Positions 1-64,000 of a DNA stretch of 64,000 bases are shown in pieces. Under the pieces are notes generated by a model. The model did not search any database. It saw only the letters and a program-made list of their open reading frames with translations, and was not told the origin of the DNA. The number at the start of each line of letters is the position of its first letter. Position 1 is the stretch's first letter. The translations under genes were made by a program, and so were the position numbers. This DNA comes from Micavibrio aeruginosavorus EPB (GTDB lineage: Bacteria; Pseudomonadota; Alphaproteobacteria; Micavibrionales; Micavibrionaceae), in the NCBI RefSeq assembly GCF_000348745.1, contig NC_020812.1, positions 248,001-312,000 of the forward strand, given 5' to 3'.

Positions 1-133
1 TTTAAAATCAGGCCGATAAAATTTTTTTTCGGGGAAATGTGAATTTGCGGCTGGGGAATCGGCCGGGAAAAGTCTATGATGTCAGTCAATTAAAACATGT
101 CCTTCAAGGGACGTCTGGGATAGTCTGTGTAAC

Positions 134-802
134 ATGAGAACTCTGTATCATCTTTGGCTTCACCCCTTTTCACGGAAGGTGCGCATCGCACTGGCCGAGA
201 AGAAGCTCGATTTCGAGCAGCGTATTGAAAAAGTGTGGGAACGCCGGACCGAGTTTCTGGCCCTGAACCCCGCGGGCGATGTCCCGGTTCTGGTCGAAGC
301 CGATGGCACGACCTTGGCCAACTCTCAGGTCATTTGCGAATATCTCGAAGAAGTCTACCCAGAGATTAATCTGCTGGGCTTTGATCCGGCACAGCGCGCG
401 GAAACGCGCCGCCTGGTCAGCTGGTTCGATGTGAAATTCAACCGCGAAGTCACCGACAATCTGGTCGGCGAAAAATTGATGAAGCGGTTTTTAAAATTGG
501 GTGAACCGCATGGCCCGTCTATTCGCGCCGGTCATGCCAACATTCACTACCATCTGGATTATATCGGTTTTCTGACGGAAAAACGCCGTTGGTTGGCCGG
601 TGAGAATTTTTCGCTGGCGGATATTGCGGCGGCGTCGCATTTATCAGCCATCGATTATATCGGCGACGTTCCATGGGATGAGCATCAGGCCGCCCGGGAA
701 TGGTATGCACGCGTGAAATCCCGGCCCAGCTTCCAGCCTCTGCTGGAGGATCGGATCCCCGGATTTACGCCTGTTGGCCACTACGAAAACGTAGATTTCT
801 AA
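134..802 (+). CDS. Glutathione S-transferase family protein
   Basis: Cytosolic GST of 222 residues, the usual family length. Residues 1 to about 80 form the thioredoxin-like glutathione-binding half: a catalytic-loop region with Ser13 in HPFSRKVRIAL, the cis-proline motif DVPVL near residue 50, and the glutathione gamma-glutamyl-binding segment ANSQVICEYLEE. The all-helical half follows, with the N-capping/hydrophobic-staple type segment FSLADIAAASHL. Members conjugate or reduce electrophiles with glutathione; the substrate cannot be told from sequence. It stands alone ahead of the epimerase gene. No strong Shine-Dalgarno precedes the ATG, but the first residues align with the GST fold, so the start is reasonable. 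Confidence 0.9.
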   Translation: MRTLYHLWLHPFSRKVRIALAEKKLDFEQRIEKVWERRTEFLALNPAGDVPVLVEADGTTLANSQVICEYLEEVYPEINLLGFDPAQRAETRRLVSWFDVKFNREVTDNLVGEKLMKRFLKLGEPHGPSIRAGHANIHYHLDYIGFLTEKRRWLAGENFSLADIAAASHLSAIDYIGDVPWDEHQAAREWYARVKSRPSFQPLLEDRIPGFTPVGHYENVDF

Positions 803-902
803 GATACAGTATCGATCCGTTTTTGTCGGGGAGAGCGAAGTCTCCCCCGCATCGGTGACTGCGCTTCAAAGCGCGAGAGAAAAAGAAGAATGCAGTAAGG
901 TA

Positions 903-1838
903 ATGACGGACAAAAAACTTTTTTGTTTTGGATACGGGTACACCGGTGACTATCTGGGCCAGGCTTTGAAAAAAGCCGGCGGGTGGGCCATTGCGGGCAC
1001 GACGCGTGACCCCGAAAAACGCCGCTTCCTGAAAAATCTGGGTGTGCGCGGTTATATGTTCGACTACACCCAGCCGCTCGAAGACCCGCAATTGTTCCTG
1101 AAGGGAACCACCCACCTTCTGATCTCCACCCCGCCGGCGGATAATGGTGATCCCACGTTCCTGATGCATGAAGACGATATTTTATCCATCCCGACGCTGG
1201 AATGGGTTGGGTATCTGTCATCGACGTCGGTGTATGGTGATCGCAGCGGCGAATGGGTCGACGAAAATTCCGAAGTGCGTCCATCCACCAAACGCGGTTC
1301 ACGTCGCGCCCGGGCCGAAGCGCAATGGCTGTCGCTGGCGGGCCAGGGTGTGCCGGTGCATGTGTTCCGTCTGGCGGGCATTTACGGCCCCGGACGATCC
1401 GCATTGGATTCCGTGCGCGCCGGTATTGCCCGCCGTATTGATAAACCCGGCCACGCGTTCAGCCGCATTCATATCGATGATATCGTTCAAGTGTTGATGG
1501 CGTCGATGGCAAAACCCAATCCGGGTGCGGTTTATAATCTGGCCGATGATCTGGCCGCCCCCAGCCACGCGGTGATTGCCGAGGCCTGTGACATGCTGGG
1601 CCTGACCCCGCCGCCGCTGATTAAATATGACGACGCCGACATGGCCCCAATTGCCCGCAGTTTTTATTCCGACAACAAGCGCATTAAAAACGACCGCATT
1701 AAAAACGAACTGGGCGTCGTCCTGAAACATCCGACCTTTATGGAAGGGCTGCAGGATTGTCTGGCCAAGGAACAGGCGCACCGTTCCCGTATGGGTGCCT
1801 TTGCCGCCGCCGCCATAGGCGGGTCCCGCGAGGGGTAG
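903..1838 (+). CDS. NAD(P)-dependent epimerase/dehydratase-like protein (YeeZ-type extended SDR)
   Basis: About 311 residues from the ATG at 903. The N-terminus has a Rossmann dinucleotide loop (FGYGYTGDYLGQAL), followed by LLISTPP and the SDR strand-5 motif YLSSTSVYGDRSGEWVDE. FRLAGIYGPGRSALD and FSRIHIDDIVQ are typical of the C-terminal half of extended SDRs. The pattern resembles YeeZ-like proteins, which bind NAD(P) but have no settled substrate. A GTG at 855 would add 16 residues with no homology signal, so the start at 903 is preferred. A weak GC hairpin and T-rich stretch follow the stop. Confidence 0.82.
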   Translation: MTDKKLFCFGYGYTGDYLGQALKKAGGWAIAGTTRDPEKRRFLKNLGVRGYMFDYTQPLEDPQLFLKGTTHLLISTPPADNGDPTFLMHEDDILSIPTLEWVGYLSSTSVYGDRSGEWVDENSEVRPSTKRGSRRARAEAQWLSLAGQGVPVHVFRLAGIYGPGRSALDSVRAGIARRIDKPGHAFSRIHIDDIVQVLMASMAKPNPGAVYNLADDLAAPSHAVIAEACDMLGLTPPPLIKYDDADMAPIARSFYSDNKRIKNDRIKNELGVVLKHPTFMEGLQDCLAKEQAHRSRMGAFAAAAIGGSREG

Positions 1839-1984
1839 ATTTTCAAGACGGATTGAGGGGCTTTGGGCCTCTATTTTTATGTTTATTTTCAGTGTGTTGA
1901 TGCGGTTCGCACGCGAAAGTTTGTGCGGCCTTTGTGGTTTGTGGTACGACCATATTTCTGCAAAAAACGAAACGGGATTGGGTC

Positions 1985-2389
1985 ATGGCCGGAGTGGGCG
2001 AAACATATTCATTGAGTGAAGATTATCTGCGCGGTGCGTTTGAGCGCGCGCAGGCCGACAAACAAGATTTTCTGATCACATACACTTACGGCGAAGAAGG
2101 CATGCCATGGGGCTTTTGCCCGATGATTGATCTTCACGAATCCTGCGTGGCTGTGACCAAGGACACGATGCGCCGCGACTTGCTGGGCGTTTATACGAAG
2201 CACGGCGTTCTCAATATCAGCCGTGTTTATGATTTGTCGTGCGATTTTGAAAATGCGTGCGGCGGTGTAGAAAAATTGCCGTACGAAGTGGATGTGGCCG
2301 CAAACGATATCATCGTCAAAGTGAATGCAATTGAAGAGTGGCAGAACCAACCCTTCTGGAAGCGCTGGTTGACCAAGCCGAAAATCTAA
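1985..2389 (+). CDS. Hypothetical protein
   Basis: A soluble acidic protein of about 134 residues that I do not recognise. It has no signal peptide or membrane segment. Visible features are a charged helix near the N-terminus (LRGAFERAQADKQDF), aromatic-rich strands (FLITYTYGEEGMPWGFCP), three cysteines and a basic tail ending KRWLTKPKI. The ATG at 1985 is favoured over one at 1934 because the extra residues look non-coding. The stop lies 10 bases from the stop of the convergent histidine kinase gene, leaving no room for a terminator between them. Confidence 0.6.
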   Translation: MAGVGETYSLSEDYLRGAFERAQADKQDFLITYTYGEEGMPWGFCPMIDLHESCVAVTKDTMRRDLLGVYTKHGVLNISRVYDLSCDFENACGGVEKLPYEVDVAANDIIVKVNAIEEWQNQPFWKRWLTKPKI

Positions 2390-2399
2390 GACTGTTTGA

Positions 2400-4478
2400 T
2401 TAAATCAGATCATCGATGGGCGCAGGGAGAGATCCTTGCGCCTTCATTGCATCATAGGCGTTGTACGGCAGGCGGACGCTGACCGCGGTGCCGATGCCGA
2501 CGGTGGATTCGATGTGCAACGTGCCGCCGTGCAGTTCGATCAACTCCTTGGTGATGGCCAGCCCCAGTCCCGTGCCCTCATGCTTGCGCGTGTAGTGGGA
2601 TGCGGCCTGTTCGAACGGACGGGTGACGTTTTTCAGCTTGTTCGCCGGAATGCCAATGCCCGTGTCGGTGACTTTGATCAGCACGTAATCATCACGTTCC
2701 ATGCAATCAATCCGTACCGATCCGCCCGCGTCGGTGAATTTCACCGCGTTGGAGAGCAGGTTCAACAACACCTGCATCACGGCGCGGCGGTCGGCGATGA
2801 TTTGTAAATCTTCGTTCGCCATGTCGATGCTGACGCGGATTTTGGCCTCGGTCGCGCGGCCTTCCATCATGTGGACGGCCAGGCGGATGACCTTGGAGAC
2901 ATTCAGTTCTTCCAGATCCAGCTCATACTTCCCGGCTTCGATCTTGGACATGTCCAGAATATCGGCGATCAAATCGAGCAGATGTTCACCGCTTTCGCGG
3001 ATGCCGCCGATATAATCCAGATAACGGTCGGACCCGATGGGGCCCAGCAACTGGCGCTGCATCATCTCGGAAAAACCGATAATGGCGTTCAATGGTGTAC
3101 GCAGTTCGTGGCTCATATTCGCCAGGAATTGGGATTTCGCGGCATAGGCGCGTTCGGCGGCTTCTTTTGCTTCGTGCAGATCGCGTTCGTACAAAGTGCG
3201 GTCGGTTACGTCCTGCATAATCCCGAACAGGGAAATGACTTCGCCATCGGCATCGTTTTCGCAACGGCCTTCGCATCGGATGTAACGCACCTCGCCACTG
3301 GGGCGCAGGACGCGGAATTCCATTTCATACGGTTTTTGTTCGATAATCGCGCGCTGGAACGCCTGTAACAGGCGGCCCACATCGCGGCGGTGGAGCAGGG
3401 CATTCACACTGTCCAGTGTCGGGTGGAACTGTTCCGGGTCGACGCCGAAGATGCAGTAAATTTCCTCGGAGAAAATGATGTCGGTTGCGCCCACGATCCA
3501 ACGCCAGTGGCCCATATGGCCGATGGCTTGGGCCTCGCGCAACATTTGCTGTTGGCGGAACAGGGCGTCTTCCTGTTTTTTAATGGCGGTGACGTTGCGG
3601 CCCACGCTGTAAATCGCATCGCCGGACCGTTTGTTGCGCCATTCCATCCATAATGATGCGCCATCGCGGGTCAGCATGCGGCATTCGAAATCAATGACAT
3701 GGTCATGCACCGCGTCATCGGTCATCAATGCGCCGATGGCGTTGCGCACCATGGCTTTATCTTCCGGGTGGATGGCGTCCAGAAAGCTCATCCGCTGCAT
3801 CTGGCTTTCGGTATAGCCCAGCGTGTCGGCCATCACCGGATTGATCCGGGTGAAGCGCGCGCGCGTATCGGATACGGCCATCAAGTCGGATGACATCGCC
3901 ATGAAATGCGCGGTTTCGGTATTGGCAGCGGTGGCGGCGCCCTGTTTTGCGGCGGCGTCATCGGCGCGGGTTTTCCATTCATTCCCGGCGATCCGGTCCA
4001 ACAGGCGCGCGGCCATGTCGGTATCCAGACCCGCATTGCGTGCGGTTTCGCCGTCCGTGCCCGAGGCAATGATCAGGCCGCGGCCATCGGCCATTTTCAG
4101 GCGGTCAAACTGGTACGGGCCGCGCACGGGGGGCAACGCATGGCCGGTCTGGATATCGACCAGATGCAACCCTTCGCGCAGGCTGGAGAGAATGGCGTTC
4201 GCGTCATCGCGGCGTGCGCCGAACATGGATGTGGCATGAAACGCATCATCAGGTTCGGCAAAGGTGAATACGCTGGTCAGCGCGCGACCAATCAGGTCGG
4301 CGGGCTCCACGCCGCACAAGGCGGCAAAATCGGTCGTGGCAAAAAGGATTTTTCCATCCTGATCGGCGATCAGGCGCGGCACACCATCGTTCAGATCATC
4401 CAACGCGCCCGGCGCAACACGATTGGCGACCTGTGCGGTCGCTGTGCCTGTCGGGGTTTGGGTGTCCTTTGGGGCCAT
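2400..4478 (-). CDS. Multi-PAS sensor histidine kinase
   Basis: A 692-residue kinase that should autophosphorylate on His457 and pass phosphate to an unidentified response regulator. Three PAS-like segments are visible at about 30-140, 190-300 and 315-430; the last ends in the PAC-type FGIMQDVTDRTLYERDL. The HisKA H-box FLANMSHELRTPLNAIIGF spans 451-469. The ATPase domain has the N-box LLNLLSNAVKF (571-581), G1 DTGIGI (605-610) and G2 GTGLGL (635-640). No transmembrane segment or receiver domain is seen, so it is probably a cytoplasmic sensor. No response regulator partner lies in the window. Two strong inverted repeats and an ACAGGGAT element lie upstream of its start. Confidence 0.92.
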   Translation of the reverse strand: MAPKDTQTPTGTATAQVANRVAPGALDDLNDGVPRLIADQDGKILFATTDFAALCGVEPADLIGRALTSVFTFAEPDDAFHATSMFGARRDDANAILSSLREGLHLVDIQTGHALPPVRGPYQFDRLKMADGRGLIIASGTDGETARNAGLDTDMAARLLDRIAGNEWKTRADDAAAKQGAATAANTETAHFMAMSSDLMAVSDTRARFTRINPVMADTLGYTESQMQRMSFLDAIHPEDKAMVRNAIGALMTDDAVHDHVIDFECRMLTRDGASLWMEWRNKRSGDAIYSVGRNVTAIKKQEDALFRQQQMLREAQAIGHMGHWRWIVGATDIIFSEEIYCIFGVDPEQFHPTLDSVNALLHRRDVGRLLQAFQRAIIEQKPYEMEFRVLRPSGEVRYIRCEGRCENDADGEVISLFGIMQDVTDRTLYERDLHEAKEAAERAYAAKSQFLANMSHELRTPLNAIIGFSEMMQRQLLGPIGSDRYLDYIGGIRESGEHLLDLIADILDMSKIEAGKYELDLEELNVSKVIRLAVHMMEGRATEAKIRVSIDMANEDLQIIADRRAVMQVLLNLLSNAVKFTDAGGSVRIDCMERDDYVLIKVTDTGIGIPANKLKNVTRPFEQAASHYTRKHEGTGLGLAITKELIELHGGTLHIESTVGIGTAVSVRLPYNAYDAMKAQGSLPAPIDDLI

Positions 4479-4532
4479 TGAGATTTACCAACTTACGGGC
4501 CGTTTGGCCTCGTTATCCCTGTACAACTCACC

Positions 4533-4581
4533 GATTCGAACGGTTTCGAATCACATTTAACGCCTGTCATGATGACAGGCG
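4533..4581. repeat. Two adjacent perfect inverted repeats upstream of the kinase gene
   Basis: GATTCGAA (4533-4540) is mirrored by TTCGAATC (4545-4552) around a 4-base loop. Eight bases further, 4561-4581 is a 10-bp-stem palindrome CGCCTGTCAT-G-ATGACAGGCG. Both lie 55-103 bases before the kinase start. They could be operator sites or RNA hairpins. Neither has a T-tract on either side, which argues against a simple terminator. Confidence 0.6.
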
Positions 4582-4647
4582 GAGTGGGGCCTTTTCAACC
4601 AAAAGATTTTGGAAATTTGCGCGATTATTGAAAAAGATCGCTTGACG

Positions 4648-4941
4648 TTATGGATTTGGTTTGGGGAGCGTTTGCACGCGCTGGATCGCCTGCTCCACCA
4701 CGGTGGCCACATGATCGGCGTGATCCGGCGCATGTTGGTTCACATAGTTCATGATGGCACACAGTGTCGAGATCGGACGGGCCGGGGCCAGCGGCAAGGC
4801 CGGTGTATCAGTGCCATGGTGCAAAGCGCATTCGTGTGTATTGGTGTCGATGGAAAAACGCGCCCCACCCTCATCCGGGGGCAGGCGGGTCAGCGTGTTG
4901 AGGACGTCGCGCAACGGCGTCAAATGATCCGGCAAATCCAT
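4648..4941 (-). CDS. Small hypothetical protein
   Basis: A 97-residue protein not assigned to a family. It begins MDLPDHLTPLRDVLNTLTRLP and has a central segment with His and Cys (THECALHHG), then a helix-rich C-terminal half (DHADHVATVVEQAIQRVQ) and a Lys/Pro tail. It has no signal peptide or membrane segment. It is transcribed in the same direction as the kinase downstream of it, but the gap of about 170 bases holds two palindromes, so shared transcription is uncertain. Moderate confidence that it is a gene, since length and local GC alone do not prove it. Confidence 0.5.
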   Translation of the reverse strand: MDLPDHLTPLRDVLNTLTRLPPDEGGARFSIDTNTHECALHHGTDTPALPLAPARPISTLCAIMNYVNQHAPDHADHVATVVEQAIQRVQTLPKPNP

Positions 4942-5034
4942 GATTGGTACACACCCAAAATTTTGTTTTTATAATTATGGGAAAATGTAGCCCAGAATGG
5001 TGCGGTGCGTCAAGTTTGTTGGGAAGGTAGAAGG

Positions 5035-5079
5035 CCCTCACCCCGGCCCTCTCCCCCCGGGAGAGGGTTAGGGTGAGGG
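5035..5079. repeat. REP-like palindromic element
   Basis: An imperfect palindrome beginning CCCTCACCCCGGCCCTCTCC and ending GGGAGAGGGTTAGGGTGAGGG. This CCCTCACCC/GGGTGAGGG layout is a common intergenic REP family in proteobacterial genomes. It lies between the redoxin gene and the small ORF, next to a separate terminator hairpin. Confidence 0.7.
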
Positions 5080-5087
5080 TGCATACG

Positions 5088-5124
5088 AAAACGCCCTCCC
5101 CGACCATGCCGGAGAGGGCGTTTT
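5088..5124. terminator. Bidirectional terminator hairpin
   Basis: AAAACGCCCTC at the left pairs with GAGGGCGTTTT at the right, giving a long stem bounded by A and T tracts. It lies 25 bases beyond the stop of the leftward redoxin gene and should end that transcript. Confidence 0.75.
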
Positions 5125-5148
5125 CCAAACCGCTTAATGTTTAATATT

Positions 5149-5748
5149 TCACGCCACAGCCATATAAGGCTGGCTGCTGGCCGTTTCCACCGGTTTCCCG
5201 GCGGCCAGGTCGGCCAGTGCGGCGCGGACATAGTTTTTCGCCCCGGCAATGGTGGCGGGGTCTGCGCTTTTGTTATCGTCAATCGCACCGGCATAGACCA
5301 GCGTGCCTTCGCCGTTGATCACGAACATGTGCGGGGTCGTGCTGGCACCATAGGCGTGGCCGACGGTTCCATCGCCATCCAGCAGATAGGCGGTGGCCTT
5401 CATGCCTTCGCGGGTAATGACCTCTTCGGCTTGCGCGCCGGTCACATGGCCCTGCTTGCCCTCGGCGCCCGAGTTAATCACCAGCCAGACCACACCCTGG
5501 CCTGTGGCTTCTTCCTGCAGGGTTTGCATGTTCTTGCTGTCGTAATGTTTGCGCACGAACGGGCATTCGGCGTTGGTCCATTCCAGAACGACGGTCTTGC
5601 CCTTGAAGTCGGACAGGTTGTGGGACGTGCCCTTGGAATCGGTCAGGGTAAAGGCCGGCGCGGCCTCGCCCACCGTTGCGGCGGCGTGTGCGGACAGCGT
5701 CGGGGCAAACATCAAAGCGGCAACGGCCGCGGCAAGCAGGATTTTCAT
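5149..5748 (-). CDS. Periplasmic redoxin (thioredoxin-like/peroxiredoxin-like)
   Basis: About 199 residues from the ATG at 5748. Residues 1-22 are a Sec signal peptide ending LSAHA. The mature part has the redoxin signature: GEAAPAFTLTDSKG, then KGKTVVLEW and a single reactive-type Cys62 in NAECPFVRKHY, with no CxxC. The C-terminal half has TPHMFVINGEGTLVYAGAID, the usual TlpA/AhpC-like strand. It is 48 bases downstream of the DsbD-like transporter on the same strand, so it is probably reduced by that protein, as ScsB-type transporters reduce periplasmic peroxiredoxin-like partners. Its own substrate is unknown. Confidence 0.85.
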   Translation of the reverse strand: MKILLAAAVAALMFAPTLSAHAAATVGEAAPAFTLTDSKGTSHNLSDFKGKTVVLEWTNAECPFVRKHYDSKNMQTLQEEATGQGVVWLVINSGAEGKQGHVTGAQAEEVITREGMKATAYLLDGDGTVGHAYGASTTPHMFVINGEGTLVYAGAIDDNKSADPATIAGAKNYVRAALADLAAGKPVETASSQPYMAVA

Positions 5749-5796
5749 GGTCGATCTCTCTCCATCAGGTTTGAACAAGGTACGCAGAATGAAGTG

Positions 5797-7944
5797 TTAT
5801 TCCGGATTGATGACATCCGCCACGATGCCGGGTGTCAGAAGCTGTGGCAAGACCACTGCATCCGGGCGTGTGCCATTCACGGCAGGCGGATAGTACACAT
5901 AGAGCGGAACGCCATTACGTCCATAGGATTCAAGAAATTTTGTGATGTCCGGATTCTGGTTGGTCCAATCGCCTTTCAGGTAGGCGATGTTTTTGTCCTT
6001 GAACAAATTCATCGTATCCATGGTGGCGATGGCGACGCGTTCATTCACCTTGCATGTGATGCACCAGGCGGCGGTCATATTGATAAAAACTGCCTGATCC
6101 GTGGCCAGCAATTCATTCAACCGCGCGGTGGTGAAGGGTTCAGCGTCGCCGTTGGCCGTTTGCACCATGCCCACCGGGGCCGTGTCCATCATCGGCTTGG
6201 ACATCGGGGCGAAGGGCAGCAGGGCCAGCGCCAGCGCAATCAGCCCCAGAAGGGTGATGATCATCCGGCCCATCCCCGCATCGGGACGGTGGGACAGCAT
6301 CCACAAGGCAAACGCGATCAGCACCATACCGACCAGCGCGGCCAGAACGCCGTGCGGCCCGCTTTGCAGGCTCAAAACCCACACCAGCCAGACGGCGGAG
6401 CCATACATCGGGAAGGCGAGGAATTCACGGAAGCGCAGCATCCACGCGCCCGGTTTCGGCAAGGCGCGCGCCAGTGCCGGAATAAAACACAGGGCCAGAT
6501 ACGGCAAGGCCAGGCCAAAGCCCAACGCCATAAAGACGGACAGGGCGGTCACGGGCGGTTGCACCAGCGCATACCCCAACGCCGCCGCCATAAACGGTGC
6601 AGTGCACGGCGTGGCGACAATGGTGGCCAGCATCCCGGTAAAGAACGATCCGCGCAAGCCCGATTGCCCGGCCAGTTTTTGCCCGACGCCCGCCAATTGC
6701 CCGCCAAATTCAAACACGCCGGACAAGGACAAGCCGATGACAAACAGCAGATATGCCAGTGCCAGAATGACCTGCGGATTTTGTAACTGGAACCCCCAGC
6801 CGATTTGTGCGCCCCCGGATTTCAGGGCGATCAACGCGCCGGCCACAATGCCAAAGCACACCAAGATGCCCGCGGTATAGGCCAGCCCGTGTGCGCGGGC
6901 GTGGTCTTTATCTTTCCCCTGCATCTGCACCAGTTTGAGCGCCTTCAGCGATAAAACCGGAAACACGCACGGCATCAAATTCAAAACCATACCGCCCAGC
7001 AGGGCAAACAGCAGGGCCTGCATCAATGTTGTTGTTGGTGCGGCGGGGGCGGGTGATGGGTCCTGTGTGGGTGACGGTGCGGATGGTGCTGCGCCATCGA
7101 TTGCGCCGGGCTCAATCGTGACGCGATGGGCGCGGCCATTCGCCGCCAGGACGATATCAAATGATCCTAACTCTTCAACCGCGCGGGTGGTGTCGCGGGT
7201 TTGGCGGATGGTGATGGTTTCACCCGTAGTGGTGATGGCGGGGCTGGCGTTATTGATGATGGCGCCCCATTCATGCGGAAATACGCGCAGCGCCGGATCA
7301 TTCAAGTCTGCCAGTGCGGCGGGGTTGTTCGGCGTGATGGTGATGATGAAATCCGTTGCATCCGTGCTGTATGTGGCTGTGGCATCCAGTGTGGTGGGCT
7401 GGGCGGCACGCGCGGCCGTGATCATGGTGCTGTCCGCCGGCGTGTCCGTGCCATCCCCTGCGTTCAGTGTGATCTCGTGGCTGGAAAATTCCGGAATACA
7501 GATGTCTTTGCACACCAGAATTTCGACGTCGGCTTTAATCGTGATTGGCCCGGCGGGCAGGGTGGCGGGGACGGTGATATCCTGCAACAGGGTCGCGGCG
7601 TTTTCATACCCGTAATTCATCAGCCCGGCATAGGGCACCGCGTGCGGCGTGGGCCAATGCAGGGCGCCCGCGGTAAATCCATCGGGCAGGGTCCATGTGA
7701 TGTTCGGGGCCATGCCGGAATCGCCGGGGTTCAGCCAATAAGTGTGCCACCCATCATTGATGGTTTGGTCCACGGCGACTTGAAACGTCGTTCCGGCCTC
7801 GATCGGGTTCTGTTCCGGAATCAGGCGAATGGTGACGTTGGGCTCTGCGCTTACGGGCTGTGCTTGCACCGGACCCGTTGAGACCGCCAGCATCGATACA
7901 AGGGCCAGCAGGGATGCAAGGGTCAGCAGGGGGCGGAAGCGCAT
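5797..7944 (-). CDS. DsbD/ScsB-family thiol:disulfide interchange transporter
   Basis: About 715 residues from the ATG at 7944; the next residues form a signal peptide ending VQAQ. A large periplasmic N-terminal domain follows, with a cysteine pair in LVCKDICIPEF. The membrane domain has about eight helices and the paired cysteines MPCVFPVLSLKALKL and ATPCTAPFMAAALGY that define the DsbD electron-transfer core. The C-terminal thioredoxin-like domain carries AAWCITCKVNE (CxxC). The three modules pass electrons from cytoplasmic thioredoxin to periplasmic partners. The long N-terminal domain is more like ScsB than classical DsbD. The downstream redoxin is the likely client. Confidence 0.9.
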   Translation of the reverse strand: MRFRPLLTLASLLALVSMLAVSTGPVQAQPVSAEPNVTIRLIPEQNPIEAGTTFQVAVDQTINDGWHTYWLNPGDSGMAPNITWTLPDGFTAGALHWPTPHAVPYAGLMNYGYENAATLLQDITVPATLPAGPITIKADVEILVCKDICIPEFSSHEITLNAGDGTDTPADSTMITAARAAQPTTLDATATYSTDATDFIITITPNNPAALADLNDPALRVFPHEWGAIINNASPAITTTGETITIRQTRDTTRAVEELGSFDIVLAANGRAHRVTIEPGAIDGAAPSAPSPTQDPSPAPAAPTTTLMQALLFALLGGMVLNLMPCVFPVLSLKALKLVQMQGKDKDHARAHGLAYTAGILVCFGIVAGALIALKSGGAQIGWGFQLQNPQVILALAYLLFVIGLSLSGVFEFGGQLAGVGQKLAGQSGLRGSFFTGMLATIVATPCTAPFMAAALGYALVQPPVTALSVFMALGFGLALPYLALCFIPALARALPKPGAWMLRFREFLAFPMYGSAVWLVWVLSLQSGPHGVLAALVGMVLIAFALWMLSHRPDAGMGRMIITLLGLIALALALLPFAPMSKPMMDTAPVGMVQTANGDAEPFTTARLNELLATDQAVFINMTAAWCITCKVNERVAIATMDTMNLFKDKNIAYLKGDWTNQNPDITKFLESYGRNGVPLYVYYPPAVNGTRPDAVVLPQLLTPGIVADVINPE

Positions 7945-8086
7945 GGTTAAGATCCTGATTTTTCCGGTAAAAAACAAACGGCTTCAATAATGTAGCCTAT
8001 TCCTCGCCGGGGGCAAGAGCGCGGGTGTGCTTGACTCTTATGATGGGGTGTAGACAATACGCGCGGACCTTTATGGGGGATCAGCA

Positions 8087-10096
<2,010 letters not shown>

Positions 10097-10116
10097 AAAA
10101 AAGGGCTATTGGATCG

Positions 10117-10147
10117 CCAGCTTGATCATCCCCCACATGGGGGCTGG
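10117..10147 (+). terminator. Possible weak terminator after aacS
   Basis: CCCCC-ACAT-GGGGG (10130-10143) inside an outer CCAGC...GCTGG pairing, followed only by TTTGCATTT. The stem is good but the T-tract is poor. Confidence 0.4.
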
Positions 10148-10252
10148 TTTGCATTTGCGACATTGCGGCAGAAATTATCCAATTTTTTCAATGCCATGGC
10201 TTTTTACTTATAAAAATCAAACGTTCCACTTTATAAAATCAAAAGAATCCCT

Positions 10253-10282
10253 TTGACTCATTCTTAGGGTTTTCCCTATAAA
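10253..10282 (+). promoter_or_regulatory. Candidate sigma-70 promoter for the aminotransferase gene
   Basis: TTGACT (10253-10258) and TATAAA (10277-10282) are 18 bases apart. The spacer holds the mirror TAGGG-TTTT-CCCTA, which overlaps the -10. The surrounding 100 bases are AT-rich, unlike the coding regions. The next gene starts 115 bases downstream. The rest of the 300-base gap from 10097 holds nothing else that I can name. Confidence 0.5.
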
Positions 10283-10397
10283 ACAAATATCAGGCCACGG
10301 CGGACGTTTCAAAGATCAGCCGGGCCGATAACGATGAACCGGGCAAATGCCGGTTTAGAGTTGGTGTGAAAAAGAAAAACGAAGGGTGTAAGGCGCT

Positions 10398-11633
10398 ATG
10401 GTGGCTCTGCCTCCGCGCGACGGTAATGGACAATTGCTTTCCGGTCTGACGAACGGTGAAGCATCGCACGCTGTGCCGTTTATGCGCCCGATCCTGAATG
10501 ACATTCATCACAATCCCGGTGCCGAAATCGTCCGCTATGCGCGCGGTCGCGACAACATGATCGCGCTCAGCATGGGCGAGGGCGATGCACCGACGCCGGA
10601 TTTTATTATCCGCAGCCTGCAGGATGCGTTGGGTCGTGGTGAAACATTTTATTCCCCACCGCTGGGCCGCCCGGAATTGCGGCAGGCTTTGTCATCCTAC
10701 TATCTGCGCCATTATGGCCACGACATTCCGATGGAGCGTTTTTTCGTGACGCCGTCGGGCACGTCGGCGGTGCACCTAGCCCTGTCCGCCGTGCTGGAAA
10801 AAGATGACGAAGTCATCGCGGTCGTGCCGATGTGGAAAAACCTGCTCGGCGCAATGCGCCTACAACAGGCGAATATTAAACCGGTTTATCTGGATTTATC
10901 GGCGGATGGCCAGGACTGGGTTCTGGATGTGGACCGCATCTTTGCCACCGTGACACCGAACACGCGCGCCATCGTCATCAATTCCCCGAACAATCCGACC
11001 GGGTGGATCATGACCATCGATCAGATGCGCGCCGTGATGGATTTTGCACGCGCCCGCGGCATCTGGGTGATTTCGGATGAGGTCTATAGCCGCATGGTCT
11101 ACGGCGTATCGCGCGCGCCGAGTTTTCTGGATGTCGCGCATCCTGATGACCGTCTGCTGGTGATCAACAGCTTCTCCAAAAACTGGGCCATGACGGGCTG
11201 GCGATTGGGGTGGTTGATCGGGCCGAAAGAGGCCGAGCAGAAGATTTACGATCTGGTCCTGTACGATTCCCTGTGCCCGAACACGTTTACGCAATTCGGC
11301 GCGATTGCTGCATTGGAGCAGGGCGAGGATTTCATTGCAGAGCAAAAAATCCGTTACGAACACAATATGCAGATCGTGCAAAATTGTTTCGACGATATTG
11401 GTGGCATCATCGCCCCGCGCACGCGCATGGGTTTTTACAGCTTTTTCAAGGTGGATGGCCACGATGATTGCATGGCGCTGGCCCGCAATCTGGTCGATCA
11501 GGCCGGGCTGGTCCTGGTGCCGGGTTGCGCCTTCGGTGAAAATGTGAAAGGTTTCATGCGGATGTGCTTTGCTGTTTCTGAACCGCGCCTGCGTTTGGCG
11601 CTGGACCGGTTTGCAACGGCCATAAAGCGCTAA
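10398..11633 (+). CDS. Class I/II pyridoxal-phosphate aminotransferase
   Basis: A 411-residue fold-type I aminotransferase. Motifs in order: GEGDAPTPDFI near the N-terminus, FYSPPLGRPELRQAL, the cofactor-phosphate loop TPSGTSAVHLAL, INSPNNPTGW (pyridoxal-contacting Asn), ISDEVYSRMVY, and the Schiff-base lysine in NSFSKNWAMTGWRLGW. This places it in the AspC/AAT-I group. The amino donor is not determined; aromatic or aspartate substrates are possible, and an aromatic aminotransferase would fill the tyrosine to 4-hydroxyphenylpyruvate step missing from the operon near 52 kb. AAGG six bases before the ATG supports the start. Confidence 0.88.
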   Translation: MVALPPRDGNGQLLSGLTNGEASHAVPFMRPILNDIHHNPGAEIVRYARGRDNMIALSMGEGDAPTPDFIIRSLQDALGRGETFYSPPLGRPELRQALSSYYLRHYGHDIPMERFFVTPSGTSAVHLALSAVLEKDDEVIAVVPMWKNLLGAMRLQQANIKPVYLDLSADGQDWVLDVDRIFATVTPNTRAIVINSPNNPTGWIMTIDQMRAVMDFARARGIWVISDEVYSRMVYGVSRAPSFLDVAHPDDRLLVINSFSKNWAMTGWRLGWLIGPKEAEQKIYDLVLYDSLCPNTFTQFGAIAALEQGEDFIAEQKIRYEHNMQIVQNCFDDIGGIIAPRTRMGFYSFFKVDGHDDCMALARNLVDQAGLVLVPGCAFGENVKGFMRMCFAVSEPRLRLALDRFATAIKR

Positions 11634-11666
11634 GGATCACCCTTAGACGACAAAGGTTCCCCCCGT

Positions 11667-12236
11667 ATGATGCGCGGCTTCTTTGGTGTTGGTGTGCAAA
11701 GCATCAGCAAAGAGCAAAATCTTGGCAATCTGGTCCGGACCACACATGCTTTCGGCGGATCGTTTTTCTTCACCATCAAGCCGGATATCGACCTGGATCT
11801 GGTGCGTGTGTCGGATACGTCCGATGCGTTCGATCATCTGCCGCTGTATAATTTTGATACGGTCGATGCTTTGCGCCTGCCCACCGGGTGCCAATTGGTG
11901 GGGGTTGAGCTGACGGATGAATCTGTCCCCCTGCCGTCCTTTCGCCATCCGACGCGGGCGGCCTATGTGCTGGGGCCGGAGATGGGCAGCCTGTCGCCCG
12001 ACCTGTTGGCCAAATGCGATCATGTGATCCGCATTCCCATGAAATTCTGCGTCAATGTCGGTGTGGCCGGGGCCATCGTCATGTATGACCGTCTGGTGTC
12101 GATGGGCCGGTTTGCGGATCGTCCCGTGGCGGCGGGTGGGCCGATTGATGCCCGTTTGGACAATATGCCGACCCCCGTCTGGCAACCGCGCCGGGTTGTT
12201 CGCCATCCGCTGAAGGGGCGGAAAGTCACGGAATAA
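11667..12236 (+). CDS. SPOUT-family RNA methyltransferase (TrmH/SpoU-like)
   Basis: A compact 189-residue protein with only the SPOUT catalytic domain. Motif 1 is NLGNLVRTTHAFG; motif 2 is YVLGPEMGSLSPDLL; motif 3 is IRIPMKFCVNVGVAGAIVMYDRL, where the usual SLNVS is CVNVG. Enzymes of this group 2'-O-methylate tRNA or rRNA using S-adenosylmethionine in a trefoil knot. Which RNA it modifies is not clear. An alternative ATG lies three bases downstream of the chosen start. Confidence 0.85.
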   Translation: MMRGFFGVGVQSISKEQNLGNLVRTTHAFGGSFFFTIKPDIDLDLVRVSDTSDAFDHLPLYNFDTVDALRLPTGCQLVGVELTDESVPLPSFRHPTRAAYVLGPEMGSLSPDLLAKCDHVIRIPMKFCVNVGVAGAIVMYDRLVSMGRFADRPVAAGGPIDARLDNMPTPVWQPRRVVRHPLKGRKVTE

Positions 12237-12348
12237 ACGTCTGACATGCCAGGGTGTTTTTTACGGTTGCCAAGGCCGTCTGATTCTCTAAACTGGATGT
12301 CCTGATCTTCCAATGAATGCCCAATGCAGGCAAAGGGTGCTTTCAATC

Positions 12349-12874
12349 ATGCCGATGCTCCGATCTTCTTCGTTTTTCCTTTCGCTGGCCGCGGTTGCGG
12401 TCATCCTGTTTGCCGCTCCGGCGGCGCAGGCGCAAAACCCGGTCGAGCTGGGTGTCCACGGAAACTGGACGGCCTATCGCATTGACGAAACCGGGGGCAA
12501 GGTTTGCTATATGGCGGCCCAGCCGGACAAGGCCGAGGGCAAGTATAACCGCCGTGGCGAAATCTTCGCCCTGATCACGCACCGCCCGGCCGAGGGCAGC
12601 CGTAACGTTTTCAGCTATATCGCTGGCTATGAATACAAGCCGGGCAGTGATGTGACCGTGACGATTGATGGCCAGTCTTTCACCCTGTTCTCGCAGGATG
12701 ACACGGCCTGGGCCCCGGATGCCGCGACGGATGAGAAGATTGCCACGGCCATCCGCAAGGGATCCAAAATGGTGGTCAAGGGGCGGTCCAGCTTTTTTTT
12801 CCACCACCGATACGTTCATCCTGAAGGGATCGGGCGCGGCGCATGATGCGATCAATGAGGCCTGTGCGAAATAA
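12349..12874 (+). pseudogene. Invasion-associated locus B (IalB)-family protein with a frameshift at a T8 run
   Basis: The reading frame from ATG 12349 has a Sec signal peptide ending AAQAQ, then GNWTAYRI, CYMAAQPDKAEG and RRGEIFALITHRP, as in secreted IalB-like proteins of alphaproteobacteria. At the run of eight T at 12793-12800 the frame shifts into SFFFHHRYVHPEG and stops at 12846. Removing one T restores the expected family ending STTDTFILKGSGAAHDAINE with a stop at 12872-12874. It is therefore either a real inactivating frameshift, a sequencing error in a homopolymer, or a site of polymerase slippage. The function of IalB homologues outside pathogens is not settled. Confidence 0.75.
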
Positions 12875-12898
12875 GAATCCTCTTGAAATAAAATTGGC

Positions 12899-12927
12899 TA
12901 AAAAGGCGCGGTTTTCCGCGCTTTTTT
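12899..12927 (+). terminator. Rho-independent terminator after the IalB-like gene
   Basis: GCGCGG-TTTT-CCGCGC stem followed by TTTTTT. It starts 25 bases after the frame-restored stop. Confidence 0.85.
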
Positions 12928-13311
12928 ATGGCCTGTTGCGGTGCAAGCCATTGAAATTAGACAGCATTTTATCCAATCCCATCATTTTGTTAACGCGTTG
13001 TGGATAAGATAGGAAAATAAGGCAATTTTGGGGCCGTTTTGGGGCGGCCTGACACGGAAAAGCCCTTTGGATAAAAGGGTTAACGTCATTATAAAGCGGT
13101 TGTTCGCCCCCCGGCGCTATGCTAACTCTGAGGGGCGAAATTAATGAAGTGTTAACGATTTGGGGTCATACGTATCCGTCGCGTTTTGGGGCATTTGGCT
13201 CCTGATCTGGCGACCGATCCCAACCAACCAGGAGGATAGAACGCGTTCCCGCTGTGTCGGATTTTGCGTCGGTGACGGCGCGTGACACAAAGGGGATCGG
13301 ATCTTGACCCA
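12928..13311 (+). other. Long leader region before the M23 peptidase gene
   Basis: About 380 bases with no convincing gene. It holds AT-rich stretches around 12950-13020 and several GTTAAC sites, then GC-rich sequence. A promoter for the M23 gene is expected here, but I see no -35/-10 pair good enough to name. A GTG at 13282 could extend the peptidase by 10 residues. Confidence 0.4.
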
Positions 13312-14859
13312 ATGCCACAGCTTAAAAAACGCTCGAATAAAATCCTGTCCATCATCCCGCCCGTTGCGGTGCAAGATGTCTTGCACCGTTTGAACCGTTA
13401 TTTGCCGTTGCGTCACCGCCATGTGTTGACCCGCCATAATACGGTGCGCCTGCGCTATGTCGCGGCTCCGGTCTGTGCCGTGGTGGTGATGGGGCTGGTT
13501 TTCACGGCCGTGGGCAATCCGGCGCGCGGTGTGTCCTCTGAACTGGCGGCCCAGGCCTATGCCACCCTCGAACCGGCCGCCGGCGGGGATCGTCAGGACG
13601 GTGAAGAAGGTCTGGTGACCCAATTGGCCGCGACGCAGAAACGTCTGCAACGCTACACCGCCGCGTCCTATACGATGGACCCGGGCCAGACCGTTGCCAT
13701 CAACCGTGCCGCGACTCTCGCGCCGAAAGAAAAACAAGTTAAAATCGCCCCCGGCGACACCCTGACGGGGGCGTTGTTGCAGGCTGGTTTGTCCGATAAA
13801 GACGCCTATGGCGTGGTGCAGGCCATGAAGCAGCATGTGAACCCGCGCTCGATCCGTCCGGGTCAGGTGTTGCAGGTTCGCTTTGATCAGGGCGAAGGCG
13901 ATGTGAAACCGCTGGCGCAGGTCAGCATGGCGATGGATGCGCTGAAAACCATCACCGTCGCCCGCGCACCGACCGAAGAGGCCGGGTTCAAGGTTGATGT
14001 CAGCGAGAAGAAAGTCGTCAAAAAGCTTTACACCCAGGCGGCGGATATTTCCGTGTCTGTTGTTGGTGCGGCGGCCAAGGCGGGCATCCCGTCGGCGGTT
14101 GTGAACGAAGCGATCCGGATTTATTCCTGGGACGTCGACTTCCAGCGTGACATTCGTCAGGGCGACAAAATCGAAATCACCTACGAAGCATACGAAACCG
14201 AAGACGGCCAGCGCGTGAAAACGGGCGATGTCCTGTACACCCAATTGTCCGTCAGCGGCATCGACATTCCGCTCTATCGTTATGAAACGACGGAAGGGCG
14301 CGTGGATTACTTCCAGCCGAATGGCCGGTCCATCCGTAAGACGCTGATGAAGACCCCGATTGACGGGGCGCGTATTTCCTCCGGCTTCGGCGTGCGTCGC
14401 CACCCGGTTCTGGGATACACCAAAATGCACAAGGGCATGGATTTCGCCGCGCCGACCGGCACGCCGATCTATGCCGCTGGCGACGGTGTAATTGAAAAGG
14501 CTGGAAAATTCTCCAGCTTCGGGAACTATGTCCGCATTCGCCACAATGCCCAGCTGAAAACCGCCTATGCCCACATGAGCCGTTTTGGCAAGGGCATCAC
14601 CCCGGGCACCCGCGTCCGTCAGGGGCAGGTGATTGGCTATGTTGGGACCACCGGTCGCTCCACAGGCCCGCACTTGCACTATGAAGTCCTGGTCAATGGC
14701 GTGCAGAAAAACCCGCGCAGTCTGGATCTGCCCACGGGGGAAACGCTGGACGGCGAAGAAATGCGCCTGTTCAAAGCCCACGTGAAGCAGATGGATCGCG
14801 ATATCTCCAACGGCCGCGCCCTGCGCTACGCCCGCAACACGGCCTCAACGGCGCAGTAA
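13312..14859 (+). CDS. M23-family (LytM-type) peptidoglycan endopeptidase, membrane anchored
   Basis: About 515 residues. A single N-terminal membrane helix (YVAAPVCAVVVMGLVFTAV region, residues about 50-65) follows a basic cytoplasmic start. A LysM/OapA-like module lies at about 140-200 (IAPGDTLTGALLQAGLSDKD ... SIRPGQVLQVRF). The C-terminal M23 domain has the zinc motifs HKGMDFAAPTGTPIYAAGDG and HLHYEV, plus YAHMSRFGKGI. Such enzymes cleave peptide cross-links in the cell wall during growth or division. The ATG at 13312 is preferred. The gene ends at a strong terminator shared with the convergent Shedu-like gene. Confidence 0.9.
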   Translation: MPQLKKRSNKILSIIPPVAVQDVLHRLNRYLPLRHRHVLTRHNTVRLRYVAAPVCAVVVMGLVFTAVGNPARGVSSELAAQAYATLEPAAGGDRQDGEEGLVTQLAATQKRLQRYTAASYTMDPGQTVAINRAATLAPKEKQVKIAPGDTLTGALLQAGLSDKDAYGVVQAMKQHVNPRSIRPGQVLQVRFDQGEGDVKPLAQVSMAMDALKTITVARAPTEEAGFKVDVSEKKVVKKLYTQAADISVSVVGAAAKAGIPSAVVNEAIRIYSWDVDFQRDIRQGDKIEITYEAYETEDGQRVKTGDVLYTQLSVSGIDIPLYRYETTEGRVDYFQPNGRSIRKTLMKTPIDGARISSGFGVRRHPVLGYTKMHKGMDFAAPTGTPIYAAGDGVIEKAGKFSSFGNYVRIRHNAQLKTAYAHMSRFGKGITPGTRVRQGQVIGYVGTTGRSTGPHLHYEVLVNGVQKNPRSLDLPTGETLDGEEMRLFKAHVKQMDRDISNGRALRYARNTASTAQ

Positions 14860-14874
14860 GTGGATATGAATTTT

Positions 14875-14907
14875 AAAAAAGCCCCGGGTGAATCCCGGGG
14901 CTTTTTT
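14875..14907. terminator. Bidirectional terminator
   Basis: GCCCCGGG-TGAAT-CCCGGGGC flanked by AAAAAA on the left and TTTTTT on the right. It serves the M23 gene and probably also the leftward Shedu-like gene, whose stop is 48 bases away. Confidence 0.9.
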
Positions 14908-14954
14908 GTTTTCTTTAGTGGTAAAAGCGGTCCATTTTCGAGGGTAAATCTTTT

Positions 14955-16169
14955 TCATGGGGAGTTTTTTAGTTTTTCAATAATATTGTTTAAACGACAC
15001 AAAAGATCGTCGTAGGTAATGATATCCATTATATTAGAGTATTTTCTTCGAATTAATTCCAGATCAAACGTTTGCTTTGCGGTCAAACCTTTGGTGCGCC
15101 CTAAAATTATTAACGCTTTGGGATTGGTGATTTTTAATTCTATGCCGTGAGGAAGAATGTTTGCGTGCTTTTTTGTTATCTCTCGTTCCCCATCAATTCC
15201 CCATTTGTTCAAATGAAAAATGTATTTTTCGGCTTGCATGATTGCGCCGGCTAATTCCTTTTTAGGAAGGAAATTATCTCGATACGCTTTGTTAGATATT
15301 AGGCAGTTATCAAATGGCTGCTTGATTTCTATAATGTCTATGTTGCCATTGACATCTACCAGTGCAATATCCGCATAGCGATTTGTTGTTTTGTCTTTTT
15401 TTGAATAAAAATCTTTTAGATGTAAATTTCGCAGAACTGCAACATATTTAGGAAATATCAGCAGAATAAAGTGAAGCATTAAGTCACGCCAATTATCTTC
15501 AGAGTAGGTGCTTTTCCTACCTAACTCTTCTTCTATTCTATCTCTGATGTATTCGTATTTTTGAATTTCATATTCATAAATATTACTGATAAGGGACCTT
15601 TCTAACGAATATGACAGCGGCTTCTTCTGGAGGTGTTTTTTCAACTTCTCTTGGGCATCGGTCATTGTTTCGAAATAATCTTCTAGAATCATTGAAATCC
15701 TAGATCTGGCATAATGTGTAACCTCTGTTGAGTTTGGAAACTTCAACAAGAGGGTTTCAAATGCTTCTATTGGAATAGCACCCTGTCTATTTCCGCCAAT
15801 AACAATTGGTTCAGAGATAAGCTCATCAATTCTTGAGAAGATGGATATATCGCGATGCGCGATAAAGATCTTGTGATCTATTCGCATATCTGTTGCCAAA
15901 AACAAGTCGTGTTTCAGGCCTAAAATTCGCGCCTCGATCTTGTAGTAGTCACCTTCCATCTTTCCTAAAGCGAAAGATATATTGTTATAATTTTCGTGCT
16001 CGCTACCATCGCTGGGTTTATTTTCTGCAAGAAGATCCTGATTCTTAAAGGTAAAAATCTTTCTGATCGTAACTTTGCTCTCATTGGTTATTTTTTCATA
16101 AACCCAAGAGCTTTCATCGCCGCTATATTCTAATAATAACGAGTTCTTTTTTTTTCTTATTTTAATCAA
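14955..16169 (-). CDS. Shedu-type anti-phage nuclease (SduA, DUF4263 domain)
   Basis: A 404-residue protein in a clearly AT-rich stretch, unlike both neighbours. The C-terminal third matches the Shedu/DUF4263 nuclease pattern: SEDNWRDLMLHFILLIFPKY (223-242), then Asp267 in RYADIALVD, the E-x-K pair Glu281/Lys283 in IIEIKQP, a YRDNFLPKKELAGAI segment, and Gln312/Tyr316 in IMQAEKY. In known Shedu systems this single protein degrades invading DNA. The N-terminal 200 residues are not recognised and may sense the phage, as N-termini vary in the family. The start is TTG, backed by AGGAG at 16177-16181 seven bases upstream. Composition and isolation suggest horizontal transfer. Confidence 0.78.
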   Translation of the reverse strand: MIKIRKKKNSLLLEYSGDESSWVYEKITNESKVTIRKIFTFKNQDLLAENKPSDGSEHENYNNISFALGKMEGDYYKIEARILGLKHDLFLATDMRIDHKIFIAHRDISIFSRIDELISEPIVIGGNRQGAIPIEAFETLLLKFPNSTEVTHYARSRISMILEDYFETMTDAQEKLKKHLQKKPLSYSLERSLISNIYEYEIQKYEYIRDRIEEELGRKSTYSEDNWRDLMLHFILLIFPKYVAVLRNLHLKDFYSKKDKTTNRYADIALVDVNGNIDIIEIKQPFDNCLISNKAYRDNFLPKKELAGAIMQAEKYIFHLNKWGIDGEREITKKHANILPHGIELKITNPKALIILGRTKGLTAKQTFDLELIRRKYSNIMDIITYDDLLCRLNNIIEKLKNSP

Positions 16170-16216
16170 TCCGAATCTCCTAAACTTAGACTATGCCCAC
16201 TTTTAGTGTATCTTTC

Positions 16217-17149
16217 TTAATACCCGCGCTCAAAATCCACCAATCCCGGCGGATCTTCGCCACGGTCCAGCATCATGATGGCCTGGCGGATGGCGGCCAC
16301 GCCTGTCTCGGGAATGGTGATGGCGGCGATGTGCGGGGTGACCAGAATCTGTTTGTGGGACCAGAAGGGATGGTCGGGGGGCAGGGGTTCGGTGCGGAAC
16401 ACATCCAGTGCCGCCATGCGCAGTTGCCCGCTGTCCAGCGCCGGGATCAAATCATCCTCGACCAGATGTTTGCCGCGTGCGACGTTGATCAGGCTGGCCC
16501 CCCGCGGCAATTGCGCGAACAGATCACGGCTCAGGATGTTTTCCGTGTCGGGCGTCAGTGGCAGCAGGCAGACCAGAATGTCGCATCCATTCAGGAAATG
16601 GGGCAATTGGTCGTGCCCGGCATAAACGCCCACCCCTTCAATCGTGTGGTGTGTCCGGGCCCAGCCGCGAACGCGGAAACCCAGTGCGGCCAGCGCGCGG
16701 GCGCACGCCCCGCCCATTTCACCCAGCCCCATAATGCCGACCACCCGGTCCTTGGCCAATGTCGGCATGATCCCGCCCCATGGGATCGTGCTGCCGCCCG
16801 CCTGCACCAGATCATGGTCGCGGTGAAAACGCAGGACGTAGCTGGTCACATAATCAACCATGCCGGATGACAGGCCCGGTTCGATCATACGGATCAGCTT
16901 GGCGGGGTGGGGGAATTCGGGGTGGCCGATATATTGGTTCACACCCGCCGATAACGATAAAACCGCACGCAGATTTGGATAGGCGGTGCGGTCACCCGGG
17001 AACATTTTCCACGCCACCATGTGCGTGATGTCGGATGGATCGCCAACATCCGGCCAGATGCGCATATCCAGATCGGCCAGGCCGGCGCGCAATGCGGGAA
17101 CCCAATGCGGGTTATCAACAGAATAAACAGGGCGAAAGAGAATCGGCAT
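16217..17149 (-). CDS. ghrA: Glyoxylate/hydroxypyruvate reductase A-like 2-hydroxyacid dehydrogenase
   Basis: About 310 residues from the ATG at 17149. The D-2-hydroxyacid dehydrogenase fold is shown by the NAD(P) loop VGIMGLGEMGGACARAL, the INVARGKHLVEDDL arginine motif, ALDVFRTEPLPPDHPFW (Glu) and VTPHIAA (His). N-terminal features such as WKMFPG, VLSLSAGVNQY and the short catalytic half resemble GhrA, which reduces glyoxylate and hydroxypyruvate with NADPH. It ends 48 bases before the Shedu-like gene, so read-through from it could express that gene. An upstream ATG at 17185 adds residues with no family match. Confidence 0.87.
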   Translation of the reverse strand: MPILFRPVYSVDNPHWVPALRAGLADLDMRIWPDVGDPSDITHMVAWKMFPGDRTAYPNLRAVLSLSAGVNQYIGHPEFPHPAKLIRMIEPGLSSGMVDYVTSYVLRFHRDHDLVQAGGSTIPWGGIMPTLAKDRVVGIMGLGEMGGACARALAALGFRVRGWARTHHTIEGVGVYAGHDQLPHFLNGCDILVCLLPLTPDTENILSRDLFAQLPRGASLINVARGKHLVEDDLIPALDSGQLRMAALDVFRTEPLPPDHPFWSHKQILVTPHIAAITIPETGVAAIRQAIMMLDRGEDPPGLVDFERGY

Positions 17150-17231
17150 CTCGTCATTTCCTTTTTGATGGTGAATGATGCGCAAAGTGATTCTTTAAAT
17201 ACTTTATGCCCATCCGGATCGAACACAAACC

Positions 17232-17735
17232 ATGAATATTGCCCGTAAATCCATCCGTCTGACCTTTTTGCTGGGGTTGGCTTTGATCCTGCCCGGCCAT
17301 GTATCCCATTCCGGGGCGCAGGGCGTGCCGAACAACCTGCCGCGCACGGCCATGTCGGGCCAAACATTGATGGGCTTCTGTGCCAGCAAGCATGATGTTG
17401 ATGCCGGTTTTTGCAGTGGCTATATCGCCGCCGTGGCGGAAGCCATGCTGGTTCAGCCGGCGTACGCCCAAAGCGCCTGTGACCATGCCATGGTCAAGCC
17501 GCAACAATTGGTTGATACGGTGAAGATCGAAGTGGACGCCGATCCATCCCTGACCCGTCTGCCCGCCGGGGTGATGGTGGCGCAGGTGATGGCGATGTCC
17601 TATCCCTGCTATAACAATTATGCCCCGGCCGCCGGAGATGTCGTGACCAGTGGCGTCGTTGGCTATCAGGTTGAACCGCTGCCGGCGCCGCCTGTTTCAT
17701 CTGGGGCTGTTTCATCCTTCGGCTTGCGTCCGTAA
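17232..17735 (+). CDS. Rap1a/Tai-like secreted protein
   Basis: A 167-residue exported protein: basic start, hydrophobic signal helix (FLLGLALILPGHVSHSGAQG), then a small domain with paired cysteines. The pattern LMGFCASK ... FCSGYIAAVAEAM ... SACDHAMVKPQQLVDTVKIEVDADP fits the Rap1a/Tai domain (bacterial immunity-like proteins first seen beside type VI effectors). In alphaproteobacteria such orphans are common and their role is unknown. No type VI effector lies nearby. Its 3' end overlaps the convergent SURF1 gene by about 70 bases. Confidence 0.65.
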   Translation: MNIARKSIRLTFLLGLALILPGHVSHSGAQGVPNNLPRTAMSGQTLMGFCASKHDVDAGFCSGYIAAVAEAMLVQPAYAQSACDHAMVKPQQLVDTVKIEVDADPSLTRLPAGVMVAQVMAMSYPCYNNYAPAAGDVVTSGVVGYQVEPLPAPPVSSGAVSSFGLRP

Positions 17736-18439
17736 ACGATAAACCGCAATCCATACATAATGATCAGAATGCCCGCCATCGTGAACCAGAAGATGGCGTA
17801 GGACAGGTGATTGTTGTTGGGTGTTTGCCACGCCTCAACCGGAAGGGGCCAACCCACATCGTCGCGTTTGGTTTCTTCATAAAACGCCAGCGGAACAACA
17901 TTCTCCAGATTGTGGGAGGCGGCCAGCGCGGCGGGGTCCAACGTGAACCACATATTCTGGTCCGGCAGGTTTTGGGGTGTGAACGAATTTGTCTGCGTCG
18001 GGTGGCGCAGCGTACCGATGATTGTCACCGTCGGGTCCGGGCGCTGGATAAACGTGTCGGGATCATCACTGACCCAACCGCGCAAAACCGGAACGATGGT
18101 CTGGCCATCGGATAACAGGAACGGCGTCACCAGATGCGCACCCGTTTTTTGCCCCATCGGTCGGGGTTTCAGGAAGATTTCATGATCATGCAAATATCGC
18201 CCGGTCAATGTGCCACGGATCAGCAGACCCTCTTCGTCGACCAAGGGCGCAATGGTACCCGCGTCCAACGCCAGCGGTTGGGCCGTGCGCGCCGTTTCAA
18301 TGCGGGCCAGCAGGTCGTTTTTCCATTGCAGACGTTGTAACTGCCACGACCCCAGGCCACACAGCACGATCACGCCCGCAAGGGTCAGGATCGTGGCCCA
18401 GAAGGGAAGGCGAAATGGGGCAGGGCGTAGCGAGGACAT
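17666..18439 (-). CDS. SURF1-family cytochrome c oxidase assembly protein
   Basis: About 257 residues from the ATG at 18439. It has the SURF1 layout: an N-terminal membrane helix (FWATILTLAGVIVLCGLGSW followed by QLQRLQWK), a large periplasmic domain with GQTIVPVLRGWVSDD, and a C-terminal membrane helix (YAIFWFTMAGILIIMYGLRF). SURF1 helps insert heme a into cytochrome oxidase subunit I. It lies just after the DUF983 gene (7 bases), the order found in many alphaproteobacterial cox clusters. Its 3' end overlaps the convergent Rap1a-like gene. Confidence 0.93.
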   Translation of the reverse strand: MSSLRPAPFRLPFWATILTLAGVIVLCGLGSWQLQRLQWKNDLLARIETARTAQPLALDAGTIAPLVDEEGLLIRGTLTGRYLHDHEIFLKPRPMGQKTGAHLVTPFLLSDGQTIVPVLRGWVSDDPDTFIQRPDPTVTIIGTLRHPTQTNSFTPQNLPDQNMWFTLDPAALAASHNLENVVPLAFYEETKRDDVGWPLPVEAWQTPNNNHLSYAIFWFTMAGILIIMYGLRFIVYGRKPKDETAPDETGGAGSGST

Positions 18440-18446
18440 AGCGTGA

Positions 18447-18815
18447 TTATTCTTCCCAGTCGCTGGATCGGTGTTTGTATTGCAGGGCGATGACATAGGC
18501 CTTGATCGGGCGCAGCAGGCCCACGGTGATGGCCAGTGCCACGATGGTCCATACAATCACATGCAGCCACAATGGCGGAGCGAACCAGACCTCGACCAGC
18601 AAGGCCAGCGGGACGAGCAGGAAGCTGAGAATAAAAATCAGGAAAACGGCGGGACCGTCGGCGCTGTCATTTTTCGCCAGATCGAAACCACAATGGTCGC
18701 ATGTATCGGCCAGATTCAGCGTCAGGCCCGGTTTGTACAGATTGCCAATGCCGCATTTCGGGCATTTCTGACGCAGGGCCAGCTTCATCAATTCTGTATC
18801 GGGGTTCATGTCCAT
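18447..18815 (-). CDS. DUF983 zinc-ribbon membrane protein
   Basis: A 122-residue protein with two CxxC pairs (CPKCGIGNLYK and CDHCGFD) forming a zinc ribbon, then two membrane helices (VFLIFILSFLLVPLALLVEV and LHVIVWTIVALAITVGLL). This is the DUF983 family, routinely found between coxC and surf1 in alphaproteobacteria and presumed to help oxidase assembly; its exact role is unknown. AAGGAG precedes the ATG. A strong terminator separates it from coxC, so it may have its own promoter. Confidence 0.88.
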   Translation of the reverse strand: MDMNPDTELMKLALRQKCPKCGIGNLYKPGLTLNLADTCDHCGFDLAKNDSADGPAVFLIFILSFLLVPLALLVEVWFAPPLWLHVIVWTIVALAITVGLLRPIKAYVIALQYKHRSSDWEE

Positions 18816-18834
18816 TGTGTGTACTCCTTCAAGG

Positions 18835-18866
18835 AAAAAACCCTCCCTGTGGTAGGGAGGGTTTTG
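18835..18866 (-). terminator. Terminator between coxC and the DUF983 gene
   Basis: CCCTCCC-TGTGGTA-GGGAGGG with an A6 run at 18835-18840, read as a T-tract on the minus strand. It follows coxC by 15 bases and would reduce expression of the two assembly genes downstream. Confidence 0.85.
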
Positions 18867-18880
18867 ATTCTTTCAATTCT

Positions 18881-19756
18881 TTACGGGGCCGGTACGGCGT
18901 TGACGCCGACGGTGTTGCCCCACCAGTAAATGGCGACGAACAGGAACAGCCAGACCACGTCAACGAAGTGCCAGTACCAGGCGGCGGCTTCGAAACCGAA
19001 ATGGTGTTTCTGGTCAAAGTGACCTTTTTTCGCGCGCAGCCAGCACACGAACAGGAACACGGTACCAACGAAAACGTGGAACCCGTGGAAGCCTGTCGCC
19101 ATGTAGAAAGCCGAAGCGTAAACGGTGTCTTTGAAGCCGAAGGCGGCGTGGTGATATTCGTAAACCTGGAAGCACAAGAAGATCACACCCAGCAGAACCG
19201 TCAGGCCCAGAGCCTTAACCGCTTGATCGTTGTGGCCTTCCAGAATGGCATGGTGCGCCCATGTCACCGTGCAGCCCGACAGCAGCAGGATCATGGTCAT
19301 CAGCAACGGCAGGCCGAACGGCATGATCACTTCGATCGTGGCCGGCGGCCAGACGAAACCAATCGCCTCGGTCGGGAACAAAGCGGCGGCGAAGAAGGCC
19401 CAGAAAAACGCAACGAAGAACATGACTTCGGATGCGATGAACAAAGACATGCCATAGCGCAAACCGATTTCAGCAATCGGGGTGTGGGCCTTTTCCTTCA
19501 CGGATTCGAAAATAATATCTTTCCACCAGAAGAACATAACGGCGACAACGGACAGCAGGCCCAAACCAACGCCGACCAGACCCGGAGAAATGCCGAAGAT
19601 TTTGGTTTCGTGCATGAACAGCACCACCATGGCGGCGAGCAGGCCCGCCGCGAAAGACCCGGCCATCGGCCAGATGCTGGGGCGAACCATGTGGTACGGG
19701 TGCGGTTTGCCGGTGGTGCCGAAATGGGTTCCGGTTGCGTGATGGTCGTGGGCCAT
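18881..19756 (-). CDS. coxC: Cytochrome c oxidase subunit III
   Basis: A 291-residue membrane protein with seven helices. Signature segments are HPYHMVRPSIWPMAGSFAAG, RYGMSLFIASEVMFFVAFFW (conserved Glu), ATGFHGFHVFVGTVFL and YWHFVDVVWLFLFVAIYWWG at the C-terminus. Subunit III binds lipid and stabilises proton uptake in aa3-type oxidases. It follows ctaG by 83 bases on the same strand, as in typical alphaproteobacterial clusters. Confidence 0.97.
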   Translation of the reverse strand: MAHDHHATGTHFGTTGKPHPYHMVRPSIWPMAGSFAAGLLAAMVVLFMHETKIFGISPGLVGVGLGLLSVVAVMFFWWKDIIFESVKEKAHTPIAEIGLRYGMSLFIASEVMFFVAFFWAFFAAALFPTEAIGFVWPPATIEVIMPFGLPLLMTMILLLSGCTVTWAHHAILEGHNDQAVKALGLTVLLGVIFLCFQVYEYHHAAFGFKDTVYASAFYMATGFHGFHVFVGTVFLFVCWLRAKKGHFDQKHHFGFEAAAWYWHFVDVVWLFLFVAIYWWGNTVGVNAVPAP

Positions 19757-19839
19757 GAGTAACAGTCCTTACTGAAAAATCGTAGCGAATCGGTCAACGT
19801 GAACCCCGGCTGGGCCGGGGGCGATATACGGCTCTGTTT

Positions 19840-20505
19840 TTACTGCTTTTCTGGTTCCAAGGCAACGGTGCCAACCAGTGAATCATCCGCCGCCGGGCCT
19901 GTTTTTACGACAACCCCGTTATCGGCCTGATTAAAGGCCTCCCACGCGGCGTCCAGCTCGGGCGTGTCGGCCTTGAAATAGGTGTAGGACAGGGTGATGA
20001 CCTTCACATCGTCCAGATTGGGGTCCTTGGCCATCTCGGGCGACAGGAAAAAGACGACGGGCAGGGTGGTTTCCTGCCCCGGTTGCATGGTCTGCTCGGC
20101 AAAGCAGAAACATTGTGTCTTATGAAAATATTTTCCAGCCTTGGCCGGGGTGACATTATAAAGCGCCGTGCCCGTGACCGGAACGCGGTCCTTGTTCTCC
20201 AGTCGGAAGCTGGCCAAGGCGGGCTGGCCGATTTTGACTTTCACTTCACGCTGGTCCGGTTTGAAGGTCCAGAGCAGATTACGGCCCGTGTCGGTATTAA
20301 AGTGAATGGTGACCGTGCGGTCGACGATTTCCGACGGGTCCGGGGCCTCGGCCGACATTTGCGTGGTGCCGCCAAACCCGGTGACGCGGCAGAACAGATT
20401 ATACAGCGGAACCGCGGCGAAGGACGCACCGATCATGACGCCCACAACGACCAGAACGCTGATCAGGATACGGCGGTTTTTGGTTTGCAAATCGGATGCG
20501 GGCAT
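19840..20505 (-). CDS. ctaG: Cytochrome c oxidase assembly protein CtaG (Cox11)
   Basis: A 221-residue protein with one N-terminal membrane helix (ILISVLVVVGVMIGASFAAV) and a periplasmic immunoglobulin-like domain. VPLYNLFCRVTGFGGTTQ follows the anchor, and the copper-binding CFCF motif appears in KTQCFCFAEQTMQPGQE. Cox11 delivers copper to the CuB site of subunit I. It sits between the coxF-like micro-gene and coxC. Confidence 0.96.
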   Translation of the reverse strand: MPASDLQTKNRRILISVLVVVGVMIGASFAAVPLYNLFCRVTGFGGTTQMSAEAPDPSEIVDRTVTIHFNTDTGRNLLWTFKPDQREVKVKIGQPALASFRLENKDRVPVTGTALYNVTPAKAGKYFHKTQCFCFAEQTMQPGQETTLPVVFFLSPEMAKDPNLDDVKVITLSYTYFKADTPELDAAWEAFNQADNGVVVKTGPAADDSLVGTVALEPEKQ

Positions 20506-20550
20506 AAGGGTACTCCATGCACAGGGCCATGGGATTGGAATGGCGGGCTG

Positions 20551-20676
20551 TTACTGCATCCCGGCTTTGATTTTGATCATGGTGATAATCCAGATCACGG
20601 CAACCCAACCCATGATCGCGGCCAGAATGGTCAGGTTTTTGGTCATTTTCTTTTTGTGCATGTCGGACAGGGGCAT
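20551..20676 (-). CDS. CoxF-like small membrane protein
   Basis: A 41-residue ORF between ctaB and ctaG, beginning MPLSDMHKKKMTKNLT and carrying a single helix LAAIMGWVAVIWIITMIKI. In many alphaproteobacteria a tiny protein of this kind (often annotated CoxF) occupies exactly this place and is thought to assist oxidase assembly. GGAG lies eight bases before the ATG. The spacing to both neighbours is tight (24 and 45 bases), consistent with one transcript. Function is by position only. Confidence 0.8.
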   Translation of the reverse strand: MPLSDMHKKKMTKNLTILAAIMGWVAVIWIITMIKIKAGMQ

Positions 20677-20700
20677 ATGGATCTCCAGTTTTACGTGCGA

Positions 20701-21618
20701 TTAAACGGCGTCAATCATCAGTGCCAGGAACAGCGCGAACAGATAGAAGACGGAATACCCAAACATCAGCCGTGCGCTTTTCAGGCTATCGTCCATCAAA
20801 ACGCGGATCGATGTGAAGACAAAGAAGCCCGACAGGATCAGCGCGGCAATGCCATAGCCATATCCGGCAAATCCCATCAATGTCGGCAACAACGACAATG
20901 GTAACAGGATCAGCGTGTAAACCAGCATCTGGATCTTGGTTTTGCGTTCACCCGCGACAACGGTCATCATCGGGATGTTGGCGCGCTTGTAATCCTCGTT
21001 CGCGAACAGGGACAGGGCCCAGAAATGCGGCGGCGTCCAGAAGAAGATCAGCGCGAACAGGACAATGGATTCAATGGTAATCGTCCCCGTCACGGCGGCC
21101 CAGCCAATCATCGGCGGGAACGCCCCGGCGGCACCGCCAATCACAATGTTCTGCGGCGTGCGGCGTTTCAGCCACATGGTGTAAATGATGCTGTAGAACA
21201 GGTTGGCAAAGGCCAGCAGGCCCGCGGCGGTCCAGTTCACGGCCACGCCCATCGTCATCACGGACAGAGCGGACAGGACGAGGGCGAAGCTGACCGCTTC
21301 ATCCGGGTTCATGCGGCCGCGTGGCAGGGGGCGGCCCGCGGTGCGTTTCATCACCGTATCAATGTCGCGTTCGTACCACATATTCACGGCCCCGGCCGCG
21401 CCCGCGCCAATGGCCAGGCACGCAACGGCCACGGCAATCATAAACGGATGCATATCGGAAAAACCGGGGGCCACCCACATCCCGGCAAAGCCGGAGAAGA
21501 CGACCAGCGACATGACGCGGGGTTTTAACAACGCCCAAAAATCCCGCACCCGCGATTGGTCCTTCGCGGGGGTGGAATCAGAAATTTGCGGATCTGCGTC
21601 AGTGTGTACGTCACTCAT
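20701..21618 (-). CDS. ctaB: Protoheme IX farnesyltransferase
   Basis: A 305-residue UbiA-type prenyltransferase with about nine membrane helices. The first Asp-rich motif is NMWYERDIDTVMKRTAGRPLP and the second lies in FWTPPHFWALSLFANEDYKR. It converts heme B to heme O with farnesyl diphosphate, the first step toward heme A for the oxidase. LLKPRVMSLVVFSGFAGMW near the N-terminus is typical. It follows the M16 gene rather than coxA, so the usual coxA-ctaB link is broken here. Confidence 0.96.
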   Translation of the reverse strand: MSDVHTDADPQISDSTPAKDQSRVRDFWALLKPRVMSLVVFSGFAGMWVAPGFSDMHPFMIAVAVACLAIGAGAAGAVNMWYERDIDTVMKRTAGRPLPRGRMNPDEAVSFALVLSALSVMTMGVAVNWTAAGLLAFANLFYSIIYTMWLKRRTPQNIVIGGAAGAFPPMIGWAAVTGTITIESIVLFALIFFWTPPHFWALSLFANEDYKRANIPMMTVVAGERKTKIQMLVYTLILLPLSLLPTLMGFAGYGYGIAALILSGFFVFTSIRVLMDDSLKSARLMFGYSVFYLFALFLALMIDAV

Positions 21619-21674
21619 GGCCGTTCTTTTAGCCCGAAACGTGACCCGGATGCAAATGCGCGCTGGGTCAGGGC

Positions 21675-24440
21675 TTACGGGGCCGGGGCGGGGGCCGCCG
21701 GGCCGGCGTTTTTGCCTTTTTTCTCTGGTTTTACAGAGGCTTGATCGCGGAAAGCTAGGATGTCGTCATAGCTGGGCAAGATGGCGGGCTCCGTTTCCGG
21801 CGGCACCATGATGACCACAGACGGGGCCGCATCCAGCAGATTCTTGGCCACGCGGCGAATATCCGCCGATGTCAGGCCCTGAATCCGCCCGGCCAGCGTG
21901 TCCACGTTCAGGATTTCCCCCAGATGCAGGGCTTGTTCCCCATAGATGCCGCAGGTGTCCAGGCTGGTGGACAGCTGGGACAGGGTGGCCATTTCCATCA
22001 TCGCCTTGACGCTGTCCAGTTCCAGCGCCGTGACACGCTTGCTCAGACCGTGCAGTTCCTTGTAGGCGATTTTGACGATGGTCGAAATATCTTCGGCCTT
22101 GCCCATGCCGCCAATGCCAAGAACGCCCAGATTTTTCAGGCTGTCAAAATGGCACAGGACGGAACCCGGGTCGATATCGGTGTGTTTGTCCAGCGCGACG
22201 TTCACGCGTGCGTTTGGACCACCGGCCAGCAGGACGCTGAGCGCTTGATAAGCGAGTTCATCCGGGTGGTTGTACGCCGCCGCATTAAAGGCAAGCTGGA
22301 AATGGCTGCGATCCAGCCCGTCGATGCTGACACAATCGATCCCGCTGTGTGCGACAGGGGTGGGCAGGGCCGGAACCGGGGCGGCGGGCATCGATCCGAA
22401 TTTGCGATCAATCAGCGCCACAAAATCCGCGTGTTTCACCGGACCGGCGGCGACAAAGGCCACATTGTTCGGCACATAATATTGATCACGATACGCCACC
22501 AGCTGTGCGGTGGTCAGGGCGCTGACGCTGTCAACCGTGCCGGCGACCGGGCGGCCATAGCATTGATTTTGATAAAGCTGGGTCATGGTCAGATCGCGCA
22601 GGATCGAACCGGCATCCTCGGCATATTCGCCGATTTCTTCAAGGACGACGTCGCGTTCCCCGGCCACGCGAATTTTGTGTCCGGTTTCATCCACGACAAT
22701 CCCGCCGTTAAAGGCGCGATCGTCCAGTGACGCCTTGAAAATCATTTCACCGCAAATATCAACGGTTTGGTCCAGATGCTCGGGCAGCAGGTCGGAAAAA
22801 TCATAGTTGGTGCTGTCGGTCCCGGTCATGGCGTTGCTGGACCCGCACATTTTATCTTCGACAATTTGGTCGATGATTCCGGGGCCATAGGTGGGCGTGC
22901 CGCGGAACATCATATGTTCGATCATATGGGTGATGCCGTTAATGTCCGCTGTTTCATTATCGGACCCGACACCGACCCAGCCGGATACGCACAGCGTGCC
23001 GCTGCGTGTGGCCGTGACCACTTTCAGCCCGTTGGGCAGGATGGTCATTTGTGCATCAGTGGCCACCGTCGCGCGGCGCTTCTGCGCGGCGGCGAAGGCG
23101 GTGACAAGGTTGTGTTCAGGGTGGATGTTCTGAACGGGAATGTCGACACCCTGCAATTGTTTGGCCATGACGGCGCGAATATCATCCGGTGATGGTATCG
23201 CGCTGTGCGGGCCGACGGCGGCCAGGGCGTATTTGCCATCGCGTAATAACGCCGCCGCTGCGGCGCGCACATCGTCCTGTGTGACGGCGGCCAGTTTTAT
23301 ATCCAGCTCCTCCGGGGTCAGGATGCGGCCCATATCCATCATCATGTACAAATTCTGGGCACAGGCGGATGCGGCGCTTTCCGTTGATGCCTGAACCGAA
23401 CGCACCATGCGGGACCGGGCGGCATTCATGGCGTCTTGTGAAAATCCGTTGCGGACGACATCGCCCAGAAGGTCGATGGTGCAGGTGATAACGTCTTTGG
23501 CTTTTTTGGGTGACGTGCTGGTCTGTACGGTGAAGGCGAAATTGTTGCCCACGGGCGTCATGGCCGCATCAATCGTGTAAACCAGGCCGCGTTTTTCACG
23601 AATTTCCAGCGACAAGGGCGCGGCCATGCCGCCGGAAAACAGCGATTCCAGCATGAAGAAACTGAACCGGGCCGGGTCATTGGCGTGGGGGGCGGGGAAC
23701 CCAAAGGTCAGGAACAATTGCTTGCCCTTGTTGTCCTGTCGCGTGTCGCCGCCGATAAAGGGCAACAGGCCGTCCGGTGTTTCCTGCACCTCCGGCGTGT
23801 CGGCTGTTTTCAAATCGCCAAAGCAGGATTGAACCAGGCGCTGGGCCTTTGCGGGCGTGATATCGCCGGAAAATGATACGACCATTTTATCCGGACGGGA
23901 CAGCATGGCATCATGGCGCGCGCGGACCTGGTCCACCGTGTATGTCGCGGCGCGGGCGTTGATTTCATCATCGCTCGGGGTTGTCACGCCGGGCTGGATA
24001 AAGGCGGCTTTGATATATTCGTTATAGGCGGTGGCGGCGGGATCTTTCACTTTGATGGTGGCGTCCTCCATCATCTCCGCTTTGACCTCTTCCAGATCTT
24101 CGGTGTCAAAGCGGGGCTCGCGGATCATGTGGCTGATGACCCGGAACGCGTCCGGTGCATAGCGCGTCAGGGCGTTCAGGGTGATGGCCGTGTTGTCGCG
24201 GCCGACATGGCCGTCAAACTGGCACCCCCATGATTCCAGCGTGCCGATAATTTCGCTGTAATCCCATTCATCCGTTCCGGCCCAGAGCATTTCCTGCATC
24301 AGGACGCTCATACCCATCTGGTCCTTGGCATCATGGATGCGGCCCTGTGCAAAGCCGATGGCCATGCTGACCGTGCCGGTCCCGGGACGGGAATCGCAGA
24401 CGCAGGTGATGCCGTTGGGCAGGCGGGTGATTTTGGTCAT
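21675..24440 (-). CDS. Fused tandem M16 (mitochondrial processing peptidase-like) protein
   Basis: About 921 residues from the ATG at 24440, made of two M16 units. In the N-terminal unit (about 1-430) the zinc motif HxxEH is degraded to VLMQE (46-50), but the substrate-binding R/Y motif REKRGLVY (281-288) is kept. In the C-terminal unit (about 460-890) the zinc motif HMIEH (505-509) and the distal Glu in VVLEEIGEY (599-606) are kept, but no R/Y motif is seen. M16B enzymes often work as an active/inactive pair, so this looks like such a pair in one chain. There is no signal peptide. The leader carries an ACAGGGAT element. Confidence 0.88.
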   Translation of the reverse strand: MTKITRLPNGITCVCDSRPGTGTVSMAIGFAQGRIHDAKDQMGMSVLMQEMLWAGTDEWDYSEIIGTLESWGCQFDGHVGRDNTAITLNALTRYAPDAFRVISHMIREPRFDTEDLEEVKAEMMEDATIKVKDPAATAYNEYIKAAFIQPGVTTPSDDEINARAATYTVDQVRARHDAMLSRPDKMVVSFSGDITPAKAQRLVQSCFGDLKTADTPEVQETPDGLLPFIGGDTRQDNKGKQLFLTFGFPAPHANDPARFSFFMLESLFSGGMAAPLSLEIREKRGLVYTIDAAMTPVGNNFAFTVQTSTSPKKAKDVITCTIDLLGDVVRNGFSQDAMNAARSRMVRSVQASTESAASACAQNLYMMMDMGRILTPEELDIKLAAVTQDDVRAAAAALLRDGKYALAAVGPHSAIPSPDDIRAVMAKQLQGVDIPVQNIHPEHNLVTAFAAAQKRRATVATDAQMTILPNGLKVVTATRSGTLCVSGWVGVGSDNETADINGITHMIEHMMFRGTPTYGPGIIDQIVEDKMCGSSNAMTGTDSTNYDFSDLLPEHLDQTVDICGEMIFKASLDDRAFNGGIVVDETGHKIRVAGERDVVLEEIGEYAEDAGSILRDLTMTQLYQNQCYGRPVAGTVDSVSALTTAQLVAYRDQYYVPNNVAFVAAGPVKHADFVALIDRKFGSMPAAPVPALPTPVAHSGIDCVSIDGLDRSHFQLAFNAAAYNHPDELAYQALSVLLAGGPNARVNVALDKHTDIDPGSVLCHFDSLKNLGVLGIGGMGKAEDISTIVKIAYKELHGLSKRVTALELDSVKAMMEMATLSQLSTSLDTCGIYGEQALHLGEILNVDTLAGRIQGLTSADIRRVAKNLLDAAPSVVIMVPPETEPAILPSYDDILAFRDQASVKPEKKGKNAGPAAPAPAP

Positions 24441-24446
24441 GGTCAG

Positions 24447-24454
24447 ATCCCTGT
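24447..24454 (-). promoter_or_regulatory. ACAGGGAT leader element before the M16 gene
   Basis: On the coding strand ACAGGGAT lies six bases before the ATG and is followed by CTG, so CAG-GGAT-CTG can form a small hairpin exposing GGA. The same element precedes several other peptidase genes in this window. Confidence 0.5.
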
Positions 24455-24688
24455 TTTTTACGCTTTTTATGATTATGTCTATTTGCTTAGCATGGCCGGG
24501 GGGCATGCGCATTAAAAAATCTGTGGTGCGGCGCGAAAAATCCCGGGATTTTGGCGGGGTTGAGGGGGCGGGGGATAAGGGGGCCAAAGATTGTGCCAAA
24601 GATTTTGACAGCCCGGGAAAACCTCCCTACAACCAAGGGGTAACCATAATCATAAGAATAAAAGAGCAGGCAAGGGAGCCCACAGCCA

Positions 24689-26140
24689 ATGGCCGATTAC
24701 CCATTCGACACATCCGTGAATAACCGTTTCTTCTTCGCCGCCACGGGCATGGACCCGGAGGCTGTGACCAAGATCGTGCGCAACGGTCTGGCCAAGGCCG
24801 ATGGCGGGGAATTGTATTTGCAACGGACGCAGGGCAAGTCGATTTCATGGTCTGACGGAAAACTGCAATCCAACAGCTCCTCTATGGATCAGGGATTCGG
24901 GTTCCGGTATATCGCCGGTGATGCGGTGGCCTATGCCCATTCGAACAATCTGAGCGAAAAAAGCATCGCCAATGCCGCGCGCACCACGCGCGATATTCGC
25001 AACCATGCGGATATGATGGGCAAAATTGCCCTGCCCGGCCATGGTGCCAATCGCATTTACACCGGTGAAAGCCCGCTGGCCGATATGGAAGAGGCGGCGC
25101 AGATCCAATTGCTGGGTGAAATTGATGCCTATGTACGCGCGTCGGATTCCCGCATCGTCGATGTGTCGGCGGCCATTTCCACCAGCTGGGATATTGTCAC
25201 CATTATTCGTCAGGACGGCACCCGTCTGGACGATTTGCGCCCGATGAGCAGCCTGAACATCTCGGTTGTGGCCGAGGAAAATGGCCGTCGCGAAACCGGC
25301 CGGGGCAGCCTGTCCAGCCGGACGATCCTGACCCGTATGTTCAATACGAAATCCTGGCACGATGTGGCCGACAAGGCGATCAAACAGGCGCAAACCAACC
25401 TGCGCGCCATTGCCGCGCCGTCGGGCGATATGCCGGTGATTGTGGCCAATGGCTGGGGCGGCGTGTTGCTGCACGAAGCCGTCGGGCATGGTTTGGAAGG
25501 CGATGCCGCACGCAAGGGCTCGACCGTGTTCAAAACCAGCATGATCGGTCAGAAGGTCGCCGCCGATTGCGTGACCATCGTGGATCAGGGCGATTTCGCC
25601 GAAGCGCGCGGATCATTGTCGTTCGATGATGAGGGTGTGCCGACGCAACGCAACGTGCTGATCGAAAACGGCATCCTGCGCGGCTATATGCAGGATACAA
25701 TCAATGCCCGCCTGATGGGCGTGGCCCCGACCGGGAATGGTCGTCGCGAAAGCTATGAACACGCGCCGATCCCGCGCATGACCACCACCTATATGGAAGG
25801 TGGGCAATACACGCTGGATGAAATGATTGAATCGGTGGATCGCGGTATCTACGCCGTCGATTTCTCCGGCGGTCAGGTCGATACGGTTAGCGGCAGCTAC
25901 GTTTTCGCCTCCACCGAAGCCTATCTGATCGAAAACGGCAAAATCGTTGCCCCGGTCAAGGGCGTCATTCTGGAGGGCAACGGCCCGAAATCCATGGGAC
26001 TGGTGGAAATGGTCGGCAACGACATGGAAATCGCCCAGAGCGGGTCATGCGGTAAAGACGGCCAGTCGGTTCCGGTCGGTATCGGCCAGCCTTCGGTGAA
26101 GCTGCGCGGCATCCGCGTCGGTGGGACCGAGCCGTCATAA
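24689..26140 (+). CDS. tldD: Metalloprotease TldD
   Basis: A 483-residue TldD. The active-site region has the zinc-binding HEAVGHGLEGD helix, and the C-terminal half has MRGYMQDTINARLMG-like (here LRGYMQDTINARLMG), RRESYEHAPIPRMTTTYM and GSCGKDGQSVPVGIGQP, all standard for TldD. With TldE/PmbA it forms a heterodimer that degrades unfolded or modified peptides, including gyrase-poison precursors. It is convergent with pmbA, sharing a terminator. An AAGGGAG ribosome site precedes the ATG. In many alphaproteobacteria tldD lies next to coxB, so its place near cox genes is probably ancestral. Confidence 0.96.
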   Translation: MADYPFDTSVNNRFFFAATGMDPEAVTKIVRNGLAKADGGELYLQRTQGKSISWSDGKLQSNSSSMDQGFGFRYIAGDAVAYAHSNNLSEKSIANAARTTRDIRNHADMMGKIALPGHGANRIYTGESPLADMEEAAQIQLLGEIDAYVRASDSRIVDVSAAISTSWDIVTIIRQDGTRLDDLRPMSSLNISVVAEENGRRETGRGSLSSRTILTRMFNTKSWHDVADKAIKQAQTNLRAIAAPSGDMPVIVANGWGGVLLHEAVGHGLEGDAARKGSTVFKTSMIGQKVAADCVTIVDQGDFAEARGSLSFDDEGVPTQRNVLIENGILRGYMQDTINARLMGVAPTGNGRRESYEHAPIPRMTTTYMEGGQYTLDEMIESVDRGIYAVDFSGGQVDTVSGSYVFASTEAYLIENGKIVAPVKGVILEGNGPKSMGLVEMVGNDMEIAQSGSCGKDGQSVPVGIGQPSVKLRGIRVGGTEPS

Positions 26141-26161
26141 GCCTGAATGGATATGAACAAT

Positions 26162-26193
26162 AAAAAACCCCGCCATCATCTGGCGGGGTTTTT
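26162..26193. terminator. Bidirectional terminator between tldD and pmbA
   Basis: CCCCGCCA-TCA-TCTGGCGGGG flanked by AAAAAA and TTTTT. It serves both convergent genes. Confidence 0.9.
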
Positions 26194-26214
26194 ATTTCGT
26201 TTGTGTGATCGGCT

Positions 26215-27537
26215 TTACGCGATCGTCATGCCGTCCACGCGCAGTGTCGGGGCGGACACTTTGCGTTTGAATCGGTCCAGATCGTCGGCGGCGACCATGT
26301 GCTTGAACATCTCGCGCAAATTTCCGGCGATGGGCACGTTGGATACGGCGAAGGCGATTTTGCCATCACGGATCCAGAAGCCCTGGGCCGCACGGCTGTA
26401 ATCGCCGTTGATCAGGTTGATGCCCTGACCCATCAGTCCCGTGACATACAGCCCGTCTTTAATATCGGCAAACATGTCGGCCAGTGTCATGCCCGGCTCG
26501 ATGGTCAGATTGGATGCGCCGCCCGTCGGGGTCACGCCGAAATGGCGGGAATCTTTCAGGCCCATGAACACGCCGCGCAGAACGCCATTTTCAACCAGCG
26601 TGCGGTGCTGGGTCGCCATGCTCAGGCTGTTATACATTTTCGACCCCAGCCCGCGTTTAAGATGCGGGTTGTCGATGATGGTAATGCCGGGTGCAAATAA
26701 TTGCGTGCCAACTTCGTCCAGATTCATGAAGGTGCGCTTGTAACGCAAGACGTTCCCCTGAACCGCGGATGCAAAATGGCCCAGCAGCCCGGCGGCCATG
26801 TCGGGTGCGAATAAAACCGGGTAACGGCCTGACAGGCCTTTCTGCGGGTTCAGTGCCGCGGCGGCCTTTTCGCCGGCGTTGCGGCCAATCATGGCGGCAT
26901 CGGGCAGGTCGCTGCCGTGAATGGCGACGCCGTAATCATAATCACGTTCCATCGCGCCGTTTTCCTCGGCAATCACGACGGCGCTCATCGAATGCACGGT
27001 GCCGCGGTTTGTGAAAATCACGCCATCGGTATCCAGCGATACGAATGTGCTTTTGTGCCACGACGCGGTGCCGCCCTCGGAGTTGGTGATTTTTGCAACG
27101 CCCATTGCGGCGCTTTCGGCATTCCGGGCACGGTCCAGCATGTCGCCAGCGGAAGGAATACGCGGATCATACAGGTCCAAACGGTCATTGTGGCGGATTT
27201 TGGCCATCATGTCCGGGTCCAGCGGCCGGCGTTCCGGATCTTTCTGGGCCAGCTTGATCGCGGCGTGCATGGATTCAATCGCGGTGTCAATGTCGTCCGG
27301 GTTCAGGCTGGCCAGGCTGGTTGTGGCGGTCTGATCGCCAATCCAGGCTTGCATGGATACGCCCATGGATTCCGATGTTTCCATCTTTTCGATCTGACCC
27401 ATGCGCACGCCCACTTCGCGGGCCTCGGATACGCCATAGCTGGCTTCGGCATGATCCACGCCGTCGATCTTTTTGATCTTGTCCAGAATACGCGCCAGCG
27501 TATCGGTCATCTCGGTCATTTGTTTGGTGGTTTTCAT
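26215..27537 (-). CDS. pmbA: TldE/PmbA-family peptidase subunit
   Basis: A 440-residue PmbA/TldE. Characteristic segments are EASYGVSEAREVGVRMGQIE near the N-terminus, GRNAGEKAAAALNPQKG, FAPDMAAGLLGHFASAVQG, and the C-terminal GINLINGDYSRAAQGFWI with IAGNLREMF. It lacks the HExxxH helix of TldD, as expected for the non-catalytic partner. Together they act as a cytosolic peptidase. It is transcribed toward tldD. A GGGAG site precedes the ATG. Confidence 0.95.
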   Translation of the reverse strand: MKTTKQMTEMTDTLARILDKIKKIDGVDHAEASYGVSEAREVGVRMGQIEKMETSESMGVSMQAWIGDQTATTSLASLNPDDIDTAIESMHAAIKLAQKDPERRPLDPDMMAKIRHNDRLDLYDPRIPSAGDMLDRARNAESAAMGVAKITNSEGGTASWHKSTFVSLDTDGVIFTNRGTVHSMSAVVIAEENGAMERDYDYGVAIHGSDLPDAAMIGRNAGEKAAAALNPQKGLSGRYPVLFAPDMAAGLLGHFASAVQGNVLRYKRTFMNLDEVGTQLFAPGITIIDNPHLKRGLGSKMYNSLSMATQHRTLVENGVLRGVFMGLKDSRHFGVTPTGGASNLTIEPGMTLADMFADIKDGLYVTGLMGQGINLINGDYSRAAQGFWIRDGKIAFAVSNVPIAGNLREMFKHMVAADDLDRFKRKVSAPTLRVDGMTIA

Positions 27538-27694
27538 TCTGGGCTCCCAGTTGTTCGTCTGGCGCGGTTCATGGACCCGCGCGGCATCATTGTTTTTCGT
27601 GTTTTTTGATGGTTTAGGCGTAGCACGCCCGCCCCCTTATGTCAAAATTTAGGGGGCGGTTATGCACGATGAAATTATATTTAAAAACAACGCG

Positions 27695-29239
27695 TTAAGG
27701 ATTCGGGGCGCGGAGTTTGTCTGGGGCCGGGGTGTTGGGCCGGGTGATTGTATATTGGCTGTTGCGGCGCAAATGGTCGATGGCGCAAAGCAATGTTTTA
27801 TCCGGCTCGCCGGTGAACAGGCGCAAATCGTCATTGGCGACCTGGGTGTTAAAATCATCGCGGACGCGGCATGTCTGGCTGGCCTTACGAGAGGCGATTT
27901 TGTCGGCATCGGGGTTTTTGATCATGCGGTCTTTGTCGCGTTCATGTTCTTTCAGTCTGGCTTCGACCCCGTCGACCAAAATGTCGGGCATGATACCGTA
28001 CCCTTGCAAAAATGCACCAGAGGGCAGGCGATACAACGCCGTTGTGATGCGGATTGCATCATCGCGGTTCTTGTCAAAACGGCTGAGATAAATCGGGCTT
28101 TGCACCGATCCCTTGCCATAGGATTGCGTGCCGACAATGGTGGCGCGTTTATGATCCTGCAAGGCACCGGACAGAATTTCGGCGGCAGATGCGGTCGCAT
28201 CGTTGACCAGAACGGCCAGCGGTGCCCCATTCAGGATATCACCGCGCGTAATTTTCTCATCATAGCTGAATTTTTTATTTTCAACGGTGACTGAAACGCC
28301 AGTTTCAGAGTCGATAAAATTATTGGCCAGGCGTGCGGCCAGTGTAACCCGTCCACCGGGGTTGTTGCGTAAATCCAGAACAAATCCACGCAACGGGGTG
28401 CCGTTATGCGCCTGTTTCATTTCACGAATGGCATCGTTGATGGTGTTGAATGATGACAGGTCGCTGAAATTGCGCAGGCGGATATATCCAATATCGTTAT
28501 CAATCACGTTGTAACGGACGGAGGAGAATGTCACGACACTGCGTTTCAGGGTCATTGTTTTTTCTTCCGTTTCGCCCCTCGGTATGATGCTCAGCGTCAC
28601 GGGGGTTCCTACTTCGCCCAGGATCATTTCTGCGGCTTCGTAGAATTTTCCGGCAACGCTTGTGTTCTCAACTTTGGTGATAATGTCGCCGCGCTTTATG
28701 CCAGCGGCTTTGGCTGGCCCGTCATCGGCCGTGTCTTCGATCACCAAGCCACCAATGCGGTTATCGTTTTGATAAATTATGCCGATACCCTTCAATGTGC
28801 TTTTGCCGATAATGGATTCGCGCACTTCTTCGGGTGTGACGTAATAATCATGCGGGCTGACGCGGGACAGGGCGCCAGTAATGGCGTCGACAATGATTTT
28901 TTCGTGTTCATCCTTGAAAATGCCTTCGCCATCAATCATGGCTTTGATCTGTGCGTCACTGCTGTTTGCAAAGTCGGGGCCGCGCATTTCGCGCACGTGG
29001 TCGATCGCGCCGCGGATCATGTCGTCAATTTGTGGATTGGCGAAAGATTCTCTTGCCACGTCATCCAGCAATCTGTTCATCAAATCATATTTGAAATAGC
29101 GCGTCGGCACAGGTTCGGCGGGCGCGGTATTTTGCGCGTTTGAAACGGGTTCTGTCGTTTCAACGGAAACGCACCCCGTGCCCAGGACACAGGAGGACGC
29201 CAAAAAAAGAGCGCAAAGCTTTTTCGCTGTGGAAGTCAT
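27695..29239 (-). CDS. S41-family carboxy-terminal processing peptidase, lipoprotein-like (paralogue 1)
   Basis: A 514-residue CtpA-like protease. The N-terminus is a signal peptide with a Gly-Cys junction at Cys23 (weak lipobox). A helical pre-domain, then a PDZ domain (about 150-235, with KGIGIIYQN), lead to the S41 core with catalytic Ser351 (ATASAAEI), Lys376 and Gln380 (YGKGSVQ). After GIMPDILVDGVE comes EHERDKD and a tail where Cys457 and Cys485 are separated by 27 residues, ending PDKTLLCAIDHLRR and a Pro-rich terminus. It is the last gene of a four-paralogue array. It probably trims periplasmic or prey proteins at their C-termini; that role is inference. Confidence 0.92.
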   Translation of the reverse strand: MTSTAKKLCALFLASSCVLGTGCVSVETTEPVSNAQNTAPAEPVPTRYFKYDLMNRLLDDVARESFANPQIDDMIRGAIDHVREMRGPDFANSSDAQIKAMIDGEGIFKDEHEKIIVDAITGALSRVSPHDYYVTPEEVRESIIGKSTLKGIGIIYQNDNRIGGLVIEDTADDGPAKAAGIKRGDIITKVENTSVAGKFYEAAEMILGEVGTPVTLSIIPRGETEEKTMTLKRSVVTFSSVRYNVIDNDIGYIRLRNFSDLSSFNTINDAIREMKQAHNGTPLRGFVLDLRNNPGGRVTLAARLANNFIDSETGVSVTVENKKFSYDEKITRGDILNGAPLAVLVNDATASAAEILSGALQDHKRATIVGTQSYGKGSVQSPIYLSRFDKNRDDAIRITTALYRLPSGAFLQGYGIMPDILVDGVEARLKEHERDKDRMIKNPDADKIASRKASQTCRVRDDFNTQVANDDLRLFTGEPDKTLLCAIDHLRRNSQYTITRPNTPAPDKLRAPNP

Positions 29240-29249
29240 TCTATGCGAT

Positions 29250-29257
29250 ATCCCTGT
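29250..29257 (-). promoter_or_regulatory. ACAGGGAT leader element before S41 paralogue 1
   Basis: ACAGGGAT on the coding strand lies ten bases before the ATG, downstream of the terminator of the preceding gene. It is one of a set of matching leaders in this window. Confidence 0.5.
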
Positions 29258-29332
29258 TTTTATTCTCGTTTTTTGTTTTGTTAGGCATGACGGTAGGGCA
29301 GGGGGGCGAACCCTGTCAAGAAAACGATCCTC

Positions 29333-29368
29333 AAAAAAGCAAATCCCCGGCCAAAGCCAGGGATTTGC
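29333..29368 (-). terminator. Terminator after S41 paralogue 2
   Basis: GCAAATCCC pairs with GGGATTTGC; on the minus strand the stem is followed by TTTTTT. It lies 40 bases past the stop of paralogue 2, so paralogue 1 probably has its own promoter in the remaining 90 bases. Confidence 0.85.
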
Positions 29369-29408
29369 TTCGCTGTTTCAGTCATCCCCCAAGCCACGAA
29401 GAGGGGCG

Positions 29409-30947
29409 TCAGGGTGTGGGGGCCGGATAGGGTCCCGGTTGGGCCGAGGGCAGCGGGATCGTGCGTGTATGGGTTTCCGTGCGGCGCAGATGGTCCAGCG
29501 CACAGAGCAGAATGCGGTCCGGCTGGCCACGATAATCGCGGAAGTCGGGTTTCAGGCTGGGCGCGGTCACCGTGTTTTTCAGTAGGCAATGCGCGCCGGA
29601 TCGTCGCAGCGGTTGTCCCGTGCCGTTCGGATTGGCCAGCACATTGTCCAGATCGCGTTCATGGTCCTGTAATAACGGTGTGACATCTTCGACCAGAATG
29701 TCGGGCGTGATGCCAATATTCTGGATCGACGCCCCAGAGGGCAGGTAATACATGGCGGATGTCACCTTCATCGCGTCATGCCGATCCGGCCAGATGCGCC
29801 CCAGTGAAATGCGCGTTTGTACCGATCCCTTGCCATAGGATTGAATGCCAAAGACCGTGGCGCGTTGATGGTCCTGCAACGATCCGGATACGATTTCGGC
29901 GGCGGAGGCCGACCCATCATCAATCAGGACGCTCAGCGGTTTGCCGTCAAGCATATCGCCGGGGTGCGTTTTTTCGCTGTAGGTGTAATTGCGGGCGCGC
30001 ACTTCGACGCTGGGGGCGCCCGCTTTGTCGACGAAGGCATCGACCAGCATACGGGCTTCCTGCACCAACCCGCCGGGATTACCGCGCAGGTCCAGGATAT
30101 AACCCTTCACACGGTCCGCGCCGATTGATTGCTCCAAGGCGGCCATGGCGTTGACCACCGCCCCGGCCGATCCGCGCGATGAAAAATCGCGCAAACGGAC
30201 ATAGCCGATATCGCCAATCGCTTTGGCCGCTGTGGGGGTGTATCGGTATGTATCGCGCGTAATTGTGATGTTCTGCGGGGTGTCTTCACCCATACGGCGA
30301 ATGGTCATGGTGACGGGCGTGCCCTTGTCCCCGACAATCAGGGCGCGGGCCTCCTTTGTTTTTAATCCGGCGACGGGTTTTCCATCAACCGCGGTGACGA
30401 TGTCACCGATATGCAGGCCGGATTTAAAGGCCGGGCCGTGATCAACCATATCAAAAATCACCAATCCGCCCGCCTTGTCATCCATTTCGAATGAAATGCC
30501 GATGCCTGTGACCTTGGGGCTGCCGCGCCAGAGTTGCTCGACCTCCTCTGCGGTCATATAGGCATCATGCGGGCTGAGAATTTTGGCCAGGCCCTTGACG
30601 CCGCCCACAATGATTTTTTCGCGCGTTGCGGCGTCTGTGTGCGTGGCGTTAATCAAGGTGCGGATTTGCTGGTCGGTCTGTGTTTGATACGCATCGCCAA
30701 GCGCGGCGCGCACGCCATCAACAACACCAGCGGCCATGCTGGCCTGATCCCGCCCGACAACGGAATAATATGCGGTGGTTTTCAACAATTCATTGAAGGG
30801 CTCGTATGCAAAGGGGGGCGCTTCGGCGCTGATATTTTGCGGGGCTTGTTCCGCGGGGGCGTTGGGCTGGGTGCTGCATCCGGCGGCGGACAGGCCCAGC
30901 GTTGCGGCAAAGAAATCCAGCGAAAGGGTTTTGGCCCGGATGCGCAT
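29409..30947 (-). CDS. S41-family carboxy-terminal processing peptidase, lipoprotein-like (paralogue 2)
   Basis: A 512-residue CtpA-like protease with the same plan as its neighbours: signal segment ending AAGC (Cys24), helical pre-domain, PDZ (about 145-230, VTGIGISFEM), and S41 core with Ser348 (SASAAEI), Lys373 and Gln377 (YGKGSVQ). The tail has DHERDLD, then Cys454 and Cys482 with 27 residues between them, in PDRILLCALDHLRR, and a Pro-rich end. Family members cleave substrates at hydrophobic C-termini in the periplasm. Between paralogue 3 upstream and this gene is a hairpin with a poor T-tract. Confidence 0.92.
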   Translation of the reverse strand: MRIRAKTLSLDFFAATLGLSAAGCSTQPNAPAEQAPQNISAEAPPFAYEPFNELLKTTAYYSVVGRDQASMAAGVVDGVRAALGDAYQTQTDQQIRTLINATHTDAATREKIIVGGVKGLAKILSPHDAYMTAEEVEQLWRGSPKVTGIGISFEMDDKAGGLVIFDMVDHGPAFKSGLHIGDIVTAVDGKPVAGLKTKEARALIVGDKGTPVTMTIRRMGEDTPQNITITRDTYRYTPTAAKAIGDIGYVRLRDFSSRGSAGAVVNAMAALEQSIGADRVKGYILDLRGNPGGLVQEARMLVDAFVDKAGAPSVEVRARNYTYSEKTHPGDMLDGKPLSVLIDDGSASAAEIVSGSLQDHQRATVFGIQSYGKGSVQTRISLGRIWPDRHDAMKVTSAMYYLPSGASIQNIGITPDILVEDVTPLLQDHERDLDNVLANPNGTGQPLRRSGAHCLLKNTVTAPSLKPDFRDYRGQPDRILLCALDHLRRTETHTRTIPLPSAQPGPYPAPTP

Positions 30948-30954
30948 GTCAGTA

Positions 30955-30962
30955 ATCCCTGT
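30955..30962 (-). promoter_or_regulatory. ACAGGGAT leader element before S41 paralogue 2
   Basis: ACAGGGAT on the coding strand, seven bases before the ATG. It can form CAG-GGATTA-CTG, exposing GGA in the loop. Confidence 0.5.
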
Positions 30963-31025
30963 TGGTCGTTTTTAAATTTTTGTTTCTCCGACCCTAGGAC
31001 GCTTCGGCAAAAACTGTCAAGAAAT

Positions 31026-31050
31026 GCTGGCCCTCAATATGAGGGCCAGC
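31026..31050 (-). terminator. Hairpin after S41 paralogue 3
   Basis: GCTGGCCCTC-AATAT-GAGGGCCAGC is a perfect 10-bp stem. On the minus strand it is followed by ATTTCTT, a short T-rich tail. Probably a terminator or attenuator. Confidence 0.65.
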
Positions 31051-31082
31051 GGTCTTCTGTTGCTATATCAGTGTATTGCCGG

Positions 31083-32618
31083 TTATACGCCGGGCTGGGG
31101 GGCTGGCGGAACCGGTGTGGTTGTCGTCTGTTTGGGTGTTCCCCGGATATGGTCCAGTGCGCAGAGCAGGGCCTTGTCCACGGTCTTGGTGGAGATGCGG
31201 GCATCGGCAATGACGGTGGCGGGTGTGACATTGTCGTTGATAGCGCAAGTGGATTGGGGTTGGACCGCAGGCGTTGTGCCTTCGGGGTTGTCCAGTGTGT
31301 TTTCCAAATCCCGTTCATGTTCGGGGAAAACGTCTTCAACGCCCTCGACCAAGATGTCCGGCATGATGCCAACGCCTTGAATGGACGTCCCGGACGGCAG
31401 GTGGTACAGGGCATTGGTAAATTTGATGGCGTCTTTGCGGTCGGGGAATTTCACGCTCAACGGCAGGACGATTTGGACCGACCCCTTGCCAAAGCTTTGC
31501 GTGCCGATGATGGTGGCGCGACCAAAATCTTTCAATGCCCCGGCCAGAATTTCCGATGCCGAGGCCGAGCCGTCATTGATCAACACGACCAGTTTCTTAC
31601 CATTCAGCATATCGCCCGGTGTGGCGTTAAACGTCTCGGCAATATGACCGCCGCGTTTACGAACGGTCAGGATGGGATCCGTGGAATCGACGAACATATC
31701 GACCAGCGTGGCGGCCTGTTCCAGCAGACCCCCGGTGTTGGAGCGCAGGTCGATGATATAGCCCGCAGGATTATGCTTCGCGGCCTGTGTCAGGGCGGTC
31801 TGGATTTTCTTCGGGCTGTCATCGTGCAGGAAATCACGCAGCGCGACGTAGGACACATCCCCGATCATCTTGCTGGATACAGATGGAATCGTGAACGGGG
31901 CGCGCGTAATGGTGAAATCCAGATCCTGATCATCGCGGCGGACGCGGATGGACACTGTCGTATCGGCGGGACCGCCGATTGATTCATATAGAGTTTTAAA
32001 ATTATTTTTGGTCAGTGTTTCGCCGTTGATGGCGATGATCTGGTCGTCTGCCTGTAATCCGGCTTTGTGTGCGCCGCCACCCTTGATGGCCTCGATGATG
32101 CGGATACTGCCAATATCCTTTTCCACGCTGACAATCACACCGACCCCGGTTTTGGGTTTTTCATTCCCTTTGAGAACATCCAGTTGCTCGGGTGTCAGGT
32201 AGGAATCGTGCGGGCTGAGCGTTTTCAGCATGCCGTCGATGGCGCCCTTGCTTAATTGGTCCGGGTCCACGTCATGCACGGATTGGGCTTGAAGAACCCC
32301 CCGGATCGTCATGTAGAGGTCAATGATCGTCATCTCGCTCATGGTCATGGGGATCATGAAGACGGGCTCGGATTGCGGGCCGATATCCGGGGATTCGGCG
32401 ATGATTTTCGGGGCGGTTTCGGCCTCTTCCGGGGGCGGCGCGGCGATGGGGGCAGGGGCTACCGGAGTTTCTGTCGCAGTTGCCGCGGGTGTGGCCGTGT
32501 CTGTGTCCATGGTCGGGCGCTCGGCGTTGGCGTCCTTAACCGTGGCGCAGCCAAAAACGCCAGCACCCAGTGCCACCGCCAGAAATGCGGAGCGCAAAAT
32601 TTTCGAATTCAATGTCAT
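31083..32618 (-). CDS. S41-family carboxy-terminal processing peptidase, lipoprotein-like (paralogue 3)
   Basis: About 511 residues from the ATG at 32618. The signal segment ends VFGC (Cys24, lipobox-like), followed by a Pro/Ala/Thr/Glu-rich linker of about 60 residues not present at this length in the others. PDZ is at about 155-240 (KTGVGVIVSVEKD), and the S41 core has Ser353 (SASASEI), Lys378 and Gln382 (FGKGSVQ). The tail has EHERDLE, then Cys458 and Cys486 with 27 residues between them in VDKALLCALDHIRG, ending in a Pro-rich stretch. A longer ORF start at 32786 runs through the upstream gene's 3' end and is not credible. Confidence 0.92.
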   Translation of the reverse strand: MTLNSKILRSAFLAVALGAGVFGCATVKDANAERPTMDTDTATPAATATETPVAPAPIAAPPPEEAETAPKIIAESPDIGPQSEPVFMIPMTMSEMTIIDLYMTIRGVLQAQSVHDVDPDQLSKGAIDGMLKTLSPHDSYLTPEQLDVLKGNEKPKTGVGVIVSVEKDIGSIRIIEAIKGGGAHKAGLQADDQIIAINGETLTKNNFKTLYESIGGPADTTVSIRVRRDDQDLDFTITRAPFTIPSVSSKMIGDVSYVALRDFLHDDSPKKIQTALTQAAKHNPAGYIIDLRSNTGGLLEQAATLVDMFVDSTDPILTVRKRGGHIAETFNATPGDMLNGKKLVVLINDGSASASEILAGALKDFGRATIIGTQSFGKGSVQIVLPLSVKFPDRKDAIKFTNALYHLPSGTSIQGVGIMPDILVEGVEDVFPEHERDLENTLDNPEGTTPAVQPQSTCAINDNVTPATVIADARISTKTVDKALLCALDHIRGTPKQTTTTPVPPAPQPGV

Positions 32619-32624
32619 TGGTCT

Positions 32625-32632
32625 GGTCCTGT
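32625..32632 (-). promoter_or_regulatory. ACAGGACC leader element before S41 paralogue 3
   Basis: ACAGGACC on the coding strand, six bases before the ATG. It is a variant of the ACAGGGAY element seen before the other peptidase genes. Confidence 0.35.
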
Positions 32633-32641
32633 TCGGTTCAG

Positions 32642-34108
32642 TTACGGCTTCGGTTGTTGAACCGGCGTAATCGTTGCGTTTTTCGATGCCGTGCCCGTTG
32701 TGCTGTTCAGGTGCTTGATGGCACACAGCAAGGCTTTGTCGACATCGTCGCGACCCCAGCGATAATCGCGGCCCAGTGTTTTCCACGTCACACCGTCCTT
32801 GATGGTGCAGGTGTGGGTTTGGGTGCGTTTTTGTTCGGTATCGCCGTTCGGGTTGTCGACGTTGTTGGCCAAATCGCGTTCGTGTTTGATGTTCGATTCA
32901 TCAATGCCCTCGACCAGAATGTCCGGGGTGATGCCGATATTTTGTATCGACCGGCCCGTGGGCAAATGGTACAGCGCGTTCGTGATTTTGATACCGTCTT
33001 CGCGGCCCGGAATAAACCGACCGAATGGCATGATGGCCTGGGCGGAGCCCTTGCCGAAGGATGGGGTGCCGATCAATGTGGCGCGGTTGAAATCCTGCAA
33101 CGCGCCGGCGACGATTTCGGATGCCGATGCCGACCCGCCATTGATCAGAACGACCATGTTTTTGCCGTTCAGCATGTCGCCCTGTTCGGCGGTCCAGGCA
33201 TGTTTGACCACGCCGTTTGCGCCGCGGATATCGACGATCGGCATGTCTTGCGGGTCCACGAACAGATCGGTGATTTCCGCGGCCATGTCCAATCGGCCAC
33301 CGCCATTATAGCGCAGGTCGAGAATGTAACCGTTGACGGGCTTGGCCCCGGCTTTGGCTTCCAGCTTTTTGAAGGCATCGGCGACCTGTGTATCGACATC
33401 CCCTTCCATAAAGCTGGCCAGGCGGACATAGGCGATGTCACCGATCAATTTGGCGTCCACAGGTTTCAAAACCACTTCGTCACGGATGATGGTCAAGCTT
33501 TGCGGTTTGCCGTCGCGTTCAAAATCCAGCGTGACGGGCGTGCCTTTTTCCCCACGGATCAGGTCGATGGCTTTGGTGATATCCATGTCCAGGATGGATT
33601 GGCCGTTGATGTGGGTAATCGCATCACCAATTTGCAGGCCTGTTTTTTCCGCCGGGCCACCTTCGACCAGGCTTTGAACGACGATCCGGCCCTTATCTTT
33701 TTCTTTTTCCAGCCCGGCGCCGATCCCCTTCAGGGTTTCGGGTTTGCCGCTCATATATCCCTTCATGTCTTCTGCGGTGATATAGGCGTCATGCGGGGTC
33801 AGCGTTTTCAGCATGCCGTCAACCGCGCCCTGCAACATTTTGTCGCGGTCGCGGGCTTGCGGCATAACGGAATTGTCTTCGGCCAGGCGGCGGGCAATCC
33901 CGTACACCATGATGCGCTCATATTCTTCGCGGCTGCCCATGTCGATCGTATAAGGAGAGAGGGCGCGCGGTTTGACGTCCGTGGTCACCGGGTCAGAGGC
34001 CTTCGGTGCGTCGGCTACGGTGTCGTTGGTCGTGGCGCAGCCGCTTAAACCCAGGCCGATGGCCGTGGTCAGAAAAAGGGCGGACAGGTTCTTGGATGGC
34101 AGGCGCAT
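32642..34108 (-). CDS. S41-family carboxy-terminal processing peptidase lipoprotein (paralogue 4)
   Basis: A 488-residue CtpA-like protease and the first gene of the array in transcription order. It has the clearest lipobox, LSGC with Cys24. Helical pre-domain, PDZ (about 125-210, KGIGAGLEKEKDKG), S41 core with Ser328 (SASASEI), Lys353 and Gln357 (FGKGSAQ). The tail has KHERDL, then Cys434 and Cys462 with 27 residues between them in VDKALLCAIKHLNS. It is 23 bases upstream of paralogue 3, with no terminator between, so these two are probably cotranscribed. Confidence 0.92.
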   Translation of the reverse strand: MRLPSKNLSALFLTTAIGLGLSGCATTNDTVADAPKASDPVTTDVKPRALSPYTIDMGSREEYERIMVYGIARRLAEDNSVMPQARDRDKMLQGAVDGMLKTLTPHDAYITAEDMKGYMSGKPETLKGIGAGLEKEKDKGRIVVQSLVEGGPAEKTGLQIGDAITHINGQSILDMDITKAIDLIRGEKGTPVTLDFERDGKPQSLTIIRDEVVLKPVDAKLIGDIAYVRLASFMEGDVDTQVADAFKKLEAKAGAKPVNGYILDLRYNGGGRLDMAAEITDLFVDPQDMPIVDIRGANGVVKHAWTAEQGDMLNGKNMVVLINGGSASASEIVAGALQDFNRATLIGTPSFGKGSAQAIMPFGRFIPGREDGIKITNALYHLPTGRSIQNIGITPDILVEGIDESNIKHERDLANNVDNPNGDTEQKRTQTHTCTIKDGVTWKTLGRDYRWGRDDVDKALLCAIKHLNSTTGTASKNATITPVQQPKP

Positions 34109-34115
34109 AATATGT

Positions 34116-34123
34116 ATCCCTGT
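34116..34123 (-). promoter_or_regulatory. ACAGGGAT leader element before S41 paralogue 4
   Basis: ACAGGGAT on the coding strand, seven bases before the ATG of the first S41 gene. Confidence 0.5.
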
Positions 34124-34213
34124 TTAAAGTTATTCTTTTTTTGTTTGAAGGGCCTGATCCTAGGACTCGTGTGGCGCTTCTGTCAAATCATTTGTCCCCC
34201 TGATTCGGGGCAT

Positions 34214-34245
34214 AAAAAAACACCCCCGAAACGGGGGTGTTTTTC
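34214..34245 (-). terminator. Terminator after coxA
   Basis: ACACCCCCG-AA-ACGGGGGTGT flanked by A7 and TTTT. It lies 24 bases beyond the coxA stop and separates coxBA from the S41 array. Confidence 0.9.
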
Positions 34246-34268
34246 TTTAATTTCAATCGGTTGACCGC

Positions 34269-35972
<1,704 letters not shown>

Positions 35973-35988
35973 TTAAGAAAAACGGTTG

Positions 35989-36849
35989 TTATTCAGCGGA
36001 TTCGGCGTCTGCGCCCGCGTCTTTTGCGGGGGCTTCAATGCCTTGGTCAGCCTGTTGACGGGCAATCCATGCGGCGAAATCTTCCTTGCTGACAGCATGG
36101 ATTTCAATCGGCATGAACGCGTGGTTGATGCCACACAGTTCCGAGCACTGACCGTAGTAAACGCCCGGCTTTTCAATGCGCATCCAGGTTTCGTTGATAC
36201 GGCCCGGAACGGCGTCGATCTTGATACCGAAGTTCGGCATGGCGAAGCTGTGGATCACGTCCTGTGCGGTGACCAGAACCTGAATGGTGGTGTCAACCGG
36301 AACCACGACCGGGTTGTCGGTGGACAGCAGGCGAACCTGGCCCTTGGCCGGGTCAATCTCGTCATCCTTCAGCATGTTCGCGGTCAGCGCCACGCCACCC
36401 TGATCCGGGTATTCATAGCCCCAATACCACTGGTAACCCGTGACTTTCAGCGTCATTTCCGGCTCTTTCGCGCGATCAACGTAGTAGAGCAGTTTGAATG
36501 ACGGTACGGCGATGATGATCAGGATGATCACCGGCACCAACGTCCAGATAATTTCCAGCATCACGTTATGCGTCGTGGTGGACGGCGTCGGGTTGGCCTT
36601 CGCATTGAAGCGAACCATGACGAACACCAGCAGGGCCGTCACGAACAACACGATCCCGGTGATGACGATCATCAGCAGGTGGTGGAAATTATGAATTTCC
36701 GTTGCCGACGGCGTAACCGCGGGCAGCATACCAAGTTGCGTCGGATGAGCCAGATTGTCAGCCGCCATCGCAACAGACGGCAGAATCAAAACCAGAGCGG
36801 ACAGGAAAAGGGATAAGAGAGTTGTAATGCGCATGGATAAGAGCTTCAT
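35989..36849 (-). CDS. coxB: Cytochrome c oxidase subunit II
   Basis: A 286-residue protein with a cleavable signal (ending SVAMA), two membrane helices and a periplasmic cupredoxin domain. The CuA site is in YGQCSELCGINHAFMPIEI, with HSFAMPNFGIKIDAVPGR before it; the aromatic electron-entry segment YQWYWGYEYPD is intact. It takes electrons from cytochrome c. The C-terminus has an Ala/Glu-rich extension. An ATG five codons later (36834) is an equally possible start. Confidence 0.97.
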   Translation of the reverse strand: MKLLSMRITTLLSLFLSALVLILPSVAMAADNLAHPTQLGMLPAVTPSATEIHNFHHLLMIVITGIVLFVTALLVFVMVRFNAKANPTPSTTTHNVMLEIIWTLVPVIILIIIAVPSFKLLYYVDRAKEPEMTLKVTGYQWYWGYEYPDQGGVALTANMLKDDEIDPAKGQVRLLSTDNPVVVPVDTTIQVLVTAQDVIHSFAMPNFGIKIDAVPGRINETWMRIEKPGVYYGQCSELCGINHAFMPIEIHAVSKEDFAAWIARQQADQGIEAPAKDAGADAESAE

Positions 36850-37011
36850 GTTACAGGATCGGGAGTGTGATATTTTTCAGCACAAACAGCGCCTTAATCA
36901 CGCCTTTCTGATACACGGAAAGGGGTGGTCAGCGCAAGGGGGAAGCGCAAAAACCTGTTGCGTTATGGTAATATAAGGGGCTGGATAAAGGGCTGGCGGG
37001 GCAGCGCGGAA

Positions 37012-37575
37012 TTAACCGTGGCGGGCCGGTTGAAAGACAGCCGCAGCCACAGCGGTGACCAAGGACGGCAGGGCGCGTGCTTTAAATTCCATAACATTGT
37101 AGGTGTCAAGCTGCACTGGGCGGGCCAGGGCGCGTTTCAACCCGGCCCGGCTGTTGGTGGCATAAGCCCGGGCTTCATCCGCAACATTGTCGATCACCGA
37201 CGGGATGTGGAGCAGGGATGGAATATCCATCCGGCGCAAATCCGCTGCGGCCTTGCCAAATCCGGGGATCAGACGGCGGATCATGTCTTCGGCCTGGTCC
37301 AGGGTTAGGGAATAGACATAAATATTGTCGCGTGAGCGGGTCAGGCGGCGCATCACGTCGTCCTGCCATATGTCAAAACAAACGGCCAGCGTGTTGCGCA
37401 CGAACACCAGATCGCGGCGGACCGGGTCGACGATGTCCTTTTGCCCGCGGCTGTCCAGAACGCTGTCCAATGTGCGGACGGCGTTGCCAAGATGGGTCAG
37501 GGAATCCAACGGATTGTACACAGACAAAGTCGGTTCAGACTTTACAGCGGCAAACGCACGCGCTTCTACGGACAT
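37012..37575 (-). CDS. Hypothetical protein
   Basis: About 187 residues from the ATG at 37575, all predicted soluble and largely helical, not assigned to a family. Notable stretches are LDSLTHLGNAVRTLDSVLDSRG, RRDLVFVRNTLAVCFDIWQDDVMRRL and YSLTLDQAEDMIRRLIPGFG. It ends with a short hydrophobic-basic tail (LVTAVAAAVFQPARHG). It has no signal peptide. It stands alone between coxB and the subtilase-like pair, on the same strand. Confidence 0.6.
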   Translation of the reverse strand: MSVEARAFAAVKSEPTLSVYNPLDSLTHLGNAVRTLDSVLDSRGQKDIVDPVRRDLVFVRNTLAVCFDIWQDDVMRRLTRSRDNIYVYSLTLDQAEDMIRRLIPGFGKAAADLRRMDIPSLLHIPSVIDNVADEARAYATNSRAGLKRALARPVQLDTYNVMEFKARALPSLVTAVAAAVFQPARHG

Positions 37576-37715
37576 GATCACACCCATCGGTTCGGTTTTG
37601 TCTGCGCCTTCTTGATGGGCGGTTCAGGGGCCAAATGGATACCCGATTCGCCCCGCCCCCGGCAACGGGGCATGGCGAAGTTGTGCACCGGAAGTTTGGG
37701 ATAGAAAGGGTGGTG

Positions 37716-39191
37716 TTATGGTTTTAATTCGATCAGGCTGTTCAAGGCCGGGCCGGTCGTGCCCCATATATAAAGTTTGGCGTCGGTAACTTCCGGCGTG
37801 CCGAAATACATTTGCGGCAGGATCAGGGTCCATGTGCCCTTCGTCTCCTCCCCCAGAAAGGCGGATGTCGATACGACCAGGCGCATGCCACGCGGGTCGG
37901 CCAGGCTGGGCCGGTCCCAAGCAGCCAGCAATTTCACTTCCGTCCCCGACGGGGAAATCAGCGAAACGTCTTCGGGCAGGCCGTTTTGATAAATTTCATA
38001 CGGCGAAGTGGTTTGCGGCGTCACACGAAATTCAAAGATGGTTTGCAAGGTGGCGGCACTGTCCGGCACATGCATGCTGACGCGGCGGGCGTTGCGTTGA
38101 AAATCAAAACGAATATTTTTATCACCGCTATGGCGGACCAGTGTCGGTGTAATGTGCTGGCCATTGTTGCGCAGATGGCGCAGAAGGTTCTCGTGCCTGT
38201 CCGGGTCGTATATGCCGAACCCGGTCAACGTGCTGTGACGTAATCCACGCGCGTTGCGGACCATGGATTGTTTCAGATATGCACCATCCTGCCCCGGATC
38301 GGTGATCAAATCATCCTGCGATGCGGACAGCAAAGCGGTTGCGCGTATATCCTGATCCGTTGCCATGGGGAACCGGCTGCGCAATGTGGCGATATGGGCC
38401 GCGACGTTTGGGGATACGAACGATGTGCCGCGAATGTCGCAATTTAATTTTCCGGCATCCGGGTGGGCGGTAAAAACTTCGTGGATCAGGGCCCATTGAA
38501 GCTTGGTCCCCTCCTTCTCGCCCGTGGTCATGGTGGCGCGGAAATCATCAATCTCGCGCTGGGTCATGTAATAGGCATTGCAAAAACCCTGTTTGTACCC
38601 GGTGGGATACACAATGTCCGGCGCGTTTTCGGATGTATAGCAGGTGACGGCGTTATCCGGCGTTACGGCCCCGGTGAATAACGCGCTGTCCGCGTAGGAA
38701 TAGGCGCTGACCATCTGGCGGCGCAGGGCATCGTAATTGCGTTCTTCCGGACAGAGTTTGTTGCCGGCATTCCCGGCGGCGATAACCGGGTTGATGTCGG
38801 CTTTCATCCATAAGGATAAAAACTGCTCGGCCTCCGGGCGCGGTGTTTTGTCGAATGGGGATGGGGTGCTGGAGATGGATACGACCTTGTAACGCAACAG
38901 GTGATCCTTGCCCTCAATCCCGTCATAGGCATCTTCGTCGATCAGCGGAATAACGGAGGCGTGGTGCCCGTTTTTTTCAATCCGCCATTTAAAAATGCCC
39001 CGCGCCGATGCGGCGTGATGGGTGAACATCCGGTCTTTCGTCAGAAACCGCGTGGCGGGTTCAATATGGGCGACGGGAACAATCGGAATGGATGAATAAT
39101 CCGGCTGAACCACATGATTGAAACAAGCGGTCAGTGTTGTTCCCAGTGTCGCACAGCCAATGGCGCGCAGAAGGGCGGACGGACGGGCCAT
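37716..39191 (-). CDS. Divergent subtilase (S8)-like lipoprotein with P-domain-like C-terminus (copy 1)
   Basis: A 491-residue lipoprotein (lipobox LTAC, Cys23). The S8 serine motif is clear, RGTSFVSPNVAAHIATL (Ser257), as is the oxyanion Asn in VIAAGNAGN (Asn141). His59 in THHAASARGIFKW aligns with the catalytic His region, though GTH is lost. No D-T/S-G strand for the catalytic Asp is seen. Four cysteines (147, 184, 204, 251) match those of copy 2. The last 120 residues contain KGTWTLILPQ and LYIWGT, resembling the P-domain of proprotein convertases. It may be a degenerate protease or one with an altered triad. It lies 3 bases after copy 2, in one operon. Confidence 0.7.
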   Translation of the reverse strand: MARPSALLRAIGCATLGTTLTACFNHVVQPDYSSIPIVPVAHIEPATRFLTKDRMFTHHAASARGIFKWRIEKNGHHASVIPLIDEDAYDGIEGKDHLLRYKVVSISSTPSPFDKTPRPEAEQFLSLWMKADINPVIAAGNAGNKLCPEERNYDALRRQMVSAYSYADSALFTGAVTPDNAVTCYTSENAPDIVYPTGYKQGFCNAYYMTQREIDDFRATMTTGEKEGTKLQWALIHEVFTAHPDAGKLNCDIRGTSFVSPNVAAHIATLRSRFPMATDQDIRATALLSASQDDLITDPGQDGAYLKQSMVRNARGLRHSTLTGFGIYDPDRHENLLRHLRNNGQHITPTLVRHSGDKNIRFDFQRNARRVSMHVPDSAATLQTIFEFRVTPQTTSPYEIYQNGLPEDVSLISPSGTEVKLLAAWDRPSLADPRGMRLVVSTSAFLGEETKGTWTLILPQMYFGTPEVTDAKLYIWGTTGPALNSLIELKP

Positions 39192-39194
39192 GGT

Positions 39195-40643
39195 TTACGG
39201 CCCCTTTGGCAGGAAAGTGTTTAACGTCGCACGATCCGTACCCCAGATATAAAGGGCGGCATCGCCAATTTTCGGCGTCAGAAATTCGCCGCGCGGCAAG
39301 CGTAGCGTCCATGTGCCTTTGGTACCCTCCCCCAGAAAAGCGGGGGCGGCGATGGCCATACGGTATCCGTCGACATCGCTTAACGACAGCGGTTCCGTCG
39401 CCACCGGCAGGCGGATGGCCGTCCCCGCAGGGGAGACCAACGTGGCATGGGTGGGTAATCCCTGTTCCAGAATATCGTCTTTGGACGTGGAATGGGGTGT
39501 TAATCGAAATTCGACAATTGTGCGAACGGCGGCCGCCGCATCATCAACATGGAATGTGATGGTGCGATCCGCATTGTCCGGTTCGTTCACCGCGCCCTTG
39601 GTGGCGTGTATGAAACGTGACGGTAAATGTTTGTTTTCGCGGGTGAGGCGTTCGAGCAATTGTTCGTGTTTTTCCGGATCATACACGCCAAAGCCGCTGA
39701 CCATATTGTAATGCAGGCCGATGGCGTTGGTGGCCGATTGGGCGCGGAAATAATGCGCATCCTGATCCGTGCCGATGCGGATTGTGTCCTGTGATGATGA
39801 AAGAAGGGCGGTGACGTAAGTATCCGTATCCGTGGCCTGTGGGAATTTGGTGCGCAGGGTGGTCAGGTGGCCGTTGACATTCGGTGCGGAAAACGACGTG
39901 CCTTCGATGTTGCAAACCTGTTTCCCGGCATCGGGGTGGGCCCGGAACAATCGGTCGCCCATCATCCGTTCACGCGGTGTCATGGTGCTGTATCGCACGG
40001 TTTTGCGCATGGCGTCGATTTCGTCCTGGTTCATGTAATAATCATTACAGAACCCCTGAGCATAGCCCTGCGGATACAAAAGATCCGGCGCGTTTTCCGA
40101 TGAATAGCAGGAAATGGTGCCATCCAGCTCGACCGCGCCAACCTTCATAAAACTGTCGGCGAAGGTGTAGGGCGTAATCCGTTGCCAGAATAACAAACGC
40201 CATTCATCGACCGTCTGTTTTTTGCCGGTGCAAACATAATTGCCCATGTTGCCGGTGGCCGCGATGGTCAATGTATCGCTGGCGGACCAGATCGGGGCCA
40301 GTGTCGCCGCATCCGGCGTGCGCAAATCGGGGTCGGGAATGGCGCTGGTCGATAGAATTTTGAAGGTCTGGATGTACGGGCTTTTTTCAATGCCGTGATA
40401 GGATTCGTCATCAATCATCGGCGGAATAGCCGCGTCGGAAAACCCATTCAGCCGGATGCGCCATGCCACGATGTCGCGGGCCGATTGGCCATGATGGTGG
40501 AAAAACCGATAATCGCGCACCAGCCGCGTCATCGCCTCGATATGGGCGGATGGCACGGTCATGTCTGTGACCATTGCGGGGGCCATTGCGGGCCATGCTG
40601 TCACCGCCGCCACGGCGGCAAAGATGGATGAAAGTTTTTTCAC
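39195..40643 (-). CDS. Divergent subtilase (S8)-like secreted protein with P-domain-like C-terminus (copy 2)
   Basis: A 482-residue paralogue of the gene downstream. It has a Sec signal (ending APAMV region) and no lipobox, so it should be released where the other copy stays anchored. S8 features are His51 in HHHGQSARDIVAW, Asn132 in IAATGNMGN and Ser250 in EGTSFSAPNVNGHL; a catalytic Asp is not identifiable. Cysteines 138, 179, 199 and 244 match the partner. The C-terminal KGTWTLRLPRG and ALYIWGTD are P-domain-like. The start is GTG, with ACAGGGAC upstream. Confidence 0.7.
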   Translation of the reverse strand: MKKLSSIFAAVAAVTAWPAMAPAMVTDMTVPSAHIEAMTRLVRDYRFFHHHGQSARDIVAWRIRLNGFSDAAIPPMIDDESYHGIEKSPYIQTFKILSTSAIPDPDLRTPDAATLAPIWSASDTLTIAATGNMGNYVCTGKKQTVDEWRLLFWQRITPYTFADSFMKVGAVELDGTISCYSSENAPDLLYPQGYAQGFCNDYYMNQDEIDAMRKTVRYSTMTPRERMMGDRLFRAHPDAGKQVCNIEGTSFSAPNVNGHLTTLRTKFPQATDTDTYVTALLSSSQDTIRIGTDQDAHYFRAQSATNAIGLHYNMVSGFGVYDPEKHEQLLERLTRENKHLPSRFIHATKGAVNEPDNADRTITFHVDDAAAAVRTIVEFRLTPHSTSKDDILEQGLPTHATLVSPAGTAIRLPVATEPLSLSDVDGYRMAIAAPAFLGEGTKGTWTLRLPRGEFLTPKIGDAALYIWGTDRATLNTFLPKGP

Positions 40644-40650
40644 TAAACCA

Positions 40651-40658
40651 GTCCCTGT
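40651..40658 (-). promoter_or_regulatory. ACAGGGAC leader element before the subtilase-like operon
   Basis: ACAGGGAC on the coding strand, seven bases before the GTG start. The flanks AAAC and GTTT can pair, leaving GGA in the loop. Confidence 0.5.
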
Positions 40659-40744
40659 TTGACCCGGGTCTCTTTATAAGCCGGACCCGGACGCAGGGGA
40701 CGTTAGGGCAAAGGGGCGGGGGAAGGCAAGCCTTCAGGGCAAAA

Positions 40745-41470
40745 TTATCGCCCGCGCCATAGGGATAAGCCATAAAGCGCGGCTGTTTCGCTGCGCAAAA
40801 TGCTGGAGCCCAGCGATACGGGGGTAAAGGGTGCGGTTTTGCGCAAGATTGTTGCTTCCTCTGCCGTGAACCCGCCCTCTGGCCCGATCAGGATGGCGAA
40901 GCTGCTGCGGTTGCTCAGAAGGGTTTGCAGGTCCGGCGTATCGCCCTGCCGTTCCAGCGCGGCGAAAATCGGGGTGTCATCGGACCAGATCCCCGGCACG
41001 CGGTCCAGCGCGATCAGCGGGTGCAGGGTGGGTATATCCATCCGTTCGCATTGCTCGCTGGCTTCGATCATCTGCGCGCGCAGCCGTTCATCATTCACAT
41101 CGCGCACTTCGGTGTTGCGGGTCAGGACGGGGTGCAGGTCGGTGACGCCCAGCTCGACCGCCTTTTCAATCAGCATATCCATGCGCGCCTTCTTGATCGG
41201 GGCGAAGAACAGATGGGCCGGGGCCGGGGCAGGCGTTTGCGGGATCAGAAGGTCCGCAATATGCAACGCGCCATCGCGTTTGCCGATGGAATGAAATGTT
41301 GATGCCCATTCGCCATCGCGGCCATTGAACACGCGGACGCAATCACCATCCTTGCGGCGCATCACGGTTTTAAAATAATGCGTTTGATCCGGCGACAGCG
41401 GCGCCTCCGCCCCAGCGGTCAGCGCGGCATCCAGAAATAAACGCGGCCATTTTTTGAAATCGGTTGTCAT
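40745..41470 (-). CDS. rsmE: 16S rRNA (uracil-1498-N3)-methyltransferase RsmE
   Basis: About 241 residues from the ATG at 41470, normal for RsmE. The N-terminal PUA-like part has WPRLFLDAAL and HYFKTVMRRKDGD; the SPOUT knot carries LIGPEGGFTAEEA and SLGSSILRSETAALYGLSLW, the standard S-adenosylmethionine motifs. It methylates U1498 in the decoding centre of 16S rRNA. Upstream starts at 41521 or 41551 would add an unconserved leader and would run toward the divergent gene's promoter. Confidence 0.93.
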   Translation of the reverse strand: MTTDFKKWPRLFLDAALTAGAEAPLSPDQTHYFKTVMRRKDGDCVRVFNGRDGEWASTFHSIGKRDGALHIADLLIPQTPAPAPAHLFFAPIKKARMDMLIEKAVELGVTDLHPVLTRNTEVRDVNDERLRAQMIEASEQCERMDIPTLHPLIALDRVPGIWSDDTPIFAALERQGDTPDLQTLLSNRSSFAILIGPEGGFTAEEATILRKTAPFTPVSLGSSILRSETAALYGLSLWRGR

Positions 41471-41575
41471 GAATGGGATATCACCATGAAAATCGGGTGG
41501 TTGTCTATCGGTGGTTGACATATTTCTCGGGAATTGGTTTCTAATCCGCATTCGTTAAAAAATTTGGGGCAAACC

Positions 41576-42184
41576 ATGACCAAACGATCCATCCAAGCCA
41601 TGCGTGAATACCGGACCGCCTTTATCACCGTGCTGGGGCATCTGGATGCGGAGGGGGTGCCGTATGACAAGGCCCCGCGCCTGTTGGGCATCACGAAACG
41701 CGAATTTAACAAATGTGCGTTGGCCGCCGCCGCGGCGACATGGGACCGGGTTGTGGATGATCTGGCCGTTATGGACAAAAGCCATGATCCGTTTTTGATT
41801 GCCGCGTTGGTAACCAATATGGGGAACGTGCACGAGGTGCTGGCCCGTTTCGGCGGTGACATGCAATCCGATGCCGGGTTTGCGCCGTTGAAGGTGAAGA
41901 AACAGGCATTTGAAAATTACGGCTATGATGTTGTGATGATGGCGTTGACATGGGTTGAATCGCGCGGCGCGCAGATGGCGACCAGATTTGGACCGTGGGA
42001 TTTTGTTGGTGTTCTGGATAAATGTATGCAGTGCGCTGGCTTGGATCCGGCCAATGAACAACTTTATAAGGACACCGGGTTTGAATCGCGGGCGCATTTC
42101 GAAAAAACCTATGCCGATTGCGTTGAAAAGGCGCAGCGCGTAAAACTGGAAACCATTTGCCCAACCCACCATCACCCATCCTGA
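41576..42184 (+). CDS. Hypothetical protein
   Basis: A protein of about 202 residues from the ATG at 41576; not recognised. It is soluble and mostly helical. The N-terminal part RSIQAMREYRTAFITVLGHLDAEG and APRLLGITKREFNK looks like a helical, perhaps DNA-binding-like, region, but I cannot assign it. It ends with a His-rich tail (CPTHHHPS). It is 7 bases upstream of ubiA and may be cotranscribed with it. Confidence 0.6.
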   Translation: MTKRSIQAMREYRTAFITVLGHLDAEGVPYDKAPRLLGITKREFNKCALAAAAATWDRVVDDLAVMDKSHDPFLIAALVTNMGNVHEVLARFGGDMQSDAGFAPLKVKKQAFENYGYDVVMMALTWVESRGAQMATRFGPWDFVGVLDKCMQCAGLDPANEQLYKDTGFESRAHFEKTYADCVEKAQRVKLETICPTHHHPS

Positions 42185-42191
42185 GACACCT

Positions 42192-43091
42192 ATGACCCAC
42201 ACCGATATTCGTCACCAAGGCTGGATCGCATATCTTCCGGGATTTGTGCGCCCCTATGCCTTGTTGATGCGTCTGGACCGGCCGATCGGGACGTGGCTGC
42301 TGCTGCTGCCCGGCTGGTGGGCGATTGTGCTGGCGGCGGGTGGCGTGCCCGCCATGAATCCCTATGACTGGAAATTGATCGCGTTGTTCGCTATCGGCGC
42401 GATTGTGATGCGCGGGGCGGGGTGTGTGATCAATGATCTGTGGGATCGAAAGCTGGATGCACAGGTGGAGCGCACGGCGGTGCGCCCGCTGGCGTCCGGT
42501 GCGGTGTCGGTTCCGGCGGCGTGTGTGTTGCTGGGGGCGTTGCTCGGCATCGGATTGATGATCCTGCTGGAACTGAACATCACGGCCATTTTGCTGGGGG
42601 TGTTGTCCGTGGCGTTTATTGTTGTTTACCCGGCGATGAAGCGGATTACATGGTGGCCGCAGGCTTTTTTGGGCCTGACCTTTAATTTCGGTGCGCTGAT
42701 GGGCTGGGCCGCCGTGACGGGGGCGGTGGATATGGCGGCGCTGTATCTCTACGCCGCCGGGTTTTTCTGGACGTTGGGGTACGATACGATTTACGCCCAT
42801 CAGGACAAAGAAGACGATGCCCGCATCGGGATCAAATCCACCGCGTTGTTTCTGGGTGAAAAAAGCCGCATCTGGATTGCCGGGTTTTATACGCTGACCC
42901 TGATCCTGCTGGCGCTGGCCATTGGATCGGTGTGGGGGATTGTGACGCTTATTCCTGCTGCGATGCACCTGGCATGGCAGGTGAAGGCATGGGATATGAA
43001 TGACCCGGCCAGCAGTTTGAAATTCTTCCGCTCCAACCGCGATTTCGGGTTGCTGGTTCTGGCCGCGGTGGGGTTGGCGACGCTCCTCTAA
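42192..43091 (+). CDS. ubiA: 4-hydroxybenzoate polyprenyltransferase
   Basis: A 299-residue UbiA prenyltransferase with about eight membrane helices. The two Asp-rich motifs are NDLWDRKLDAQVERTAVRPL and DTIYAHQDKEDDARIGIKST, and MRLDRPIGTWLLLLPGWW opens the first helix as in UbiA. It attaches the polyprenyl tail to 4-hydroxybenzoate in ubiquinone synthesis, which supplies the respiratory chain ending at the oxidase encoded nearby. Confidence 0.96.
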   Translation: MTHTDIRHQGWIAYLPGFVRPYALLMRLDRPIGTWLLLLPGWWAIVLAAGGVPAMNPYDWKLIALFAIGAIVMRGAGCVINDLWDRKLDAQVERTAVRPLASGAVSVPAACVLLGALLGIGLMILLELNITAILLGVLSVAFIVVYPAMKRITWWPQAFLGLTFNFGALMGWAAVTGAVDMAALYLYAAGFFWTLGYDTIYAHQDKEDDARIGIKSTALFLGEKSRIWIAGFYTLTLILLALAIGSVWGIVTLIPAAMHLAWQVKAWDMNDPASSLKFFRSNRDFGLLVLAAVGLATLL

Positions 43092-43148
43092 CTCTTCACA
43101 AACTGTTCGGCGTGTGCGATCCTTGTAAAAAATACAGGGAGAACAAAC

Positions 43149-43880
43149 GTGACCAGCCAGATTTACGCCCCATCATCCGATATTTACCGCCTGTCCGATG
43201 CGTTTCGCGCCCGGGTCGAGGCGGTGTCGATGCAGGCCCACCGTGTGTTGAACGTCGACGTCATCCGCCAGAATGCCCAAGACGGCAACGTCATGCAGAC
43301 GCTGTCGTGGCAGGGGTTTGATCGCCTCGATCTGGGGGTCGAGGACATTATGCTGGCCCGGGCTATTTTGGAACATCCGCCGCTGGCCCCGGTGTTGATG
43401 CCGTATTTTTCCGATCCGTTTGAATTGCCGCCTGTGGCTCTGCGCGTGCGTGAATTGTTCGACATGGCCAGCCTGGCCCCTGTGCCGGGCCGGGATGAAA
43501 TTGATGATCTGATCGCCGATACCGACCGGGCGCTGGATGATTGCGCGACGATGATGAAAACATTGCCGAAATCGGCTGTTGTCGGTGGGTTCATGTCCCG
43601 CGATATCGCGGGGCGGGCCGCCATGATCGACCGGGCCCCGGCCCTGCGGCACTATGCCTGTTTGAAGGATCGCGTGCGTGACTGGGTTTTAAACCCGCTC
43701 AAGGCCGCTCTGCTGGGACAGGATGGAACCGTCCGTGAACAGGATATGGGCCCCGTCCACTCCATCCGCATTTCCAGCCGTGCGGTCACATCGCGCGACG
43801 AATTGATGGAGGCCCGCGCCATCGTCGCCACCATGCGTGGTGAAAGCAACCGGGTTGGGTTGATGACGCCGAAGGTATAA
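43149..43880 (+). CDS. Hypothetical protein
   Basis: A 243-residue soluble protein, family not recognised. It starts with a polar segment (TSQIYAPSSDIYRLSDAFR) and is helical with many Asp and Met residues, e.g. DEIDDLIADTDRALDDCATMMKTL. The end, SRDELMEARAIVATMRGESN, is also helical. There is no signal peptide or membrane segment. The start is GTG just after a GGGAGAAC site. It stands between ubiA and an AT-rich membrane protein gene. Confidence 0.65.
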   Translation: MTSQIYAPSSDIYRLSDAFRARVEAVSMQAHRVLNVDVIRQNAQDGNVMQTLSWQGFDRLDLGVEDIMLARAILEHPPLAPVLMPYFSDPFELPPVALRVRELFDMASLAPVPGRDEIDDLIADTDRALDDCATMMKTLPKSAVVGGFMSRDIAGRAAMIDRAPALRHYACLKDRVRDWVLNPLKAALLGQDGTVREQDMGPVHSIRISSRAVTSRDELMEARAIVATMRGESNRVGLMTPKV

Positions 43881-43904
43881 AATTATACGAAGGACGCTGG
43901 TGCT

Positions 43905-44378
43905 TTGGGGCTAAAAATCAATAGAGAGAGATTTTTTCCAGGGGAGATTTATATTTTTCTTTTCTGGTATTTTCTTTGGATATTGAAAGAGGCTTTTTTC
44001 TTTTGGAGCTCTTATGCGCATCATCCCGTTTATAATCCGCTCTTCTTGCTTTTGTACCTGTCATTTTTGAGCGCGATAATTAAGGCTACGCCGGTTGTTC
44101 TTAGTTACACTGTCTGTGTGAGATTCATTCGTGTGCCTACTATATGGGTTGCGGTACTTTTTGCGATTTTTTGCGCAGATTTTTATTTATCGATGTCTCG
44201 TGCGGAGAGCATAAATCTAACCTCGCGGCGAGGAGGTTTTGTTTTGTATGATGGTGGAGAGATAACCAGTTTTGGAATTTTGATATTAATGCTCAATCCA
44301 ACGATTTTTATATGCTTCTATGCGTTTTATAAAGCAGTCAGAGGCTGGAAGTTGAAAAAAGAAAACCCCGCTCTTTAG
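43905..44378 (+). CDS. Hypothetical membrane protein, AT-rich gene
   Basis: A 157-residue protein with about four hydrophobic segments: IYIFLFWYFLWILKEAFFFW, LFLLLYLSFLSAIIKATPVV, WVAVLFAIFCADFYLSM and FGILILMLNPTIFICFYAFY. It is not recognised. The start is TTG, nine bases after AAGGA. The gene is visibly AT-rich against GC-rich neighbours, suggesting recent acquisition. Its stop lies inside the loop region of a terminator hairpin shared with the convergent glutamate dehydrogenase gene. Confidence 0.6.
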   Translation: MGLKINRERFFPGEIYIFLFWYFLWILKEAFFFWSSYAHHPVYNPLFLLLYLSFLSAIIKATPVVLSYTVCVRFIRVPTIWVAVLFAIFCADFYLSMSRAESINLTSRRGGFVLYDGGEITSFGILILMLNPTIFICFYAFYKAVRGWKLKKENPAL

Positions 44379-44388
44379 CGGGGTTTTC
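44362..44388. terminator. Bidirectional terminator overlapping a stop codon
   Basis: CCCCGCT-CTTT-AGCGGGG flanked by AAAA and TTTT. The TAG stop of the rightward gene sits in the right arm and loop. It also terminates the leftward glutamate dehydrogenase gene. Confidence 0.85.
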
Positions 44389-44404
44389 TTTCTCTGTTTC
44401 TGTT

Positions 44405-47400
44405 TTAATCCACGGCGCTGGCCAGATGGCTGAGGCGTTGTTCCGCGATCATCAGGCGGGGGATGTCCACTGCGCCGCCTTGTTGCAGCATGGCCAGCAG
44501 CGGCGTGATTTGCTCGGCCTTGTCCGCGTGGTGCGCCAGCCATTGTTGCAGCAACGAATCCTTTGCCCCCTTCTTCGCGGCGGATTTCACCGAGTCTTTC
44601 AGGATGCGTAACGTGATCGCGGCCTGCACACTGAACAGTCGTTCGATCAATCCGCCACGGGCTTCGTGGGTCCAGCGGTCACGCACTTCGATTTCATCCG
44701 CGCGTTGGCGCAGCCAGTCGATGTGGAAATGCTCGCCAGCCTCGAAATAGGCTTTCGCGGTCTGGATCGGATCGGTTTTACCATCCAGCGTGATGCGGAT
44801 GATGTCACATGCCGAATCCAGAACCGGGATCATGGCAATGTTGCGGGCCAATGATGCCGGAACGCCGGAGGCCTTCAGGGTTTCCATCCGCGCCTTCATA
44901 GTGTCCAGCATGGTGGGGGTGGCGACATTTTCCACCGCATCACGCAGGGCTTTAATCCGCGGGGTAAAGCTGGCGATGTCCGCGTCGATATTCGGGCGAC
45001 GACCCAGACGGGTCAGCATCCATGTCACGGAGTGATCGGCCATGTACGCCAGATCGGCCAGCATGCTGGTCTGGATATCGGCTGGAACCTTGTTGTCCAG
45101 CGCTTCAATCGCATCCCACATGTCGCGCAGGCCAAAAATCTCCCGCACGATAATGTACGACCGCGCCACATCGGCGGCGGATGCGCTGGTCGAATCCGTT
45201 TTGGATTTGACAAACGTCGCCCCCAATCGGTTGACCACACCATTGGCAATCGCCGTCGCGACAATTTCGCGTTTCAGGCGATGCTTGCTGATCTCGGCGT
45301 CAAATTTTTTCCGCAAAGCGGGCGGGAAGTAATCCGACAGCCAGATATGCGTGGCTTTTTCATCCGGGACATCCGAATCCAGCAATTCCCGCGTAAACAT
45401 AATTTTTGCGTAGGATTGCAGGGTGCAGAGTTCCGGGCGCAACAGGCCCATGCCGGTGGAGCGACGGCGTTCGATTTCCTCCTCATCCGGCAGATGTTCC
45501 AGCGCGCGGTTCAGCCCATGGTCGCGTTCCAGATCGCGGATAAATTGCACATCCGTCGTAAACGTATCGGATGCGCGATGGACCATCAGGCTGATGCCCT
45601 GCGTTTGCTGGTAATTATTGCGCAGGACCAGATTGGCCACATCATCCGTCATGCTGGCCAGCAATGTATTCCGCTTGGCCAGGGTCATCTTGTTGGATTC
45701 GTCGTGCATCACGGCGGTCATCAAAATCTTGATGTTCACCTCAACGTCCGACGAATTGACGCCGCCGGAATTGTCGATGAAATCCGCGTTCAGGCGCACG
45801 CCACGGCGGGCCAGATCGTTCCGGGCGGCTTGCGTGACGCCCAAATTGGCCCCTTCGCCAATCACACGGGCGCGAATGTCGGATGTGTTGACGCGCAAGG
45901 AATCGTTGGCCTTGTCGCCCACATCGGCGTGGGTTTCGTGCGGGGCCTTTACATACGTGCCAATCCCGCCGAACCAGAGCAGATCGACCTGTTTCTTCAG
46001 CATGGCGCGGATCAGGTCCGGGGGTGAGATTTCGCTTTTCTCAATCCCGTACTGGGCCATGATTTCCGGTGTCAGCTTCAGGCTCTTGTCCGCTCGGCTG
46101 TAAATACGACCACCTTTGGACAACAGCTTCTCATCATATCCATCCCATCCCTTGACGGCGTCGAACAGGCGTTTGCGTTCGGCAAAACTTTTCGCGATAT
46201 CCGGGTTCGGGTCGCAGAAAATGTGAACATGGTTGAACGCGCCGATCAGGCGAATATGCGGGGACAGCAGCATGCCGTTGCCGAACACGTCGCCGCCCAT
46301 ATCGCCGACGCCGATCACGTCAAACGGGGTTTCCTGAATATTCTGGCCCAGTTCGCGGAAATGGCGTTTCACCGATTCCCATGCGCCACGGGCGGTGATG
46401 CCCATTTTCTTGTGGTCGTAACCGGCGGACCCGCCCGATGCGAACGCATCGCCCAACCAGAATCCGTATTCGGCGGACAGGCTGTTGGCCAGGTCGGAGA
46501 ATGTGGCCGTGCCCTTGTCGGCGGCGGCGACGATATACGGGTCATCCCCATCACGGCGCACGACATCCTTGGGCGGAACGACCTTGTGTCCCTTCAAATT
46601 ATCGGTGATATCCAGCATGCCGCGGATCAGCATTTTGTAGCATTCGATCCCCTCGGCCATAAACGCCTCGCGTCCGCCGGTGGTCGGCGGGTTCTTCACG
46701 ACGAAGCCGCCCTTCGCACCCATTGGCACGATAATCGCGTTTTTCACCTGCTGGGCTTTCATCAGGCCCAGGACCTCGGTGCGGAAATCTTCCGGTCGGT
46801 CGGACCAGCGAATGCCACCGCGGGCAATGCGATCACCGCGCAGGTGAATTCCCTCCATCCGCACGGAATAAACGAAAATTTCGCGGAACGGTTTCGGGTC
46901 CGGCAGGTCGGCAATCTTGCCACTGTCCAGTTTGATGGACAGATACGGCTTCGGCTGGCCATCGGCACCCTTCTGGAAGAAGTTGGTGCGCAGGGTCGCG
47001 TTGATCATCGCGGTGAAGGACCGCAGGATTTTATCCTGATCCAGCGACTTCACGGCGTTCAGTTCTTTTTCAATCGCCTTGTTGATTTTGTCCAACGCGG
47101 CATCGCCTTCCTTCTGCCCGGTTTTGTTTTGGGCCGGGTTCAGGCGCGCCATGAACAAATCCACCAACGCGCGGGCAATCACCGGATAATCGGTCAGAGC
47201 CCGTTCAATAAAGCGGTTGGAATATGTCACGCCCGCCTGCCGCATATAACGGACATAGGTGCGCAGGATGGTCACTTCGCGCCAGTTCATGGCGGCGGAG
47301 AGAACCAGACGGTTCAAACTGTCATCTTCCGTTTCGCGGTTCCAGATGCGGATCAGCGCTTCTTCAAAAGGCGTGTTGATTTTATCAATCGCCATGGCTG

Positions 47401-49282
47401 TTCCGGTGGCTTCCATCTGGAAATCGTGAATCCAGATGGCGGTGTCGGTCCCGTGCGGGCGCACTTCGAACGGCAATTCCGCGATGACGCGCAAACCCAT
47501 GTTTTCCAGCATCGGCAAAATGTCCGACAGGATCACCGGCTTGTCCGCGCGATAAAGCTTCAAACGCAGTTCGTTATCGGGCAAGCCGTGTGACCGGTAC
47601 AGGTCGCGGGCCAAAATACCGGTCGACAACGCTTCCTCAATCTTGAAAACATCGTGGACGCAGCTTTTCGGTGTGTAGGTTTCGCGGTATGCACTGGGGA
47701 AAGCGCGACCATATTTCTCGGTCAAATGCGCGACTTCCGTATCTTCATGCAGTTTTTCGGCAAAGGCCACGTTCAGGCGTTCAGCCCAGGACCGGCCGGC
47801 TTCCTGCAATTCATGTTCAATCGCCAGGCGATCGAAATTGGGTTTTTTCTTCGGGTCAATGGTGATGACATACATCACGCGGGCCAACGGGGAATCGTCC
47901 AGGCTGGCGTAATAATCGTCGCATGTCCCGTTCAGGCGATCTTCCAGAATCGACTGCATACGCATACGCAACGTCGTGTCATACAATTCACGCGGCACAT
48001 AAACCAGGCACGATACATAACGGCTGAACGTATCCAGACGGGTGTACAGGGCGATACGCTGGCGTTTCTGCAAACGCAGCATGGACAGGGCGTAATCATA
48101 CAGCGTGTCCACATCGATCTGGAACAATTCGTCGCGCGGATATTTCTCCAGAATATGGGCCAGAGCCTTGTGGTTGTGGCTACCGCTGGCGAAATGGGAC
48201 CGGTCGGTGACCATGTGGGTCTTGCGGCTCAAATACGGAATGTCACGGATGGACCGGGAATAGGTCACGGATGTGAACAATCCGACGAACAGCGCCTCAC
48301 CCTTGATCTTGCCGCCCTTGTCATACAGGCGGACCATAATGGCATCCATGTTCACACGGCGGTGAACGGTGGATTTGCGGTGGATTTTGAAAACCAGCAA
48401 CGGCTCGTCATTCTTATGCAGTTCGGCCAAATGCTGGGGCAGTGTTTCGCGCCCTTCCGGGAAAATGTTGGTTTTCACTTCGGTGCGCAACAGGCCCAGA
48501 TGCGAACCCGGCACGGCCTTGGCGGTCATCTTGCCGTTTTTATCTTTGGCATACGCATATTCGCGATAACCGAGCAGGGTGAAATTATCCTTGTACAGAT
48601 ATTCCAGAAAGCCCTGATAATCCTCGACCGCGTCATCGGCGAAATGGGCCGGGGCGTGGCTCAATGCATTTTCGCAATCGCGCAGCTTGCTGCGCATCTT
48701 TTGCCAATCACCCGTGGCAAAGCGCGTATCGACCAGAATTTGCTCCAAACGCTCGTGCAGTGCCTTGATCTGCGCATCGCTTAACGTGCGATTCAGGTGA
48801 ATATGGATGTGGGATTGGCCCTGTGTCGTATCGTCCGGCGTGGCGGATACGGATGTAACCTTGCCACTGGCGTTGCGGCGCACCTGAATCACCGGGTGAA
48901 CCAGCAGGGTGATAATCTGCGCCTGGTGCGTGATTTCCGCGGTGACGGAATCAACCAGAAACGCCATGTCGTCGTTGACGATGTCGATCACGGTGCAACC
49001 GGGGGCCCAGCCGTCTTTCTTCATCGTCGGGTTGGTGATGCGGATATCCGGCTTGCCGGGTTTGCGCGCATTCATCATGTCGAAATGCAATTGCGCGGCC
49101 AAGATCATGTTTTTCGGGTCCATCATCTCCAGATCGTCTTTCGACGTGCGCTGGAACAGAACTTCGGTGAAGTCCTTCAACGCCTGCGGCGCCTTTGGCG
49201 GCAACGCATTGACAGCTTTGGTGATAAGGGGATGGAGTTTCGTTGGGGCAGGGGCTTTGGCCATAGTGTCACATACATCCAT
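44405..49282 (-). CDS. gdhB: NAD-specific glutamate dehydrogenase, large (about 180 kDa) class
   Basis: A 1,625-residue enzyme of the L_180 class. A long N-terminal regulatory part with ACT-like regions precedes the catalytic core. The core has GGIRWSDRPEDFRTEVLGLM, the Lys-containing PMGAKGGFVVKN, a Rossmann segment FDVIGVGDMGGDVFGNGMLL and DNSGGVNSSDVEVNIK, all standard for this class. A long C-terminal helical domain follows. It deaminates glutamate to 2-oxoglutarate with NAD, usually for amino-acid catabolism. A second ATG six codons in (49264) is an alternative start. The gene symbol follows common usage for this class. Confidence 0.95.
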   Translation of the reverse strand: MDVCDTMAKAPAPTKLHPLITKAVNALPPKAPQALKDFTEVLFQRTSKDDLEMMDPKNMILAAQLHFDMMNARKPGKPDIRITNPTMKKDGWAPGCTVIDIVNDDMAFLVDSVTAEITHQAQIITLLVHPVIQVRRNASGKVTSVSATPDDTTQGQSHIHIHLNRTLSDAQIKALHERLEQILVDTRFATGDWQKMRSKLRDCENALSHAPAHFADDAVEDYQGFLEYLYKDNFTLLGYREYAYAKDKNGKMTAKAVPGSHLGLLRTEVKTNIFPEGRETLPQHLAELHKNDEPLLVFKIHRKSTVHRRVNMDAIMVRLYDKGGKIKGEALFVGLFTSVTYSRSIRDIPYLSRKTHMVTDRSHFASGSHNHKALAHILEKYPRDELFQIDVDTLYDYALSMLRLQKRQRIALYTRLDTFSRYVSCLVYVPRELYDTTLRMRMQSILEDRLNGTCDDYYASLDDSPLARVMYVITIDPKKKPNFDRLAIEHELQEAGRSWAERLNVAFAEKLHEDTEVAHLTEKYGRAFPSAYRETYTPKSCVHDVFKIEEALSTGILARDLYRSHGLPDNELRLKLYRADKPVILSDILPMLENMGLRVIAELPFEVRPHGTDTAIWIHDFQMEATGTAMAIDKINTPFEEALIRIWNRETEDDSLNRLVLSAAMNWREVTILRTYVRYMRQAGVTYSNRFIERALTDYPVIARALVDLFMARLNPAQNKTGQKEGDAALDKINKAIEKELNAVKSLDQDKILRSFTAMINATLRTNFFQKGADGQPKPYLSIKLDSGKIADLPDPKPFREIFVYSVRMEGIHLRGDRIARGGIRWSDRPEDFRTEVLGLMKAQQVKNAIIVPMGAKGGFVVKNPPTTGGREAFMAEGIECYKMLIRGMLDITDNLKGHKVVPPKDVVRRDGDDPYIVAAADKGTATFSDLANSLSAEYGFWLGDAFASGGSAGYDHKKMGITARGAWESVKRHFRELGQNIQETPFDVIGVGDMGGDVFGNGMLLSPHIRLIGAFNHVHIFCDPNPDIAKSFAERKRLFDAVKGWDGYDEKLLSKGGRIYSRADKSLKLTPEIMAQYGIEKSEISPPDLIRAMLKKQVDLLWFGGIGTYVKAPHETHADVGDKANDSLRVNTSDIRARVIGEGANLGVTQAARNDLARRGVRLNADFIDNSGGVNSSDVEVNIKILMTAVMHDESNKMTLAKRNTLLASMTDDVANLVLRNNYQQTQGISLMVHRASDTFTTDVQFIRDLERDHGLNRALEHLPDEEEIERRRSTGMGLLRPELCTLQSYAKIMFTRELLDSDVPDEKATHIWLSDYFPPALRKKFDAEISKHRLKREIVATAIANGVVNRLGATFVKSKTDSTSASAADVARSYIIVREIFGLRDMWDAIEALDNKVPADIQTSMLADLAYMADHSVTWMLTRLGRRPNIDADIASFTPRIKALRDAVENVATPTMLDTMKARMETLKASGVPASLARNIAMIPVLDSACDIIRITLDGKTDPIQTAKAYFEAGEHFHIDWLRQRADEIEVRDRWTHEARGGLIERLFSVQAAITLRILKDSVKSAAKKGAKDSLLQQWLAHHADKAEQITPLLAMLQQGGAVDIPRLMIAEQRLSHLASAVD

Positions 49283-49561
49283 GATGCTGGTGAGGGGGGT
49301 ACTCTAAATTACGCAGTCTATTCTGGCGGCAAACTAGGCCGAAATGCTGAATGCGGCAAGCCTGCACCCATGTTGCGCACGCACAGGCGGCATGCATCCC
49401 GTCAGGGGATCATGATGGATTATTTCTTTTATTTTTCAAGGTCTTGACATGGGTTTGTTTGGTGTGCGCCGCACAAGGCGTGAAAATTGACGGCTTATGG
49501 GAAAAGGCGTAGGTTAAACACCGTAATAAAAAGCCCGTTGAACAGAGCGAAGGACACAATC

Positions 49562-49738
49562 ATGGACACGAAAGCCAAGAAGACCGAGACCACAGGAATG
49601 GATTTCTCCCGCGCGGCGGCTGTCGGCCCGGACCGCGTCGCAAGCGCCGCACAGGCTGCCACGACGCGCGAATGCCAATATCCGCTCCAGCCCAAACGTC
49701 AGGGCCATGAGTCGTTTGAGCCGTATGGTTTGAATTAA
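49562..49738 (+). CDS. Small hypothetical protein (58 residues)
   Basis: The 58-residue product begins MDTKAKKTETTGMDF, is rich in Ala, Lys, Thr and Arg, and ends SFEPYGLN. It has one Cys (TRECQYP) and no signal or membrane segment. AAGGAC seven bases before the ATG and a strong terminator 13 bases after the stop support a real monocistronic gene. The upstream gap from 49283 (about 280 bases) must carry promoters for this gene and for glutamate dehydrogenase; I cannot name them. Confidence 0.65.
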   Translation: MDTKAKKTETTGMDFSRAAAVGPDRVASAAQAATTRECQYPLQPKRQGHESFEPYGLN

Positions 49739-49750
49739 TTTTATGAATTT

Positions 49751-49779
49751 AAAAAAGCCCCCGGTTGGGGGCTTTTTTT
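49751..49779. terminator. Bidirectional terminator
   Basis: GCCCCC-GGTT-GGGGGC flanked by A6 and T7. It ends the 58-residue gene and the convergent membrane-protein gene. Confidence 0.9.
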
Positions 49780-49780
49780 A

Positions 49781-50128
49781 TTAAAAGCAGACTGGACCAA
49801 ACATGCAGCCGGCTAGGATGGCGCATACGAGAATCAATGGAGTATAAATAAGCAAGAAAATGGCAATGAGTGCGATCCTCATTAGCCAAGAGCGCGCGAT
49901 GACCCATATCAAGCACGTGCTGGGCAGTAGGTATAGAATAAAAGATGATACAACCCCAATGGCGCCGAAAAAATCCTTGAATTTTCTGTGGATCGGTAAA
50001 AGGGCCGCGGATAAATCATAAATAAAGACATTGAAGGCCAAGATCGCAAACGGAAGAAGCAAGGTTAGAGCAATCAGCAATATTGTATTGGTTTTATAGG
50101 AGAGCTGTTGATACGCGGGTCTTTCCAT
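49781..50128 (-). CDS. Hypothetical membrane protein, AT-rich gene
   Basis: About 115 residues from the ATG at 50128, with GGAAAG eight bases upstream. Three hydrophobic segments are visible: TILLIALTLLLPFAILAFNV, FGAIGVVSSFILYLLPSTCL and IALIAIFLLIYTPLILVCAI, then a short Cys/Gly tail (GCMFGPVCF). Not recognised. The gene is AT-rich against its surroundings. The longer reading frame upstream overlaps the dehydrogenase gene and is not used. Confidence 0.6.
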   Translation of the reverse strand: MERPAYQQLSYKTNTILLIALTLLLPFAILAFNVFIYDLSAALLPIHRKFKDFFGAIGVVSSFILYLLPSTCLIWVIARSWLMRIALIAIFLLIYTPLILVCAILAGCMFGPVCF

Positions 50129-50189
50129 TTTTTCTTTCCAAAAATTAAATAGTCCAGCGCTTGTTTCAACTGTGACGAAAGGCGAGATG

Positions 50190-50978
50190 TTATCGTGCCG
50201 TCCATCCGCCATCGACGGGTAATGATGTGCCGGTGATGTTGGATGCGGCATCGGAACACAGGAACACGGACAGCGCGCCCAGTTGTTCCACCTCAACAAA
50301 TTTCTTCGTCGGCTGCGGCGTCAGCATGATTTTCTCGACCACTTCGCTTTCGGGCAGGTTATGCACCTTCGCCTGATCCTTGATCTGGTTTTGCACCAGC
50401 GGGGTCAGGACATAGCCCGGGCAAATGGCGTTGCAGGTGACGTTGTCCGTCGCCGTTTCCAGCGCAATGGTTTTCGTCATGCCGACAAGGCCGTGTTTCG
50501 CGGCGATATATGCGCTTTTAAACGGGGATGCGACCAGACCGTGGGCGGAGGCAATGTTGATGATCCGGCCCCAGCCCTTTGTCTTCATCCCCGGCAGGCA
50601 GGCTTTGGTCGTGTGGAACGCGCTGTTCAGATTGATGGCGATGATGGCGTTCCATTTGTCTTCGGGGAATTCATCAATCGGGCTGACATGCTGGATGCCC
50701 GCATTGTTCACCAGAATGTCGATGGCCCCAAATACGCCAATCGCCTTTTCGCACATATCGCGAATTTGGTCCGGCTTGGTCATGTCGGCCCCGTGATACA
50801 GGGCACGAATGCCATGATCCTTTTCTAAACCAAGGCGGATTTTTTCAATCTCGGCCGCATCGCCCAGCCCGTTCAACACCACGTTGGCCCCGGCGGCGGC
50901 CATGGCGGTCGCAATCCCCAATCCGATGCCGCTGGTGGATCCGGTGATCAGGGCGGTTTTTCCGGTGAGCTGGGTCAT
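50190..50978 (-). CDS. bdhA: 3-hydroxybutyrate dehydrogenase
   Basis: About 262 residues from the ATG at 50978. A classical SDR: TALITGSTSGIGLGIA cofactor loop, NNAGIQHVSPIDEFP, the catalytic Ser in NIASAHGLVASPFKSAYIAAKHG with the YxxxK pair, and the C-terminal GTSLPVDGGWTAR. IQHV and the SAHGLVASP segment are typical of D-3-hydroxybutyrate dehydrogenase. It oxidises 3-hydroxybutyrate to acetoacetate, which acetoacetyl-CoA synthetase in this window can activate. AGGATA precedes the start. Confidence 0.93.
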   Translation of the reverse strand: MTQLTGKTALITGSTSGIGLGIATAMAAAGANVVLNGLGDAAEIEKIRLGLEKDHGIRALYHGADMTKPDQIRDMCEKAIGVFGAIDILVNNAGIQHVSPIDEFPEDKWNAIIAINLNSAFHTTKACLPGMKTKGWGRIINIASAHGLVASPFKSAYIAAKHGLVGMTKTIALETATDNVTCNAICPGYVLTPLVQNQIKDQAKVHNLPESEVVEKIMLTPQPTKKFVEVEQLGALSVFLCSDAASNITGTSLPVDGGWTAR

Positions 50979-51115
50979 GGGGCGTATCCTTTGGTGCGGT
51001 TGCGAAAACGATGGAGTGAAGGGTAAAACGGCGGCGGGTTGCGGGCAAGGGGACCAGTGCGGTCTGCTGCTCCCATTATTTGACATAACGCAAATTCTCG
51101 GGTAAATTGGGCGCT

Positions 51116-51898
51116 ATGAAACAGATTTCTTTGGATCAACATCCTGATTTTATTGCCGTTTTTGACGGGCGCACCGATCTGGCCGCCGCGATGAAGGCGG
51201 CCCGCGATGCCTTGCTCGATCCGGCCTATCAGGCCGTGGTCATCGTGCGGGAGAGCGAAACGGCGGATCAATCCGCCGACCGGGCGGCAACGCTTTTAAA
51301 AACCATATCCCCCAACCGGGATGAGCTGGGCCGCTTGCCCGACGGGCGTTTTGCCGTGTTGCGGGCCAGAGAGGGCACACAGGATGTTTACGCTCGCGAT
51401 GATTTCAATCGTGTGGCGGGCCATGATGTGACGGATTTGCTGAACGCCATGAATGGTCTGTTCCATACCGATCCCGCGATGTATGTGCGCGCGGCCGACG
51501 GTGATAACGCCAATGCCCATTTGGACAGCGGGTATGAATTTATGAATGCCGCTCTGGTCAAGGACGCACCGTTGCCCGGTGGCGTGACGTTGACCATGGC
51601 CCTGCGCGGTGGCGGCACGATTGTGCGTGAAGTGTCACGGGATGAATTGACGCGGGCTCTGGGGTCCAATGGCCAGATGGTCTGGCGTCAAACCGCGGGC
51701 ATGCACGACGATGATGATATGGGTGTTGGCGGTGCCGCCATTCCGAAACATCTTGGCTGGCAGGCCAAGGCGGGGGATGTCTGCCTGATGCGTGGTGGCG
51801 ACTGGCCGGAAACGCATTTGCCGACATTGCACGCCTCGCCCATCCGCGCGCGTCAGGGTGACCCGAAAGAGCGGGTTGTCTGTCTGGCGTTTCTGTAA
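51116..51898 (+). CDS. Hypothetical protein, possibly DUF1826-like
   Basis: About 260 residues from the ATG at 51116. It is soluble. The middle has FHTDPAMYVRAADG and the end has AGDVCLMRGGDWPETHLPTLH and ASPIRARQGD, a layout of paired histidines that recalls the DUF1826 proteins, which resemble cupin or oxygenase folds. The match is loose. A stretch DDDDMGVGG sits between. It lies upstream of hppD with a gap of about 110 bases and is unlikely to be part of that operon. Confidence 0.55.
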   Translation: MKQISLDQHPDFIAVFDGRTDLAAAMKAARDALLDPAYQAVVIVRESETADQSADRAATLLKTISPNRDELGRLPDGRFAVLRAREGTQDVYARDDFNRVAGHDVTDLLNAMNGLFHTDPAMYVRAADGDNANAHLDSGYEFMNAALVKDAPLPGGVTLTMALRGGGTIVREVSRDELTRALGSNGQMVWRQTAGMHDDDDMGVGGAAIPKHLGWQAKAGDVCLMRGGDWPETHLPTLHASPIRARQGDPKERVVCLAFL

Positions 51899-52007
51899 AA
51901 CGCAATTCAATCTTATGGCATATTGCGCCGCCATCCACCCCGGCATTGATTGCGGGTCGTGGATCGCCTACCCTTCTCCCCACAATTCATAACAGGGGAG
52001 AACAATC

Positions 52008-53075
52008 ATGGCCGATCTTTTTGAAAATCCGCTTCACACCGATGGTTTTGCGTTCGTGGAATATACGGGCGAGCCGAAAATTCTGGAGAAGCTGTTTGCC
52101 GATTTCGGTTTTACGGCGGTCGCCAAACACAAAGCCCGCAATGTTGTTCTCTATCGTCAGGGTGGCGTGAACTTCCTGATCAACCATGACACCACCGGCC
52201 AGCCGGGTGCGTTCCAGGACATCCACACATCGGGTGCCAGCGCCATGGGCTTCCGTGTCAAGGACGCGAAACAGGCGATCGCCGATGCGGTGAAGCGCGG
52301 TGCGGAACGCGTTGAAAATCACGGCGGGTCGATGGGCGATGATATCCCGGCGATCAAGGGGATTGGTGGATGCCTGATTTATTTCATTGATGACGATGGC
52401 ATGTATGATCGCGATTTTGAATTTTATCCGGGCGTGGACAAACATCCGGCCGGCGTTGGTTTCACCTATATCGATCACCTGACGCACAACGTGCATCGCG
52501 GCAATATGGCGGTGTGGGCGAAGTTTTACGAAGACATCTTCAACTTCCGCGAAATCCGCTACTTCGATATCGAAGGCAAGCTGACCGGCCTGAAATCCAA
52601 GGCGATGACCAGCCCGTGCGGCAAGATCCGCATTCCGCTGAATGAATCATCGGATGACAAATCCCAGATCGCGGAATTCCTGAAACGCTATAACGGCGAA
52701 GGCATCCAGCATATCGCGCTGGGCACCAACGACATTTACAAAACCGTGGAAATGATGCGCGCGCAGAACGTGCCGTTCCAATCCACGCCAGCCACCTATT
52801 ACGAATTGCTGGACAAGCGCGTGCCGGGTCATGGCGAAGATGTCACGCGACTGAAAAGCCTGAACATCCTGCTGGATGGCGCGCCGACGGAAGGGCAAGG
52901 CTTGCTGTTGCAAATCTTTACCCGTGATGCCATTGGCCCGATCTTCTTCGAAATCATCCAGCGCAAGGGCAATGAAGGGTTTGGCGAAGGCAATTTCAAG
53001 GCCCTGTTCGAATCCATCGAACTGGACCAGATCCGCCGCGGTGTGTTGAAGGATGAAAAGGCAGCGAACGCGTAA
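52008..53075 (+). CDS. hppD: 4-hydroxyphenylpyruvate dioxygenase
   Basis: A 355-residue dioxygenase. Metal ligands are visible as His in FTYIDHLTHNVHRG, His in EGIQHIALGTNDIY, and Glu in GPIFFEIIQRKGNEGFG, followed by the C-terminal helix FGEGNFKALFESIE. It converts 4-hydroxyphenylpyruvate to homogentisate. GGGGAGAAC precedes the ATG. It is the first gene of a four-gene operon: the next gene starts two bases after its stop. Confidence 0.97.
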   Translation: MADLFENPLHTDGFAFVEYTGEPKILEKLFADFGFTAVAKHKARNVVLYRQGGVNFLINHDTTGQPGAFQDIHTSGASAMGFRVKDAKQAIADAVKRGAERVENHGGSMGDDIPAIKGIGGCLIYFIDDDGMYDRDFEFYPGVDKHPAGVGFTYIDHLTHNVHRGNMAVWAKFYEDIFNFREIRYFDIEGKLTGLKSKAMTSPCGKIRIPLNESSDDKSQIAEFLKRYNGEGIQHIALGTNDIYKTVEMMRAQNVPFQSTPATYYELLDKRVPGHGEDVTRLKSLNILLDGAPTEGQGLLLQIFTRDAIGPIFFEIIQRKGNEGFGEGNFKALFESIELDQIRRGVLKDEKAANA

Positions 53076-53077
53076 CC

Positions 53078-54058
53078 ATGAAACTAGCGTCCTATAAAGG
53101 CGGGCATGACGGGTGGTTGATGGTTGTGGCCAACGACCTCTCCGTCTGGGCCCCGGCCACTGATGTCGCCCCGACCCTGCAATACGCGCTCGATCACTGG
53201 GCGGATGTTGAGGAAGATCTGCGGATTCTCTCTGATGCGTTGAATTCCGGCCGGGTCAAGGATGTCGAAAAATTCGACACGGCGAATTGTTCCGCGCCGC
53301 TGCCCCGCGCCTATCAAATCGCGGATGGCAGCGCGTATCTGAACCATGTCGAATTGGTGCGCAAGGCCCGCGGGGCGGAAATGCCGCCGGAATTCCTGCA
53401 CGATCCGCTGATGTATCAGGCCGTGTCCGACCCCATTCTGGCCCCCAACGATGATATCGTGGTGACCAGTGAGGAATACGGAATCGATTTTGAAGGTGAA
53501 GTTGCCGTCATTACCGGGGACGTCCCGATGAGTGCAACGCCGGAGGAGGCCGCCGCGTGCATCCGCCTGATCATGCTGATGAACGATGTGTCGTTGCGTA
53601 ATCTGATTCCCGCCGAACTGGCGAAGGGGTTTGGCTTTTTCCAAAGCAAGCCGCCATCCGCCTTTTCCCCCGTTGCGGTGACGCCCGATGAATTGGGTGC
53701 GGCCTGGCGCGGGGGCAAGGTGCATTTGCCCCTGATCTGTACCCTGAATGGCCGCGTGGTGGGCAAGCCCAATGCGGGCGTGGATATGCAGTTTGATTTT
53801 GGCCAGCTGGTGGCCCATGCCGCGAAAACACGGCCATTGCGCGCCGGGGCGATTATCGGGTCGGGGACCATTTCCAACCGCGACCGTGCCGCCGGTGTGG
53901 CGTGTCTGGCCGAAACGCGCATGATCGAAAAAATCGAAACCGGCACCATGACCACGCCATTCATGGCCTTTGGCGATGTGATCCGCATTGAAATGATCAA
54001 TGAAAAAGGCGCGTCCGTCTTTGGCGCAATTGAACAGAAGGTCGTCAAGCAAGCATGA
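53078..54058 (+). CDS. Fumarylacetoacetate hydrolase-family protein
   Basis: A 326-residue protein of the FAH family, the shorter bacterial form. The metal site is in TSEEYGIDFEGEVAVITGD (Glu/Glu) with the downstream Asp in MLMNDVSLRNLIP. GTISNRDRAAGVACLAETRM near the C-terminus is typical. In this operon it should hydrolyse fumarylacetoacetate to fumarate and acetoacetate, the last step of tyrosine breakdown. Its start is coupled to hppD, and its stop overlaps the maiA start (ATGA). Confidence 0.92.
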   Translation: MKLASYKGGHDGWLMVVANDLSVWAPATDVAPTLQYALDHWADVEEDLRILSDALNSGRVKDVEKFDTANCSAPLPRAYQIADGSAYLNHVELVRKARGAEMPPEFLHDPLMYQAVSDPILAPNDDIVVTSEEYGIDFEGEVAVITGDVPMSATPEEAAACIRLIMLMNDVSLRNLIPAELAKGFGFFQSKPPSAFSPVAVTPDELGAAWRGGKVHLPLICTLNGRVVGKPNAGVDMQFDFGQLVAHAAKTRPLRAGAIIGSGTISNRDRAAGVACLAETRMIEKIETGTMTTPFMAFGDVIRIEMINEKGASVFGAIEQKVVKQA

Positions 54059-54747
54059 TTACGCTTTACAGTTATTTCCGTTCCTCCACTGCGTACCGGG
54101 TGCGTATTGCCCTGAATTTGAAGGGGGTGGAATATGAAACCGTGCCCGTGCATCTGGCCAAGGGGGAGCAGTTTGCGGACATGTACCGCCTGATCAACCC
54201 GATGGCGGCGGTGCCGGTGCTGGACCATGACGGGTTCCGCGTGTCGCAATCATTGGCGATTTTGAATTATATCGACAATATCGCGCCCAACCCGCCACTG
54301 TCCCCGGTGGATGATGTTCAGGGGCAGGCCTATGTGCGGCAAGTGGCGCTGGCCATTGCCACGGATATTCACCCGCTGACCAACCTGAAGGTTTTGAAAA
54401 AACTGGGCACGATGTTTGACGCGTCGGAAGACCAGAAAAACGAATGGTACGCCCATTGGGCGCTGGACGGCATGCGCGCGGTCGAAGCGATGTTGCTGGA
54501 TTGTGGGCGCACGGGAAAATTTGCCAATGGTGACGCGGTCAGTGTCGCCGATCTGTGCATCGTGCCGCAAATGTACAATATGCGCCGATATAACCTGTCG
54601 CTCGATGAATTCCCGATTTGCCGCCATATCGAGGAAAACTGCATGGCGTTGACCGCATTCCAAACGGCGGCACCGGAAATGCAACCCGATGCGCCGGATG
54701 ATCTTGAAATTATTCACGGCCCGCATTTTAAAGGAGGTTTGATATGA
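54055..54747 (+). CDS. maiA: Maleylacetoacetate isomerase
   Basis: A 230-residue zeta-class GST. The active-site loop is YFRSSTAYRVRIALNLKG near the N-terminus, the zeta-class SSxxxxRVRIAL signature. NPMAAVPVLDHDGFRVSQS and DIHPLTNLKVLKKL are also zeta-specific. It isomerises maleylacetoacetate to fumarylacetoacetate using glutathione. Four-base overlaps at both ends (with the FAH-like gene and phhA) indicate translational coupling. Confidence 0.95.
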   Translation: MITLYSYFRSSTAYRVRIALNLKGVEYETVPVHLAKGEQFADMYRLINPMAAVPVLDHDGFRVSQSLAILNYIDNIAPNPPLSPVDDVQGQAYVRQVALAIATDIHPLTNLKVLKKLGTMFDASEDQKNEWYAHWALDGMRAVEAMLLDCGRTGKFANGDAVSVADLCIVPQMYNMRRYNLSLDEFPICRHIEENCMALTAFQTAAPEMQPDAPDDLEIIHGPHFKGGLI

Positions 54748-55640
54748 CCGAATCTGATTCAGGAAACCCGCTGGGGGCTGGCGTGGCCGCCGACGCCATG
54801 AAATACGTGATTGACCAGGGATGGGACAATTACACGGACGAAGAACATGAAACATGGCGCCTGTTGTATGAGCGCCAGCGCACATTGATGCCGGGGCGTG
54901 CCTGCAAGGAGTTTTTGCAGAACATGGACGCGCTGGGCATTGGCGACCAACAGATCCCGCGTTTTACGGAGCTGAATAAAAAGCTGAAGGCGCTGACCGG
55001 ATGGGAAATTGTCGCGGTTGAGGGGTTGATCCCCGATGCGCCGTTTTTCCAGCTTCTGGCGGATCGTAAATTCCCGGCGGGATCATTTATCCGCCGCCGC
55101 GACCAGATGGATTATCTGGAAGAGCCCGACGTGTTCCATGATGTGTTCGGCCATGCGCCAATGCTGGCCCATCCGGTGTTTGCCGATTATATCCAGGCCT
55201 ATGGCCAGGGCGGCCTGCGCGCGATGAATGACGGGGTGATTACCAACCTGACGCGCCTGTATTGGTACACGGTTGAATTTGGATTGATGAAAACGGATGA
55301 AGGGCTGCGTATCTATGGCGCGGGTATCCTGTCCTCCCCCGGCGAAACCGTATTTGCGGCGGACAGCGATTCACCGAACAAAATCGGCTTTAACCTGAAA
55401 CGCGTGATGCAGACGAAATACAAAATCGACGATTTCCAGACCAGCTATTTCGTCATTGATTCATTTGATGATCTGTTCAAACAAACCTATCAGGATTTTG
55501 GCCCGATCTATGCCGACCTGAAAGCCAACCCAATGAAATATGCGCCGGGCGATCTGCTGCCGGATGATGTGATCCTGCAACGGGGCACGGGCGTCTATGC
55601 CGCCGAAGCCGCGAAGCGCAAGGCGCAGGCGCATGGGTAA
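54744..55640 (+). CDS. phhA: Phenylalanine 4-monooxygenase
   Basis: A 298-residue bacterial phenylalanine hydroxylase. Iron ligands are the two histidines of FHDVFGHAPMLAHPVFADY and the Glu of YWYTVEFGLM; FIRRRDQMDYLEEPD precedes them. SPNKIGFNLKRVM and YFVIDSFDDLFKQTY follow. It makes tyrosine from phenylalanine using tetrahydropterin, feeding the rest of the operon. A strong AAGGAGG (54731-54737) lies six bases before its ATG, inside maiA. The pterin dehydratase phhB is not in the window. Confidence 0.96.
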   Translation: MTESDSGNPLGAGVAADAMKYVIDQGWDNYTDEEHETWRLLYERQRTLMPGRACKEFLQNMDALGIGDQQIPRFTELNKKLKALTGWEIVAVEGLIPDAPFFQLLADRKFPAGSFIRRRDQMDYLEEPDVFHDVFGHAPMLAHPVFADYIQAYGQGGLRAMNDGVITNLTRLYWYTVEFGLMKTDEGLRIYGAGILSSPGETVFAADSDSPNKIGFNLKRVMQTKYKIDDFQTSYFVIDSFDDLFKQTYQDFGPIYADLKANPMKYAPGDLLPDDVILQRGTGVYAAEAAKRKAQAHG

Positions 55641-55650
55641 AAATCTGGGG

Positions 55651-56967
55651 TTACTGCCCGCCGGACAGCAATTCGCCATCCTGAACTGTATCGTGACCAT
55701 GCCCATCCGGTGTGGTCGCGGTCGTTTTGGGCGATGCGATGGTGGATGGGGGCGGAACGTGGGCGGACGGTTCGGCGTGTGCGGGCTCCGCTGTCGCTGT
55801 TGTCGCTGGGGCCGTTGTTGCGGCCTGTGTGTCGACGGTGGCGGCGGGTGTCACGGTTTCCGTTTTGGCCGGTGTCTCGGCTTTCGGTTCCTCGGCTTTG
55901 GGGGCTTCGGCTTTCGGCTCTTCGGTCTTCACGGGCTCGGCGGCGGGCTCCGGCGCGGCTTTTGGTGCCGGGGCCGGGCGTTTGATGGTGCCCAGATGTT
56001 TCAAATCAATCACGGCGCGGTAATGGGCGGCGTTGGCGTCCGGCGCGATCAAGCTTTTGTCCGCGATGCTGACATCCTGGCGCAGGACGATGACCAGACG
56101 GGTGCCATCGGTGCCGTTATCCATGCTTTGCGTCGACCATGATTTGACCGCGGGGGATGATGATGTGCCGCTTTTTGCTGCGGTCCATTTCATGCCCGGC
56201 AATTCGACCAGCAATAAATCTTCGCTGTTGTCCAGATCGGTGGTGAATTTCACCGCTGATCCGGCATCCAGGACCAGGCGGGTCATGCGCGCATGCTCAC
56301 CAATACGCATGGCGCTGATGACCGGGCCGGATGGGGCGGCAATTTTGCTTTGCACGGGGGCCGTGGCCTTCACCACGGGTTCATCCATCACAGGCGCCAT
56401 CACCGGTGCCATCACTGGGGCCTTTGTGGGCGGCATGGGCGCGGCGGTGGTGGTGATCGCAGGTGTGCTCGGATGTGTGTTCGGATGTGTGTTCGGGGTG
56501 GGGGCCGTCGGCTGGTTCACAATCGGGGACAGGCTCTGCGGGGCCGCGGTGCCGGCTTCCATGACCGGCGCGGGCGGCGGGACCTGATCCTGTGGGGTCA
56601 GCGGGGCGGCCGTTGTCTGCGCGATGGGGGCCTGCAAGGCGTTCATATCGCGGCGTAAATCTACAATCGCGGCCTCGGCGCGTTTGATGCGGGCCATCGG
56701 GTCCTGGATGTCTTCGGCGAACAGGGCGTCGGGGCTGACATTCATCCCCCGTGCCGGTTGCATGCCGGCCTGCATATCCAGATTCGCATCGGCCATCGTC
56801 ATTGGCTGAGTGATCGGGCAGATTTGGCTGCTGGTTTGCACCGTGCCCAACTCATCCGCGTCTGATCCGCCACAGGCCGACAACGTCAGCGCGCACACCA
56901 CCAGAGCGGTGCTGCAGAAAAAGCGGTTCAGCGTGGGGCGGGTGGCCCGGAAAAGCGACATGGACAT
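55651..56967 (-). CDS. AMIN-domain-like lipoprotein with low-complexity linkers
   Basis: A 438-residue lipoprotein: lipobox LSAC with Cys32. A short coiled-coil-like helix (about 90-112, MARIKRAEAAIVDLRRDM) is followed by a Pro/Ala/Thr-rich linker with small tandem repeats (NTHP twice, APVM three times). An AMIN-like domain sits at about 216-325 (MRIGEHARMTRLVLDAGS, LLLVELPGMKW, TRLVIVLRQDV, YRAVIDLKHL); such domains bind peptidoglycan or secretin partners. The last 110 residues are another low-complexity tail with EEPKAE/APKAEEPKAE repeats. The domain call is by pattern and uncertain in detail. Confidence 0.7.
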   Translation of the reverse strand: MSMSLFRATRPTLNRFFCSTALVVCALTLSACGGSDADELGTVQTSSQICPITQPMTMADANLDMQAGMQPARGMNVSPDALFAEDIQDPMARIKRAEAAIVDLRRDMNALQAPIAQTTAAPLTPQDQVPPPAPVMEAGTAAPQSLSPIVNQPTAPTPNTHPNTHPSTPAITTTAAPMPPTKAPVMAPVMAPVMDEPVVKATAPVQSKIAAPSGPVISAMRIGEHARMTRLVLDAGSAVKFTTDLDNSEDLLLVELPGMKWTAAKSGTSSSPAVKSWSTQSMDNGTDGTRLVIVLRQDVSIADKSLIAPDANAAHYRAVIDLKHLGTIKRPAPAPKAAPEPAAEPVKTEEPKAEAPKAEEPKAETPAKTETVTPAATVDTQAATTAPATTATAEPAHAEPSAHVPPPSTIASPKTTATTPDGHGHDTVQDGELLSGGQ

Positions 56968-57108
56968 TGAAATCCGAACAGAGGGAACAGAATGAAAAAC
57001 GCGGAAGGGAGGCCAGTGATTCGGCCTTGTTTATAAGAGTACGGGCGCGGGCTTGTCTTCGTCAATAGCCAGGCGCTATCATCCCCGGCGAAGGGCGGGC
57101 ATCGGATC

Positions 57109-58461
57109 ATGCAAAAACAATCCCATATCGGCATTATTGGCGGCGGTGCGGCGGCGGTGGCGCTGGCGGCCCATCTGGCGCGTCAGGCCGATGCGACGGG
57201 CGTGCGTGCCCCGGCCATTACCATTTTTGATCCGGCGGATGTGGTCGGGCTTGGGGTGGCCTATGCCACCCGTGATCCGGCGCATGTTTTGAACGTTCCG
57301 GCCGCGGGGATGAGCCTGTGGCCAGACCGCCCGCATGATTTTCTCGATTGGCTGAATGATGCCAATTCTGGCTGGCGTGTGCTGGATCCGTCGTTCGAGG
57401 ATATGGCGGTCACGCCATACAGCTTTATGCCTCGTATGGTCTATGGCGCGTATCTGCGGGACCGTTTGGCCCGGGTCAATGTGACGCATCGGCGGGTCAT
57501 GGTCACGGGGGTCACCCCGCTGGATGCGGGGGTCGCCGTGTCGGGGGCTGGTGAAACCCACGTTTTTGATGCGGTCGTGCTGGCCTGTGGCAACGTGGCC
57601 CCGGTGCGGGTTCCCGGCATGGATGCGGCGATTACGTCCGGCCAGCCGGGGGGGGCTTTGTCACTCTATGGCTTGCGCCCCAATGATATTCCCCCGGATT
57701 TGACCGGCGATAACGTCATGATTTTGGGCACGGGGTTGAGCATGGTGGATGCCGTGCTGACCCTCGACCGTATCGGGTATGACGGGCAAATCGTGGCGGT
57801 GTCGCGCCATGGACTGGTTCCCCAGCCGCATGCGCCGGAAATGCTGACGCCTCGTCCGCCCTTTGTGCAGGCCGATGCTTTGCCATCGACGGCGCGGGGG
57901 ATTATGCGGGCCTTGCGCCGGGCGGCGCGGGATGGGGAATGGCGCACGGCGGTGGATTCCCTGCGGCCGTTCAGCAACGCAATCTGGCGCGGGCTTTCAC
58001 TGTCTGAACGGGCGCGGTTGCGCCGGGTTTTGCCGTACTGGGCGGTGCACCGCCACCGCATGGCCCCGCACGTGGCCCTGCGATTGCAGGATTTGATCGG
58101 TTCCGGGCGCTTGTCCATCCACCATGGGCGCGCCGATTCGGTGCGGGGCGATGGCAACAACGGGGTCATCGTTGCGGTCGATGGGGTGGATCATGCGTGC
58201 GATGCGGTGATTTCCGCGCTCGGGTACCGTTCTGATCCCTTCGCGCCGGGCAGTTTGAGCGCGACATTGATCGAAGAGGGGGTTCTGCATGTGGATGGCC
58301 CGGCCATGCGGATTTATGATGACGCCACCTTGCGCCTGCATGCGGGGGCGCCGCTTTATGGGTTGGGGCCTGTTTTGGGCGCGGCGTTTATCGAAACCAC
58401 AGCCATGCCGGACATCCGGCAACAGGCGGCGGCGATCGCCACGGCCCTTTTGGCGCAATAA
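57109..58461 (+). CDS. FAD/NAD(P)-binding protein (YdhS-like)
   Basis: A 450-residue flavoprotein. It opens with an FAD Rossmann loop GIIGGGAAAVALAAHLA, then GLGVAYATRDPAHVLNVPAAGMS, the signature of the NAD_binding_9 (PF13454) group that includes YdhS. A second dinucleotide motif is MILGTGLSMVDAVLTLDRIG, and ISALGYRSDPF lies near the C-terminus. Members are predicted hydroxyacylglutathione or siderophore-type oxidoreductases, but no reaction has been shown for most. The gene ends 7 bases before a hairpin facing cspA. Confidence 0.82.
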   Translation: MQKQSHIGIIGGGAAAVALAAHLARQADATGVRAPAITIFDPADVVGLGVAYATRDPAHVLNVPAAGMSLWPDRPHDFLDWLNDANSGWRVLDPSFEDMAVTPYSFMPRMVYGAYLRDRLARVNVTHRRVMVTGVTPLDAGVAVSGAGETHVFDAVVLACGNVAPVRVPGMDAAITSGQPGGALSLYGLRPNDIPPDLTGDNVMILGTGLSMVDAVLTLDRIGYDGQIVAVSRHGLVPQPHAPEMLTPRPPFVQADALPSTARGIMRALRRAARDGEWRTAVDSLRPFSNAIWRGLSLSERARLRRVLPYWAVHRHRMAPHVALRLQDLIGSGRLSIHHGRADSVRGDGNNGVIVAVDGVDHACDAVISALGYRSDPFAPGSLSATLIEEGVLHVDGPAMRIYDDATLRLHAGAPLYGLGPVLGAAFIETTAMPDIRQQAAAIATALLAQ

Positions 58462-58490
58462 AAAACGACCCGCTGATAATCAGCGGGCCG
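58460..58490 (-). terminator. Terminator after the cold-shock gene
   Basis: CCCGCTGA-TAA-TCAGCGGG, followed on the minus strand by GTCGTTTTTT. It also lies at the end of the convergent flavoprotein gene. Confidence 0.8.
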
Positions 58491-58515
58491 CTTTCCTAAA
58501 TTTTTAAATGGAGAC

Positions 58516-58722
58516 TTAGTCCGCCAGCTGGATGTTCCCGGCTGCGGTTTTGCCGCGGCTGGTGACCAGTTCATAGCTCAGCTTCTGACCTTCTTTCAGG
58601 CCGCGAATGCCGGCTTGTTCCAGAGCGGTGATGTGAATGAACACGTCGCTTCCGCCGTCATCGGGTTGAATAAACCCATATCCTTTTGTGGTGTTGAACC
58701 ATTTAACGGTCCCGGTGGCCAT
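58516..58722 (-). CDS. Cold-shock protein (CspA family)
   Basis: A 68-residue CSD protein from the ATG at 58722. RNA-binding motifs are GTVKWFNTTKGYGFIQPDDG (RNP1) and DVFIHITALEQAG (RNP2). It binds single-stranded RNA and DNA, acting as an RNA chaperone. AAGGAGA precedes the ATG, so the five-residue longer form (58737) is less likely. The long upstream gap may include a regulatory 5' leader, as is common in cold-shock genes. Confidence 0.95.
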   Translation of the reverse strand: MATGTVKWFNTTKGYGFIQPDDGGSDVFIHITALEQAGIRGLKEGQKLSYELVTSRGKTAAGNIQLAD

Positions 58723-58737
58723 GTTCGTCTCCTTCAT

Positions 58738-59218
58738 TCAACTAAAAGCACGTGAGTATAAACGGACCCATCCCGCGGCCGGCGGAATGATTCCGGGGTT
58801 TTGAATGTTTCGAACCCGGGCCGTACAATACCGTTAAAACGCAACCCTCGCAAGGGAATCGTATGGGTTGCAGGCGCATGAAAGCGGGCCCGTGCCGCAT
58901 GGGCGGGGCCTGATCGTGTGGGGATGGTGATTACGAAAAAGATCGAGTGGAAGGCCGAACGCGACCCGGCAAATTTCGTTACGGCTGCTGCCTCTCGGCC
59001 CTGACCGGATTGGCGAACTGTCCGCCCGCGCCGACCTTCCGGGGGTTGATATAGGCGCTTGCGCCCATAATTGCAACACACGACACCTGTTTCGGCTATA
59101 AATTTTCCAGATTATTGCCCTGTTCCAGCCCCGGACCTCAGAATTTTCCCTTTGCGCCCTTGCGCTCCATGGCTGGAATGCGCTATAGGCATGCGGTCTG
59201 TTTCCTTACAAACAGCAC
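58738..59218. other. Gene-free gap before the tRNA region
   Basis: About 480 bases with no credible gene; the open frames here have atypical composition. An imperfect inverted repeat lies around 58792-58822 (CCGGGGTT...AACCCGG), upstream of cspA. TTGCGC (59160-59165) and TATAGG (59184-59189), 18 bases apart, form a possible promoter pointing at the tRNA fragment that begins at 59219. Confidence 0.45.
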
Positions 59219-59256
59219 GCCGCTGTAGCTCAGGGGTAGAGCAGGTCATTCGTAAT
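59219..59256 (+). pseudogene. Truncated duplicate of tRNA-Thr (5' half)
   Basis: Thirty-eight bases identical to the first 38 bases of the intact tRNA-Thr that starts at 59355: acceptor 5' strand, full D-arm, anticodon 5' strand and loop. Identity ends right after CGTAAT and the 3' half is missing. The copies are 136 bases apart in direct orientation. A possible promoter precedes it. Confidence 0.8.
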
Positions 59257-59325
59257 TAAATGCTCTGTGCCTGAAAACAGCGTGTATAGAGGGGGTTAGC
59301 AATCTTGCCCCAGCCCTAATAAGGC

Positions 59326-59331
59326 TATAAT
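59326..59331 (+). promoter_or_regulatory. Candidate -10 box for tRNA-Thr
   Basis: A perfect TATAAT 23 bases before the tRNA. TTGCCC at 59305-59310 could be the -35, but the spacer of 15 is short. Confidence 0.4.
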
Positions 59332-59354
59332 AAGGTTGCCACATTTTCCGGTGT

Positions 59355-59429
59355 GCCGCTGTAGCTCAGGGGTAGAGCAGGTCATTCGTAATGACAAGGT
59401 CGGGGGTTCAATTCCCTTCAGCGGCACCA
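59355..59429 (+). tRNA. tRNA-Thr (anticodon CGU)
   Basis: Seventy-five bases folding as a full cloverleaf with encoded CCA. Acceptor GCCGCTG pairs with CAGCGGC; D-stem GCTC/GAGC; anticodon loop TTCGTAA gives CGT, reading ACG threonine codons; T-arm GGGGG-TTCAATT-CCCTT pairs with two G-T wobbles. The closing pair of the anticodon stem (G27-A43) is mismatched. A strong terminator follows. Confidence 0.93.
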
Positions 59430-59434
59430 TTATT

Positions 59435-59465
59435 AAAAAACCCTCCTGTTTCAGGAGGGTTTTTT
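59435..59465 (+). terminator. Terminator after tRNA-Thr
   Basis: CCCTCCTG-TTT-CAGGAGGG with A6 before and T6 after, five bases beyond the tRNA. Confidence 0.9.
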
Positions 59466-59645
59466 AATGCGCGAGGGGGTGTTGCAAAAGGCGATTGTGG
59501 GGCGCAGGGCCCATCGATTGAGCTTGATTAAAAATTGATATGGATTTGTTCCATACAGGACAGATGTCGGCCTTCCTTGACATTTGCGATCTGCGGAAAA
59601 CCTTAGTGAGAGGGGGATGTCTTCACTCTACAGAGATGAGGTGCC

Positions 59646-60230
59646 GTGATGATACGTGTTCAAAAGGCAGGGAATGATGATCCTGTCATGGTGCATGAAG
59701 CGGTGGGCGTCTTCAATAATGCTGATGACCTCCAAGCGGCCATGGATGACCTGCAATCCCATGGTTTTATGCGTCATGAATTAAGTGTTCTGGCGGATCA
59801 GGAGAAAATAAAATCCAAACTCGGGCGGAAATACCGCGATGTACGCGAACTGGAAGATGACCCGTCCGCGCCCCGTGCATCGTTTTTGCCCAATGAAACG
59901 GTGGGTGAAATTGAAGGCGCCTTTATCGCCATTCCAATGTATCTGGCCGTCATTGCGTCAACATGGATCGTGGTGGCCGAAGGCGGAACGCTGGCCCATG
60001 CAGTGATCGCCGCGATTGTGGCGGGAGCCATGGGAGCGACGATTGGTGTCATGATGGCGCGTGGATTTGCCGAGCAACGTGACCGTGATTTGCGCGAAAA
60101 GATCCATAAAGGCGGTTTACCACTGTGGGTCAATCTGCGCGCACCGGAACAGGAAAATACGGCCACAAGCATCATGAAAAAGCATGCCGCGCGGGATGTG
60201 CACGTGCATGACATACCCTTGTATGGATAA
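59646..60230 (+). CDS. Membrane protein with a general-stress-protein-17M-like N-terminus
   Basis: A 194-residue protein. The first 60 residues (EAVGVFNNADDLQAAMDDLQ, SHGFMRHELSVL) match the pattern of the GSP-17M/YflT small domain found in stress proteins. The middle holds two hydrophobic segments (AFIAIPMYLAVIASTWIVVA and AHAVIAAIVAGAMGATIGVM) and the tail is basic with His (AARDVHVHDIPLYG). GTG at 59646 and ATG at 59649 are both possible starts after GAGG. A stress or envelope role is inference. Confidence 0.65.
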   Translation: MMIRVQKAGNDDPVMVHEAVGVFNNADDLQAAMDDLQSHGFMRHELSVLADQEKIKSKLGRKYRDVRELEDDPSAPRASFLPNETVGEIEGAFIAIPMYLAVIASTWIVVAEGGTLAHAVIAAIVAGAMGATIGVMMARGFAEQRDRDLREKIHKGGLPLWVNLRAPEQENTATSIMKKHAARDVHVHDIPLYG

Positions 60231-60321
60231 GATTTGCTTTTTGCCATAAGGTGAATTCTCTTTCAGGCAAAGCCCGGCTATGATTGTCGGGCTTTGTCTT
60301 GTTCTTTTTTGAGTGCGCGTG

Positions 60322-61062
60322 ATGTCGAATAAAATTGTCAACTATTTGTTCGAAGATTATATGACCGAGGCCAATCGGGCCGAAAGCGTTGACGATTTGT
60401 TTGCGGTCCTTATGAAAGCCGTTGGCAAGCATGGCCTTGATCGCGCCGTGTTTGCGTTGATGACGGATCATGCCGATATTGGCCAGAAGGCGAGTTTTGG
60501 GATCGCGTCGAATTATTCACCGGACTGGGTTGAATATTATTTTGAGCGCGGATTAAACCATACGGATCCGGTGGCCATTTGTGCCTCGACGCAGGAGGAG
60601 TCATTCGCCTGGGTCGATTTGGAACAATATATGTCCCTCAGCAAATCACAGCGCACGACGATGGCGATGGCGGATGAGGCGGGCCTGCATAACGGGGTTG
60701 CCGTTCCGCTGCGTGGATCGGGAAGTCAGATTGCCGGGTTCGGCTTTGCGACGTCGCAAAGACATGATGCCTTTGATGGCAATATTGATATGGTGACGGC
60801 CTATTGCAACCATTTCTATGTTGCGTACAGGCGCCTTTTGCAGCGCAACGATCCGGCAAAAAACATCATCTTCACGGACAAGGAACGCGAAGTTCTGAAA
60901 TGGGTGGCGGCCGGAAAAACGGACGCGGAGATTGCTATCATATTGAATTTAAGTCGAAATACGATTGACGCCCATATGCGTAAGATCTTTAAAAAGCTGG
61001 AAGCCAACAACCGTGTTTTGGCCGCCGTCAAGGCCATTACGCTGGGGCTGGTCCATATTTAA
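60322..61062 (+). CDS. LuxR-family quorum-sensing regulator (solo)
   Basis: About 246 residues from the ATG at 60322. The autoinducer-binding half has Trp69, Tyr73, Asp82 and Trp97, with exactly the spacing of TraR Trp57, Tyr61, Asp70 and Trp85 that contact acyl-homoserine lactones (DWVEYYFERGLNHTDPVAI). The C-terminal GerE-type HTH is FTDKEREVLKWVAAGKTDAE with SRNTIDAHMRKIFKKL. It should bind DNA as a dimer in response to a lactone-like signal. No luxI-type synthase is in the window, so it may sense signals made by other cells. Confidence 0.9.
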   Translation: MSNKIVNYLFEDYMTEANRAESVDDLFAVLMKAVGKHGLDRAVFALMTDHADIGQKASFGIASNYSPDWVEYYFERGLNHTDPVAICASTQEESFAWVDLEQYMSLSKSQRTTMAMADEAGLHNGVAVPLRGSGSQIAGFGFATSQRHDAFDGNIDMVTAYCNHFYVAYRRLLQRNDPAKNIIFTDKEREVLKWVAAGKTDAEIAIILNLSRNTIDAHMRKIFKKLEANNRVLAAVKAITLGLVHI

Positions 61063-61146
61063 CGCTTTAGGTCATCACGAACCTTCGTAATACCACCGTG
61101 GTCTTCCTTTTTTTAGAATAAGGAAGGTTTCAATTTTTTAACGGGG

Positions 61147-61395
61147 ATGGATACGATGAAAAAAATCGATGGCGCGAATGATTCCGGGGATGGTGTCAAA
61201 CATTACGATTACGAGAAAATCAAAGGGATTGTCGATTCCTTGCAGTATCTGAAAGAAGAAGCCCGCAATTGCGGGAACGAAGATGTCGAAACGCTGATCC
61301 AGTCGACGTTCAATATCATGATCACGACATATTGCATGATCCTGCGCGAGCGCTTGCCGCGTCAGGTTTTTGATATGTCGCCCGCGACAAATTAA
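61147..61395 (+). CDS. Small hypothetical protein downstream of the LuxR gene
   Basis: An 82-residue helical protein beginning MDTMKKIDGANDSGDGV; not recognised. Core segments are YDYEKIKGIVDSLQYLKEEA and DVETLIQSTFNIMITTYCMI, ending RERLPRQVFDMSPATN. The size and two-helix layout could suit a regulator partner, but that is guesswork. It starts 84 bases after luxR on the same strand; an inverted repeat (CTTCCTT...AAGGAAG, about 61103-61127) lies between them. GGGG precedes the ATG. Confidence 0.6.
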   Translation: MDTMKKIDGANDSGDGVKHYDYEKIKGIVDSLQYLKEEARNCGNEDVETLIQSTFNIMITTYCMILRERLPRQVFDMSPATN

Positions 61396-61401
61396 GCGAA
61401 T

Positions 61402-62427
61402 TTATTCTGACCGGATACGGTGCGAATAGTTGGTGGGGCCCGCGATTGCGCGGGCCTTCTCCGTAATCGCCGCCGCCGCCGTGATGTCTGCGAGTGACGC
61501 GCCCTCGGGGGCGTTGAGGCCGCCGCGTTCGTGGATGTATGCGGGCAGGTGTCCGGATAGGATGATGCGCGGGTCCATGTGCAGGCCGGGTACAATCGCC
61601 TGGGCCATGCTGAAAACGATGGTTGTGCAGTTCGCGGTCAGCGTGTTGTAGAATTGCGGTGTTTTTCGCAATGTATTGCCCGTGTTCACGTAAGAAAGAA
61701 ACAAGGCTTTCATGGCTTCGGGTTTGGCTTTGATGGAATAGCGGTATACGTCTTCGCCACGGATGTTGGTGCGCAGATAGATGATATCGCTTTCATCCGC
61801 GGCAATCAGGGCGAGCTCATATTCCTTAAAAAATCCGGCGAGGTTTGAATAGACTTCGCCGTCTTCCTTGCGGATTTCGACGGAAAAGACCACATGATCG
61901 CCGTTTTCGAAACCAAAGCTGACCAGCGTGTGGGCGATTGCGGGCATTCCCCAATAGGATAAAAACAGATCAACCGATGTGATGGTGTCGGTGTCGTAGG
62001 TGCGTTTTTCCCATTTTGCATCGTAATCATCAATGCTGCGCCATGTGAAAGTGCGGACATCCTTGATCGTTACCATCGGCCCATCGATGTCGGCGGAGAC
62101 GATGTTTGCAACCTCGGGCATCCAGTAACGATAATTTTGTGGTTTGATCGACGTCCACCACATGAGTGCCAGCGCCATGGCGACCATAAATACGCCCGTT
62201 GCCAACGGTCGGCGCCATGTGAACAACGCGTAATAAAGCGTAGCCGCGACATAACTGACCCAAAGGCTGGCGGCAAGCCAGCTGCCATCGCCCAGGCCGA
62301 ACAGTCCCTGAAACGGTGCGCGGTACCACAATGCCATTCCCACCAAAATGGATGGGATCAAGATTGTAAGGGTCAGGCCAGCTGAGCGGAGAGTGGCGAG
62401 GATTTTATTTCTTCTGTTTGACGGCAT
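61402..62427 (-). CDS. DUF4105 membrane protein
   Basis: A 341-residue protein with three N-terminal membrane helices (ILIPSILVGMALWYRAPF, SLWVSYVAATLYYALFTW, TGVFMVAMALALMWWTSI) and a soluble DUF4105 domain. Characteristic segments are HTLVSFGFENGDHVVFSVEI, EDGEVYSNLAGFFKEYEL, YLRTNIRGEDVY, and FYNTLTANCTTIVFSMAQAI with its conserved Asn-Cys. The domain (also called the Lnb N-terminal periplasmic domain) has a cysteine-protease-like look but no proven activity in most members. Its start overlaps the 3' end of the upstream hydrolase-like gene by about 20 bases, so they are coupled. Confidence 0.83.
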   Translation of the reverse strand: MPSNRRNKILATLRSAGLTLTILIPSILVGMALWYRAPFQGLFGLGDGSWLAASLWVSYVAATLYYALFTWRRPLATGVFMVAMALALMWWTSIKPQNYRYWMPEVANIVSADIDGPMVTIKDVRTFTWRSIDDYDAKWEKRTYDTDTITSVDLFLSYWGMPAIAHTLVSFGFENGDHVVFSVEIRKEDGEVYSNLAGFFKEYELALIAADESDIIYLRTNIRGEDVYRYSIKAKPEAMKALFLSYVNTGNTLRKTPQFYNTLTANCTTIVFSMAQAIVPGLHMDPRIILSGHLPAYIHERGGLNAPEGASLADITAAAAITEKARAIAGPTNYSHRIRSE

Positions 62428-63691
62428 ATTCGGTCCAGTTGCATTTCTCTGCGATCAGCGGATTCATGCGGTCACGGTTTAGGCCGTTGGTCATGAGGGC
62501 GATGACGCGATCATCATCCTGATACCCGACATGGGCCTCCAGCGGGTTGGCAAATTCGGTGACGCCCAGCAAATCTTTCGGGTGGGCGATGTTCATATCG
62601 ATATTGATGATTTCCGGGCAATAGCGGCTATCAATATAAGAATCGGCGTAATCCGGCGGGATGGGGTAGCTGAGGATGTCATTCGGGTCGCTGAAGGCGA
62701 CGATACGGACTTTGCCGACCAGACGTTCATTGTAATGCGTGCCGTTTGGCTGGCAATATTGGTCTGTAACGCCCGTGGTTCCGGATTTTTCCTGCCCCAC
62801 CTGTAAAAGCGGCAATTGGTTCGCCATCATAAACACGGTGATCGTTTCGTTCTGCAATGTGGCGTTCAGCCCGTCCAGTTTTTTGCATTCGTCGCAATTT
62901 TCGCGATCGGCGGCAAAGCGGTTGAGTGTGTCGATGGTGATGCGGCTGCCCAGGCTGTGCGTGATGATGTAAAAATCATCCTGTTTGATGTTGGTGGCGA
63001 TGCTGTTGTCATAGGCGTTGCAGTAATGACGCCCTTTGTCCGGCATGCTATCCCACGACCCACGGAAGGCCCAGCAAACAGACTGCCCGACCGATTTGTC
63101 AATCAGCCCTTTTTTGAGGCCTTCGTAAACCAGCAGGTCCGGCACCGTGGCGTTCATGAATCTCTTTAATGATTTGTTCAATCCGGCGCGGCGGTAATTA
63201 TAGGCTTCGGAATCGTCAAAGGCGATGACCTCCTTGTCCATTTCACCGATCCCCGACCAGGTCAGTTCGTAAAACAGAAATTCGCGGTCGCTGGTGCTGG
63301 AAAAATGGCGCGATACGCGCAATGTGCCGGCATCTTCCCCACCATCGGGGGCGTTGGTCAGGGTGATGTCCTTGATGGTCGGGTCCATACTGTCCAGGCC
63401 CAGCGACGCGGCCAGCTTTTCACGCAAACGGGCGGAATATCCGGGCAGGTGTTTGCTGATCCCATGCACCATAAGAACTTTTGTCGTGCCGGGGGTTCCG
63501 GTGACGGCCTTGTGCGCCACGCTGTCTTCAATGCCATCAAAGGCCGGGCCGGCAATTTCGCACAGGCGCGTGTCTTCGGCGTTGTCCTTTTTCTCCATAA
63601 TGGCCTCGGTCACGCCCTTGGCAATCGAACTGCACCCGGTCAGTGGTGTGACCAGGGCGCACAAAGCGAGGCAGAGAAGTGTTTTTTTCAT
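62405..63691 (-). CDS. Alpha/beta-hydrolase-like lipoprotein
   Basis: About 428 residues from the ATG at 63691. Lipobox LTGC with Cys20. The mature protein has the oxyanion segment KVLMVHGISKHLPGYSARL (His76-Gly77) and a nucleophile elbow FYIITHSLGSRITIDTLNRF with Ser in H-S-L-G-S, as in serine lipases/esterases; VGKVRIVAFSDPNDILSYPI further on may hold the acidic residue. Several cysteine pairs (NCDECKKL) are present. The substrate is unknown. It is cotranscribed and overlaps with the DUF4105 gene. An ATG at 63775 would give a non-lipoprotein leader and is rejected. Confidence 0.75.
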   Translation of the reverse strand: MKKTLLCLALCALVTPLTGCSSIAKGVTEAIMEKKDNAEDTRLCEIAGPAFDGIEDSVAHKAVTGTPGTTKVLMVHGISKHLPGYSARLREKLAASLGLDSMDPTIKDITLTNAPDGGEDAGTLRVSRHFSSTSDREFLFYELTWSGIGEMDKEVIAFDDSEAYNYRRAGLNKSLKRFMNATVPDLLVYEGLKKGLIDKSVGQSVCWAFRGSWDSMPDKGRHYCNAYDNSIATNIKQDDFYIITHSLGSRITIDTLNRFAADRENCDECKKLDGLNATLQNETITVFMMANQLPLLQVGQEKSGTTGVTDQYCQPNGTHYNERLVGKVRIVAFSDPNDILSYPIPPDYADSYIDSRYCPEIINIDMNIAHPKDLLGVTEFANPLEAHVGYQDDDRVIALMTNGLNRDRMNPLIAEKCNWTEYAVKQKK

Positions 63692-63765
63692 GATGGGTAC
63701 CGATGGGGTGGGGCGTCTGGGCGATTGCGCAAAATTATGCTGGTTATCAGGGCAATTCGCAAATG

Positions 63766-63795
63766 AAAACCCCACCGTATGATGGTGGGGTTTTC
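63766..63795 (-). terminator. Terminator before the hydrolase-like gene
   Basis: CCCCACC-GTATGAT-GGTGGGG with AAAA and TTTT on either side. On the minus strand it follows the partial gene at the window edge and separates it from the hydrolase operon. Confidence 0.8.
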
Positions 63796-63811
63796 TGTAA
63801 TCTTGCTGGTT

Positions 63812-64000
63812 CTACATGGCCGGCGTATTCATGCTCGGTGCCGTTGGGGCTGGCCTGTTGTCCGGGGCCATGTCTGGCGCGGCGCTGCCCGGGTTTTGAT
63901 AGGCGCCGGTGGCGCTTTGGTTGAAATGGTTACCAATCACGCCGCGTTCGCTGGGGCCCAGTTGATCCTGATTTTTCCAGGCTTCCATTTTTGCGGCCAC
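63812..64000 (-). CDS. C-terminal part of an unidentified protein (cut by the window edge)
   Basis: At least 62 residues, open to the end of the window, so the true start is beyond it. The visible part is polar and Pro/Ala/Asn-rich (NQSATGAYQNPGSAAPDM, ending APTAPSMNTPAM), with WKNQDQLGPSERGVIGNHF before it. No domain can be named. The low-complexity tail suggests a linker or exported protein end. Confidence 0.45.
   Translation of the reverse strand: MAAKMEAWKNQDQLGPSERGVIGNHFNQSATGAYQNPGSAAPDMAPDNRPAPTAPSMNTPAM

Follow-up and report, generated by a model that had tools for sequence, protein, structure and literature searches.

Shedu is a characterised enzyme that shields bacteria from viruses through the cutting of DNA. 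The E. coli protein EcSduA (structures 8ps4, 8ps5 and 8ps6), called type I Shedu in a review (PMC12904381), is described there as a homotetramer that binds DNA ends and nicks at a fixed distance, its N-terminal domain being a clamp that binds the ends. VcSduA of V. cholerae (type I-D) is presented as a DUF4263 nuclease of the PD-(D/E)xK type (PMC12137116). A link between Shedu and BREX has already been reported (PMC12839542), and therefore the BREX link described below is no discovery of this study.

The gene analysed here lies in a 64,000-nucleotide stretch of Micavibrio aeruginosavorus EPB DNA (the window), at 14955–16169 on the minus strand, and encodes a protein of 404 residues (TTG start, stop codon included in the coordinates). 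Its product resembles EcSduA in its two domains, their order, its length and its catalytic residues, with 43% identity over 399 aligned residues to an E. coli copy (L047), but the N-terminus is only 32% identical and the window protein differs by having Arg228 and Gln284. The E. coli gene is situated in a P2-like prophage, between tail genes in the one genome opened, whereas the window gene stands between housekeeping genes. A DUF4263 PD-(D/E)xK nuclease is also common to the window protein and VcSduA, but VcSduA has an N-terminal GHKL ATPase for which the window protein gave no Pfam match. The likeness to Bacillus cereus Shedu (8ti8/8ti9) concerns the fold of the nuclease part (model residues 188–402), with the N-terminal domain outside the match. 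Shedu proteins embedded in BREX loci are closer, with 50–52% identity overall and 44–49% in the N-terminus for the three that are not cut by a contig end, but no match to pglX, pglZ or brxL was found in the window and no PglZ in its genome. We consider it very probable that the gene was acquired horizontally and provides, by itself, a Shedu defence like that of EcSduA, consisting of an end-loading clamp and a nicking nuclease.

Family identity and domain structure

The original prediction assigned the gene to the Shedu (SduA) type and recognised a D-ExK-Q pattern (Asp267, Glu281, Lys283 and Gln312) in its C-terminal part, and both statements are confirmed: the protein is a Shedu (SduA) nuclease by profile, by solved-structure sequence and by fold. 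The DUF4263 profile search proposed at the time gave a match to PF14082 (SduA_C) with an E-value of 4e-33 (115.3 bits against a cut-off of 27), covering residues 222–390 (15000–15506, minus strand). All 17 PADLOC matches of the protein were SduA models (PDLC00388, 9.6e-162, residues 1–402), while NCBIfam gave no match at E-values up to 1. Two sequences of solved structures were matched, both of them E. coli Shedu (8ps4 and 8ps6), the match to 8ps4 extending over residues 8–401 (1.9e-107).

The four residues of the pattern are present and each is identical in all 36 aligned relatives; their codons on the minus strand, with coordinates computed from the reading frame, are at 15369–15371 (Asp267), 15321–15329 (Glu281-Ile282-Lys283, the ExK motif) and 15234–15236 (Gln312). 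Other conserved positions have changed in the window protein: Arg228 stands where 36 of 36 relatives have Gln; Gln284, the neighbour of the catalytic Lys, replaces a Lys that 33 of the 36 share; and further departures are found at Ala266, Ala307, Leu345 and Arg374, positions at which 33 or 34 of the 36 relatives agree.

A structure model of the protein, built on 24 sequences, reached a pLDDT of 81.1 and a pTM of 0.52, with residues 154–169 below a pLDDT of 50. Foldseek ranked 8ps5 (1.1e-44), 8ps4 and 8ps6 (6.1e-16) first, followed by B. cereus Shedu (8ti9_C, 4.5e-07). The expected PD-(D/E)xK fold was found in the nuclease core, since VIA-align 2 superposed model residues 188–402 on 8ti9_B with a Z-score of 15.0 (rmsd 3.5 over 177 residues). 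Over the whole length the model matched 8ps4 with a Z-score of 30.2 and an rmsd of 25.4 over 367 residues, the two domains superposing apart from each other.

The N-terminal part, about residues 1–184 (15618–16169, minus strand; boundary approximate), is a domain of the DNA-end clamp type. Residues 8–184 match the sequence of the crystallised N-terminal domain of EcSduA (8ps6, 1.4e-30), and model residues 1–188 superpose on this domain with a Z-score of 21.0 (rmsd 4.6 over 174 residues). The N-terminus is therefore not new, and the earlier suggestion that it might be a new type of sensor is not supported, the sequence match, the Foldseek match and the superposition all speaking against it; the fold prediction called for at that point led to the known E. 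coli domain instead.

Composition, neighbourhood and insertion site

The reading frame is single and unbroken over its 404 codons. Upstream of the TTG start the strand reads TTTAGGAGATTCGGATTG, with an AGGAG, likely the ribosome-binding site, seven bases ahead of the start (16177–16181, minus strand). A simple promoter scan yielded no promoter-like site on the strand of the gene; it gave two on the opposite strand, where shuffled sequences give 4.2, and is thus uninformative. The G+C content of the gene is 0.355 (35.5%), compared with 0.563 (56%) for the whole window; the rest of the window, cut into 1205 overlapping segments of the gene's length, has a mean of 0.568 (sd 0.027) and a minimum of 0.481, so that the gene lies about 8 standard deviations below it. 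Likewise, GC3 is 0.373 in the gene against 0.68–0.77 in six neighbours. What had been said of the start codon and its AGGAG, and of an AT-rich gene unlike its neighbours, thus agrees with these data.

The ten neighbouring proteins tested (8087 to 21618, with likely genes at 18447–18815 and 19840–20505 left out) are housekeeping or ordinary by Pfam. They comprise an AMP-binding enzyme, an aminotransferase, a SpoU methylase, an IalB-like protein and an M23 peptidase on one side, and a 2-hydroxyacid dehydrogenase, a Rap1a-like protein, SURF1, COX3 and UbiA on the other. None of the ten is an integrase by Pfam and none gave a PADLOC match at E ≤ 0.001, which for these proteins bears out the earlier remark that no integrase or other defence gene is nearby.

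As had been recommended, the locus was compared in relatives: the gene is present in the window's genome and absent from the corresponding site of the sister genome G002. The alignment with G002 runs to window position 14912 (91.5% identity) and resumes at 16215 (89.4%), so that 1302 bases of the window (14913–16214; borders from local alignment, approximate) stand against 72 bases in G002. The insert starts just past a hairpin resembling a terminator (14874–14908, plus strand), which follows the M23 peptidase gene and has a counterpart at the same place in the sister genome; the terminator scan found this one against 1.7 in shuffled sequences, which proves nothing by itself. Between the matches to the M23 peptidase and the dehydrogenase there are 1363 bases in the window's genome, but only 129 in G002, 109 in G001 and 171 in G003. 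In G004, an assembly of about 120 contigs that is 86% complete, the search gave no dehydrogenase with more than 34% identity, so that this genome does not inform on the site.

Gain in the lineage of the window is a simpler reading than loss, because of the foreign composition and the three empty junctions, and the gene appears to have arrived recently and alone. A comparison of 130 and 150 border bases for the ends of a mobile element gave no common direct or inverted word of at least 9 bases, and one direct match of 8 bases. With a possible insertion hotspot in mind, the junction was compared more widely: the M23 peptidase is present in 54 of 58 genomes, and within flanks of 1.5 kb the dehydrogenase is near it in just five of the 30 readable loci (the window's own, G002, G001, G003 and G036); the junction is therefore mostly a matter of the genus.

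The 72 bases of G002 (L030:1424–1495) contain a palindrome built on CCACGAATGGACACGAATG. With up to two mismatches, and counting some overlapping copies, this motif occurs 7 times in the window's genome (G000), 14 times in G002, twice in G003 and not in G001 or G004, while the motif read backward, as a control, was absent from all five genomes. Half of the G002 palindrome is also found elsewhere in G000 and G002. A second AT-rich open reading frame of the window (43905–44378, plus strand; 157 residues, 39% G+C) is hydrophobic as judged by eye, and is ended by a perfect inverted repeat of 15 bases (44358–44391).

Possible kinship with BREX-embedded Shedu proteins

The loci of relatives were searched for BREX genes with the plasmid pFW12EY proteins for pglX, pglZ, brxL and the YhcG-type nuclease as queries, in 46 loci (27 + 19) of which two places are counted twice and several viral contigs are probably near-copies. 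Shedu was found among BREX genes in four of these (L003, L017, L046 and L048), and many others are cut by contig ends, where BREX genes may have escaped the search; a weak pglX match at L007 (70 residues, 1.8e-06) was not counted. On the Methylomonas koyamae plasmid pFW12EY (L046) Shedu lies between a pair formed by pglX and a YhcG-type nuclease and the pglZ gene. In L003 it is surrounded by a pglX in two pieces, pglZ and brxL, and in L048 by pglX, pglZ and brxL; L017 contains pglZ and brxL, and its contig starts inside the Shedu gene.

Two details of these loci may be added. The YhcG-type PDDEXK nuclease (DUF1016) of pFW12EY is located directly ahead of Shedu inside the BREX operon (L046:4803–7119). 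In the Marinamargulisbacteria MAG (L003:6174–10938) Shedu sits in the middle of the split PglX with a 4-base overlap with each half, and the halves match residues 1–590 and 597–1152 of the pFW12EY protein.

By identity, no relatives are closer to the window protein than the four BREX-embedded ones (50–54% overall), and in the N-terminus they share 44–53% with it, compared with 24–40% for the other 32 relatives, the value of 53% (L017) referring to 68 aligned residues. This raises the possibility, which we regard as doubtful, that the gene once belonged to a BREX operon as an accessory Shedu and has since left it, so that it now acts alone with a clamp tuned to the cue of BREX-embedded Shedu. 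The absence of PglZ from the genome argues against it, as does L065, a relative with no BREX match that is nearly as close (48% overall, 40% in the N-terminus).

The tree and the conservation count were based on 37 rows; L017 was retained despite lacking its first 120 residues, and L023 (frame broken in two), the C-terminal pieces L026 and L027, L063 and L066 (same places as L065 and L064), and the viral contigs L050–L054 and L062 (match figures the same or nearly the same as those of L049 and L061) were left out. The best tree places the window protein with the BREX set and L057, which is not from a BREX locus, at a low support of 39/32. A firm group of 23 rows (100/100) includes EcSduA and no BREX row, and the window protein is outside it. 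Neither a grouping of the window protein with the four BREX rows alone (p-AU 0.309) nor its placement beside the 23-row non-BREX group (p-AU 0.315) is rejected.

A related idea, to which we give still less weight, is that of an orphan Shedu with a clamp from the BREX-embedded lineage, working alone in a predatory bacterium with a specificity for ends or partners unlike that of EcSduA; such a specificity is proposed because of the low N-terminal identity to EcSduA and the residues Arg228 and Gln284. In the papers searched, none was found that pairs Shedu with predatory bacteria. The protein may be of mild use as a natural variant in asking whether the clamp of the E. coli prophage Shedu and clamps of the BREX-embedded kind recognise identical DNA ends.

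Proposed role and distribution of relatives

We return to the preferred reading, a Shedu defence akin to EcSduA. By analogy with EcSduA, the protein would form a tetramer, sense ends, nick DNA and protect against phage: the N-terminal domain would act as a clamp loading onto free ends of linear DNA, after which the C-terminal PD-(D/E)xK domain with its residues Asp267, Glu281, Lys283 and Gln312 would nick close to that end; linear phage DNA would thus come under attack on entry or during replication. The occurrence of relatives in an E. coli P2-like prophage, on plasmids and in viral contigs counts for this defence, whereas the six departures from conserved residues and the lack of a promoter-like site count against it. 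The gene is an ordinary addition to a known family, a Shedu probably gained alone, and apparently recently, by a small genome of a probably predatory genus. We know of no phage of the genus Micavibrio.

The departures at positions 228, with a Gln invariant in the others, and 284 could also mean a decaying or inactive acquisition with a whole frame and a damaged function, and the finding of the protein in one of the five genomes of the genus is in line with this. Such decay appears improbable, as the 404-codon frame is intact and the protein retains its four catalytic residues along with most of the remaining conserved positions. A nuclease digesting the DNA of prey, suggested by the bacterial predator for which the genus is known (PMC3189940), is most improbable, given a protein start (MIKIRKKKNSLLLEY) unlike a signal peptide as judged by eye, the occurrence of the Shedu family in many organisms that have no known predatory habit, in a prophage and on plasmids, and the finding of no such protein in G002.

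In its own genome the protein has a single copy, and a protein search at E ≤ 0.001 in 95 genomes of the genus, family and order (66 of them with completeness of 90% or more and contamination of 5% or less) found only this one. The PF14082 profile matched in three of the 95, the other two much more weakly (G086, 49.5 bits; G009, 46.4 bits), and the gene of G009 appears to encode a Shedu of another kind. At E ≤ 1e-30, relatives were present in 2 of 385 genomes of the class and 2 of 398 of the phylum, the window's own being included in each count. More widely, 26 loci were found in named genomes (38–56% identity over the best segment), 15 in viral contigs, 53 records in plasmids (with 80% or more of the protein covered in 5) and one record in phages, P2-EC31, DNA of which occurs in 52 of 5426 E. 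coli genomes.

Two of the relatives differ in length or annotation. In Thetidibacter halocola (L013:7986–10157) the Shedu frame is prolonged to 723 residues, and the extra C-terminal part of about 300 residues has no Pfam match at E ≤ 0.001. In P2-EC31 (L045:321–1540) the database entry for the Shedu gene is a shorter 'putative lysogenic conversion protein' (321–1409), flanked by inverted repeats that are annotated with lengths of about 100 bases, while the protein match, in two pieces, extends to 1540.
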